26,812 nucleotides of DNA, taken from positions 1-26,812 of the IMG/VR virus record IMGVR_UViG_3300037840_000263. The stretch is one strand, 5' to 3'. Positions 1-26,812 of this stretch are shown piece after piece. Positions within the stretch are counted from its first letter, which is position 1; every line of letters starts with the position of its first letter. The stretch comes from a virus. The notes under the pieces are model-generated. The model was not told the DNA's origin and searched no databases. It was given only the letters and a program-made list of their open reading frames with translations. Both the position numbers and the translations under genes were made by a program.

Positions 1-27
1 GGTTGAACCACTGCGCGAGAACGCCTG

Positions 28-62
28 TTGACTGAAGTTCGGACTATTTTAAAGACTAGTCT
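28..62 (+). promoter_or_regulatory. possible promoter/operator upstream of the small terminase gene
   Basis: A TTGACT hexamer (28-33) resembles a sigma-70 -35 box, but no good -10 lies at normal spacing. TATTTT at 45-50 is too close. A perfect 10-bp palindrome, AGACTAGTCT (53-62), follows and could be an operator or part of a packaging site. This is a weak call based only on these short motifs. Confidence 0.2.
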
Positions 63-79
63 GTGCTACAAACCAGACT

Positions 80-730
80 GTGGCGGAGTTATGGAGGAGT
101 TATGCTGTTATTCTGTTGGTTATGGGAATACGGCGAGAGGGCAACGCTTCACAACTGGCGCGGGAATTAGGCGTAACTCCGCCCGCGATCACGCGGCGGC
201 TGGATAAAGGGGAGACAGTGGCTCAGATCCGGGCTGCGTTGTCGGACCCTAACCGGAAAAAGAACGGGATGGCACAGGGTAAGCAGGCAGCGCGAGTGGC
301 AAAGGTGTCTGGCTACACCCCCAGCCGCATCTTCATCCCCAAGCCCCCTACCCCTGTCTCTGTAGCACCTACGCTCGCAACCGTGTTCCAGCCGAAGCCA
401 GAGCAGGTTGCCCAGGCAAACGGGTTCAGTAACGGGTCAGCTCACACGAATGGCCAGTCCGTGGACCGGTCGGAGGCTGAGCGCCGGTTCGCTCTCGCCA
501 AAGCCCAGAAGGAAGAGATGCTGGTGGCGGAGCGGCAAGGGCTGGTGGTGGAATTTGAGACTGTGCGCCAGTACGTGGCTGGGATGATTGTCGATGCGCG
601 GAACCAGTTGCTAAGGCTGCCGTCGGAATTGTGTGATCGGTTGGGTGCGATGGGGGCGGGCGAGTGCCGCCAGTTGCTGGACCAGGAGATCAGGCAAGCG
701 CTAGGCAAGTTGAAGGAATTTGGGGGCTAG
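80..730 (+). CDS. phage terminase small subunit, Nu1-like
   Basis: Terminase small subunits bind the packaging site on phage DNA and hand it to the large subunit. The N-terminal part (residues about 23-50) looks like a helix-turn-helix: QLARELGVTPPAITRRLDKG. A Pro/Asn/Ser-rich linker follows (about 85-130). The C-terminal third has the Nu1-family pattern: a charged helix with AKAQKEE, then ERQGLVV, then a helix ending RNQLLRLPSEL. The given start is a GTG. An in-frame ATG at 122 would remove 14 hydrophobic residues, and neither has a clear ribosome site. The gene lies about 17 kb from the large subunit, whereas these two are usually adjacent. A non-terminase DNA-binding protein is the alternative. 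Confidence 0.7.
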   Translation: MAELWRSYAVILLVMGIRREGNASQLARELGVTPPAITRRLDKGETVAQIRAALSDPNRKKNGMAQGKQAARVAKVSGYTPSRIFIPKPPTPVSVAPTLATVFQPKPEQVAQANGFSNGSAHTNGQSVDRSEAERRFALAKAQKEEMLVAERQGLVVEFETVRQYVAGMIVDARNQLLRLPSELCDRLGAMGAGECRQLLDQEIRQALGKLKEFGG

Positions 731-775
731 CAAGCCGGGATTATGGGGTTCTTGGTTTGGGGTATACTGCCAGAC

Positions 776-2008
776 ATGGGTCTCCTCCACCATCCCCACC
801 ATCCCCGCCGCCATAACTCCAGTCATTGGTATTTCCATTGGCATTTGGCGCGGCTATTCCTGTTCGTTTGCTTGTTGGGATGTAGGACCTACGCTCAGTT
901 ATCCCTCCCGCCTGGGGCCAGCAGCGGGGGCGGGGCTACCATCCCAAGCGTTACTAATTTGATTAAGGGTGATGGGGCTGGGAATGGTGCGGATTCAGGC
1001 ATTGCTGCTTCTGGCGGTACGGTGACGACCGGCGCGTGGCATGGAACGATCATCGCGCCAGTGTATGGCGGAACTGGCGTGAACAACGGCAGCTTCACTG
1101 TGACGCTTTCGGGCAACCTCATTTTCAGCGGCGCATTCAATCCGACTTTCGTGATCCCATCGACAGGATCGTGGACGTTTCCGGCTCCGAGCACCCTCAT
1201 CGGGACTTCTGGCTTGACAAACGGCTACATCATGAGGGCGTCGAGTGCGTCAGCCGCTGCCAACTCCAACTGCGATGACGGAATCACCACGGCCAATACG
1301 GTTACGTGCTCAGATACAGGCGGGATCGCGGCGAAGGCGTTCACGAGCACGAGCACAGCGGCGGGTATGATCTCGCTACCGAATAGCGCCACTCCCGGCA
1401 CGGTTGTCGCGAACGCTTGGGGCTTCACAGCACCCGCGACGATTACAACAAGTTGGTATGGGGAATCTCCGAATGCTGTACCAGCGGCAAACCAGATCAT
1501 GCTGTTCCCTGCGCCAACCTCGAACGTGAGCCAGTGGGCGTGGACGACGTTTTCATTTGCCAACTTGACGGACCATGCGACTCCTGCGCTCGGCGCGGCC
1601 ACGGCAACATCGCTATTGGCAACTGGCATTGTGGATGGGGAAGCGCCAGTCACGATTACCACGGGGACCACGGCCAATCTCGGAACCACCTACAACAGCG
1701 GGTATACCTTCAACCAAGAGGGCACGGCTGGCACTGGCGTGACCTACACTCTACCGGCGACGGCTGCCGGAAAGCAGTATTGCGTTCAGAACTCAGGGAC
1801 AACCGGCGTTGTCAATATTGGTGTGTTAACCGTCTACCCGCCAAGCGGATCGTACGTGATAAACAAGGGCGTCGTCAACACCATAGGCGGCGGCGGGACA
1901 CACGGTGTTGCTTCTGGCGGAGCGGCGGGAGACAGTGCCTGTTTTGTCGCGATTGATTCGACACATTGGGCTGTCTTTCCGGGCCTTGGTACGTGGACAT
2001 CGAACTAA
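776..2008 (+). CDS. tail-fibre-like structural protein with N-terminal signal-like segment
   Basis: About 410 aa, rich in Gly, Thr, Ser and Ala. A segment near residues 60-110 (VYGGTGVNNGSFTVTLSGNL and onwards) matches the shaft-type repeats common in phage tail fibres. The C-terminal region (GVTYTLPATAAGKQYCVQN and later GDSACFVAIDSTHWAVF) is also typical of tail proteins. Unusually, the N-terminus carries a hydrophobic stretch (LARLFLFVCLLGC) ending in TYAQ, which looks like a Sec signal peptide. The ATG at 776 was chosen over one at 743 because it gives a shorter leader. The start remains uncertain, with a TATACT hexamer at 763-768 just upstream. A copy of the GTAGGWCCTAC palindrome encodes the RTY of the cleavage region. 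Confidence 0.65.
   Translation: MGLLHHPHHPRRHNSSHWYFHWHLARLFLFVCLLGCRTYAQLSLPPGASSGGGATIPSVTNLIKGDGAGNGADSGIAASGGTVTTGAWHGTIIAPVYGGTGVNNGSFTVTLSGNLIFSGAFNPTFVIPSTGSWTFPAPSTLIGTSGLTNGYIMRASSASAAANSNCDDGITTANTVTCSDTGGIAAKAFTSTSTAAGMISLPNSATPGTVVANAWGFTAPATITTSWYGESPNAVPAANQIMLFPAPTSNVSQWAWTTFSFANLTDHATPALGAATATSLLATGIVDGEAPVTITTGTTANLGTTYNSGYTFNQEGTAGTGVTYTLPATAAGKQYCVQNSGTTGVVNIGVLTVYPPSGSYVINKGVVNTIGGGGTHGVASGGAAGDSACFVAIDSTHWAVFPGLGTWTSN
882..892. repeat. dispersed palindrome GTAGGWCCTAC, copy 1
   Basis: GTAGGACCTAC, preceded by T and followed by GCT, so it fits the longer form TGTAGGWCCTACGC. It lies inside the signal-peptide codons of the tail-fibre-like gene. Confidence 0.7.
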
Positions 2009-2010
2009 TC

Positions 2011-2754
2011 ATGCCTACCATTCAATCTCTACTTTTATTCATTCTTGGGCATCTGTTTTTCGCCGGTCCTCAGATCGCTCAACAGGTAGTGACGATCCAG
2101 CAACCCGCGACGGGCGGCGGAGGCGTCAACCCATCCTGGCATAACTCAACGGGCTGTACCTCTGGAGGGGCCAGTTGTGGCGGTAGCGGGAATTTAGCTG
2201 TAACAACGGGCGATTTGATTCTCGCCTGTCCGGTCAATAACAGTACGGCGACGGTCACGACCATGAGCGATTCTGCGGGAGACACATTCACACAGGTGAC
2301 TGGAAGTCCTTGGGGCACGGTAACGAGGCTGGCTTGCTATACAGCAACCTCTTCCACTACGACCACTACGCTGGATTTTACCTGTACGGTCAGTAGCTCG
2401 GTGAACTACATGGGATGCCTGTTTAATTCTTATACCGGAGCCACGGGGACGCCCAGCGTGGATGTTGCGCCAGCCGAAGCGGGCAACGTGGCGACAACAA
2501 GCCTCGTGACTGGAACCACGTCAACCACGACCGTAGCAAAAGAGCTTCTAGTGGGCGTATGTGCGGTTACGGCTTCGAGCTTCCCCACGATTACCGCTGG
2601 AGGCAGCTATAACTTACGTCCCATAGTCGGATCAGGAACAACCCTTGCAGCATTCACTGAAGATTTAGCTGTGACTTCTACCGGAGCTTATCAGGCGACA
2701 GCGAACGCCAGTTTGAGTTCTACCGGACCATGTACCATCATCGCACTAAAATGA
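2011..2754 (+). CDS. secreted Thr/Ser/Gly-rich protein, function unknown
   Basis: 247 aa. The ATG at 2011 lies two bases after the previous stop and gives a signal peptide (SLLLFILGHLFFAGPQIAQQ). The mature part is rich in Thr, Ser and Gly with many Cys. It has the look of a single beta-sandwich of the kind found in bacterial surface and tail proteins: VTTGDLILACPV, then SDSAGDTFTQV, then alternating hydrophobic strands. Its stop overlaps the next start (ATGA at 2751-2754), so the two genes are probably translationally coupled. It could be an accessory tail subunit or a secreted partner of the large downstream protein. I do not recognise the family. Confidence 0.6.
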   Translation: MPTIQSLLLFILGHLFFAGPQIAQQVVTIQQPATGGGGVNPSWHNSTGCTSGGASCGGSGNLAVTTGDLILACPVNNSTATVTTMSDSAGDTFTQVTGSPWGTVTRLACYTATSSTTTTTLDFTCTVSSSVNYMGCLFNSYTGATGTPSVDVAPAEAGNVATTSLVTGTTSTTTVAKELLVGVCAVTASSFPTITAGGSYNLRPIVGSGTTLAAFTEDLAVTSTGAYQATANASLSSTGPCTIIALK

Positions 2755-5700
2755 AGATCATCACTCTATTATTACTCACCGCCTGCACCGCATTCGCTCA
2801 AGGTACGTTCTACGGCCCGGTGCCATCTACCGGCTGGTGCTCGGTCACCGGGGCTACCAACGCCACGCCTATCGTCATCACGGTCGCGTCAAACAATTGC
2901 GGCCTGGCCAACGGGCAATTTATCCTGATCACGCTGGTCGAAGGCAATACAGCGGCGAATGTCAATGCGGCGTCAAATCAGCTTGCGCGGAAAGTATCCG
3001 GCCTCTCTGGGACCCATTTCAATCTCGTGGACGCTGCGGGAACAAACGTGGCGGGGAATGGAACCTACACGGCGAACACGGGGATGGTGCGGCAGGCACA
3101 GTCCTATACAACCAAGGCAGACCCGATTGTCTTTCTCGATGGTTCCGGCGGAACGCTTACCACTGCGATGTCGAACACTGCCAGCAACGGACGTGCGAAT
3201 ACGAACAACTTTATTTACAATGCTCTCGTTTCCGCAACGACCTCCTGGAACACCGGAGGCACGACGACGCAGTGGGGAGCCGACGAGTTTTACATGGCGA
3301 ACACCGCCAACACGGCCTCTTACTATCAAGCAGTCGGGGATGCAACCTCGCTCACGTCTGCTCAATTTGGTATCAACAACCTTGATCAGATGGTCGGTAC
3401 GCCGGGATGCAATGAATCCTCAAATTACTGCGATGGGCGCGTCGATGAACAGGACTTTACATCCGAGAATCTCCCCTACATGATGCAGGCGTACAGCACG
3501 GTCCGATCCACGCTCACCAGCCCTCAAAAATCCAGAATCCTCAGCTTGCTGTTGAACGATAACCTCCCAGCGCAGGGGGGGATCGGTACGACGGCTTGTA
3601 CGAAGCAAACCGTCACATCGGGCGTGGGGACCATGACGATCACGAACGGGAGCACAGCGGTTGTCGGCACGGGGACTCATTGGAATAGTACGCAGCAACT
3701 CGTGGCTGGGATGATCCTCTATCAGCAAGGCAATGGACGACCTTATGTCCAGGTTGTTAGTGTGACGGACGACACCCACATCACGATCACCACCGGCAGC
3801 TTCGCTAACAACGGCGGGAGCGGCACGTATGCCTACAGCATCGTCCCAGCCTGGACCAGCACGAATTGCGGCATCGTTTGGTTTTTGAAGCACCACGACG
3901 CCTCTCCACTGAATGGAGGTTCGGTGAGCACGACGGACTATCCTCCAGACGGAGGACTGGCTCCGCAGAACTACGCTTGGAATAATTTAATTATCACAAA
4001 ACTGCTGGGCTATACCGCCGTTGGCATCGCAACCTGCGAAGACGACGCACGCGGATGTCTCCTGCTCGAACAAGCGTGGGAGTATTGGTACGATCTCGTG
4101 AGACCTTACGTAATCTCCACCTACACGGGATTCAATACGGGTGGAGGGGTATACACAAATGAGCGTCTGGCATGGCTCTCGGCTACGATTGCGCTCATGA
4201 TGAGGAACTCGGTAACTTCTCCGCTTGACGTGACTGGAGACTCCTACATCGCCGCGACTCCATCCATGTTCCTACGTAGGGCGATCCCGAACATTGGACC
4301 GGGAGGGGGGTCGAATTACGATAGTGCGTTATCGATGGGCGATGGTGCGGCGGGACAGACCATAGATGATTCCGGCATCACGATGTTCACAAGTCTCTAT
4401 CTGAATGGCAACACCGGGGACGCGCCTTATCTCAACTACTTTCTCCGAAATCAGTGGCCCTTCCGGGGATCTCCTGGCTACGGCGGTGGAATCTACCTAC
4501 CGTACGAATACGTGTTTCTTGATCCAGCGCAGACATCGACCAACCCCAGTGGGGCGGCTCCCCTTCAGTACGCGTTTAATGCCAATCAGTATTCGGCGTG
4601 CGTGGCGGTGTTCCCCAACTGCGTCCAAAACGCCGCGTTTAACTATGCCCTCTCGCAAACGGACTGGACCGCGACCCGAACGATGCTCCTGGTCAGTGGA
4701 ACTTCGAACAACCAGGACATAGACCACCAGGGCGAAGAGGTGGGGCCGGGGCTTCAGGTCTACCGAAACACCTTCCTGCTCGGCGGTGATTCCGCTGGCG
4801 GATATGGCTCAGCGCCGAACAACGGCTTGGGAGCTGAGTATAATTCCGGCGTTATCGAATTGGGAGGAGCGAATAGCTACTGGCCCGGGGGGGGCTCGTA
4901 TAACAACACCGCGATGTCGTTTGTGACGATGCCTCGCGTCGGCGGGGGCGCGCCGACCGGAGATTCACAGGGTCGATACGGATACTGGATGGTGGATTGT
5001 TCGCTCGCGTACGTCTCGGCTGCGAACGTGAGCCGATGCCAGACGCAAGTGACCCATTTTAAGAAGTCCGGTTCCCAGGATTACATCGTGAAATGGACTG
5101 ATGTTGCGCTGACTGGGGCCATCACGGGAGCCTCCGGCGCGGCGATCCGAGAATACCAACACGCGTATCTGAATGGGGTTGGCACACCGTCAGCATCTAC
5201 CGCTATCAGCGCCTCTCGCGCGGCTGGAACGCTTTCCAATACCCAATCGACAGCGAAGATGAATCTGGCCGTGCTCGCGAGCGCGGGAGCAAACTCGATT
5301 TTCATCAACACGCAGAACTCCTCAGATACCAACGGGAGCTACACGGGGCAGGCTGGTTACACTTGGCGCTGGGGGATCTGTGCCTCAACCACAGGAACAT
5401 CGTGCAACACGGCGGCTACGGCAGGCGATTGGATGACCATCATCGAGCCGATCAACGGCATCAGCGGATCGATGCCGGCGCTCACCCTGATAACGCCAGG
5501 GACCGGAGCGGCGCGCGTGGTGCAGATCGCCGATGCGACGACGCCGAAAGTAGCGGCTTTCGCCACTGGCGGGAACACCATTAACGCGTTGGCGTTCACG
5601 AGCACGCACAGCGGCACGGGACAGTATCTGATCGCGGGTCTGACGCCTAACGTGTACAACATCACAGCCCCATCAGCATCGCCGACCAGTTGCACGGTCG

Positions 5701-6377
5701 TCGCGGGCGACAATACCTGCTATTTCGAGAGCACTAGCGGATCGATCAGCCTCGCTGTCAACACCTGCACGATAAGCTCAACCTCCTTAGGGCCTTGGAC
5801 CAACACCCAAGTATTCTCGGGGACCACGATCCAATTCACCGCCAACAATTGCGGCGCAGGCACGCTCACATGGACCGTGACCGGCTCTCTGCCCACCGGC
5901 CTCAGTGGATGCGGGTCTACAACAGGCACTACCTGCTCGCTGACGGGCACATTGTCGGGAACGGGCACATTCACCCCGCAGATCAACGTCACGGACGGCG
6001 GGAGCAATTCGGCGAATCTGCCCACGAGCATCGTCGTCAACGCCGTGCCGACGTGCTGCTCACCAACCTCTCCGCTCACGGCAGGCACACAGAACGTGGC
6101 TTACTCGCAAGCTCTCACAGGAGGCGCAGGTACAGCCCCACTCACCTACGCGATCACCTCGGGCTCCGTCTGTTCTGGCTCTATCACGCTATCATCGAGC
6201 GGTGTCCTTTCAGGGACCTGTGCCTCTACCGGAACGTTTGCCTTCACGGTCAAAACAACGGATGCAAATTCAATCCTCAGTAGCGGCATGTCGTATAGCC
6301 TTACAATCAATGCCGGAGCCGTCTCCACTGGCACAGTTTTCACGGGCATCGCTTCCGGTGGTGCGGTGATCAGATAA
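2751..6377 (+). CDS. large secreted protein, polysaccharide-lyase-like with two C-terminal Ig-like (He_PIG-type) domains
   Basis: 1208 aa. The ATG at 2751 was chosen because it overlaps the upstream stop and starts a clean signal peptide (MKIITLLLLTACTAFAQ). A small beta module at about residues 300-365 (VGTGTHW...GSGTYAYSI) is of a kind common in phage tail proteins. The middle is Trp/Tyr-rich and partly helical. At about residue 656, DIDHQGEEVGPGLQVYRN resembles the start of the beta-sheet domain of heparinase II/III-like lyases, which carry a conserved His there. The C-terminus holds two repeats (about 1005-1100 and 1100-1185) with the LPTGLSGCGS and LTYAITSG...LSGTCASTGTFAFTV patterns of He_PIG Ig-like domains. 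Role inferred: secreted or tail-associated depolymerase. The lyase assignment is tentative. Confidence 0.55.
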   Translation: MKIITLLLLTACTAFAQGTFYGPVPSTGWCSVTGATNATPIVITVASNNCGLANGQFILITLVEGNTAANVNAASNQLARKVSGLSGTHFNLVDAAGTNVAGNGTYTANTGMVRQAQSYTTKADPIVFLDGSGGTLTTAMSNTASNGRANTNNFIYNALVSATTSWNTGGTTTQWGADEFYMANTANTASYYQAVGDATSLTSAQFGINNLDQMVGTPGCNESSNYCDGRVDEQDFTSENLPYMMQAYSTVRSTLTSPQKSRILSLLLNDNLPAQGGIGTTACTKQTVTSGVGTMTITNGSTAVVGTGTHWNSTQQLVAGMILYQQGNGRPYVQVVSVTDDTHITITTGSFANNGGSGTYAYSIVPAWTSTNCGIVWFLKHHDASPLNGGSVSTTDYPPDGGLAPQNYAWNNLIITKLLGYTAVGIATCEDDARGCLLLEQAWEYWYDLVRPYVISTYTGFNTGGGVYTNERLAWLSATIALMMRNSVTSPLDVTGDSYIAATPSMFLRRAIPNIGPGGGSNYDSALSMGDGAAGQTIDDSGITMFTSLYLNGNTGDAPYLNYFLRNQWPFRGSPGYGGGIYLPYEYVFLDPAQTSTNPSGAAPLQYAFNANQYSACVAVFPNCVQNAAFNYALSQTDWTATRTMLLVSGTSNNQDIDHQGEEVGPGLQVYRNTFLLGGDSAGGYGSAPNNGLGAEYNSGVIELGGANSYWPGGGSYNNTAMSFVTMPRVGGGAPTGDSQGRYGYWMVDCSLAYVSAANVSRCQTQVTHFKKSGSQDYIVKWTDVALTGAITGASGAAIREYQHAYLNGVGTPSASTAISASRAAGTLSNTQSTAKMNLAVLASAGANSIFINTQNSSDTNGSYTGQAGYTWRWGICASTTGTSCNTAATAGDWMTIIEPINGISGSMPALTLITPGTGAARVVQIADATTPKVAAFATGGNTINALAFTSTHSGTGQYLIAGLTPNVYNITAPSASPTSCTVVAGDNTCYFESTSGSISLAVNTCTISSTSLGPWTNTQVFSGTTIQFTANNCGAGTLTWTVTGSLPTGLSGCGSTTGTTCSLTGTLSGTGTFTPQINVTDGGSNSANLPTSIVVNAVPTCCSPTSPLTAGTQNVAYSQALTGGAGTAPLTYAITSGSVCSGSITLSSSGVLSGTCASTGTFAFTVKTTDANSILSSGMSYSLTINAGAVSTGTVFTGIASGGAVIR

Positions 6378-6385
6378 TTCTACAG

Positions 6386-6676
6386 ATGTTTGCAACACTC
6401 AGAGCACAACTTGATAGAATTGAAGCAAATCAGAAGGAGATTTTGAAAATGGCTACCTCTTCCAACGCAATCATTGCGGCTTTGCAGACTGATGAAAGTG
6501 CTTTAGGCACGGCGCTTGCGGCCTTTATCACCTCTGTGCAAGCTGCTATTGCCAAACTCCAGGCCGGCTCAGGCGGAACGACACTCTCGGCCGCCGACGC
6601 ATCGGATCTTCAGGCGCTTGACGCTCAGGCCAAAACTGCCTTGGCAGCTATTGCAGCCGTCACGCTGCCTCAGTAA
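6386..6676 (+). CDS. small coiled-coil phage protein
   Basis: 96 aa from the ATG at 6386, starting with a heptad-like helix (LRAQLDRIEANQKEILKM). A long Ala-rich helical region with a short Gly linker (QAGSGGTT) follows. An alternative start at 6449 gives 75 aa and has a much better ribosome site (AGAAGGAG at 6432-6439, 9 bases upstream). Both forms could be made. Short helical proteins of this kind often sit next to tail-fibre genes, but no function can be named. Confidence 0.55.
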   Translation: MFATLRAQLDRIEANQKEILKMATSSNAIIAALQTDESALGTALAAFITSVQAAIAKLQAGSGGTTLSAADASDLQALDAQAKTALAAIAAVTLPQ

Positions 6677-6708
6677 CTTTCTGAGTAACTTTCTCAGCAT
6701 GGTGGATC

Positions 6709-6981
6709 ATGGGGAATGTACGAATTGTCCCTGCCAGGACCAGGCGTTATCGTGTTGACGCCGATTTCCGCCGATTCATGATCGCCAAAAAACGTGATTA
6801 TGAACAGCGCAAGATTGCACGTTGCCCCAGTTATAAGAGGCTGTTACAGTTACGGACAAAGCGTTGGAAGCTGCAACAGGTGATTGAGCGTTACCGCGAA
6901 TTGTCTGTTGAGAAAGAACGAAAGCTGATTGAGGTGGCGAGGGAGATCGTCAGGCTGGAAAAGGAGACGCAAGGAAAATGA
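6709..6981 (+). CDS. small basic coiled-coil protein, unknown
   Basis: 90 aa, strongly basic in its first half (TRRYRVDADFRRFMIAKKRD) and heptad-like in its second half (VIERYRELSVEKERKLIEV). It contains one Cys and no membrane segment. The stop overlaps the ATG of the next gene in an ATGA at 6978-6981, which supports real translation. A short tandem duplication (TAACTTTCTGAG / TAACTTTCTCAG) precedes it. The pattern suggests a nucleic-acid- or protein-binding helical rod, but the family is not recognised. Confidence 0.5.
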   Translation: MGNVRIVPARTRRYRVDADFRRFMIAKKRDYEQRKIARCPSYKRLLQLRTKRWKLQQVIERYRELSVEKERKLIEVAREIVRLEKETQGK

Positions 6982-7544
6982 AGCTTACCCTATTATTGTT
7001 GTTACTCATCCTGCTTTCGCTCACGGCACTTTCGCTCCCGGCATTCGCCCAAACCTCTGTGTTATTGCCAACTACGGCAGTCTGTCCTGCTCCTCAGATA
7101 ACCGTGATAAGCCCCACCGCCGCGCTAGGCACCTACACTGTCATGGCAGTTTCGTGTCTGTCTTACGACGCTACGGTGACGTTAACGACTAGTACAAAGA
7201 CATGGACGATGACGGCGGCATCGGGGTCGGGGTCTGGTCCGGGGCCGGGAACTCCCTACGCACTGGTTATCCCCGAGGGCGGGTTTTTTGTCTGCAACGG
7301 ACCCACTTGCCTGACGCAGTTCCTTTCCATCCAGTTCACCTATAAAGTCACGGCACCTACAGCCCCCGGTCCATGCCCTAACATCACATCTAGCGGAACG
7401 TCGGTTTCGCAAGCGACCGGAGCATATGCGGTAGACACGGCGGGATATTTGTACTTTTGCAGCCCGCAAGTGGTAACGAATGGATCTCTTGGGCCACCGC
7501 CGCAGTGGATGCGGACGACAGTACCTATGGTGAGTACCTGGTAG
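6978..7544 (+). CDS. secreted protein of unknown function
   Basis: 188 aa with a long, clear signal peptide (MKLTLLLLLLILLSLTALSL, cleavage near PAFAQ). The mature part has Thr-rich beta-strand-like stretches (YDATVTLTTSTKTWTM), a Gly/Ser/Pro linker and four Cys. The end (GPPPQWMRTTVPMVSTW) resembles the short Trp-containing tails of phage fibre or appendage proteins. The gene is coupled to the one upstream by ATGA. It runs convergently into the - strand operon, and the last - strand reading frame overlaps it. Confidence 0.55.
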   Translation: MKLTLLLLLLILLSLTALSLPAFAQTSVLLPTTAVCPAPQITVISPTAALGTYTVMAVSCLSYDATVTLTTSTKTWTMTAASGSGSGPGPGTPYALVIPEGGFFVCNGPTCLTQFLSIQFTYKVTAPTAPGPCPNITSSGTSVSQATGAYAVDTAGYLYFCSPQVVTNGSLGPPPQWMRTTVPMVSTW

Positions 7545-7628
7545 TGGTGGTGGTAATTTGTAGGTCCTACTGTTTTGACTCACCAGCAGTCCCACCACCG
7601 CCCCTAGCGCAACGAGGAGGAGGGTCAT
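7182..7628 (-). CDS. possible last gene of the - strand operon (membrane-anchored N-terminus), overlapping a + gene
   Basis: The start is coupled by ATGA to the preceding - strand gene. The first 30 residues look real: a membrane anchor (MTLLLVALGAVVGLLVSQNS) followed by LPPPLPG. Beyond that, the frame runs antisense through the secreted-protein gene on the + strand. There it becomes Arg/Cys-rich, as expected of a shadow frame. Either a short membrane peptide has lost its own stop, or the tail is read through the opposite gene. The coordinates give the open frame, not a trusted 3' end. Confidence 0.3.
   Translation of the reverse strand: MTLLLVALGAVVGLLVSQNSRTYKLPPPLPGTHHRYCRPHPLRRWPKRSIRYHLRAAKVQISRRVYRICSGRLRNRRSARCDVRAWTGGCRCRDFIGELDGKELRQASGSVADKKPALGDNQCVGSSRPRTRPRPRCRRHRPCLCTSR
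7560..7570. repeat. dispersed palindrome GTAGGWCCTAC, copy 2
   Basis: GTAGGTCCTAC, preceded by T and followed by TG. It lies in the gap between the + and - strand operons, flanked at a distance by GGTGGTGG and CCACCACC, which could pair around it. Only four base pairs could form within the palindrome as a hairpin, so I do not call it a terminator. Confidence 0.65.
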
Positions 7629-7804
7629 GGCTTTAGTTGCCCTTGGCTCTGAATGACCACCAGAGCCTGTCTTCCAGCGTCAGACTGCTCTAGGCTGGCC
7701 TGAAACTCAAGCAATTTCCGTCTAGTTTGTGGATGACCATCAGCCCCCATAAAGTGAAGTTCTACCAGTAATCGGAATAGCGCAACTATCTGATCCGGCG
7801 TCAT
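7625..7804 (-). CDS. small soluble phage protein, unknown
   Basis: 59 aa, starting MTPDQIVALFRLLVELHFMG. The ATG at 7804-7802 has a strong ribosome site (GGGGGAG ending about 5 bases upstream). It starts one base after the stop of the preceding - strand gene. Its own stop overlaps the next start in an ATGA. The product is amphipathic and helical, without Cys or membrane segments. The spacing on both sides and the ribosome site support a real gene, but no family is recognised. Confidence 0.55.
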   Translation of the reverse strand: MTPDQIVALFRLLVELHFMGADGHPQTRRKLLEFQASLEQSDAGRQALVVIQSQGQLKP

Positions 7805-7805
7805 C

Positions 7806-8105
7806 CTACTCCCCCTTTCGATTAAACTTCGAGCAGATCGCGGCGGCTTCGCACCAGAGTTGATGCGTCACAACCATCACCAAAAATAAAATGAAACAGA
7901 CAAGTGCAATTAATAATAGTGGGGGCACGATCTGCATGAACAGCCATATCGGAAGGAACATGCGCTGATCTGGGAAATTCAAATCCCAAGAGTTCGGAGC
8001 CCACCAATACACAACAGACAGCGTGATAGAGCATATCCATGCGAGCGCCCCAATCCCCATCAGAAGCCCAACGAAGATGGAGCCGGTGCAGATGAGTTTT
8101 ATCAC
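7806..8105 (-). CDS. two-helix inner-membrane protein (possible holin)
   Basis: 99 aa from a GTG that overlaps the preceding stop as GTGA (8105-8102). Two hydrophobic segments are plain: about residues 5-35 (TGSIFVGLLMGIGALAWICS) and about 55-80 (LFMQIVPPLLLIALVCFILF). They are separated by a short Trp/Asp/Pro-containing loop, and a basic tail (SKFNRKGE) ends the protein. Size and topology would fit a two-helix holin, a small lysis protein that opens the inner membrane. However, no lysin is adjacent on this strand, so the role is only a guess. Confidence 0.5.
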   Translation of the reverse strand: MIKLICTGSIFVGLLMGIGALAWICSITLSVVYWWAPNSWDLNFPDQRMFLPIWLFMQIVPPLLLIALVCFILFLVMVVTHQLWCEAAAICSKFNRKGE

Positions 8106-8497
8106 GGCTTTGGTTCCTTGAACGTGCCGAGAATTGGAAGCCCCTGGTCGCCGTGCATTGTGTGTGCTTTTGTAGGCACCGAGCAATCGATCAGTGCTCC
8201 GTTGTGAACCTTCCTGAATCTCCCCGCTACTCCATCCAAATAAGGTCGTGAATTGCTTTCGCACGTGTCACATACCGACAAGTGGCCCTGCTCATCCGCG
8301 TACAGCATGGCGTAAAAGATAGCGCCATCCGGGAGGTCCTTAACGTACGGCGGCGGCAAGGGCTTTACCGAAAACCTAGGATCGCAAGCCAGAAGTTCAT
8401 CAGTGGTCATCGGCTTCGGCTTATTGGCGCACCCCGCAAGCACAATCAGCCCAGAGAAAGCAGCGAGCGCGGCGAAGAAGGTTCGGCGGCAGTTCAT
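8102..8497 (-). CDS. predicted lipoprotein, unknown function
   Basis: 131 aa with a type II signal peptide: basic start (MNCRRTF), hydrophobic core and the lipobox LAGC near residue 22. The mature part has a Cys pair (CDTCES) and a proline-rich stretch (KPLPPPYVKD). It overlaps the genes on both sides by four bases (ATGA upstream, GTGA downstream). Lysis-associated outer-membrane lipoproteins (o-spanins) are often Pro-rich and small, and the neighbour is a two-helix membrane protein, but this one is longer than usual. Function unknown. Confidence 0.55.
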   Translation of the reverse strand: MNCRRTFFAALAAFSGLIVLAGCANKPKPMTTDELLACDPRFSVKPLPPPYVKDLPDGAIFYAMLYADEQGHLSVCDTCESNSRPYLDGVAGRFRKVHNGALIDCSVPTKAHTMHGDQGLPILGTFKEPKP

Positions 8498-8925
8498 GGT
8501 TTCCCTTTCGAGCGCGCGGCGTCCAATAACCCAAGCTCTTTCGCGATTTCAAGTCCGCGTTTCTTATCCGCCTCAGTCAAGAGTTCATTGCTGATTATCA
8601 ATTCGCCGACCAACGCCCGCACTCGATCACGCTCGGTCTCGGCGTTGTCTCTGCCCATCACCAAAACCTGCAACACCTGAGCGAGCCAATCCTCAAGCGT
8701 CCGATCCCCGCGCTCGATGCCGGTGCCTGCGCAGGAGATGACAGCAGAGAGGGAGAATTCCAGACTTGCCCGCCCGTTCAACGCCTTCACAATCTGGAGA
8801 GCATCTGTTGCGGTGTGGCACTGGCATACCGGGCGATCTCCCTCGTACACATTGATTGGGACGTGATGGCCGACGCGCCATCGAGAAAGCTGGGGCTGCT
8901 CGGTGGGTTCCGGCGGGTTGATCAT
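8494..8925 (-). CDS. conserved phage hypothetical protein (small early-type)
   Basis: 143 aa. The N-terminal half has the pattern seen in many small phage proteins: WRVGHHVPINVYEGDRPVCQ, a CxC pair, then HTATDALQIVKALN. The C-terminal half is helical and charged. Its first 14 residues (MINPPEPTEQPQLS) are nearly the same as those of the gene at 9151-9333, so the 5' ends are duplicated. It overlaps both neighbours by ATGA. No biochemical role is known to me. Confidence 0.6.
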   Translation of the reverse strand: MINPPEPTEQPQLSRWRVGHHVPINVYEGDRPVCQCHTATDALQIVKALNGRASLEFSLSAVISCAGTGIERGDRTLEDWLAQVLQVLVMGRDNAETERDRVRALVGELIISNELLTEADKKRGLEIAKELGLLDAARSKGKP

Positions 8926-9170
8926 GATTTTATCTCCGGCACTTTACCGGTAAAAGTGCGAGCTGTTGAGGCGCAGGCGTGATAGCGAGTGTCCCGCAGC
9001 GCCTCGGCTAGGGAGGATTCGCGAGCGAGCGCCGCGCGGAGTTCGGCGATAGTCCACATGAAATCCTCACGTAGGTGCTCGTCAATCCATGCTATGCGGG
9101 CGACTGCTTCGATTCTCGCGAGCCGCTGCTCGGTGGATTCTGGCGTCAATTTACCGTCCGAAGGAATCAC
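8922..9170 (-). CDS. small helical phage protein, unknown
   Basis: 82 aa from a GTG at 9170-9168 with a good ribosome site (GGAGGT, 6 bases upstream). It overlaps the preceding gene by 20 bases and the following one by ATGA. The sequence is helical and charged (RLARIEAVARIAWIDEHLRE, then ELRAALARESSLAEALRDTR), with no recognisable motif. Such proteins are frequent in early phage operons. Confidence 0.5.
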   Translation of the reverse strand: MIPSDGKLTPESTEQRLARIEAVARIAWIDEHLREDFMWTIAELRAALARESSLAEALRDTRYHACASTARTFTGKVPEIKS

Positions 9171-9333
9171 AGTTGCACCTCCGACAATAAGTTATCTCGT
9201 ATTCTCCGCGATGTGCTTCGCGGCTATGTCCGCAACGGCAGGTATCGGCAGACTTCTTCAAAAGCAAACGCAATTGTCGTAACTCCTCTTGAGAAAGCTG
9301 AGGCTGCTCGATAGGTTCTGGTGGGTTGGTCAT
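9151..9333 (-). CDS. small zinc-ribbon-like protein
   Basis: 60 aa. The second half carries a likely metal site, CRCGHSREAH followed by CRRCNC, that is Cys/His pairs about 16 residues apart. The first 14 residues duplicate the start of the gene at 8494-8925. The ATG overlaps the preceding stop (ATGA at 9333-9330). Small single-ribbon proteins in phage operons usually act as protein or nucleic-acid binders. The partner is unknown. Confidence 0.55.
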   Translation of the reverse strand: MTNPPEPIEQPQLSQEELRQLRLLLKKSADTCRCGHSREAHRGEYEITYCRRCNCDSFGR

Positions 9334-9770
9334 GACTTGACTCCATCCAGGGCTTCTGCGGCCCGTCTAAAATCACGTGAATCGATGAGCGTTCTATCCG
9401 ATGCTGTCCCGCGACTGCAAGCAAGCTCATCCAGTTCGCAATCTGGACGATCCATCTTAGCGAATGGCCGCAGCGCCTCGGCGAGTTTATCGCGCTGAGC
9501 CAGTGTGATCTTGCCGCGTTCTAGTGCTGCATCGAGCACGACAGCCATCGCTCCTGGAGTATCGGCTCCCAACGCCTTCCATGCGGCGATTTCTTCGGCG
9601 TGCTCTTTGTCGCGCACTTCGATGGCAGCGGCAATGGCGTGTTTCAGCTTCCTGACGCAAACATCGCAAAGTCCATCGTCGGGTGATTCGCATTCTCCCG
9701 GCTCGATGTCAAAATAGAAGTTATCTCCTCCTTCTATTAGTGATTCGGCGATTTCCTTGGGGTCTTTCAT
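9330..9770 (-). CDS. conserved phage hypothetical protein with Cys cluster
   Basis: 146 aa. Residues about 26-42 hold Cys residues in a CES...CDVCVRK pattern. A helical section follows, and then a C-terminal motif of a type seen in many phage proteins (KLAEALRPFAKMD...DSRDFRRAAEALD). It overlaps the next gene by ATGA and starts three bases after the stop of the mini-gene upstream. Function unknown. Confidence 0.55.
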   Translation of the reverse strand: MKDPKEIAESLIEGGDNFYFDIEPGECESPDDGLCDVCVRKLKHAIAAAIEVRDKEHAEEIAAWKALGADTPGAMAVVLDAALERGKITLAQRDKLAEALRPFAKMDRPDCELDELACSRGTASDRTLIDSRDFRRAAEALDGVKS

Positions 9771-9773
9771 TGG

Positions 9774-9866
9774 TCAGCCTTCCTTGGTAGCGGCGCTGAT
9801 ATCGCTACAATCTTCGCTGTGGTAAACCACTGCGTTCGTCCATCTATTTAATATGTCGAAACTCAT
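9774..9866 (-). CDS. N-terminal remnant of a pentapeptide-repeat phage protein
   Basis: 30 aa (MSFDILNRWTNAVVYHSEDC...KEG). The opening ILNRWTNAVVY closely resembles the conserved N-terminus that precedes pentapeptide (A-N/D-L-x-x) repeats in phage proteins. Those proteins continue with an EAV/VKSGANL-type transition. Here a TGA stops the frame right after ATKEG, and no repeats follow before the next gene. The start is coupled by ATGA to the gene upstream. It is either a truncated relic or a shortened but still translated peptide. Confidence 0.5.
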   Translation of the reverse strand: MSFDILNRWTNAVVYHSEDCSDISAATKEG

Positions 9867-10015
9867 TTCGTCCCCCTTCGCGCCGACAGGGCGTGCTCGA
9901 TCCAGTAGCGTATCTGGGCTCCCATTGAGCGGGCGGGCTTTTGCGCTTTGCACCAGCGTTTGAAGCGGGCGAGTTCGGAGTCGGAGAGCCGTGCTTGGAA
10001 TTGGCGGAGTTTCAC
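9863..10015 (-). CDS. short ribbon-helix-helix-like or helical protein
   Basis: 50 aa, starting with a GTG that overlaps the upstream stop (GTGA) and ending in an ATGA with the next gene. The sequence VKLRQFQARLSDSELARFKR then MGAQIRYWIEHAL has the strand-helix-helix rhythm of small Arc/CopG-type DNA-binding proteins, with a basic C-terminus. The two-sided coupling makes it convincing as a gene. The DNA-binding role is inferred from the pattern only. Confidence 0.5.
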   Translation of the reverse strand: MKLRQFQARLSDSELARFKRWCKAQKPARSMGAQIRYWIEHALSARRGTK

Positions 10016-10410
10016 TGAATCACCTCAGCGTAGATCGCGGGAGCCTTCGCGCGAATCGCTTCGATCAACGCTCTGGCGGTTAATCGCTCGCCCTCGGCAT
10101 AGTCCATTGCCATCCTCAATTCGTGGGAGTTATTGCACTTAGTAAGCGCCTTAAATTCATCTAGTTCCATTTCGACCTCGTCTGCCCGGTCGCTATGTTC
10201 CCTAGCCTCGTTTTCCATATCAAGTGCATACTTCTGCGCCTCTCGCAGATCAGTGATGCGTTTCTTTTCGTCCTGCCTGAGTGGATCAATGCAGGCTGGA
10301 ACTTCTTTCGAGCAGTAGCTATCATCCCCAAAATGCGCCCAAGCCGCTTTTCTGGACCGAAATACTTCATCGCAATGAAAGCAGCGCCATGCCTTGCGTC
10401 TAGATCGCAT
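10012..10410 (-). CDS. phage zinc-finger protein, first gene of the - strand operon
   Basis: 132 aa. The N-terminus (WRCFHCDEVFRSRKAAWAHF, then a C and an ACIDP) has the C-x2-C...H...C arrangement of a small phage zinc-finger family. In that family the finger is followed by a long helix, as here (about residues 48-85, DLREAQKYALDMENEAREHS). It is the promoter-proximal gene of the leftward operon and is divergent from the gene at 10544. It is probably an early regulator or accessory protein, with the exact role unknown. Confidence 0.6.
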   Translation of the reverse strand: MRSRRKAWRCFHCDEVFRSRKAAWAHFGDDSYCSKEVPACIDPLRQDEKKRITDLREAQKYALDMENEAREHSDRADEVEMELDEFKALTKCNNSHELRMAMDYAEGERLTARALIEAIRAKAPAIYAEVIQ

Positions 10411-10431
10411 GTCCGAATCGTAACACGACTC

Positions 10432-10499
10432 CGCGATTCGCGTCTATAGAAATCGTATAGAAAAGTGAGATAGGGGCTTGACACCATCCCCGATTCGCG
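10432..10499. promoter_or_regulatory. divergent control region with repeated CGATTCGCG sites
   Basis: CGATTCGCG occurs twice, at 10434-10442 (inside the perfect 11-bp palindrome CGCGATTCGCG, 10432-10442) and at 10491-10499, within the spacer of the rightward promoter. TATAGAAA is also repeated at 10445-10452 and 10456-10463. The layout suggests operator sites for a repressor controlling both directions. No matching repressor is identified. Confidence 0.4.
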
Positions 10500-10507
10500 C
10501 TTATCAT
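10478..10507 (+). promoter_or_regulatory. sigma-70-type promoter for the rightward middle operon
   Basis: TTGACA (10478-10483), an 18-base spacer, then TATCAT (10502-10507, five of six consensus bases). The start of transcription would fall near 10514, about 30 bases before the ATG at 10544, which has a clear ribosome site. It is the best promoter match in the window. Confidence 0.6.
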
Positions 10508-10543
10508 AGTTTCGTACTCGACCGAACCCAAAGGAGAACACCA

Positions 10544-11017
10544 ATGCAACCCACCTCGCCGACCATTCCGGCCCTGATCTTCTCGCTGCCTACGGGCATT
10601 GCCACATTTATACAAGCGCGTTCGCTGGCGAAGGCCGCGCAAGCCGCGATTTGCAACGGCGCATCCCCGGCTCCGGTTTCTGCCGATGGCACCCAACTGC
10701 TGGACCCGCAGGGCAATGCGATCACCGCGACTGTGCAGAACTACGGCGTGCTGGACGCGAACAACCAGCCGACCAGTTTCACATTCAAACCGGCTCCGCT
10801 GGGCGCTACGCCGAATCCGGCGACCGACAACACGGCGACCTCGATGCGGATTCTGGCGGACAATATGGATCAGATCGCGGCGGCGTTGGCGGATTACTAC
10901 TTCTCCGAAGGGCAGGAGGCCGGAACCGGCGTTCAGGGCGCGAACAACAATGGCGCGAACGTCGAGGATCTGGAGAACGAAGAGTACCCGGTGACGTTTC
11001 AGGCGGATGCGGCCTAG
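10544..11017 (+). CDS. phage protein of unknown function, first gene of the rightward operon
   Basis: 157 aa. The ATG has a good ribosome site (AAGGAG at 10531-10536). The start MQPTSPTIPALIFSLPTGIA is followed by a section rich in Ala, Asn, Thr and Pro with a likely beta fold (LLDPQGNAITATVQNYGVLD). A helix comes next (MRILADNMDQIAAALADYYF), then an acidic tail. It has no signal peptide and no metal motif. Being next to a strong promoter suggests high expression, as for a minor structural or accessory protein. Not recognised. Confidence 0.6.
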   Translation: MQPTSPTIPALIFSLPTGIATFIQARSLAKAAQAAICNGASPAPVSADGTQLLDPQGNAITATVQNYGVLDANNQPTSFTFKPAPLGATPNPATDNTATSMRILADNMDQIAAALADYYFSEGQEAGTGVQGANNNGANVEDLENEEYPVTFQADAA

Positions 11018-11023
11018 GAATTG

Positions 11024-11200
11024 ATGCGCTGGCTGCGATTCAAGCTTCGATGGTGGCGATGGTTCCTGGGTGGACCGAATATCGCCACCCTTGTCTTGGC
11101 GGGTGTCGATCACGAATCGAGAAAGCTGATTTACGACAGACATGATGCGGCGGAGCCAAGGTTGGCCGACCCACCAGCGGAAGAGGGAGGGGAGGGATGA
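11024..11200 (+). CDS. small basic/Trp-rich protein with possible membrane-proximal N-terminus
   Basis: 58 aa. The N-terminus is Arg/Trp-rich (MRWLRFKLRWWRWFLGGPNI) with a moderately hydrophobic stretch after it (ATLVLAGV). The rest is polar and ends in an acidic Gly-rich tail. It begins seven bases after the preceding stop and ends in an ATGA with the next gene, next to a Shine-Dalgarno-like GGGAGGGGAGGG. The amphipathic start would suit membrane contact. Family unknown. Confidence 0.45.
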   Translation: MRWLRFKLRWWRWFLGGPNIATLVLAGVDHESRKLIYDRHDAAEPRLADPPAEEGGEG

Positions 11201-11436
11201 CGGATTTGGAGATTGTCGAGCGTTTCCAAAGATTGCACGACCCAGATCGTCGCGTTGTCTCTCTATGGGGTTATAGGCAGCAGATGAAACAAATCGCACC
11301 ACGTTTGCTCAAGATCCTAATTGACGGGCTGGTGCTTGCTCCACAGACATCCGGCAAATCAAATAGCGTTGAGGAGCAATCAAGAAACCGGTATGCTAAG
11401 GCGTTAGCCTCCCCATCGAGCGAGGCGCAACGGTAA
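11197..11436 (+). CDS. small phage protein, unknown
   Basis: 79 aa, mostly helical and basic (LEIVERFQRLHDPDRRVVSL, then GYRQQMKQIAPRLLKILIDG), with a polar tail. The ATG overlaps the preceding stop and has a strong purine-rich ribosome site (GGGAGGGGAGGG). No domain is recognised. Confidence 0.5.
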   Translation: MTDLEIVERFQRLHDPDRRVVSLWGYRQQMKQIAPRLLKILIDGLVLAPQTSGKSNSVEEQSRNRYAKALASPSSEAQR

Positions 11437-11437
11437 A

Positions 11438-11977
11438 ATGGCGAACGAACTGAATGCCCTAGCGGAGCACGTATCCGTACATCCTGGATTGATCGTTCGC
11501 TGTAAGCGTTGCGGCGGCACGGAACTTTACCGGCGCGTCGGCGACAATGAGATCGTCGTGTTTCATGAATGCTCCATCAAGAATGACTTACTCAAAACCT
11601 TGCGGGCGGCGCGTGCATTTATTCAGGACGAGTTGGAAGTGCTAGAGCGCAGCTACCTGCCTGCGCCGAGTGCGAAAGAGGAAGATGAATTAACCGACGC
11701 ACGAATTTTGTTGAGTCGGATTGATAGAGGGCTAGTTAAAGGCCAGCAACTGGGTTCCGAATATCTTCAGCGGCGTGTTGAGATCGACGCCGAACTTGCC
11801 CGCGAGCGCGCGGTCAACAAGGAACTGGTCGAGGCGCTGGAGGCGGCACGCGAGGAATTGCGGCTGATCCGCATGAAGGATTGCGACCGAGTGTACGACT
11901 CGACGTTGCGGATGAAAATGGACTTGGCCCTTTCTCGCGCCAGAGGCGCACATAAAACAGAGGAGGTCGCGCGATGA
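11438..11977 (+). CDS. zinc-ribbon plus coiled-coil phage protein
   Basis: 179 aa. A likely half zinc-ribbon, CKRCGG, lies near residue 23 with a lone Cys further on (HECSIK). A long helical region follows from about residue 50 to the end, with strong coiled-coil character in the last 80 residues (RRVEIDAELARERAVNKELV). It starts two bases after the previous stop and overlaps the next start by ATGA. It may be an adaptor or nucleic-acid-binding protein; the family is not identified. Confidence 0.5.
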   Translation: MANELNALAEHVSVHPGLIVRCKRCGGTELYRRVGDNEIVVFHECSIKNDLLKTLRAARAFIQDELEVLERSYLPAPSAKEEDELTDARILLSRIDRGLVKGQQLGSEYLQRRVEIDAELARERAVNKELVEALEAAREELRLIRMKDCDRVYDSTLRMKMDLALSRARGAHKTEEVAR

Positions 11978-12132
11978 ACCACAATCGTGATTGCGGATGT
12001 TCATTGTGTATGCGGTACGGCGGGACGCGCGGATGGGAGAAGGTGTTTCCTCTCGACACCACTACGAACACGCCGACGCAAGTGTTTACGCCACAAGAAA
12101 AAACAGAAACAGAGGAGACAACATCAAAATGA
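11974..12132 (+). CDS. mini-protein with Cys-rich N-terminus
   Basis: 52 aa starting MNHNRDCGCSLCMRYGG, with three Cys within six residues in a CxCxxC pattern that could bind a metal. The rest is Thr/Glu-rich (TNTPTQVFTPQEKTETEETT). Both ends are coupled: its ATG overlaps the previous stop (ATGA), and its TGA overlaps the ATG at 12129. This spacing makes it credible despite its size. Function unknown. Confidence 0.5.
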   Translation: MNHNRDCGCSLCMRYGGTRGWEKVFPLDTTTNTPTQVFTPQEKTETEETTSK

Positions 12133-13046
12133 CCCTACAACAAATCTTCGGCCCTAATATCCCGCCCGAGATCACCACGCCGAACGCTTCATTCTCGGCG
12201 CTCAATACCTTCACGGACTTCTCGGCTGGCGTTGCGGGAACCCCAGCGCAACAGGCTGCGTCGATCCGTGCTGCATTCCTTGCGGCTTCCGGCGCACCGG
12301 CTCCGAACTGGAACCCGGCGCTCCCGGCGAAATTCTGGCAGGACCCCACCGCCGACACATCGGAGCCGGGGAATATTGCGGTGTATTACTCCTGGAATCC
12401 GGCGACCGGCAAGTACGTGCAATTTTCGATGTTTGCGAGTCGAGCGGCGAGCGTCAACATCCCCGGCTTGAATCCGCTGCCAAATTATGTGGTCGCGCCG
12501 ACGCCAGCGACCTCAAATGGCGGCCCATTCAATCCGGTCTATCTGGTGTCGCCCGAGGATGCGATTAAACTTGCTGCTGAGTGGGGCTTGACGGTCACGG
12601 CGGCAGAACTTGTGGACCAGACTCCAGAACTTGGGTTCCTCGCGAATGGCGAGACGCGCCGCCAGTGGGCTGTTCCGTTCAACGGGCAGAACATCCCGGC
12701 TGGACCCGCAATCGCGCAGCAGAACGCGCACGGCCTCAACGCGGACGGATCGTGGAGCACGAACGGCTCGTGGAGCTTGCTCGGGTCGCCTAATTGGATT
12801 CCCGGTCCCGCTCCAGTCGATGGCATCAGCGCCGGCCAGCCGACCTCGACCGTGCCGGTGCCGCAGCGTAATCTTGTCGGCAATGAAGTGGTGGTCAAAA
12901 CGCTGATGGGATACCAGATCGAGGAACCAGGGTTGGAGCCGCCCGCGCCTGTCGGTAGCGGCGGTTTCACGCCGAATCAGTGCGCCTGGATCTTGAAGGC
13001 GCTGGCTGAAGCAGTACCGGGGGCCGGCGCTCCGCCGACGAATTGA
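12129..13046 (+). CDS. phage protein of unknown function, Pro/Gly/Asn-rich (likely structural)
   Basis: 305 aa. The ATG at 12129 was preferred over an upstream frame start because it overlaps the previous stop and begins a natural sequence (MTLQQIFGPNIPPEITTPNA). The protein is rich in Pro, Gly, Asn and Trp with few charges. Examples are PAPNWNPALPAKFWQDPTA and NADGSWSTNGSWSLLGSPNW. That is typical of extended virion or secreted surface proteins. No signal peptide is visible. The C-terminus forms a helix (NQCAWILKALAEAV). Not recognised. Confidence 0.5.
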   Translation: MTLQQIFGPNIPPEITTPNASFSALNTFTDFSAGVAGTPAQQAASIRAAFLAASGAPAPNWNPALPAKFWQDPTADTSEPGNIAVYYSWNPATGKYVQFSMFASRAASVNIPGLNPLPNYVVAPTPATSNGGPFNPVYLVSPEDAIKLAAEWGLTVTAAELVDQTPELGFLANGETRRQWAVPFNGQNIPAGPAIAQQNAHGLNADGSWSTNGSWSLLGSPNWIPGPAPVDGISAGQPTSTVPVPQRNLVGNEVVVKTLMGYQIEEPGLEPPAPVGSGGFTPNQCAWILKALAEAVPGAGAPPTN

Positions 13047-13047
13047 T

Positions 13048-13149
13048 ATGCCGATCCGCCATCGCCTGATCCTCGCGGCCATGCACGTTGTAGGGCTGGT
13101 GCTCGGATGGTTGTGCTGGTTTGCGGCGGGAGGTAAAGAAGGGGTTTGA
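13048..13149 (+). CDS. 33-aa single-span membrane peptide
   Basis: MPIRHRL followed by a hydrophobic stretch (ILAAMHVVGLVLGWLCWFAA) and a short charged tail. It starts two bases after the preceding stop. Single-span peptides of this size are common in phage operons, as inhibitors, holin-like or accessory proteins. No ribosome site stronger than the coupling itself is visible. Confidence 0.4.
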   Translation: MPIRHRLILAAMHVVGLVLGWLCWFAAGGKEGV

Positions 13150-13374
13150 ATTTCGTGCCAAGCGCTGACCGGATTAAGCGCCAGGAATTAATGGGCCGAA
13201 TGGTTCCTCCCTTGATAAGACGGAGCTGGACACGGAGGCATCCGTAAACGTTAGTTTGTTAGTCCTCATGTCGTGGAATCAAGAACCTGATCGGGATCGA
13301 AAGGTAATACCCGTGAGGCACGAATAGAATTTAAGGTTTGGCAATCAAGGCTGGCGGGAATATTGGAGGATCGC
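13150..13374 (+). other. intergenic stretch, nothing convincing
   Basis: 225 bases between two small genes. It contains two weak open frames: a 30-aa frame from a GTG at 13155 and a 19-aa frame at 13268-13327 starting MSWNQEPDRD. Neither has a ribosome site. A short inverted repeat (GCGCT...AGCGC) lies near 13162. I see no promoter of good quality. Confidence 0.4.
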
Positions 13375-13623
13375 GTGATAATTGATCTATTAACCCTGAA
13401 CGGCGTGGTTGATGTATTCGTACGGCGTGATGGGTCCGTCCTCAACGTGCATGTCGTGCTTGACGATCTGGAGTTTTCAAAGTTTGAGAAGGTTATCCAA
13501 AAAGAGCTGGAACTGACAGAGAAATTTCCACACTTGCGGTTCCGATTCAATGTGTCTCCGAAACTCGAAGCCGCGCCTTGGGTCCATGCCCTTTTGCCAA
13601 CGTCGGAAATGGGCCACGCCTGA
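13375..13623 (+). CDS. small alpha/beta protein, unknown
   Basis: 82 aa from a GTG at 13375 preceded by GGAGGA (13365-13370). A TTG at 13363 is an alternative. The sequence alternates strands and a helix: VIIDLLTLNGVVDVFVRRDG, SVLNVHVVLDDL, then FSKFEKVIQKELELTEKF, and a final strand LRFRFNV. This looks like a compact two-layer fold. There are no Cys or catalytic motifs. An overlapping - strand frame is judged a shadow. Function unknown. Confidence 0.45.
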   Translation: MIIDLLTLNGVVDVFVRRDGSVLNVHVVLDDLEFSKFEKVIQKELELTEKFPHLRFRFNVSPKLEAAPWVHALLPTSEMGHA

Positions 13624-13645
13624 TCAGTTTAGAAAGAGGGAATCG

Positions 13646-13804
13646 ATGAAACTTCTCGCACTGTTCGTTTTCGCCGCGCTCGCCTTCGCCGAAGTTCCTG
13701 ATTGCGCTACCTGCAAGATCAACGTGCCGGAGCCTAGCACATGGGCTTTGATGGCGCTGGGCTTGGGTGGGATTGCGGTGGTGGGGTGGAGGAAGAGGCG
13801 GTAG
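13646..13804 (+). CDS. mini PEP-CTERM protein (exosortase substrate)
   Basis: 52 aa made almost only of two sorting signals. The first is a Sec signal peptide (MKLLALFVFAALAFAE). The second is a complete PEP-CTERM tail: VPEPSTW, a membrane segment (ALMALGLGGIAVVGW) and the basic end RKRR. Between them lie about ten residues with a CATC pair. In bacteria PEP-CTERM proteins are recognised and cleaved by the membrane protease-transpeptidase exosortase (EpsH/XrtA family) and are linked to exopolysaccharide and biofilm formation. No exosortase is seen here, so the host must supply it. The ATG has a GAGGG ribosome site. The protein is remarkably short, and a phage-borne copy is unusual. Confidence 0.75.
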   Translation: MKLLALFVFAALAFAEVPDCATCKINVPEPSTWALMALGLGGIAVVGWRKRR

Positions 13805-13819
13805 AGGGAGGATGGCGGG

Positions 13820-13990
13820 ATGACGCGAGAGCAGATCATCGATTATAAACAGGCGGCAATTAGGACGCGAGATCGCATGGATGTTAATACAGTGGGTGCG
13901 GCCGCTGTTGTAGGCGCTCAAACCAATGTACTCTTATGCGAAATTCTGCTCGAACTGAAAGAGCAAGGATTGAGTCGGAACTCCGTATGA
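13820..13990 (+). CDS. small helical phage protein, unknown
   Basis: 56 aa (MTREQIIDYKQAAIRTRDRM ... LLCEILLELKEQ). It is amphipathic and helical with one Cys. The ATG follows a purine-rich stretch (GGGAGGATGGCGGG) that can serve as a ribosome site. Its stop overlaps the next start as ATGA (13987-13990). Small proteins of this form are frequent in phage accessory operons. Not recognised. Confidence 0.5.
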   Translation: MTREQIIDYKQAAIRTRDRMDVNTVGAAAVVGAQTNVLLCEILLELKEQGLSRNSV

Positions 13991-14256
13991 CCCGCCCCCT
14001 CTCGCTGGCGCTTCTGCTCCTCGCCCTCTCGGGCTGCTCCCGGCCCAAGCCAGATTATTCTTGGGCGCGTGTTCCGTGCCCAAAAAATGCCTCATGTTCC
14101 ATCTGGATTACCTGGTGGACGGACAACAAGGTTGGGGACTGCCTGTACGATCCTCATCGCCCAGAGGGAAGTGAATATGCCGCGCGAGTGGTAGCCGTTA
14201 ATCCACATGACGGGCATCAAATAGCCACATTATCCTTCGACGGGAAATGCAAATGA
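13987..14256 (+). CDS. predicted lipoprotein A
   Basis: 89 aa. The type II signal peptide is clear: MTRPLSLALLLLALSGCSRP, with lipobox LSGC and the acylated Cys at residue 17. The mature part (about 73 aa) has three further Cys and a Trp cluster (WITWWTD). The ATG was chosen because it overlaps the upstream stop and starts the signal peptide. A second lipoprotein follows directly. Two adjacent small lipoproteins would suit an outer-membrane complex, or exclusion or lysis roles, but no family is recognised. Confidence 0.6.
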   Translation: MTRPLSLALLLLALSGCSRPKPDYSWARVPCPKNASCSIWITWWTDNKVGDCLYDPHRPEGSEYAARVVAVNPHDGHQIATLSFDGKCK

Positions 14257-14471
14257 AAAGAGCTATGGTAATCCTCTTCTGTCTCCTAACCGCCTGCTCC
14301 CGGCCTCCATCAACCCAGCCGCTCCCCTCGCCCGCCGAATGCACCACCTTCAACATGAAGCTGGATGGAAGCCTCAACCCGATTCAAGGGAGCGACCAGT
14401 ATTTGGTGACGATCAGCGGGAAGGGCGAAGGGGCAGCGCAGATTACGGTGTGTTTTAAGGGGAAGCAGTGA
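14253..14471 (+). CDS. predicted lipoprotein B
   Basis: 72 aa starting MKRAMVILFCLLTACSRPPS. The lipobox is LTAC, and a Pro-rich linker follows (PPSTQPLPSPAE). A short beta-rich domain ends the protein (YLVTISGKGEGAAQITVCF). The ATG at 14253 overlaps the previous stop (ATGA), and an ATG six bases earlier is an alternative. Length and the Pro-rich linker resemble small outer-membrane spanin subunits, yet no inner-membrane partner lies next to it. Treat it as a lipoprotein of unknown role. Confidence 0.55.
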   Translation: MKRAMVILFCLLTACSRPPSTQPLPSPAECTTFNMKLDGSLNPIQGSDQYLVTISGKGEGAAQITVCFKGKQ

Positions 14472-14716
14472 AGCCGATACCGTTCGCCGATCTTCACAAT
14501 CTTGAAGAGGACAAGCGCATCGATCTGATCGGGCATCGTGCGGCAGACCACAAGAAGATCGTCGGATTCATGGTGGATCGTGACGGCGAGGATCGCTCCA
14601 AGGGCGACCGCTACATCGCGAAACTGAAAGAGAAGTTCCCGATGCTCACAGTGATGTGGCGTGGGGATGGTCCGGTCGATGCTGTCGAGACGATCAAGGT
14701 AGGAGTGGTGAACTGA
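14468..14716 (+). CDS. conserved small phage protein, unknown
   Basis: 82 aa from a GTG overlapping the preceding stop (GTGA). The sequence reads as a small alpha/beta protein: NLEEDKRIDLIGHRAADHKK, VGFMVDRDG, then IAKLKEKFPMLTVMWRGDGP and a final strand ETIKVGVV. There are no Cys and no membrane segments. The TGA overlaps the next ATG (TGATG). Function unknown. Confidence 0.5.
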   Translation: MKPIPFADLHNLEEDKRIDLIGHRAADHKKIVGFMVDRDGEDRSKGDRYIAKLKEKFPMLTVMWRGDGPVDAVETIKVGVVN

Positions 14717-14967
14717 TGAGTGGCATATTCGACGGTTTTAGCTTTGATTTGTCCGAGATAGATCCGCGCGAGTTCGATGCGTTTGAACGCCAGCGCGAGA
14801 TCGATCTGAAGGACGTTGGCAAGCGCGGCCTGAGGCGGCCACAATCTGTGGCAGGTTGGTATTGTGGGAACTGCCGCAACTTCCACGCGCCGGACGTTCA
14901 CACATGTCCTGAACCGCCGCGCACCGGGTCGCTTCAGGAGCGCATAGGGCAGGTTCACAATGGCTGA
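14716..14967 (+). CDS. small zinc-binding phage protein
   Basis: 83 aa. An acidic N-terminal half (FDLSEIDPREFDAFERQRE) is followed by a likely zinc site: YCGNCRNFHAPDVHTC, which offers C-x2-C plus His and Cys. The end is polar and Pro-rich. The start overlaps the previous stop as TGATG, and the stop overlaps the next gene by eight bases. Probably an adaptor-type protein of an accessory operon. Confidence 0.5.
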   Translation: MSGIFDGFSFDLSEIDPREFDAFERQREIDLKDVGKRGLRRPQSVAGWYCGNCRNFHAPDVHTCPEPPRTGSLQERIGQVHNG

Positions 14968-15187
14968 CCTGACCAAGATCAGTGAGATTGAACTTACGGA
15001 TCGCCGCGAGCATCCTGAGTGGTTCATTCCGATGAACGCCACGACGGAGGTTGAACGCGATCAGGTTCGCCGGGAAGCCTGCGAAGAAACTCTCAGACGG
15101 GCCATTGTCAAGATGAAACCGGAGAATGATCGCCTTGAACGCGAAAGTCGTCCGACCGCCGAGATCATGGGAATGCTTCTGGATTAG
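14960..15187 (+). CDS. small helical phage protein, unknown
   Basis: 75 aa. The start MADLTKISEIELTDRREHPE and the following WFIPMN lead into a charged helix (VERDQVRREACEETLRRAIV). It overlaps the previous gene by eight bases and ends four bases before the next ATG. No motif is recognised. Confidence 0.5.
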   Translation: MADLTKISEIELTDRREHPEWFIPMNATTEVERDQVRREACEETLRRAIVKMKPENDRLERESRPTAEIMGMLLD

Positions 15188-15191
15188 GATT

Positions 15192-15734
15192 ATGGACAAG
15201 ATAGAAGGCTTTCTCGAAGTTGGTTACAACGAATCCGGCGAGGTGGTTATCAACCATCCTGATCTGAAGCCGGATGAACACGGCGTCGGTCATATTGTGT
15301 TTTCTCCCGCGCAGGCACGAAACTTGGCAGACCTGCTCCGCAAGCACGCCACCATAGCTGAGAACGATGTGCGCGAAAAGCGCGAGGTTACCGAGCGCGC
15401 CAAGGCTGAAGCCATTCCGGTTGATCGCTCCAAGCGTTGCATGTTGAGCGGCAACCCTGAGACGGACGATCATCGCAAACTGCGTGCGGACGGTATGCAG
15501 AAGGACTACGTGGTGCTCTGTCCTGAAGAACGCGCCAAAGGTTTCGTGCGTCCTGTCCGGCATTCCTACCGACACAGCGCATGTGGCAGCACTACCATGA
15601 TGAGTCGAGATCTCGCTGAGACATATGCTCGCGATCCGAAGTTCTACGATGGCACATTCTGCGCTGTTTGCCGTTCGCACTATCCGCTGGATCAGTTCAC
15701 TTGGGCCGGAACGACGAAGATTCTTGGGTCATGA
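15192..15734 (+). CDS. phage protein with Cys/His zinc domain and YARDPKFYxGTFC motif
   Basis: 180 aa from the ATG at 15192. The N-terminal half looks like a beta sheet plus helix (GEVVINHPDLKP, then SPAQARNLADLLRKHA). The C-terminal part is the informative one: HSACGSTTMMSRDLAETYAR, then DPKFYDGTFCAVCRSHYPL and QFTW. That pattern (H/C, LAETYARDPKFY, CxxC, F-x-W) recurs in phage proteins and most likely folds around zinc. Its role is unknown. The stop overlaps the next start by ATGA. Confidence 0.55.
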   Translation: MDKIEGFLEVGYNESGEVVINHPDLKPDEHGVGHIVFSPAQARNLADLLRKHATIAENDVREKREVTERAKAEAIPVDRSKRCMLSGNPETDDHRKLRADGMQKDYVVLCPEERAKGFVRPVRHSYRHSACGSTTMMSRDLAETYARDPKFYDGTFCAVCRSHYPLDQFTWAGTTKILGS

Positions 15735-16219
15735 AACTCGCTTCCTTGCTCCTCCTCTCCTCCTACGCCTTTGCTCAGTCCCCGCCTGCGCCTGCAAGTG
15801 CGCCGCTTCAAAACTGGGCCGGCCTCGGCACGCAATACGGCACCTCCGACTCGCCACACTTCTCGGGATGGGCTGCTCTCGCCCTGCCGCTGTCACAGTC
15901 CCAGTCGATCTACAGCTATACGGAATACATGGCGATTCCGGTCAAGGGCAAGCCTCCAACTACATCGACCACCACTGGCCTGGCAACAATTCTCCGCACC
16001 ATCCACATCGGCGACAAGACGCTCTACATCCTTGGGCTGGCGACGGCCGGCGCTGCGGTATCCAGCACGGCGACCACGGGATCGTTCCAGGGCGGGGGCG
16101 GAGCGTTCCTGCGTTGGACGAGCGGTTTTACGGTTGAGGTGGTGGTGCAGCAGTCCAAAGCGGCTGGGCCGGCGAAGCCGGAAGTGCTCGCTGGGGTAGG
16201 GTTCGCTTGGGGGAAATAA
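15731..16219 (+). CDS. secreted beta-rich protein (possible small outer-membrane barrel)
   Basis: 162 aa with a signal peptide (MKLASLLLLSSYAFAQ) and a Pro/Ala linker. A series of alternating hydrophobic strands follows: GWAALALPLSQSQSIYSYTE, TLYILGLATAGAAV, GGGAFLRWTSGFTVEVVV, and a C-terminal EVLAGVGFAWGK. Strand density and the Gly/aromatic pattern would fit a small outer-membrane beta-barrel or an exported beta-sandwich. A final aromatic residue, usual in barrels, is missing. Both ends overlap neighbours (ATGA, TAATG), tying it to the lipase that follows. Confidence 0.5.
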   Translation: MKLASLLLLSSYAFAQSPPAPASAPLQNWAGLGTQYGTSDSPHFSGWAALALPLSQSQSIYSYTEYMAIPVKGKPPTTSTTTGLATILRTIHIGDKTLYILGLATAGAAVSSTATTGSFQGGGGAFLRWTSGFTVEVVVQQSKAAGPAKPEVLAGVGFAWGK

Positions 16220-16920
16220 TGCTCAAGGATTCTGAGATCGCCCAGCTCGCTCACCAAATATACGTCGGTCCTGTCGGGTTCACAAAATACTTCGCCGAAG
16301 AAGGTTTCGGCATCTGCTGCGCGGTCCTGCTCAACCCGGATGAGAATATTGTTGTGTTCAGAGGCACCGTGCCGACCGAACTTCAGAACTGGATTCAGGA
16401 TCTTTTAGCATACCCTGCTCCGTACAAACACCAAACCTTTGGGCCGATCCATCTGGGTGCATTCTGCGGCCTGCCGAATGTGATGGAGGAGATAGTCCCG
16501 CTGCTCAACTTGGCCGTCAAGACCACATTCTGCGGCCATTCTCTCGGGTCGCAGCGTGCGGCGCTCGCCGGCGCAATCATGCTCGATGAATACCAGCCTG
16601 ATCCATCGCTGATCCGCGTTGTCGGCATGGCTGGGCCTGCTCCTGGATTCGACCAGTTCCTTCAGTTCATGTCAAAAGTGGAATGGCGGAATTATAGAAA
16701 CGCGGCCGGTGTATACGGAGATCCTGTCCCGCTTTTAGCCTTTAACCTTCCGCCAGCGTTCGCGTACAAAAACATCGGACTGACGCACGTAACCGCGCAG
16801 CCTGGTGGGTTCTTGGACCTGAAAGACGCCCTGCTCGTGGACTGGCACAATAGTTCTCTGTATGTGAAGGGTGTAGCGGCCCTCGAAGCAGCCACACCGG
16901 TACACGGAAAGGTAGGGTAG
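16219..16920 (+). CDS. class 3 lipase-like alpha/beta hydrolase
   Basis: 233 aa with the hallmarks of a class 3 lipase. VVFRGT (about residue 45) forms the oxyanion region. GHSLG has the nucleophile Ser108 and is followed by the helix SQRAALAGAI. GDPVP supplies the acid (Asp168), and DWHNSSLY supplies a His in the usual place (His210). These enzymes hydrolyse ester bonds of acylglycerols or phospholipids. No signal peptide is present, so it would need lysis or a holin to reach the envelope. It is coupled to the secreted beta-rich protein by TAATG. In a phage it could help break the outer membrane or act on host lipids. Lipase fold confident; substrate unknown. Confidence 0.8.
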   Translation: MLKDSEIAQLAHQIYVGPVGFTKYFAEEGFGICCAVLLNPDENIVVFRGTVPTELQNWIQDLLAYPAPYKHQTFGPIHLGAFCGLPNVMEEIVPLLNLAVKTTFCGHSLGSQRAALAGAIMLDEYQPDPSLIRVVGMAGPAPGFDQFLQFMSKVEWRNYRNAAGVYGDPVPLLAFNLPPAFAYKNIGLTHVTAQPGGFLDLKDALLVDWHNSSLYVKGVAALEAATPVHGKVG

Positions 16921-16924
16921 ACAA

Positions 16925-17191
16925 ATTCCGTTATTCGCTTGCTCATCCTGCGACGCGATCGACAACACAGCCATCAGTGGATACTGGACGCAGCAGTTGG
17001 ACGCTCACGACGCGGGCGTGAAGTTCGAACCGAAGTGCTCGGAATGTCACACCGGAAAATGGCACGGAGAATTCCCGAAGCGATTCGCCAAAACTGAGGG
17101 ATACGTGCCCGACCCGAAGATGTCGGGCTTCATCATGCCGAGGAATGGCTGGCGGGCTCCGAGTGGTTCGATACCAGATGACCTTCGCTAA
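16925..17191 (+). CDS. small zinc-ribbon phage protein with non-standard start
   Basis: About 88 aa. Residues near the N-terminus form a two-knuckle ribbon: FACSSCDAID and, about 30 residues on, KCSECHTGKWHGEFPKRF. The pattern (CxxC, CxxC, KWHGEFP) is well known in phage operons. The only ATG/GTG/TTG start in frame (TTG at 16997) would cut off the first CxxC. The open frame reaches back to a stop at 16913. An ATT at 16925 with AAGG/AGGG upstream is the most likely start, unless a base error hides a standard one. Ends in a 14-base overlap with the next gene. Confidence 0.5.
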   Translation: MPLFACSSCDAIDNTAISGYWTQQLDAHDAGVKFEPKCSECHTGKWHGEFPKRFAKTEGYVPDPKMSGFIMPRNGWRAPSGSIPDDLR

Positions 17192-17453
17192 CCTCGATCT
17201 GGTCACCGTATCCGATATCAAGACGCTCGACCTCACAGTCCTCACTGAAACGGTCGGCATTGCTCCTGAAATCGGCGCTGATCCAATCGCAGTCGTAATG
17301 CCATACGCGGAGTTCCAGAAAGTGCTCGAAACCTTCGAGAACTGTGACCGGCTGATGCGGAAGCTGGAAGGTGACCCGGAGTTTCAGGAGGCGATACGCG
17401 CACTGGCGAGTCTGGCTGAAAAGGCACAGGACGCGGGTGTCACTGATCATTGA
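17178..17453 (+). CDS. small phage protein, unknown
   Basis: 91 aa from the ATG at 17178, overlapping the zinc-ribbon gene. The first part is beta-like (FANLDLVTVSDIKTLDLTVL), and the second is acidic and helical (YAEFQKVLETFENCDRLMRK, then QEAIRALASLAEKAQD). No domain is recognised. It is the last gene of the rightward middle operon, as a new promoter begins at its very end. Confidence 0.5.
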   Translation: MTFANLDLVTVSDIKTLDLTVLTETVGIAPEIGADPIAVVMPYAEFQKVLETFENCDRLMRKLEGDPEFQEAIRALASLAEKAQDAGVTDH

Positions 17454-17479
17454 CAGCATCGCTTTTTGTCTATGATAAT
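17450..17479 (+). promoter_or_regulatory. promoter upstream of the DUF2778-like gene
   Basis: TTGACA (17450-17455) with GATAAT (17474-17479) at 18-base spacing, or TATGAT (17471-17476) at 15. TATGATAATA offers overlapping -10 candidates. It starts in the stop region of the previous gene and lies about 35 bases before the ATG at 17515. It could drive the lysin-like gene and the head genes after it. Confidence 0.5.
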
Positions 17480-17514
17480 AGACGGTGGGCGCGGGGAAGG
17501 CGGGATAAGAAACG

Positions 17515-17886
17515 ATGATTTACTACAGCCAGTCGAAAGTACTTTTCACTCTGCCGGATGGGAGTACATCCCCCGCTCTTTATGCAGGCAATGGCCAATG
17601 GAAGAATGACCCAGCCTCTCAGTGCGTCACGAACCACGGACCCTTGCCGCAAGGCATCTACACGATGCTCCCTATCCAAGTACTTCCACATTTGGGGCCA
17701 GCCATCGTCCTAATCCCGAATCCGGGGAACTCCATGTGCGGACGTGGTGGCTTTAGGATTCACGGCATAGACACAGCGTTTCCACTTGACTCTTCCCTCG
17801 GCTGTATCTGCGATGAACCGTCCCCTCGCCAGCTTTTGAATAGCTGGATTCTCAAAGGCGAGAATCAGCTTACAGTGATAGCTTAG
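17515..17886 (+). CDS. DUF2778/Tlde1-like L,D-transpeptidase-fold enzyme (possible peptidoglycan-active protein)
   Basis: 123 aa. The order of motifs fits the DUF2778 family. The start has an LPDGS...YAGNGQWKNDPA stretch, followed by HGPLPQGIYT and IPNPGNSMCGRGGFRIHG (His83). The SSLGCI motif (Cys97) comes later. In this family, which includes the secreted effector Tlde1, His and Cys form the active site, and the enzymes cut or exchange peptide cross-links of peptidoglycan. No signal peptide or membrane segment is visible. It has its own promoter and sits right before the terminase, so a lysis or cell-wall-entry role is plausible but unproven. Confidence 0.65.
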   Translation: MIYYSQSKVLFTLPDGSTSPALYAGNGQWKNDPASQCVTNHGPLPQGIYTMLPIQVLPHLGPAIVLIPNPGNSMCGRGGFRIHGIDTAFPLDSSLGCICDEPSPRQLLNSWILKGENQLTVIA

Positions 17887-17888
17887 TT

Positions 17889-17899
17889 GTAGGACCTAC
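17889..17899. repeat. dispersed palindrome GTAGGWCCTAC, copy 3
   Basis: GTAGGACCTAC, preceded by TT and followed by GCC. It is the whole of the spacer between the DUF2778-like gene and the TTG start of the large terminase, so it could act as an operator or processing site there. Confidence 0.7.
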
Positions 17900-17904
17900 G
17901 CCTC

Positions 17905-20043
17905 TTGCAACTCACCGAAGCATCAGCCACCAGCCAGCATCCCCATTTCCACTCCGTACACACCACAGCTTCCTTGGCTGCTGAATTCGGCCAACTCTGG
18001 CTCCCGCCCGAACGCCTCTCTTTGTCCCAGTGGGTGGAAGCCAACATCACTCTCTCCTCTGAATATGCTGCTCGCACTGGCAATATGCGGTTGTTTGGAT
18101 GGCAGCGAGAAGTGTTTGATGCCTTCACCGACCCTAATGTTAGAGAGATTGTGGTGTGTTCATCCACACAAATGCTGAAAACAATAGCCTTACAGTGTAT
18201 TTTGGCTTACGTCATTGTCTGCGAGCCCGCCCCCATCCTCCTCGTGCAACCCAACGACGATGATGCCCGTACCTTCTCCAAGGAAAGGCTCAGCCCGATG
18301 ATCCGGGACAATGCCTGTCTCCGGGGCCTGCTCTCCGACTCAACCCACGACGGCAAAAACACCATCGTCGGCAAGGTCTTCCCCGGCGGCTCGCTCTCCA
18401 TCGTCGGCTCCATCTCCCCTTCCAACCTCGCCCGCCGCTCCATCTGCTATCTGCTCTGTGACGAGGTTGATCTCTACCCGCTCTCCGCTAGCAAGGGGGA
18501 TCTCAAGGTAGGCAACCCGATTGGGCTGGCGGAAAAGCGCATGGCTACATACGGCAGCCGCGCCAAGGGCGTATATGTCTGCTCTCCAACCGTGGCTGGC
18601 CGCTCCGTCATTCTCGACCGGTATGCGGCTAGCGACCAGCGCAAGCCCTGGGTCCAGTGCTGGTCCTGTGGCGAGTGGCAGATTCTCAAGTGGCGGGATG
18701 CCAAAGGCTATCGCGTGCGGTGGGATTCCTCCCTTGCCCCCAAGCTCCAGGCAACCACAGCAGTGTATTACTGCCCGCACTGTGACTCCCCCTGGTCCGA
18801 CCTACAGCGTCATGCCGCCTGTGAACGCGCCCAGTGGCGGGCCGAATCCGACTTCACCGGCATCGCCGGCTTCTGGATCTCCCACTTGTATTCCCCCTGG
18901 CCGCGCCAGAACATCTCCTCCCTCGCCGCCGAGTTCATCGAAGCGGGCCACGACCGCAACAAGCTCCAGGTGTTTATCAACACGTCCCTCGCCGAAGGCT
19001 GGCAAGATGAAGGAGAGACGCCCGACCACGAGCTTTTATATAGCCGCCGGGAGGAGTACCCGCATGGGGATGAGGCAATCGTTCCTGCCCGTGGCTTATT
19101 CCTGACCGCCGCCGTGGACGTGCAGGACAACCCTCCCCGGCTTGAGGTGGAGGTGAAGGCTTGGGGCCGCAACCGCGAGAACTGGTCCATCGCCTATCTC
19201 GTGATCCAGTGCCGGTCGGAGGACGGGGAACTCTTGCCAGTCTCTTCCAAGCAATTATGGGATCGGCTGGACGCCGAAGTCCTGGCCCGTAACTGGCCGC
19301 ATGAGTCCGGCCACACCCTCCCGATTCGTATCATGTGCATTGACACCGGCTCCCGCCCCAAGCCTGTCTACGAGTTCGCCCGCACCCACCCCCAACTCAA
19401 CTACAACCAAGCCACTGGCAACCTGACCCCTTACGCCGTCCGCACCGTAGTTCCTACCAAAGGCGTGAGCACCGACACCCTCCGTATCATATCGTCAGTG
19501 TCTAAGGAAGACGCGGCCCGTAAGCGCCAGGGCGTCCGCATCATCGGCATCGGCACGATTTGCGCCAAGCAGGAAATCTTTGACGCGCTTAGGGCATTGA
19601 AGCCATCCCCAGACGGGACATTGTCCGGCTCCCCCGTCCCCGGCTGCTACCACTTCCCGCAATACGCCATGCCTTATTTTGAAGGGCTATCCGCCGAAGT
19701 ACGGATCGTGAAACCGGACGGGCGGGTGGTGTATGAGAAGCGAGGGGCTAGGAATGAGCCGATCGATTTAGCAGTCTATAACCGGGCGGCGGCGGCGCTG
19801 GCCGGCATTGACAGGCTGCCTGAGTCCGGCTGGCAGAAACTCGAAGCCAGCCTTGGCGTGTTACCATTAATCGTGCGGTCCCCGTCGCCAGGGGCGGAGG
19901 CAGCGCCTGTCGTTACCCCCGCCCCGCCCGTCCCGCAACCGCCACAACCCGCCATCACCACCACCTCCCCCGCTTTACGCCAGCAACAAGGCCAGCCAAC
20001 CTCCGTCCTCAACCGTTCTATCCGAGGCCGCTTCTTCCGCTAG
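17905..20043 (+). CDS. phage terminase large subunit, GpA family
   Basis: 712 aa; the packaging motor ATPase and nuclease. Motifs in order: a Trp-rich lead (LSLSQWVEANITLSSEYAAR) and the adenine-binding region WQREV. The Walker A position reads STQMLKT (about 87-93), with Leu where Gly is usual. Walker B follows as CYLLCDEVD (about 181-189). A zinc finger comes next (CWSCGEW and YYCPHCDSPW). The nuclease domain starts near AAVDVQDNPPRLEVEVKAWG and continues with MCIDTGSRPKPVYEF. A Pro-rich tail ends the protein. The start is a TTG at 17905, because the next in-frame ATG (at residue 61) would lose part of the domain. It is followed by gpW and portal as in lambda. Confidence 0.88.
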   Translation: MQLTEASATSQHPHFHSVHTTASLAAEFGQLWLPPERLSLSQWVEANITLSSEYAARTGNMRLFGWQREVFDAFTDPNVREIVVCSSTQMLKTIALQCILAYVIVCEPAPILLVQPNDDDARTFSKERLSPMIRDNACLRGLLSDSTHDGKNTIVGKVFPGGSLSIVGSISPSNLARRSICYLLCDEVDLYPLSASKGDLKVGNPIGLAEKRMATYGSRAKGVYVCSPTVAGRSVILDRYAASDQRKPWVQCWSCGEWQILKWRDAKGYRVRWDSSLAPKLQATTAVYYCPHCDSPWSDLQRHAACERAQWRAESDFTGIAGFWISHLYSPWPRQNISSLAAEFIEAGHDRNKLQVFINTSLAEGWQDEGETPDHELLYSRREEYPHGDEAIVPARGLFLTAAVDVQDNPPRLEVEVKAWGRNRENWSIAYLVIQCRSEDGELLPVSSKQLWDRLDAEVLARNWPHESGHTLPIRIMCIDTGSRPKPVYEFARTHPQLNYNQATGNLTPYAVRTVVPTKGVSTDTLRIISSVSKEDAARKRQGVRIIGIGTICAKQEIFDALRALKPSPDGTLSGSPVPGCYHFPQYAMPYFEGLSAEVRIVKPDGRVVYEKRGARNEPIDLAVYNRAAAALAGIDRLPESGWQKLEASLGVLPLIVRSPSPGAEAAPVVTPAPPVPQPPQPAITTTSPALRQQQGQPTSVLNRSIRGRFFR

Positions 20044-20079
20044 CCTGTTGCCGGGTGCTAGGTGCGGTATGATCTTGTC

Positions 20080-20340
20080 ATGGCCGCACCGCCAACCCCT
20101 GTCCCCGAGTTCACCTACGCCGACCTGCTGACTATCGACGCGGCTATCAAGTCCGGCGCAAGCGAGGTCCGGTTTCAGGACCGCACCGTGCGCTATCGCT
20201 CGACCGCCGACATGCTGATCGCCCGCAACCTGATCTGGAATTACCTGAACCCAGGCAAGGTCGTGCGCCAGCAACGGATTTCCACGCGGCAGGGGTTTGG
20301 GGGCGGAGGATGTGGCCAGGGGTGGCCGTATGGATACTAG
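20080..20340 (+). CDS. gpW-like head-tail joining protein
   Basis: 86 aa. The sequence FTYADLLTIDAAIKSGASEV then RFQDRTVRYRSTADMLIARN matches the gpW pattern: one helix, a beta hairpin with R-x-V-x-Y-R, and a second helix. In lambda this protein sits in the portal vertex and completes the head so that the tail can join. ATG at 20080 chosen over a GTG at 20062 because it begins a natural sequence. It overlaps the portal gene by 11 bases. Confidence 0.75.
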   Translation: MAAPPTPVPEFTYADLLTIDAAIKSGASEVRFQDRTVRYRSTADMLIARNLIWNYLNPGKVVRQQRISTRQGFGGGGCGQGWPYGY

Positions 20341-21994
20341 CCTCCAGCGTCTATCTTTGGCTGGTCGCCTGCGTGCACGTCTCGCTTCCTTCATTGCCCC
20401 CGGCCATGGCCCGACCGCTGTAGGTCCTACGCCAACCATCCGGGCTACATCTGGCGGCAACCCGTATGACGCCGGATCTACCGGGCGCAGAATGTGGGGA
20501 TTTCAGCCTTCGCGCCTCGGTCCTACCACGAGCCTGTGGTCTACCCATGACCTGATCGTCGCCCGCTGCCGCGACTTGGTCCGCAACAATCCATGGGCGT
20601 CTAGTGCTATCGACAACTTCGAGTCCCAAGTCATTGGCAACGGCATCCGCCCGCGATGGAACATCCAAGACCCGGTCCTTAAAGCCAAAGTCGAGTTGGA
20701 GTTCGGGCGTTGGGCCAAATCCTCCGCCTGCGATTCCGCTGGCCTGCTCGACTTCTACGGTATCCAGTGCCTTGCCGCCCGTGAAGTATTTGAAGCAGGC
20801 GAAGTCCTGTCCCGCTTCTACGTCCGACCTCCCTCCTGGAACTTGCGTGTCCCTCTCCAGCTACAGCTTATCGAATCCGAACAGCTCCCCATCTTCCGCA
20901 ACATCATTAGCGGCGGCAGCGATGGCATGATCCAGATGCCGCTCGGTAACACCGTTCGCGTAGGCATCGAGTTCGACAAGTGGGGGCGTCGGGTAGCCTA
21001 CCAGCTCTACAAAGAGAACCCCGGCGAGACGATGTTCTTCCCGCTGGAGGGTATCCAGTTCATGCGGGTGCCCGCCGTCGACATGCTGCATGTCTACAAG
21101 CCCAAGCGCGCCGGCCAGTTGCGGGGTGAGCCGCACATGACCAACGTACTCGCCCTGCTCTACGAACTGGAGCAGTACACCGACGCCAGCCTTGTCAAGA
21201 AGAAGATCCAGACGATGTTCGCCTACATCTTCGAGAAGCCCGCCCCTGATGGACCGGACCTATTGCCGGTGGATCAGGTGAATGGACCGCCCTCCGACTT
21301 CTCCAACCCCCAGACCAACTACGCCGATTTCGAGCCGGGGACCTGCATCAACACCTTGCCTGGCGAGACGGTCAAATTCCCCCCCCTCCCGCAGGAGAAC
21401 GATTTCCAATCCTTCGTCTCAGTGGAACTCCACAAGTTAGCCATTGGCGTAGGAGCTACGTACGAGCAGCTAACTGGGGATCTTAAAGGCGTGAACTACT
21501 CTAGCATCCGGGCTGGCCTGCTCGACTTCCGCCGCAAGTGCGAACAGTTCCAACGCAACATCATCATCCGCCAGTTCTGCCACCCAGTCGTATGCCGGTG
21601 GCTATTCGAGGCGGTGTTTGCCGGAGTCATCTCGCTACCGGGTTACGCCAGCAACCCGTCCCAGTACGAGGACATCGCCTGGTCTACCCCGCGCTGGGAT
21701 TGGGTTGATCCGCTGAAGGATGCCCAAGCCGCCCAGCAACAAGTCCGGTCAGGGTTCACATCGCGGGAGGCTATTGTGGCAGAGTTGGGTGAGGACGTAG
21801 CCACCATCGACGCCCAGACCACCGCTGATAACAAGCGGGCCGATGAGCTAGGGCTGATACACGATACAGACCCACGCAAGGTGCTGATCGGGCGTGAGAG
21901 CAATCCTGTGAACCCATCCCCAGGAGATCCAAGCGGGGAGCAGGTTGAGGAGCAGGAGGAAGAAGCGGGTGAGGAGCAGGAGGCGGCGAGTTAG
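20330..21994 (+). CDS. phage portal protein, lambda (gpB) family
   Basis: 554 aa from the ATG at 20330. The N-terminal region has the family signature: NPYDAGSTGRRMWGF, then ARCRDLVRNNPWASSAIDNF and QVIGNGIRP. The core strands around FEAGEVLSRFYVRP and the conserved GVGATYEQLTGDLKGVNYSS follow. The end is a Glu/Gln-rich acidic tail. Portal proteins form the dodecameric DNA gate of the head. The gene ends one base before the 49-aa frame that follows. A palindrome copy lies in its early codons, encoding VGPTP. Confidence 0.9.
   Translation: MDTSLQRLSLAGRLRARLASFIAPGHGPTAVGPTPTIRATSGGNPYDAGSTGRRMWGFQPSRLGPTTSLWSTHDLIVARCRDLVRNNPWASSAIDNFESQVIGNGIRPRWNIQDPVLKAKVELEFGRWAKSSACDSAGLLDFYGIQCLAAREVFEAGEVLSRFYVRPPSWNLRVPLQLQLIESEQLPIFRNIISGGSDGMIQMPLGNTVRVGIEFDKWGRRVAYQLYKENPGETMFFPLEGIQFMRVPAVDMLHVYKPKRAGQLRGEPHMTNVLALLYELEQYTDASLVKKKIQTMFAYIFEKPAPDGPDLLPVDQVNGPPSDFSNPQTNYADFEPGTCINTLPGETVKFPPLPQENDFQSFVSVELHKLAIGVGATYEQLTGDLKGVNYSSIRAGLLDFRRKCEQFQRNIIIRQFCHPVVCRWLFEAVFAGVISLPGYASNPSQYEDIAWSTPRWDWVDPLKDAQAAQQQVRSGFTSREAIVAELGEDVATIDAQTTADNKRADELGLIHDTDPRKVLIGRESNPVNPSPGDPSGEQVEEQEEEAGEEQEAAS
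20420..20430. repeat. dispersed palindrome GTAGGWCCTAC, copy 4
   Basis: GTAGGTCCTAC preceded by T and followed by GCC, in the 5' part of the portal gene, where it encodes VGPT. The in-frame presence suggests either neutral insertion in the poorly conserved N-terminus or a selected DNA site. Confidence 0.7.
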
Positions 21995-22144
21995 ATGGAC
22001 GCCCAGCGGTACATGCTCATGTCCGAGGCCGAGACTTACATGCGGGTGTGGATGGCTGAGGTCCGGTCGGCGATGCTCAAGTTGCCGGAGGAGTTACTGC
22101 TTGTCAATAAGCTTCGCGCCGATACTGAGCAGCACAAGAATTAA
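21995..22144 (+). CDS. 49-aa protein after the portal, unknown
   Basis: Starts at the base following the portal stop (TAGATG) and is helical and acidic-basic mixed (MDAQRYMLMSEAETYMRVWM, EVRSAMLKLPEELLLVNKLR). The stretch R..ML(K)LPEEL resembles the C-terminal helix region of the small terminase at 80-730 (RNQLLRLPSEL). It may therefore be a remnant or paralogue of that domain. The spacing supports translation. No function is assigned. Confidence 0.45.
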   Translation: MDAQRYMLMSEAETYMRVWMAEVRSAMLKLPEELLLVNKLRADTEQHKN

Positions 22145-22276
22145 TAGCAACGCACAACACTCACCAATCACAAAAGTGCGTGTGATCTTCTGAATTGAAA
22201 GTACGCTGATTATAGTTCCTATTACCCAGCCGCCTAAGCATGTGGGCAGCAAACTTAGAAAGGTTTTCATTTGGTT

Positions 22277-22465
22277 TTAGGTCCTACGCCGCTTCCCGCC
22301 TTCTGTCTGTTTTGGCAACGCGATCTCCAGTAACCTAAGCACTGCCGCTGCCCGCGATTCAATCCGATGGTCAAAGCGCCAGTTATCCACCCGTTCCAGC
22401 AGTACGCGCGGGATCTGGAAATGCAGGAAACTTTTGCCGCCAACCTCTTTGACTGTTTGCTCCAT
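22277..22465 (-). CDS. ribbon-helix-helix DNA-binding regulator
   Basis: 62 aa from the ATG at 22465-22463, preceded by GAGGT. The first half gives the beta strand of an RHH fold (SFLHFQIPRVLLERVDNWRF). The second gives DHRIESRAAAVLRLLEIAL, the usual second helix of CopG/Arc-like proteins, and a basic tail. Such proteins dimerise and bind short palindromes. It is antisense to the surrounding head genes and has its own promoter overlapping a perfect palindrome (22622-22637). It probably regulates itself and the divergent 211-aa gene. Its last codons overlap a copy of the GTAGGWCCTAC repeat. Confidence 0.65.
   Translation of the reverse strand: MEQTVKEVGGKSFLHFQIPRVLLERVDNWRFDHRIESRAAAVLRLLEIALPKQTEGGKRRRT
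22278..22287. repeat. dispersed palindrome GTAGGWCCTAC, copy 5 (first base altered)
   Basis: TAGGTCCTAC followed by GCC. The base before is T instead of G. It makes up the last codons and stop of the RHH gene on the - strand (R-R-T-stop). Confidence 0.6.
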
Positions 22466-22476
22466 GTATTTAGGTA

Positions 22477-22601
22477 CCTCACCAAACCGCACCGAACCCC
22501 ACCGTAGCTAACCTAACCGAACCTCGCACAACCGGGCCGAATCTTGCCTAGCCTCACCCGACCTATCCCGACCCAGCCTTGCCGTAGCAAACCGTGCCTG
22601 T
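22477..22601 (-). repeat. pentamer-periodic array (left), 25 units of NNNGG on the - strand
   Basis: Read on the + strand, 125 bases divide exactly into 25 units of five: CCTCA, CCAAA, CCGCA, CCGAA, CCCCA, CCGTA and so on. Twenty-one begin with CC, and C is at position 2 in 24 of 25, while the other bases vary freely. On the - strand this is NNNGG, running from the predicted transcription start of the RHH gene to just before its ribosome site. It is neither an exact tandem repeat nor a coding pattern. Confidence 0.8.
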
Positions 22602-22608
22602 AATAAGA

Positions 22609-22637
22609 AGTATAATAGGTATTGACAGTACTGTCAA
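22609..22637 (-). promoter_or_regulatory. promoter for the RHH gene with overlapping perfect palindrome operator
   Basis: TTGACAGTACTGTCAA (22622-22637) is a perfect 16-bp palindrome. Read on the - strand, its first six bases are a consensus -35. TATACT (22614-22609) lies at exactly 17 bases spacing. Transcription would start near 22602, so the leader is the pentamer array. On the + strand the same palindrome gives a TTGACA ahead of the 211-aa gene, with only a weak extended -10 (TGCTACCTT). A binding site for the RHH protein is the natural guess. Confidence 0.6.
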
Positions 22638-22673
22638 CCCCATGCTACCTTCTATACCAGAGGTATTAACGGT

Positions 22674-23309
22674 ATGGCAAAATCAGCCGCTCAAAAGGTC
22701 ACCGTTCTCAGTCCCGTTTCTAACGAAGCTGAGAATCTTATCAACTATGAACAACCTTACATCGCCGCTATCGATGTGGTCGGCGCTTCCGCCCTCCTGT
22801 TTCATCGATGGAGCGTGGATGGGGTTGAGGCTAAGTCCAAAGCCGCTAAGGGCAGCAAGGCGAAGAAGACAGACGATCTCGACACCTACGTGTACCGGGA
22901 CGCGGACGGCTATCTCGCGATCCCCGGCGAGTATTTCCGCATGTCGATCATCAACGCAGCCAAGTTCAAGCAGGACCCGCGCTCTCCGCGCAAATCCGCC
23001 ATGGACCTGTTCAAGGCCGGACTCACCGTGCTGGACGAAGTCTGCTCGCTTGGGGTCAAGGATTGGGATTACGTGGATCGCCGCCGGGTCGTCATCCAGC
23101 GTAGCGCCATCACCCGCGCCCGCCCTGCGATGAACGAAGGCTGGAAGGTGCAGGTCTCTCTCGGCGTCCTGCTGCCTGAGTACATCTCGCCTGCGTTGCT
23201 GAATGAGGTAATCCAGTTGTCCGGGCGACTGGTTGGGGTAGGTGACTTTCGCCCGACCTATGGGCGGTTCCAGGTGGTTGGGTACAACACGACAGAGTTT
23301 GCGGGCTAA
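22674..23309 (+). CDS. conserved phage hypothetical protein of 211 aa, flanked by pentamer arrays
   Basis: The sequence belongs to a family seen widely in phages, as I recall it: NYEQPYIAAIDVVGASALLF, then KKTDDLDTYVYRDADGYLAI and IPGEYFRMSIINAAKFKQDP. RSPRKSAMDLFK, DRRRVVIQRSAITRARPA and the end RLVGVGDFRPTYGRFQV follow. No catalytic motif is visible, and the biochemical role is not known to me. It is soluble, with a Lys/Ala-rich insert (AKSKAAKGSKAKK). The ATG has AGAGGT nine bases upstream. It is divergent from the RHH gene and separates the portal from the protease, so it looks like cargo of an accessory cassette. Confidence 0.65.
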   Translation: MAKSAAQKVTVLSPVSNEAENLINYEQPYIAAIDVVGASALLFHRWSVDGVEAKSKAAKGSKAKKTDDLDTYVYRDADGYLAIPGEYFRMSIINAAKFKQDPRSPRKSAMDLFKAGLTVLDEVCSLGVKDWDYVDRRRVVIQRSAITRARPAMNEGWKVQVSLGVLLPEYISPALLNEVIQLSGRLVGVGDFRPTYGRFQVVGYNTTEFAG

Positions 23310-23435
23310 TTTTCAGAGGTAGTCTATGGTGAGGTTCGACAGTGTATGGTCAGGTTAGGTAAGCCTCGGTTTGGCTTGCTCCGGTGATTGTCGGGTGCCG
23401 TATGTTGTGGTGTTCTATGGCTTGGTGCGGCAGGG

Positions 23436-23496
23436 GCCTTATGAGGCAACCATTTTAGTAGGTCCTACAAAGGTGAGAATGGTTACCTGATAAGGT
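23436..23496 (+). ncRNA. hairpin 1 of a two-copy structured element
   Basis: Outer stem GCCTTAT/ATAAGGT, a G.G mismatch, then AGG/CCT, a C.A mismatch, and inner stem AACCATT/AATGGTT (23448-23454 with 23478-23484). The loop of 23 bases contains a GTAGGTCCTAC palindrome. Hairpin 2 has the same plan with changed but still paired bases, which suggests a selected structure in RNA or single-stranded DNA. Confidence 0.55.
23458..23468. repeat. dispersed palindrome GTAGGWCCTAC, copy 6
   Basis: GTAGGTCCTAC followed by AAA, in the loop of hairpin 1. Hairpin 2 has only a six-base loop (TTAGCT), and hairpin 1 begins its loop with TTAG, so the palindrome may have been inserted there. Confidence 0.65.
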
Positions 23497-23582
23497 GAGG
23501 CTCGGTCGGCCTTGGTATGGTGCTGTATGCAATGGTGTTGTGTGGTAAGCATCGGCTTGGCAAGGCAGGATAAGGTATGGGC

Positions 23583-23630
23583 ACTTTATGAGGCAGCCGC
23601 TCTTTAGCTAGAGCGGTTACTTGATAAGGT
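23583..23630 (+). ncRNA. hairpin 2 of a two-copy structured element
   Basis: Outer stem ACTTTAT/ATAAGGT, the same G.G mismatch, AGG/CTT (one G.T pair), the same C.A mismatch, then inner stem AGCCGCTCT/AGAGCGGTT (23595-23603 with 23610-23618), loop TTAGCT. Compared with hairpin 1, the inner stem is wholly different in sequence but still pairs. Confidence 0.55.
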
Positions 23631-23771
23631 TCGGTCAGGTAGGGCTCGCTAAGGCAGTGCGCCGGTTGGGTGTGGCACGGTCCGGTCCGGTGGGCTGAGG
23701 CTTGTCACGGTTTGCTGTGGTATGGTCTTCTAAATCGTTGACCACTTGATTTGTGTTACCATCCTGCTCAG

Positions 23772-26045
23772 ATGAAGTCTCATCTGGCACATCTCAGTCA
23801 ACTGGCTTTCAACTCTCCGCTGGCAATCTTGCCGTCTCATGCGGAGACTGTTTTATCCGCTCTAGGTCCCCGGCTTGCCATTGACACAGACGGCCTCGCC
23901 GAATTACTTAAATCAGGCGTTCTGTCCGCTGATGGTCAATTCTACTCCTGGGACCAGAACGCTCCCAAGCAACTGCAATCCGGTGACAATGAAAAGCCTT
24001 ACGTACTTACCGAAAGCGGCATAGCCGTTGTTGACATTGTCGGTACGTTGATGGAGTCCGGCGGTTGGTTGAGCGCTTTATCTGGTTGTAGTTCCTACGA
24101 AGGCATCCGGGCGGCGGTAGATTGCGCGATGGATGACCCAGATGTGCGTGGTATCTTGTTTAGTATCAACAGCCCAGGCGGATCGACGCACGGACTTTTT
24201 GACTTGACGGATCACCTCTACTCCCTCCGTGGCCAGAAACCGACTTGCGCCGTCGCCAAAAACTGCGCCGCTTCCGCCGCCTACGCTATCGCCTCCTGCG
24301 CCGATAACATCTGGCTCACCCGCACCGCCGGCGTCGGCAGCATCGGCGTATTCGCCCTGCACACCGACCAATCTGGGGCAGACAAGAAAGAAGGGATGGC
24401 GTATAAGTACGTCAAATCCCGGCGTAAGAAGACAGACGGCAATCCGCACGAGCCTCTGTCCAAATCCGCCGAGGCCGACATGCAGGCAGAGGTTGACCGG
24501 CAGGATGGCTTGTTCGTCTCGCTCGCCGCCCGCAACCGGGGCGTGTCGCAATCTGAGATCGGGGACCTTGAAGCAGCCATGTTATTCGCCGACTCCGCCG
24601 TCCCCCTGCTGGCCGACTATGTAGGCACCTTCGAGGACGCCATCGCCGCTATCACTGGACAAGTGACTGGGGATCGTGATAGTCTACTTTCAACAAGTAG
24701 TAACAAAGGCTCAAGGCGCGGTAAAGGCCAAGGCCGATTAAAGGCAAGCACACAAGAAGCAGCAGCAGATGGCCAGGAAACTGGTGAAGAGTTAGAGGAT
24801 GCTGATAACGTGATGCCTGCAATCCCGCCTCACAAAACGAAGACCTCATCCGCTGCCTGGGACGGGCCGGAGAACAAGAAGCGTCTTAGCAAAGGCAAGG
24901 ATGCGGCCTACTACCGGTCGGCATATGCGTTCGTGAAGCCGGATGGCGACCCCAAGGTTAAGGCCAGTTACACGTTCATCCACCACGAGGTCGGGGCGAA
25001 TGGCGACGTGGGTGCCGCCAATATCAAGGGCTGTCAATCCGGCATTGCGATCTTGAATGGCGGGCGCACCGGCACAGTATTGAAAGGTGCCGACCGCAAG
25101 GGCACGTATCGACATTTAAGTGCCCATTTGGAAGATGCTGGCGAGACGCCCTCGCCCCTGAAGAGTTACAAGACTTACCTTGCTGGCGTAGTGGCCTACG
25201 CCGCCGAAACTGAGAACCAACCTCTGGCTGCTCAAGCCAGTTCCATCCTCGCCGCTTTGCAAGTAGCGGATGAAAATTCCTCTGATGATGAAGGAGATTC
25301 TGCCATGGCTAAGATCCTCGACCTAGACGCCGTCAAGCCCGACGAAAAAGACGATGACAAGAAAGAGGCCAAAGGTGGCAAGAAGGGCGATGGCTACATG
25401 AAGGGTAAGGGCAAGGAAGAGGACGAAGAGGAAGACGACGAGGAAGACGACGAGGACGAGGACAAGAAGAAAGCCTCGGCCAAAAAAGAAGACAAAGAAA
25501 ACGACGAGGGAGATGACAAGGAAGACGAAGAGGATGAAGACGACGAAGAGGACGAAGACAAGAAGAAGGCTACTAAAGGCAAGGGCAGCAAGAAAGGGAA
25601 ACGGGCCGACGTGACACAGATCACTGTTGACGGCCGCGCCGAATCTCAGGCTATTGCCGAACTCTGCACCCTCGCCGGCTGCCCGGAGAAAGCCGCCAAG
25701 TACATCCTCGACGGACGCTCTGCCTCCCAGGTCCGCAAGTTCCTGATGGACAAGCGTGCCCGCGCCTCCATGGAATCTACCGTGGACGCCAGTTTCGGCC
25801 TGCCCGCCGGCGGCGACAACCCGGCCCTCAAAATCTTCCAGCAGGCGCGGGTGTCGGTCGCCCAGAACAAGGACCTGCCGCCGTCCGCTGCCTTTGAAGC
25901 TGCCATCCGCCAGAACCCGGCCCTTTACGAAGCGGCCCGCGACATGCGGGAGACCGCCGCGCTGACCACCAACAACCGCCGTCAGTACGCCTCCATCTGC
26001 CGGTCGCAGTTTGCCGCGATGGGGCTCTCGGTCGGCGGACAGTAA
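23772..26045 (+). CDS. prohead protease (S49/SppA family) fused to a WDG-type domain and a scaffold-like region
   Basis: 757 aa from the ATG at 23772; a TTG at 23751 is an alternative. Residues about 85-300 are an S49 protease as in lambda gpC: ILFSINSPGGSTHGLFDLTD, then NCAASAAYAIAS with the likely nucleophile Ser168, then AGVGSIGVF. The Lys region VKSRRKKTDGNPHEPLS contains the probable partner of the Ser-Lys dyad. A second domain (about 355-480; SSAAWDGPENKKRL ... YRHLSAHLEDAGETPSPLKS) resembles the C-terminal domain attached to many prohead proteases. The last third is a very acidic D/E/K stretch and a helical end. These enzymes cut scaffold and capsid proteins during head maturation. A nested start lies inside (see 25305). 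Confidence 0.82.
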   Translation: MKSHLAHLSQLAFNSPLAILPSHAETVLSALGPRLAIDTDGLAELLKSGVLSADGQFYSWDQNAPKQLQSGDNEKPYVLTESGIAVVDIVGTLMESGGWLSALSGCSSYEGIRAAVDCAMDDPDVRGILFSINSPGGSTHGLFDLTDHLYSLRGQKPTCAVAKNCAASAAYAIASCADNIWLTRTAGVGSIGVFALHTDQSGADKKEGMAYKYVKSRRKKTDGNPHEPLSKSAEADMQAEVDRQDGLFVSLAARNRGVSQSEIGDLEAAMLFADSAVPLLADYVGTFEDAIAAITGQVTGDRDSLLSTSSNKGSRRGKGQGRLKASTQEAAADGQETGEELEDADNVMPAIPPHKTKTSSAAWDGPENKKRLSKGKDAAYYRSAYAFVKPDGDPKVKASYTFIHHEVGANGDVGAANIKGCQSGIAILNGGRTGTVLKGADRKGTYRHLSAHLEDAGETPSPLKSYKTYLAGVVAYAAETENQPLAAQASSILAALQVADENSSDDEGDSAMAKILDLDAVKPDEKDDDKKEAKGGKKGDGYMKGKGKEEDEEEDDEEDDEDEDKKKASAKKEDKENDEGDDKEDEEDEDDEEDEDKKKATKGKGSKKGKRADVTQITVDGRAESQAIAELCTLAGCPEKAAKYILDGRSASQVRKFLMDKRARASMESTVDASFGLPAGGDNPALKIFQQARVSVAQNKDLPPSAAFEAAIRQNPALYEAARDMRETAALTTNNRRQYASICRSQFAAMGLSVGGQ
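25305..26045 (+). CDS. nested in-frame scaffold protein (lambda Nu3-like arrangement)
   Basis: An ATG at 25305 lies in the frame of the protease gene and has a textbook ribosome site (AAGGAG at 25291-25296, 8 bases upstream). That is much better than the one of the full gene. It would give a 246-aa protein: a short lead MAKILDLDAVKPDEK, about 85 residues of D/E/K low complexity, then a helical C-terminal part (AELCTLAGCPEKAAKYILDG and later AFEAAIRQNPALYEAARDMR). In lambda the scaffold Nu3 is made from an internal start in gene C in just this way. The arrangement here is inferred from sequence. Confidence 0.65.
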   Translation: MAKILDLDAVKPDEKDDDKKEAKGGKKGDGYMKGKGKEEDEEEDDEEDDEDEDKKKASAKKEDKENDEGDDKEDEEDEDDEEDEDKKKATKGKGSKKGKRADVTQITVDGRAESQAIAELCTLAGCPEKAAKYILDGRSASQVRKFLMDKRARASMESTVDASFGLPAGGDNPALKIFQQARVSVAQNKDLPPSAAFEAAIRQNPALYEAARDMRETAALTTNNRRQYASICRSQFAAMGLSVGGQ

Positions 26046-26095
26046 CCAGTTTTGCAGGAATTTGATTTTTAGTTTGCAGTTAAGGAGATCACAAC

Positions 26096-26497
26096 ATGGC
26101 TTTCAGCGAGAATGAAGCATTCACCGGCTTAACCGCCATCGCCTATACCGACATGAGCGCGAAGCAATTCTTCGCCGTCTCCTTCAACACTGGCAATTCC
26201 GTCTCAGGGCAGGTCGGGCTCGCCAATGCCGCCAAGTCCTGTGACGGGATCATGTTGGACAACCCGAAGGCGGGCAAGGCCGGGAAGATAGCCACACGCG
26301 GGATCACCAAGGCCGCGATCTCCGCCTCCCAAGCTCTGACAGCGGGTGTGACATTGCTCGAAGTGGACACTGGCTCCACGTTGAAGGTGTTGGCGTCCGG
26401 CACCGCAGTGGCCAAAGCCATGGAAACTCTCGCCTCAACCGCCGCCGTGTGCATCATCGGTGTCGAGTTGCTGCCTTCTAACGCAGCGGGAGTCTAG
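26096..26497 (+). CDS. capsid decoration protein (DUF2190-like)
   Basis: 133 aa. After a beta-rich start (LTAIAYTDMSAKQFFAVSFN) comes the pattern of small head-decoration proteins: DGIMLDNPKAGKAGKIATRG, then AISASQALTAGVTLLEVDTG and a final strand (VCIIGVELLP). These proteins sit on the outside of the capsid and stabilise it. The ATG has a strong ribosome site (AAGGAG). Position between protease and major capsid fits. DUF2190 versus gpD-type cannot be settled by eye. Confidence 0.65.
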   Translation: MAFSENEAFTGLTAIAYTDMSAKQFFAVSFNTGNSVSGQVGLANAAKSCDGIMLDNPKAGKAGKIATRGITKAAISASQALTAGVTLLEVDTGSTLKVLASGTAVAKAMETLASTAAVCIIGVELLPSNAAGV

Positions 26498-26559
26498 TAA
26501 AGGTTTTTGCGGTATTTGGTATTTGATTCGGATTCGATTTTGGTTAAGGAGAATTTGAC

Positions 26560-26812
26560 ATGGGTCAGCCGACAATTAGTGACGTTCACGTAGACGGGTT
26601 ACTCACCAACCTATCCCTGCTCTACATGCAGGAAGCCGACGCTTTTGTCGCGTCCCAAGTCTTCCCTGTCATCCCGGTCACCAAGATGACCGACCGCTAC
26701 ACCATCTTCTCCCGCGCCGACATGAACCGGAACCTGATGCGGAAACGCGCCCCCGGCACCGAGTCGGCAGGCAGCGGGTATCGTGTGGACACAACCCCCA
26801 CGTATTCCTGCG
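26560..26812 (+). CDS. major capsid protein, 5' part only
   Basis: 84 codons are visible before the window ends. The start MGQPTISDVHVDGLLTNLSL followed by EADAFVASQVFPVIPVTKMT and DRYTIFSRADMNRN is the usual opening of a phage major capsid protein. The first strands carry the phrase FP-x-I-P-V. It has a strong ribosome site (TTAAGGAG). Position right after the decoration protein agrees. Confidence 0.75.
   Translation, partial: MGQPTISDVHVDGLLTNLSLLYMQEADAFVASQVFPVIPVTKMTDRYTIFSRADMNRNLMRKRAPGTESAGSGYRVDTTPTYSC

Follow-up and report, generated by a model that had tools for sequence, protein, structure and literature searches.

The window, by which we mean the whole stretch of DNA analyzed here, corresponds to one linear virus record in IMG/VR, 26,812 bases long and probably a fragment. 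It carries an open reading frame of 52 amino acids at exactly 13646-13804 (plus strand, stop codon included), with the translation MKLLALFVFAALAFAEVPDCATCKINVPEPSTWALMALGLGGIAVVGWRKRR followed by the stop, which we refer to as the mini gene. The features on which its interpretation depends are as follows:

80-730, plus strand: terminase small subunit (TerS; phrog_57, E=1.5e-16)
13363-14716, plus strand: compact co-directed cluster of small genes holding the mini gene (ORF list)
13635-13640, plus strand: Shine-Dalgarno-like AGAGGG, 5 nt upstream of the ATG of the mini gene (direct sequence reading)
13646-13804, plus strand: mini PEP-CTERM gene, 52 aa (ORF, PF07589, TIGR02595)
13646-13690, plus strand: putative Sec-type signal peptide MKLLALFVFAALAFA, likely cut after AFA (direct sequence reading; -3,-1 rule)
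13691-13726, plus strand: passenger EVPDCATCKINV, 12 residues, containing CATC (direct sequence reading)
13724-13801, plus strand: PEP-CTERM sorting domain, with VPEPSTW, hydrophobic span and RKRR at the extreme C-terminus (PF07589, TIGR02595)
17905-20043, plus strand: terminase large subunit (TerL), GpA type (PF05876, PF20454, phrog_15)
20297-21994, plus strand: lambda-family portal protein (PF05136, TIGR01539)
23751-26045, plus strand: S49-type head maturation protease (PF01343, phrog_53)

PEP-CTERM exosortase substrates are described by PF07589 and TIGR02595 (Haft et al. 2006, PMC1569441). From N- to C-terminus, the product of the mini gene consists of MKLLALFVFAALAFA, then EVPDCATCKINV, then PEPSTWALMALGLGGIAVVGWRKRR. 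Residues 27-52 of 52 match PF07589 with E=1e-9 and 38.5 bits (cutoff 20.7), and TIGR02595 scores 28.3 bits (cutoff 16), in agreement with the complete PEP-CTERM described in the initial annotation: the PEP motif, the hydrophobic span and the basic cluster are all present above the curated cutoffs, with the domain at the extreme C-terminus. In size the protein falls short of other members, which usually have a distinct passenger domain, a trait typical of the family but not strictly defining. Read directly, the N-terminus shows a clear n-, h- and c-region with a likely cut site between AFA and E, in keeping with the signal peptide of the initial annotation; its passenger of "about ten residues" with CATC comes to 12 (E16-V27) if signal peptidase cuts after AFA. 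Assignment as MYXO-CTERM (TIGR03901) was considered and rejected, as the score is 17.0 bits against a cutoff of 20 and the motif has no invariant cysteine before the span. The mini protein matches no PHROGs family.

As TerS lies on one side of the mini gene and TerL, portal and protease lie on the other, the gene is inside phage DNA rather than in a host flank, and it is a phage gene. The initial claim that it is phage-borne thus stands, and the objection that the contig might be chromosomal DNA is not borne out. The cluster at 13363-14716 comprises genes for 86 aa, the PEP mini, 56 aa, lipoprotein-like proteins of 89 and 72 aa, and 82 aa; the next gene starts 15 nt past the stop of the mini gene, and the small genes after that overlap stop to start. 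The packing is operon-like, and the mini gene is probably co-transcribed with these neighbors, on the strand that also carries the head genes. ORF 13987-14256 gives a weak LPAM_1 match, below cutoff. No exosortase gene was found in the window's virus record. We also note that the 17 kb between the TerS and TerL genes hold tail-fibre-like and many small cargo-like genes, including a class 3 lipase-like protein (16207-16920; PF01764, phrog_21992) and, just upstream of TerL, a Tlde1 / L,D-transpeptidase-like protein (17515-17886; PF10908, 49 bits), a candidate wall-acting phage gene. A block of small genes at 7806-10410 runs on the minus strand within this otherwise plus-strand region, and its 8102-8497 frame has a lipoprotein-like start.

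Searches of viral contigs, GenBank phages and genomes gave either no homologue of the 52-aa protein or matches to its C-terminus only, and none for its N-terminal half. The best genome matches cover only the sorting signal, and are nearly all ordinary proteins of at least 200 aa, mostly from Burkholderiales. For TerL, the best GenBank phage matches are Bordetella phages at 36.5% identity, identity within a sample of 398 Pseudomonadota is at most 40%, and there was no match in 240 Verrucomicrobiota at E 1e-80, nor in an exact-peptide search of genome contigs. The AFAQ-like signal peptides of neighboring ORFs are reminiscent of Acidobacteriota.

The claim that the protein is unusually small is well founded, as chromosomal PEP-CTERM open frames in nine genomes span 175-3042 aa among the about 155 best-scoring matches listed, against 95 aa stop-to-stop (52 from the ATG) for the mini gene. 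Looking for further short PEP-CTERM proteins in viral contigs, as suggested at the outset, we obtained no second mini of the same layout: among 2.9 million viral contigs, the pattern MK, 20-30 residues and PEPxTW gave no second true PEP-CTERM mini, and 30-40 residues gave no further one, both scans being confined to frames that begin with MK and carry PEPxTW rather than PEPxx[FLY]. A short frame in L248 was rejected as a mini, since it forms the terminal part of a longer ORF that is disrupted. The general survey did yield one mini of 75 aa (L052:805-1032, minus strand), on a 369-kb jumbo phage contig (IMGVR_UViG_3300045971_000577) with a terminase and a T4-type portal (E 3e-107). Like the 52-aa protein, it is phage-borne and combines a putative signal peptide, a two-cysteine passenger and a PEP-CTERM; unlike it, it has a longer passenger and stands in tandem with a directly adjoining 259-aa PEP-CTERM gene, the pair spanning L052:805-1815 (minus strand). 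Beyond the sorting signals the two proteins are dissimilar, and their passengers cannot be aligned. A third, weak PEP-CTERM gene lies at about 148.7 kb of the jumbo contig.

The 52-aa mini is unusual in size, but PEP-CTERM genes in general are no rarity among phages. A scan of viral contigs for VPEPxTWA found at least 119 stretches, nearly all in plausible PEP-CTERM ORFs, in a survey selected on motif and among contigs of which some may be host DNA (suspect are those records that have 3-5 PEP-CTERM copies). Fifty large records (49 and the window) all score above the Pfam cutoff, mostly with one PEP-CTERM gene each; 18 carry a phrog_2 terminase, and none of the 50 has an exosortase, which fits reliance on the enzyme of the host. 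At 16 loci the PEP-CTERM gene has structural-module gene clusters on both flanks, which include major head protein (phrog_9953), portal (phrog_1216) and terminase (phrog_2). The QIEVFDN family, with 28 IMG/VR loci, 25 distinct sequences and at least two different gene neighborhoods, has a median pairwise dN/dS of 0.13 over 288 pairs, and is under purifying selection; this value, together with the recurrence of such genes, indicates that phages keep them. Like the 52-aa mini, this family is a phage-encoded PEP-CTERM without exosortase; unlike it, it is about 215 aa long, has a conserved passenger, is under purifying selection and is unrelated in sequence. A search of 289 Alphaproteobacteria genomes, run without a positive control, gave no member of the family. 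We note, in addition, that in many related phage contigs (L008, L051, L071, L090, L091, L097 and others) a PEP-CTERM gene of this QIEVFDN family is inserted between the major head protein gene and a conserved portal-like gene that has no PHROG match.

A PEP-CTERM C-terminal probe found no match among 50,697 GenBank phage records, the probe being short and of limited sensitivity, although it does work, as 16 plasmids matched. Literature searches gave no description of PEP-CTERM proteins in phages, in line with the initial annotation, which knew of no described phage examples; as biology, however, the case is not unique, since many viruses in IMG/VR have such genes. One virome study mentions 13 transferred proteins, all belonging to a family whose domain is a putative exosortase interaction domain (PMC11003980). 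The mini gene, together with the larger proteins bearing the same tag in numerous other uncultured viruses, suggests that phages exploit a host surface-sorting pathway hitherto unlinked to them, and the recurrent class of phage PEP-CTERM genes is a broader lead than the mini gene and probably a more important one.

Our preferred reading, to which we assign a probability of about one half, is that the mini gene is a phage cargo gene whose product serves the host exosortase as a minimal substrate. Based on what is known of the family (PMC1569441, PMC12188702), the product would be exported by Sec, signal peptidase would remove residues 1-15, and the C-terminal helix would anchor what is left to the inner membrane, RKRR lying on the inner side. 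Family knowledge likewise predicts that the host exosortase would recognize the PEP-CTERM and process the protein to a two-cysteine peptide of about 12 residues; what exosortase attaches or releases is itself still uncertain (PMC12188702). Since there is almost no passenger, the function should lie in the sorting signals themselves or in the short di-cysteine peptide. The initial interpretation is supported in part: competition for exosortase or decoration of the surface would suit this anatomy. In the former case, the likeliest benefit would be that the mini protein occupies exosortase and lowers the display of those host PEP-CTERM proteins that keep exopolysaccharide attached to the cell; phage release could become easier, or adsorption could change. 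This decoy role, on its own, is speculative and we advance it tentatively; competition is slightly favored over a displayed peptide, given intact sorting signals and a minimal passenger. The more general proposition that phages of exosortase-bearing bacteria commonly exploit host sorting, with the mini protein as a bare substrate and natural exosortase inhibitor, we consider doubtful.

The minimal-substrate reading draws on the complete PEP-CTERM, the putative signal peptide, the ribosome-binding site and the location between TerS and TerL, as well as on the lack of exosortase in all 50 virus records, recurrent phage PEP-CTERM genes, some inside head-gene modules, and the independent 75-aa mini. 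In Nostoc, moreover, loss of exosortase abolishes biofilm formation and adhesion to polysaccharide (PMC12188702). Against it, the searches gave no whole-protein homologue, the host exosortase is putative, and the sigma-54 site of many chromosomal PEP-CTERM genes is not seen near the mini gene, matches being no commoner than chance.

The foremost alternative, though an unlikely one, is that processing by exosortase displays the short di-cysteine peptide as an effector at the surface of the cell or in the matrix, where CATC would form disulfides or bind metal; the peptide may alter adsorption of other phages. CATC and the polar stretch of the passenger are consistent with this, as are the two passenger cysteines of the jumbo-phage mini; twelve residues are, however, too few to fold alone, the passengers of the two minis do not align, and the shared cysteines may be coincidence. 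In other phages, the conserved PEP-CTERM proteins carry passengers of full size, which implies display in those phages and, for those proteins, favors display over a decoy role. We regard it as improbable that the gene is instead a relic, now neutral, of a full-size host-derived PEP-CTERM gene with its middle deleted and only signal peptide and C-terminus left. Its singleton status, with no homologue of the same layout found, and a C-terminus resembling ordinary Burkholderiales PEP-CTERM proteins would fit such an origin, yet both sorting signals, the ribosome-binding site and the tight packing in the cluster are all intact, and phage genomes tend to lose useless DNA.

Much less probable still is another membrane role, as a holin- or spanin-like lysis factor whose C-terminus merely resembles a PEP-CTERM. 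Two hydrophobic segments, the adjoining lipoprotein-like ORFs and the Tlde1/L,D-transpeptidase-like gene further on at 17515 would suit lysis, but the PEP-CTERM models score strongly, the order VPEPSTW, span and RKRR is exact, and no holin family match appears in Pfam, NCBIfam or PHROGs. Finally, a spurious, untranslated frame can be set aside as exceedingly improbable: the frame has 52 codons only, a longer upstream start is available, and its codon-usage score is weakly positive (+3.5; other five frames -18.5, -6.8, -8.7, -21.8 and +3.6, one antisense frame thus scoring equally), which is weak support given so short a gene, but the window contains the layout ATGAAR-N60-90-PEP[ASGT]TW a single time, against 0/100 dinucleotide-preserving shuffles, and the model scores, ribosome-binding site and tight packing all argue for a real gene.

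The mini product consists almost only of the export and surface-processing tags of biofilm-forming bacteria. Exosortase biochemistry is poorly known, and a natural substrate of 52 residues would be a convenient probe. The PEP-CTERM genes of many uncultured phages, some of them located among structural genes and subject to purifying selection, would extend the range of pathways that phages exploit to protein sorting, with consequences for the biology of biofilms and flocs.

In comparison with known PEP-CTERM substrates, the mini protein has a putative signal peptide and shares the C-terminal PEP motif, the hydrophobic span and the basic tail at the extreme C-terminus, but differs in being phage-encoded with a passenger of about 12 residues. 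Its gene lies in a compact phage cluster without a nearby sigma-54-type site, whereas known PEP-CTERM genes stand alone as operons of one gene behind a long upstream region, and many chromosomal ones have such a site upstream. A further known system is the PExPT-CTERM model TIGR04200 (length 57), which describes a very small exosortase substrate, the target of XrtJ. The window has no match to it even at E 10, and the mini gene is not next to an exosortase; nevertheless, as TIGR04200 illustrates, tiny exosortase substrates exist as a kind.

Follow-up and report, generated by a model that had tools for sequence, protein, structure and literature searches.

VIPR (Viral Interference Programmable Repeat) is a CRISPR-like phage weapon described in a 2026 preprint (PMC13142463). 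Its protein, Vipr, is a minimal RAMP homologue with an RRM core and a G-loop that has been proposed to be older than CRISPR, and VIPR loci of phages and prophages carry long intergenic repeat RNAs that flank the vipr gene (PMC13142463). These vrRNAs consist of 9-16 tandem YNNGG units, with conserved GGY and hypervariable NN, and end in a structured, conserved 3' tail; the NN doublets read the target with one base skipped between doublets, and a vipr-accessory (vap) gene is a further feature of the system (PMC13142463). For the type II systems of Escherichia phage SUSP1 and a Pseudomonas fulva prophage, vrRNA expression, a Vipr ribonucleoprotein, dsDNA binding and transcriptional repression were shown, and the natural targets reported were mostly perfect and foreign (PMC13142463). 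The window analysed here, a stretch of 26,812 nt, is a phage record of IMG/VR that encodes a terminase, a portal and a protease. It resembles these type II systems in having a Vipr RAMP protein, YNNGG vrRNAs flanking vipr on either side, a 1-nt skip code and competing phages as targets. It differs in that its Vipr belongs to another clade and that the guides of this clade aim at alleles of flanking genes, not at satellites or lysogeny switches. We are highly confident that this is a VIPR locus, in which a 211-aa Vipr is accompanied by four YNNGG arrays serving as guide RNAs aimed at relatives' alleles of flanking genes.

The 211-aa protein is encoded on the + strand between the arrays (22674-23309). 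A profile of 79 homologues matched PDB 36pp, the SUSP1 Vipr, at E=4.5e-40 as the sole strong match to a solved protein, and the window protein on its own aligned only weakly with SUSP1 Vipr. All 79 family members matched phrog_4652 (function unknown), and a glycine-rich segment, GxGDxRPxxGRF, is kept across the Vipr alignment, where 38 close homologues share 49-68% identity with the window protein and the remaining 40 share 17-27%. An AlphaFold2 model (pLDDT 89) had Cas7 and Csm3 as its top matches in structure searches (Foldseek E about 1e-7; VIA Z 12.8). Profile and predicted structure thus identify the protein as a Vipr, a single-domain Cas7-like RAMP, and by this identification the flanking YNNGG arrays are vrRNAs of a VIPR system. 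The first-pass annotation had noticed the arrays in the raw sequence and knew no named element of this form, a statement that is out of date, as the element corresponds to the vrRNA of VIPR (PMC13142463, 2026).

The left array (22477-22601, - strand) consists of 25 YNNGG units in a single 5-nt register with GG in 21/25, the same counts as annotated before, and is backed by the unit parser, shuffles and comparison across the clade. In this array 17 of 26 CC dinucleotides form lag-5 pairs (shuffles: mean 5.0, maximum 11), and 22 of 57 GG do so in the right stretch (23325-23725; mean 7.7, maximum 18), so that the autocorrelation proposed earlier as a check exceeds every one of 2,000 dinucleotide-preserving shuffles for both. 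A unit parser tolerating 1-nt slips recovered 25 units at 80 bits, 22 units at 41 bits and two more tracts at 57 bits joined, compared with two arrays in all, the best at 20 bits, in 20 mononucleotide block-shuffles of the whole window. The opposite orientation of the arrays around one gene is as first described. The YNNGG units of the right stretch are likewise real, but instead of four blocks they form three arrays split by two hairpins: R1 (23325-23435, 22 units, one 1-nt slip), R2 (23491-23580, 18 units) and R3 (23630-23725, 19 units, one 1-nt slip), all on the + strand. Two of five bases had been called as kept; GG is indeed fixed and NN variable, but Y is fixed too, giving a fixed GGY and two hypervariable N. 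The earlier judgement that the arrays are not slippage was right.

All four arrays, with 18 (R2), 19 (R3), 22 (R1) and 25 (left) units, are longer than the published 9-16; in clade relatives with targets, pairing is confined to the 5' 13-16 units and does not extend to the last few before the tail. The + strand tails of R1 (23438-23494, MFE -18.6, z -2.1) and R2 (23586-23627, MFE -19.5, z -3.6) fold into hairpins that have the same outer stem and differ in the inner one by compensated changes (CAACCATT/AATGGTTACC vs CAGCCGCTC/GAGCGGTTACT), and R3 and the left array are without this common tail. Rfam searches of the window, at the gathering and at a lax threshold, identified no known RNA, hammerheads included. 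Repeat finders returned only short or degenerate repeats in the window, and near-identical repeats split by spacers of the CRISPR type were absent. Class 1 CRISPR effectors, with their Cas7/Csm3 backbones, share the RAMP fold, oligomerisation on a guide RNA and periodically broken pairing with the window system, which differs from them in lacking CRISPR repeats and spacers, in its pentamer units with two informative bases and in a break at every third target base.

Upstream of the left array, which starts about 8 nt past it, lies a sigma-70-like promoter (TTGACA-17-TATACT, 22609-22637, - strand) matching 11/12 consensus positions. A perfect 16-bp palindrome, TTGACAGTACTGTCAA (22622-22637), overlaps the -35 element between the divergent ribbon-helix-helix (RHH) and vipr genes and, judged by its sequence, is likely an operator. 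The left array itself is directly upstream of the gene for a 62-aa RHH-like repressor (22280-22465, - strand; phrog_4738 'transcriptional repressor', E=2.4e-7), which is possibly accessory (vap) or unrelated. Among clade loci this gene recurs only in the closest relative, L124, and it was rejected as a conserved vap of the clade; no conserved accessory gene was found across the clade loci. Elsewhere in the window we observed a small phage protein with a PEP-CTERM-like sorting signal at its end (VPEPSTWALMALGLGGIAVVGWRKRR; 13550-13804), a possible host clue, a class 3 lipase-like ORF (16219-16917) and a Tlde1-domain protein (17515-17883; Pfam E=1e-12) adjoining the large terminase.

The association between arrays and vipr extends well beyond this phage. 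A DNA-only scan of IMG/VR for GG(NNNGG)7 yielded at least 120 loci, and a Vipr homologue is encoded in 64/120 among the matches listed, with the protein playing no part in the scan. Most loci among these 120 listed matches are degenerate YNNGG arrays; poly-G and perfect tandem repeat loci among them were set aside as unrelated noise. In the reverse search, 30 of 34 loci found by protein have arrays beside the gene, and a more sensitive parser yielded arrays in three of the four remaining relatives. The first-pass annotation had tied the arrays to the 211-aa gene and named array-less homologues as the contrary outcome; the reverse was found. Array length in the window's Vipr clade ranges from 9 to 312 units, and a few arrays are CRISPR-array-like in size (312 units in L115, listed together with L304, and 131 in L327). 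Arrays of an Alicyclobacillus subgroup have conserved 3' tails. In L009, L131, L135 and L160, arrays stop where a terminator-like hairpin with a T run lies or where the next gene starts. The vrRNA 3' end in the window's clade may be set by termination and not by a pseudoknot tail.

The published NN code with a one-base skip holds in the window's Vipr clade, as read from the composition of the units and their matches. Across 3,597 clade units, the mutual information within the NN doublet was 0.0174 bits, compared with 0.0021 at unit junctions and a null of about 0.0018; such a bias within NN and none across junctions means that NN was copied as a contiguous doublet, with successive doublets taken from non-adjacent positions of the source. 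When arrays were compared with their own ±1.5 kb at a score of at least 13, a skip of one base gave 13 real matches against 1.7 in shuffled and 1.0 in other-locus controls, and skips of 0, 2, 3 and 4 gave 2, 3, 1 and 1, equal to expectation. In the cross-targeting network, six guides reached 29.8, 23.8, 23.6, 23.6, 19.4 and 19.4 with skip 1 against a shuffled maximum of 15.6, and the top scores with other skips were 12.0-13.8. An initial all-against-all comparison seeded with 5 and 6 units gave only a modest skip-1 excess (40 real vs 21 ± 6 shuffled at scores of at least 16). A codon-phase rotation test of the skip rule was dropped because order-shuffled units gave an equal advantage.

These matches also bear on the functions that had been suggested for the arrays, namely a leader RNA, a protein-binding lattice at half a helical turn or a recombination substrate, the last of which found no support. 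Clade arrays are frequently adjacent to a promoter, terminator or start codon, which would suit protein-binding lattices of DNA or leader RNA that are not guides, either as a half-turn DNA lattice or through attenuation resembling that by TRAP. TRAP is a ring protein that binds (G/U)AG RNA triplets spaced roughly 5 nt. That the variable NN match targets only under the skip-1 code strongly disfavours such lattices, Vipr homologues bind vrRNA and dsDNA targets (PMC13142463), and the window protein is predicted to have a RAMP fold, which speaks against the TRAP type, so that we regard this explanation as highly improbable. What stands of the lattice idea is a protein lattice in 5-base register, since in VIPR the Vipr subunits assemble on the RNA; the lattice lies on an RNA guide and not on DNA at half a helical turn.

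Within the window, the clearest guide is R3. With doublets read as codons NNx, its antisense decodes to [IM]T[KN]V[KN]SPGGVT[HQ]GL[FL][DE]L[CW][DE], where the 5' 15 units correspond to the active-site peptide of an S49 head maturation protease. The next gene downstream (23772-26045, + strand; phrog_53 E=1.1e-88, Peptidase_S49) encodes such a protease with LFSINSPGGSTHGLFDLTD at 24156, the phage's own allele of the R3 target site being codons 24168-24212 (NSPGGSTHGLFDLTD). This protease is fused to a long acidic, lysine-rich low-complexity region (about 25400-25570), possibly a scaffold. Against the window proteome R3 scored 75, and none of 1,000 unit shuffles exceeded 56 (z about 10). For this score, the 1-nt slip allowed two parses, and the better one supplied the NN of one unit, chosen after the match had been seen; the untuned parse scored 69 vs 49-54 in four shuffles. 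The own allele agrees with R3 in 11/19 units and 26/38 bases, with Ser TC/AG and Leu CT/TT differing, as would be the case for a guide whose real target is the allele of a relative.

The left array, R1 and R2 had no match to any neighbour gene in the window proteome. Exact 8-unit patterns of the four arrays gave 4, 11, 24 and 45 chance matches in viral contigs, none of which extends, and the 9-unit R3 pattern gave 0. The left guide had no target in 40 related records and its decoded peptides no tblastn match in phages, and peptide patterns retrieved no close relatives of the window protease from viral contigs; in the collections searched, there was no natural or perfect target for any window guide. 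This absence of a perfect target, together with right arrays that violate GGY more often than those of many relatives (41 bits over 22 units), might indicate a degenerate remnant in which vipr persists beside decayed, non-functional arrays. We consider this unlikely given that the left array retains GG in 21/25 units, a perfect register and an 11/12 promoter, that vipr is open and conserved, and that R3 still decodes to a recognisable active-site peptide.

Guides of relatives display the same preference for neighbouring genes. Scored by log-odds at 24 bits or more, clade guides gave 21 matches to proteins of their own contig vs 2.0 and 2.2 expected, a count that is approximate because some lower-scoring matches fall in doubtful GC-rich frames; earlier permissive scoring did not separate from shuffles. 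All 21 lie within 1 kb of the array, at a median distance of 253 bp compared with 2,359 bp in shuffles, and in other Vipr clades the excess is weak or absent (3 vs 1.0 and 1.4). The neighbour genes decoded include TerL, exonucleases, Sak4, 5'-3' exonuclease/RecT, a virion protein and the major capsid protein. The doublets of one guide (L304) read VYG[IM][HQ]G[IM]GKST[FL], a Walker A motif. This guide fits Walker A sites, in frame, in both L036 and L033, and fits the Sak4 gene of its own locus, at a distance of 92 bp, less well. Decoding of the L158 guide gives [IM]AV[DE][KN]V[DE]P[FL]R[CW]GV[CW]RV, a motif of exonuclease VIII/DUF3799; the exonuclease encoded beside it reads IGVEKIEPYRAGSWR, and IAVEKIEPFRCGVWRV, which matches the guide at 31/32 bases, occurs in genomes of the same class. 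Sites with at most 3/30 mismatches to this guide numbered 28 in 19/397 genomes, the best with 1 mismatch, and a reversed-pattern control gave 0.

The L159 guide, from the order of Alicyclobacillus, matches the homologous neighbour gene at two places in genome G005 (2/28 mismatches). Targeting is reciprocal, since a guide located at one of these places (L319) in turn matches this gene in L159, on the opposite strand; at the second place, a guide (L318) has its match in the L159 vipr gene. A profile search of G005 found no vipr, although the L318 and L319 arrays with their conserved tail are present; they may be orphan guides borrowing a rival's Vipr. A different unit window of the L159 guide had no target in 41 Alicyclobacillus-family genomes. 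Near-perfect natural targets were thus found for the guides of both L158 and L159, clade members with named hosts.

The main rival to competitor targeting is autoregulation, where guides would regulate the phage's own adjacent genes and mismatches would be tolerated or reflect drift. Many guides do match their own flanking genes best, and R3 is located just upstream of the protease gene in the window. However, own matches are imperfect, mostly covering 50-80% of units, as with R3, and autoregulation is disfavoured for this reason. Relatives can match far better, as with the L158 guide (31/32 bases in L320 vs 23/30 in its own gene) and the L159 guide (13/14 vs 9/14 units), and the natural targets of PMC13142463 are mostly perfect and foreign. 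We therefore hold autoregulation to be very unlikely.

Under competitor targeting, one Vipr subunit per 5-nt unit, a stoichiometry we infer, would hold GGY and present the NN doublet, and successive doublets would pair with dsDNA with one target base skipped between them. Guide binding would then repress the target gene, in line with the ribonucleoprotein, dsDNA binding and repression reported in PMC13142463. For guides of the clade, the targets would be the alleles of the VIPR-flanking genes that related phages or prophages carry. R3 would accordingly silence the S49 head protease of a co-infecting relative, presuming that the locus is expressed and active and that a competitor with the R3 target exists, and the phage's own protease copy would be spared by differing at enough NN positions. 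The window guides probably mismatch the phage's own copy of an essential gene and repress its equivalent in close competitors. Across the clade, we consider it likely that VIPR acts by allelic exclusion of its neighbourhood: vrRNAs would encode competitors' alleles of essential genes beside vipr (terminase, exonuclease, Sak4, capsid, protease), in many cases at conserved motifs and with self mismatched, related prophages would target each other reciprocally, and a vipr-less genome would carry arrays, one matching a rival's vipr. In logic, this resembles homing endonucleases, which also act on the related allele of the element's own site and spare the carrier, but VIPR is RNA-guided and represses rather than cleaves, and there is no evidence of copying into the target.

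A raw-sequence oddity in an uncultivated phage has thus been identified as a VIPR guide array and its locus as a new VIPR member. The noncontiguous code was re-derived in a clade about 20% identical to SUSP1-like Viprs, with no use of the experimental systems. The neighbour-allele rule is absent from the main text of PMC13142463, and we do not claim priority for it. As proposed, the rule would make targets predictable from the locus itself and suggests how self is avoided, and it is relevant to how new guides could arise in systems that lack an adaptation machinery. If allelic exclusion is true, it would bring a programmable, homing-like logic to inter-phage conflict.

Follow-up and report, generated by a model that had tools for sequence, protein, structure and literature searches.

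Two RNA hairpins lying between guide tracts in a phage genome probably act as separators in a VIPR guide array and as sites of guide processing, a reading to which we assign a probability of about two in three. VIPR became known only in 2026, with the suggestion that CRISPR effectors may descend from it; according to the main text of the preprint, the system combines a phage RAMP protein, Vipr, with guide RNAs (vrRNAs) that consist of 9-16 YNNGG repeats followed by a structured 3' tail and that find their DNA targets through the NN letters (PMC13142463). Here, we describe hairpin 1 (HP1, 23436..23496) and hairpin 2 (HP2, 23583..23630), both on the + strand of a 26,812-nucleotide stretch of viral DNA from IMG/VR (the window), together with the gaps between guide tracts at other VIPR loci. 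The hairpins probably mark the points at which a long transcript is divided into individual guides.

Results

The vipr gene (22674..23309, + strand) encodes a member of phrog_4652 (E 9e-17), a family annotated as of unknown function. Its product matches the structure of SUSP1 Vipr (PDB 36pp) at E 5e-5 as a single sequence and at E 1e-11 as a 29-sequence profile of its protein family (alignment A1). An AlphaFold model of the product (pLDDT 85.5) has Csm3/Cas7 as its top Foldseek matches (E 1e-6) and aligns to Csm3/Cas7 in VIA-align with Z up to 12.2 (166 aligned, rmsd 3.9). We identify the product as a Vipr-family protein with a Cas7/Csm3 (RAMP) fold, as modelled, and because of this protein match the locus is a VIPR system, in which the "right array" of the original prediction is three vrRNA guide tracts, an identity that prediction had missed. 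The genomic setting is a phage structural module (terminase gpA, lambda-type portal, S49 head protease), with the GGYNN array directly 3' of vipr and the head protease gene on the array's other side. The head-protease ORF includes a long acidic/lysine-rich low-complexity stretch (25395-25576, GAGGAC-type repeats).

Guide tracts were called with a pentamer hidden Markov model (HMM) of GGYNN units; by this model, 146 of 153 loci, this one among them, have a tract of at least 60 nt. Here, vipr is flanked on both sides, with tract 1 (23325..23435), tract 2 (23486..23580) and tract 3 (23620..23726, with no hairpin after it) on the + strand, and a divergent left tract, also without a hairpin, on the - strand (22476..22598). 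The start of tract 2 overlaps the 3' arm of HP1, whose final AGG is in pentamer phase. Tracts have a preferred last unit, in that the final NN is AT, AA or GA in 56% of tract 3' ends vs 24% of inner units (n=269 tracts, with 6 tracts cut at contig ends left out), a bias reached in 0 of 1000 resamples. Two 8-unit target patterns occur in 12 and 3 loci in IMG/VR with flanking units matching at chance level, and no natural targets of the window guides were found in IMG/VR beyond chance. Two candidate targets were rejected as chance, the resemblance of the tract 3 antisense peptide to the head-protease SPGG motif, where matches stop at the searched units, and a plausible target peptide of the left tract, whose database matches are likewise confined to those units.

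On the - strand, a small repressor-like ORF (22277..22465) lies 3' of the left tract, matches phrog_4738 (transcriptional repressor, E 2e-7), and shares 50% identity over 42 aa with a similarly placed ORF at locus L003; from its sequence and position it is a candidate accessory (vap) gene or regulator. No Pfam family matched this ORF at E < 0.1, and a ribbon-helix-helix reading made by eye was dropped, Pfam having given no such family. The -10 end of a strong promoter-like site (TTGACA-17-TATACT, 11/12; 22609..22637, - strand) lies 10 bases ahead of the left tract. The site overlaps the palindrome TTGACAGTACTGTCAA (22622-22637), and this 16-bp palindrome is common to the site and to the space before vipr. 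Given this site, the left vrRNA could have its own transcription start.

HP1 and HP2 form the gaps that separate the three + strand tracts, and HP2 follows directly 3' of the tract end GGTATGG. Sequence, folding and a pair table bear out the positions and the layout first proposed for them, with a 7-bp outer stem, a G.G mismatch, 3 bp, a C.A mismatch and a 9-bp inner stem. Folded as RNA with flanks, HP1 reaches -27.1 kcal/mol (z -3.4) and HP2 -25.3 kcal/mol (z -3.9); the tighter "gap" segments of the HMM give on the whole milder z values in two runs (-2.3 and -1.6 for HP1, -4.2 and -2.7 for HP2). The strand opposite the array folds less stably, clearly so for HP2 (-15.3 kcal/mol) and with a smaller difference for HP1 (-21.8 kcal/mol). 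A tandem three-hairpin fold of HP1 and HP2 was rejected at -14.3 and -13.5 kcal/mol, the extended fold reaching -21.3 and -24.2 kcal/mol.

The inner stems were originally described as differing in sequence yet both pairing, and the outer stems as differing by paired or wobble changes, and this holds. The 21 arm positions comprise 12 identical pairs, 5 one-sided changes kept via G.U, 2 two-sided changes (A-U to G-C and U-A to C-G) and both mismatches unchanged, so that 19 of the 21 are paired and none of the 9 substitutions, every one a transition, disrupts pairing. Such retention of pairs has a probability of 0.08-0.10 under random transitions and 0.0013-0.0016 under substitutions of any type, and the observed covariation score is reached by 131 of 500 shuffles of the 3' letters. 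The pairing is real, and the window's two copies by themselves are weak evidence of selection.

Close copies of the window hairpins are few. The joined-arm pattern has 0 matches in IMG/VR, and a pattern of the 3' arm plus array finds four IMG/VR records, of which three (L155, L157 and L158) were set aside as one array with other, short hairpins and the fourth (L156) has no array row of its own. A covariance model of HP1 and HP2 has its best non-self match at locus L035 (E 0.08 in 558 kb; E 0.05 as L208, which is the same contig) and finds nothing in a further 170 kb. L035, the only convincing place outside the window, has two gap hairpins in which the 3' arm TGATRAGG is kept, and when these are joined with the window hairpins, three pairs have changed on both sides, in five cells, a level attained in 8 of 500 shuffles. 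The arrays of the nearest Vipr relatives (L003, L006, L040, L046 and L048) are uninterrupted, with no such hairpin gap. The original prediction, which named a lack of further copies in related genomes as evidence against a selected structure, thus gains one related contig from the model search and is partly contradicted by the joined-arm search and the nearest relatives.

Inter-tract gaps are nevertheless often structured across VIPR loci. In a first set of loci, gathered before hairpins entered any query, 15 of 39 gaps have z <= -2.1, in 12 loci that include the window and SUSP1. A larger set, with added queries using the Vipr proteins of L035 and L165, contains 99 distinct gaps, spread over 48 of its 245 loci; several contigs appear there under two locus names. 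Among its gaps of at least 20 nt, 51 of 86 (59%, a figure inflated by the choice of L035 and L165 for their hairpins) have z < -2, vs 9% of the 86 control stretches drawn from these loci; the median z is -2.66 vs 0.15 in controls (enrichment p 4e-16). For 47 of the 51 structured gaps, folding is more stable on the array strand than on the opposite one (mean over the 51, -30.7 vs -22.2 kcal/mol). Because of this bias, and because pairs changed on one side survive as G.U when read on the array strand, RNA from the array strand is favoured over single-stranded DNA, between which the original prediction had left the choice open; the strand difference at HP2 points the same way.

Strong covariation is found in class A, 15 hairpins from one subclade (L163-L184, alignment A5), with 12 two-sided pairs in an extended fold or 9 in a three-hairpin tandem fold; both folds fit, and for each the covariation score is reached in 0 of 500 shuffles. 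In every one of the 15, a 1x1 G.A mismatch divides the inner stem from the outer, an arrangement of the type seen in HP1 and HP2. The class A model (R2), run on the window with filters off, gives 4.7 bits at HP2 and no row at HP1; it also matches antisense inside the vipr gene of L031 (E 0.006). Homology of the window hairpins to class A or to the hairpins of L240 and L241 was rejected, as there is no class A model match and no convincing alignment.

The claim that the hairpins reflect a selected structure rather than chance is therefore upheld mainly by relatives, through gap enrichment and the 15-member covariation, and little by the window's own pair. Functionless inverted repeats, arisen by chance or mobile, that landed in the array would fit the lack of exact copies elsewhere in IMG/VR and their absence from the nearest relatives. 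Such an origin is highly improbable, given the enrichment over controls, the covariation of relatives' hairpins and the preservation of pairing by all nine changes between HP1 and HP2.

The gaps take several other forms. In many arrays the gaps are AT-rich and unstructured, or the array has no gap at all; short AT-rich linkers like ATACTTTGTTNATTT, without a hairpin, lie between tracts of about 56-206 nt at L017 (1385-1829, on the contig of L161), L023 (3813-3829) and L111 (2675-3034). L240 (2678-3110) and L241 (2698-3110) have six gaps of 49 nt in which almost the same hairpin, GCCTTATTGC..GCAAT, recurs; its start resembles that of HP1 (GCCTTAT). The Alicyclobacillus arrays L144 (1653-1747) and L147 (1666-1767) have a common gap element, CCCCGA..CTGTGCGCGGATTGCCCTGGTAG..AGTCCAAAACAG.TCGGG. 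At L210 (2679-3756), L212 (2683-2766), L213 (1034-1599), L218 (2483-2565) and L225 (2829-2910), tracts are separated by an 80-100-nt branched RNA, in which GTGTCCGCTG..TAGCGATACACGAGAG is conserved and two stems vary and which is possibly a ribozyme or other processing element; the array gaps of L210, L213 and L225 have no Rfam match at E up to 1. Stretches resembling a tRNA T-arm lie inside the arrays of L036 (near 3770) and L245 (3205-3271), in which ARAGORN called no tRNA.

A search of Rfam over positions 22000-24000 of the window, taken to E 10, came back empty, as did searches at gathering scores of the window, L003-L036 and 20 further loci. None of the array gaps searched matches Rfam; the matches listed below gathering scores fall outside array gaps and were set aside. 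These results weigh on the possibility that HP1 and HP2 are degenerate self-cleaving ribozymes, an idea suggested by their inter-tract position, which is that of the hammerheads interspersed in some arrays described in the main text of PMC13142463. Each is, moreover, a single hairpin without a hammerhead core, and we give a ribozyme origin very little credence.

A role in transcription or translation only, as attenuators or as insulators between the vrRNAs and the head-protease mRNA, would suit an array that sits between vipr and the head protease gene. Neither HP1 nor HP2 has the GC hairpin and T run of an intrinsic terminator, the sole terminator-like site being at 23834, within the next gene, and inter-tract hairpins recur in arrays with other settings; we regard such a role as quite unlikely.

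Whether hairpins separate guides or end them is informed by their distribution. In the 28 loci with structured gaps, structure follows 4 of 28 last tracts, an unselected figure, vs 55 of 64 inner tracts, a figure selected by the choice of loci. Since last tracts usually lack a hairpin, we read the hairpins as separators rather than universal 3' tails. The Escherichia phage phiSUSP1 offers a second line of evidence. In its VIPR locus (L037, 27664-29277, - strand), a hairpin carrying the motif GTCTTC..GAGGGT precedes every one of the four vrRNA tracts, and one more precedes vipr; the motif, which was derived from these same copies, is absent elsewhere in SUSP1's 90.7 kb. The class A model matches SUSP1 at E 0.0026, which carries little weight because the antisense match in L031 lies close to it, and the link between SUSP1's hairpins and the others rests on position and motif, not on this E-value. 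The SUSP1 vrRNAs have been sequenced and are about 100 nt long, and the main text of the preprint makes no mention of hairpins before the tracts (PMC13142463). A SUSP1 tract plus its pseudoknot tail, without the hairpin, comes to 92-113 nt; because these hairpins precede tracts and this length is near that reported, SUSP1 supports the separator reading.

Instead, each hairpin might form the mature 3' tail, or handle, of the vrRNA upstream of it, serve as a binding site for Vipr or an accessory protein, and take the place of the pseudoknot tail of SUSP1. They do come directly after the preferred last unit, where the SUSP1 tail starts, and sequence near the hairpin base is kept while the inner stem varies. 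We nonetheless consider this unlikely, as so few last tracts are followed by structure, tract 3 and the left tract of the window have no hairpin, and the SUSP1 hairpins lie 5' of the tracts, apart from the pseudoknot tails.

Discussion

Read as separators, the hairpins suggest a simple route to mature guides. Transcription of the array strand, together with vipr or following it, would yield a precursor of GGYNN tracts, each ending in a preferred last unit (e.g. GGTATGG or GGTGAGG) with the hairpin immediately 3'. A structure-specific nuclease, of which host RNase III would be the simplest candidate, could then cleave at the hairpin to release individual vrRNAs, whose 3' end the leftover half hairpin may cap.

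More tentatively, and at slightly less than even odds, the separator slot between VIPR guides may be filled by different RNA devices in different lineages (single hairpins, three-hairpin modules, 80-100-nt branched RNAs and short AT-rich linkers, as well as the hammerheads described in the main text of PMC13142463), the hairpins being processing sites that operate without a dedicated Cas6-like enzyme. If so, one transcript could yield several guides, as with CRISPR repeats. VIPR itself is known; the main text of the preprint does not mention hairpin-interspersed arrays and, hammerheads in some arrays aside, does not explain how multi-guide arrays are cut (PMC13142463). A recurrent, covarying gap hairpin is a concrete candidate for the vrRNA maturation step, and such hairpins could place guide boundaries in uncultivated phage genomes, as is needed for target decoding.

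Like the VIPR systems described in the main text of PMC13142463, the window has a Vipr-family protein with GGYNN tracts on both sides. Its HMM tracts measure 95-123 nt (~19-24 units) vs 9-16 repeats, and its mismatch-bearing inter-tract hairpins are of a kind not found in that text. Hammerhead-interspersed VIPR arrays (PMC13142463) resemble the window in having structured RNA between tracts that could release guides, and differ from it in that Rfam finds no hammerhead here. The tract end GGTATGG is common to the window and SUSP1, and the SUSP1 locus likewise has one hairpin per boundary, on the array strand; the hairpin sequences differ, and the SUSP1 hairpins come after a separate pseudoknot tail, no such tail having been recognised by eye in the window, where hairpins follow 2 of 4 tracts. 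CRISPR repeat hairpins are cut by Cas6 or RNase III. Unlike CRISPR repeats, VIPR gap hairpins keep neither sequence nor size between loci; the window array and CRISPR repeats have in common hairpins placed between the guides of what would be a polycistronic guide precursor.
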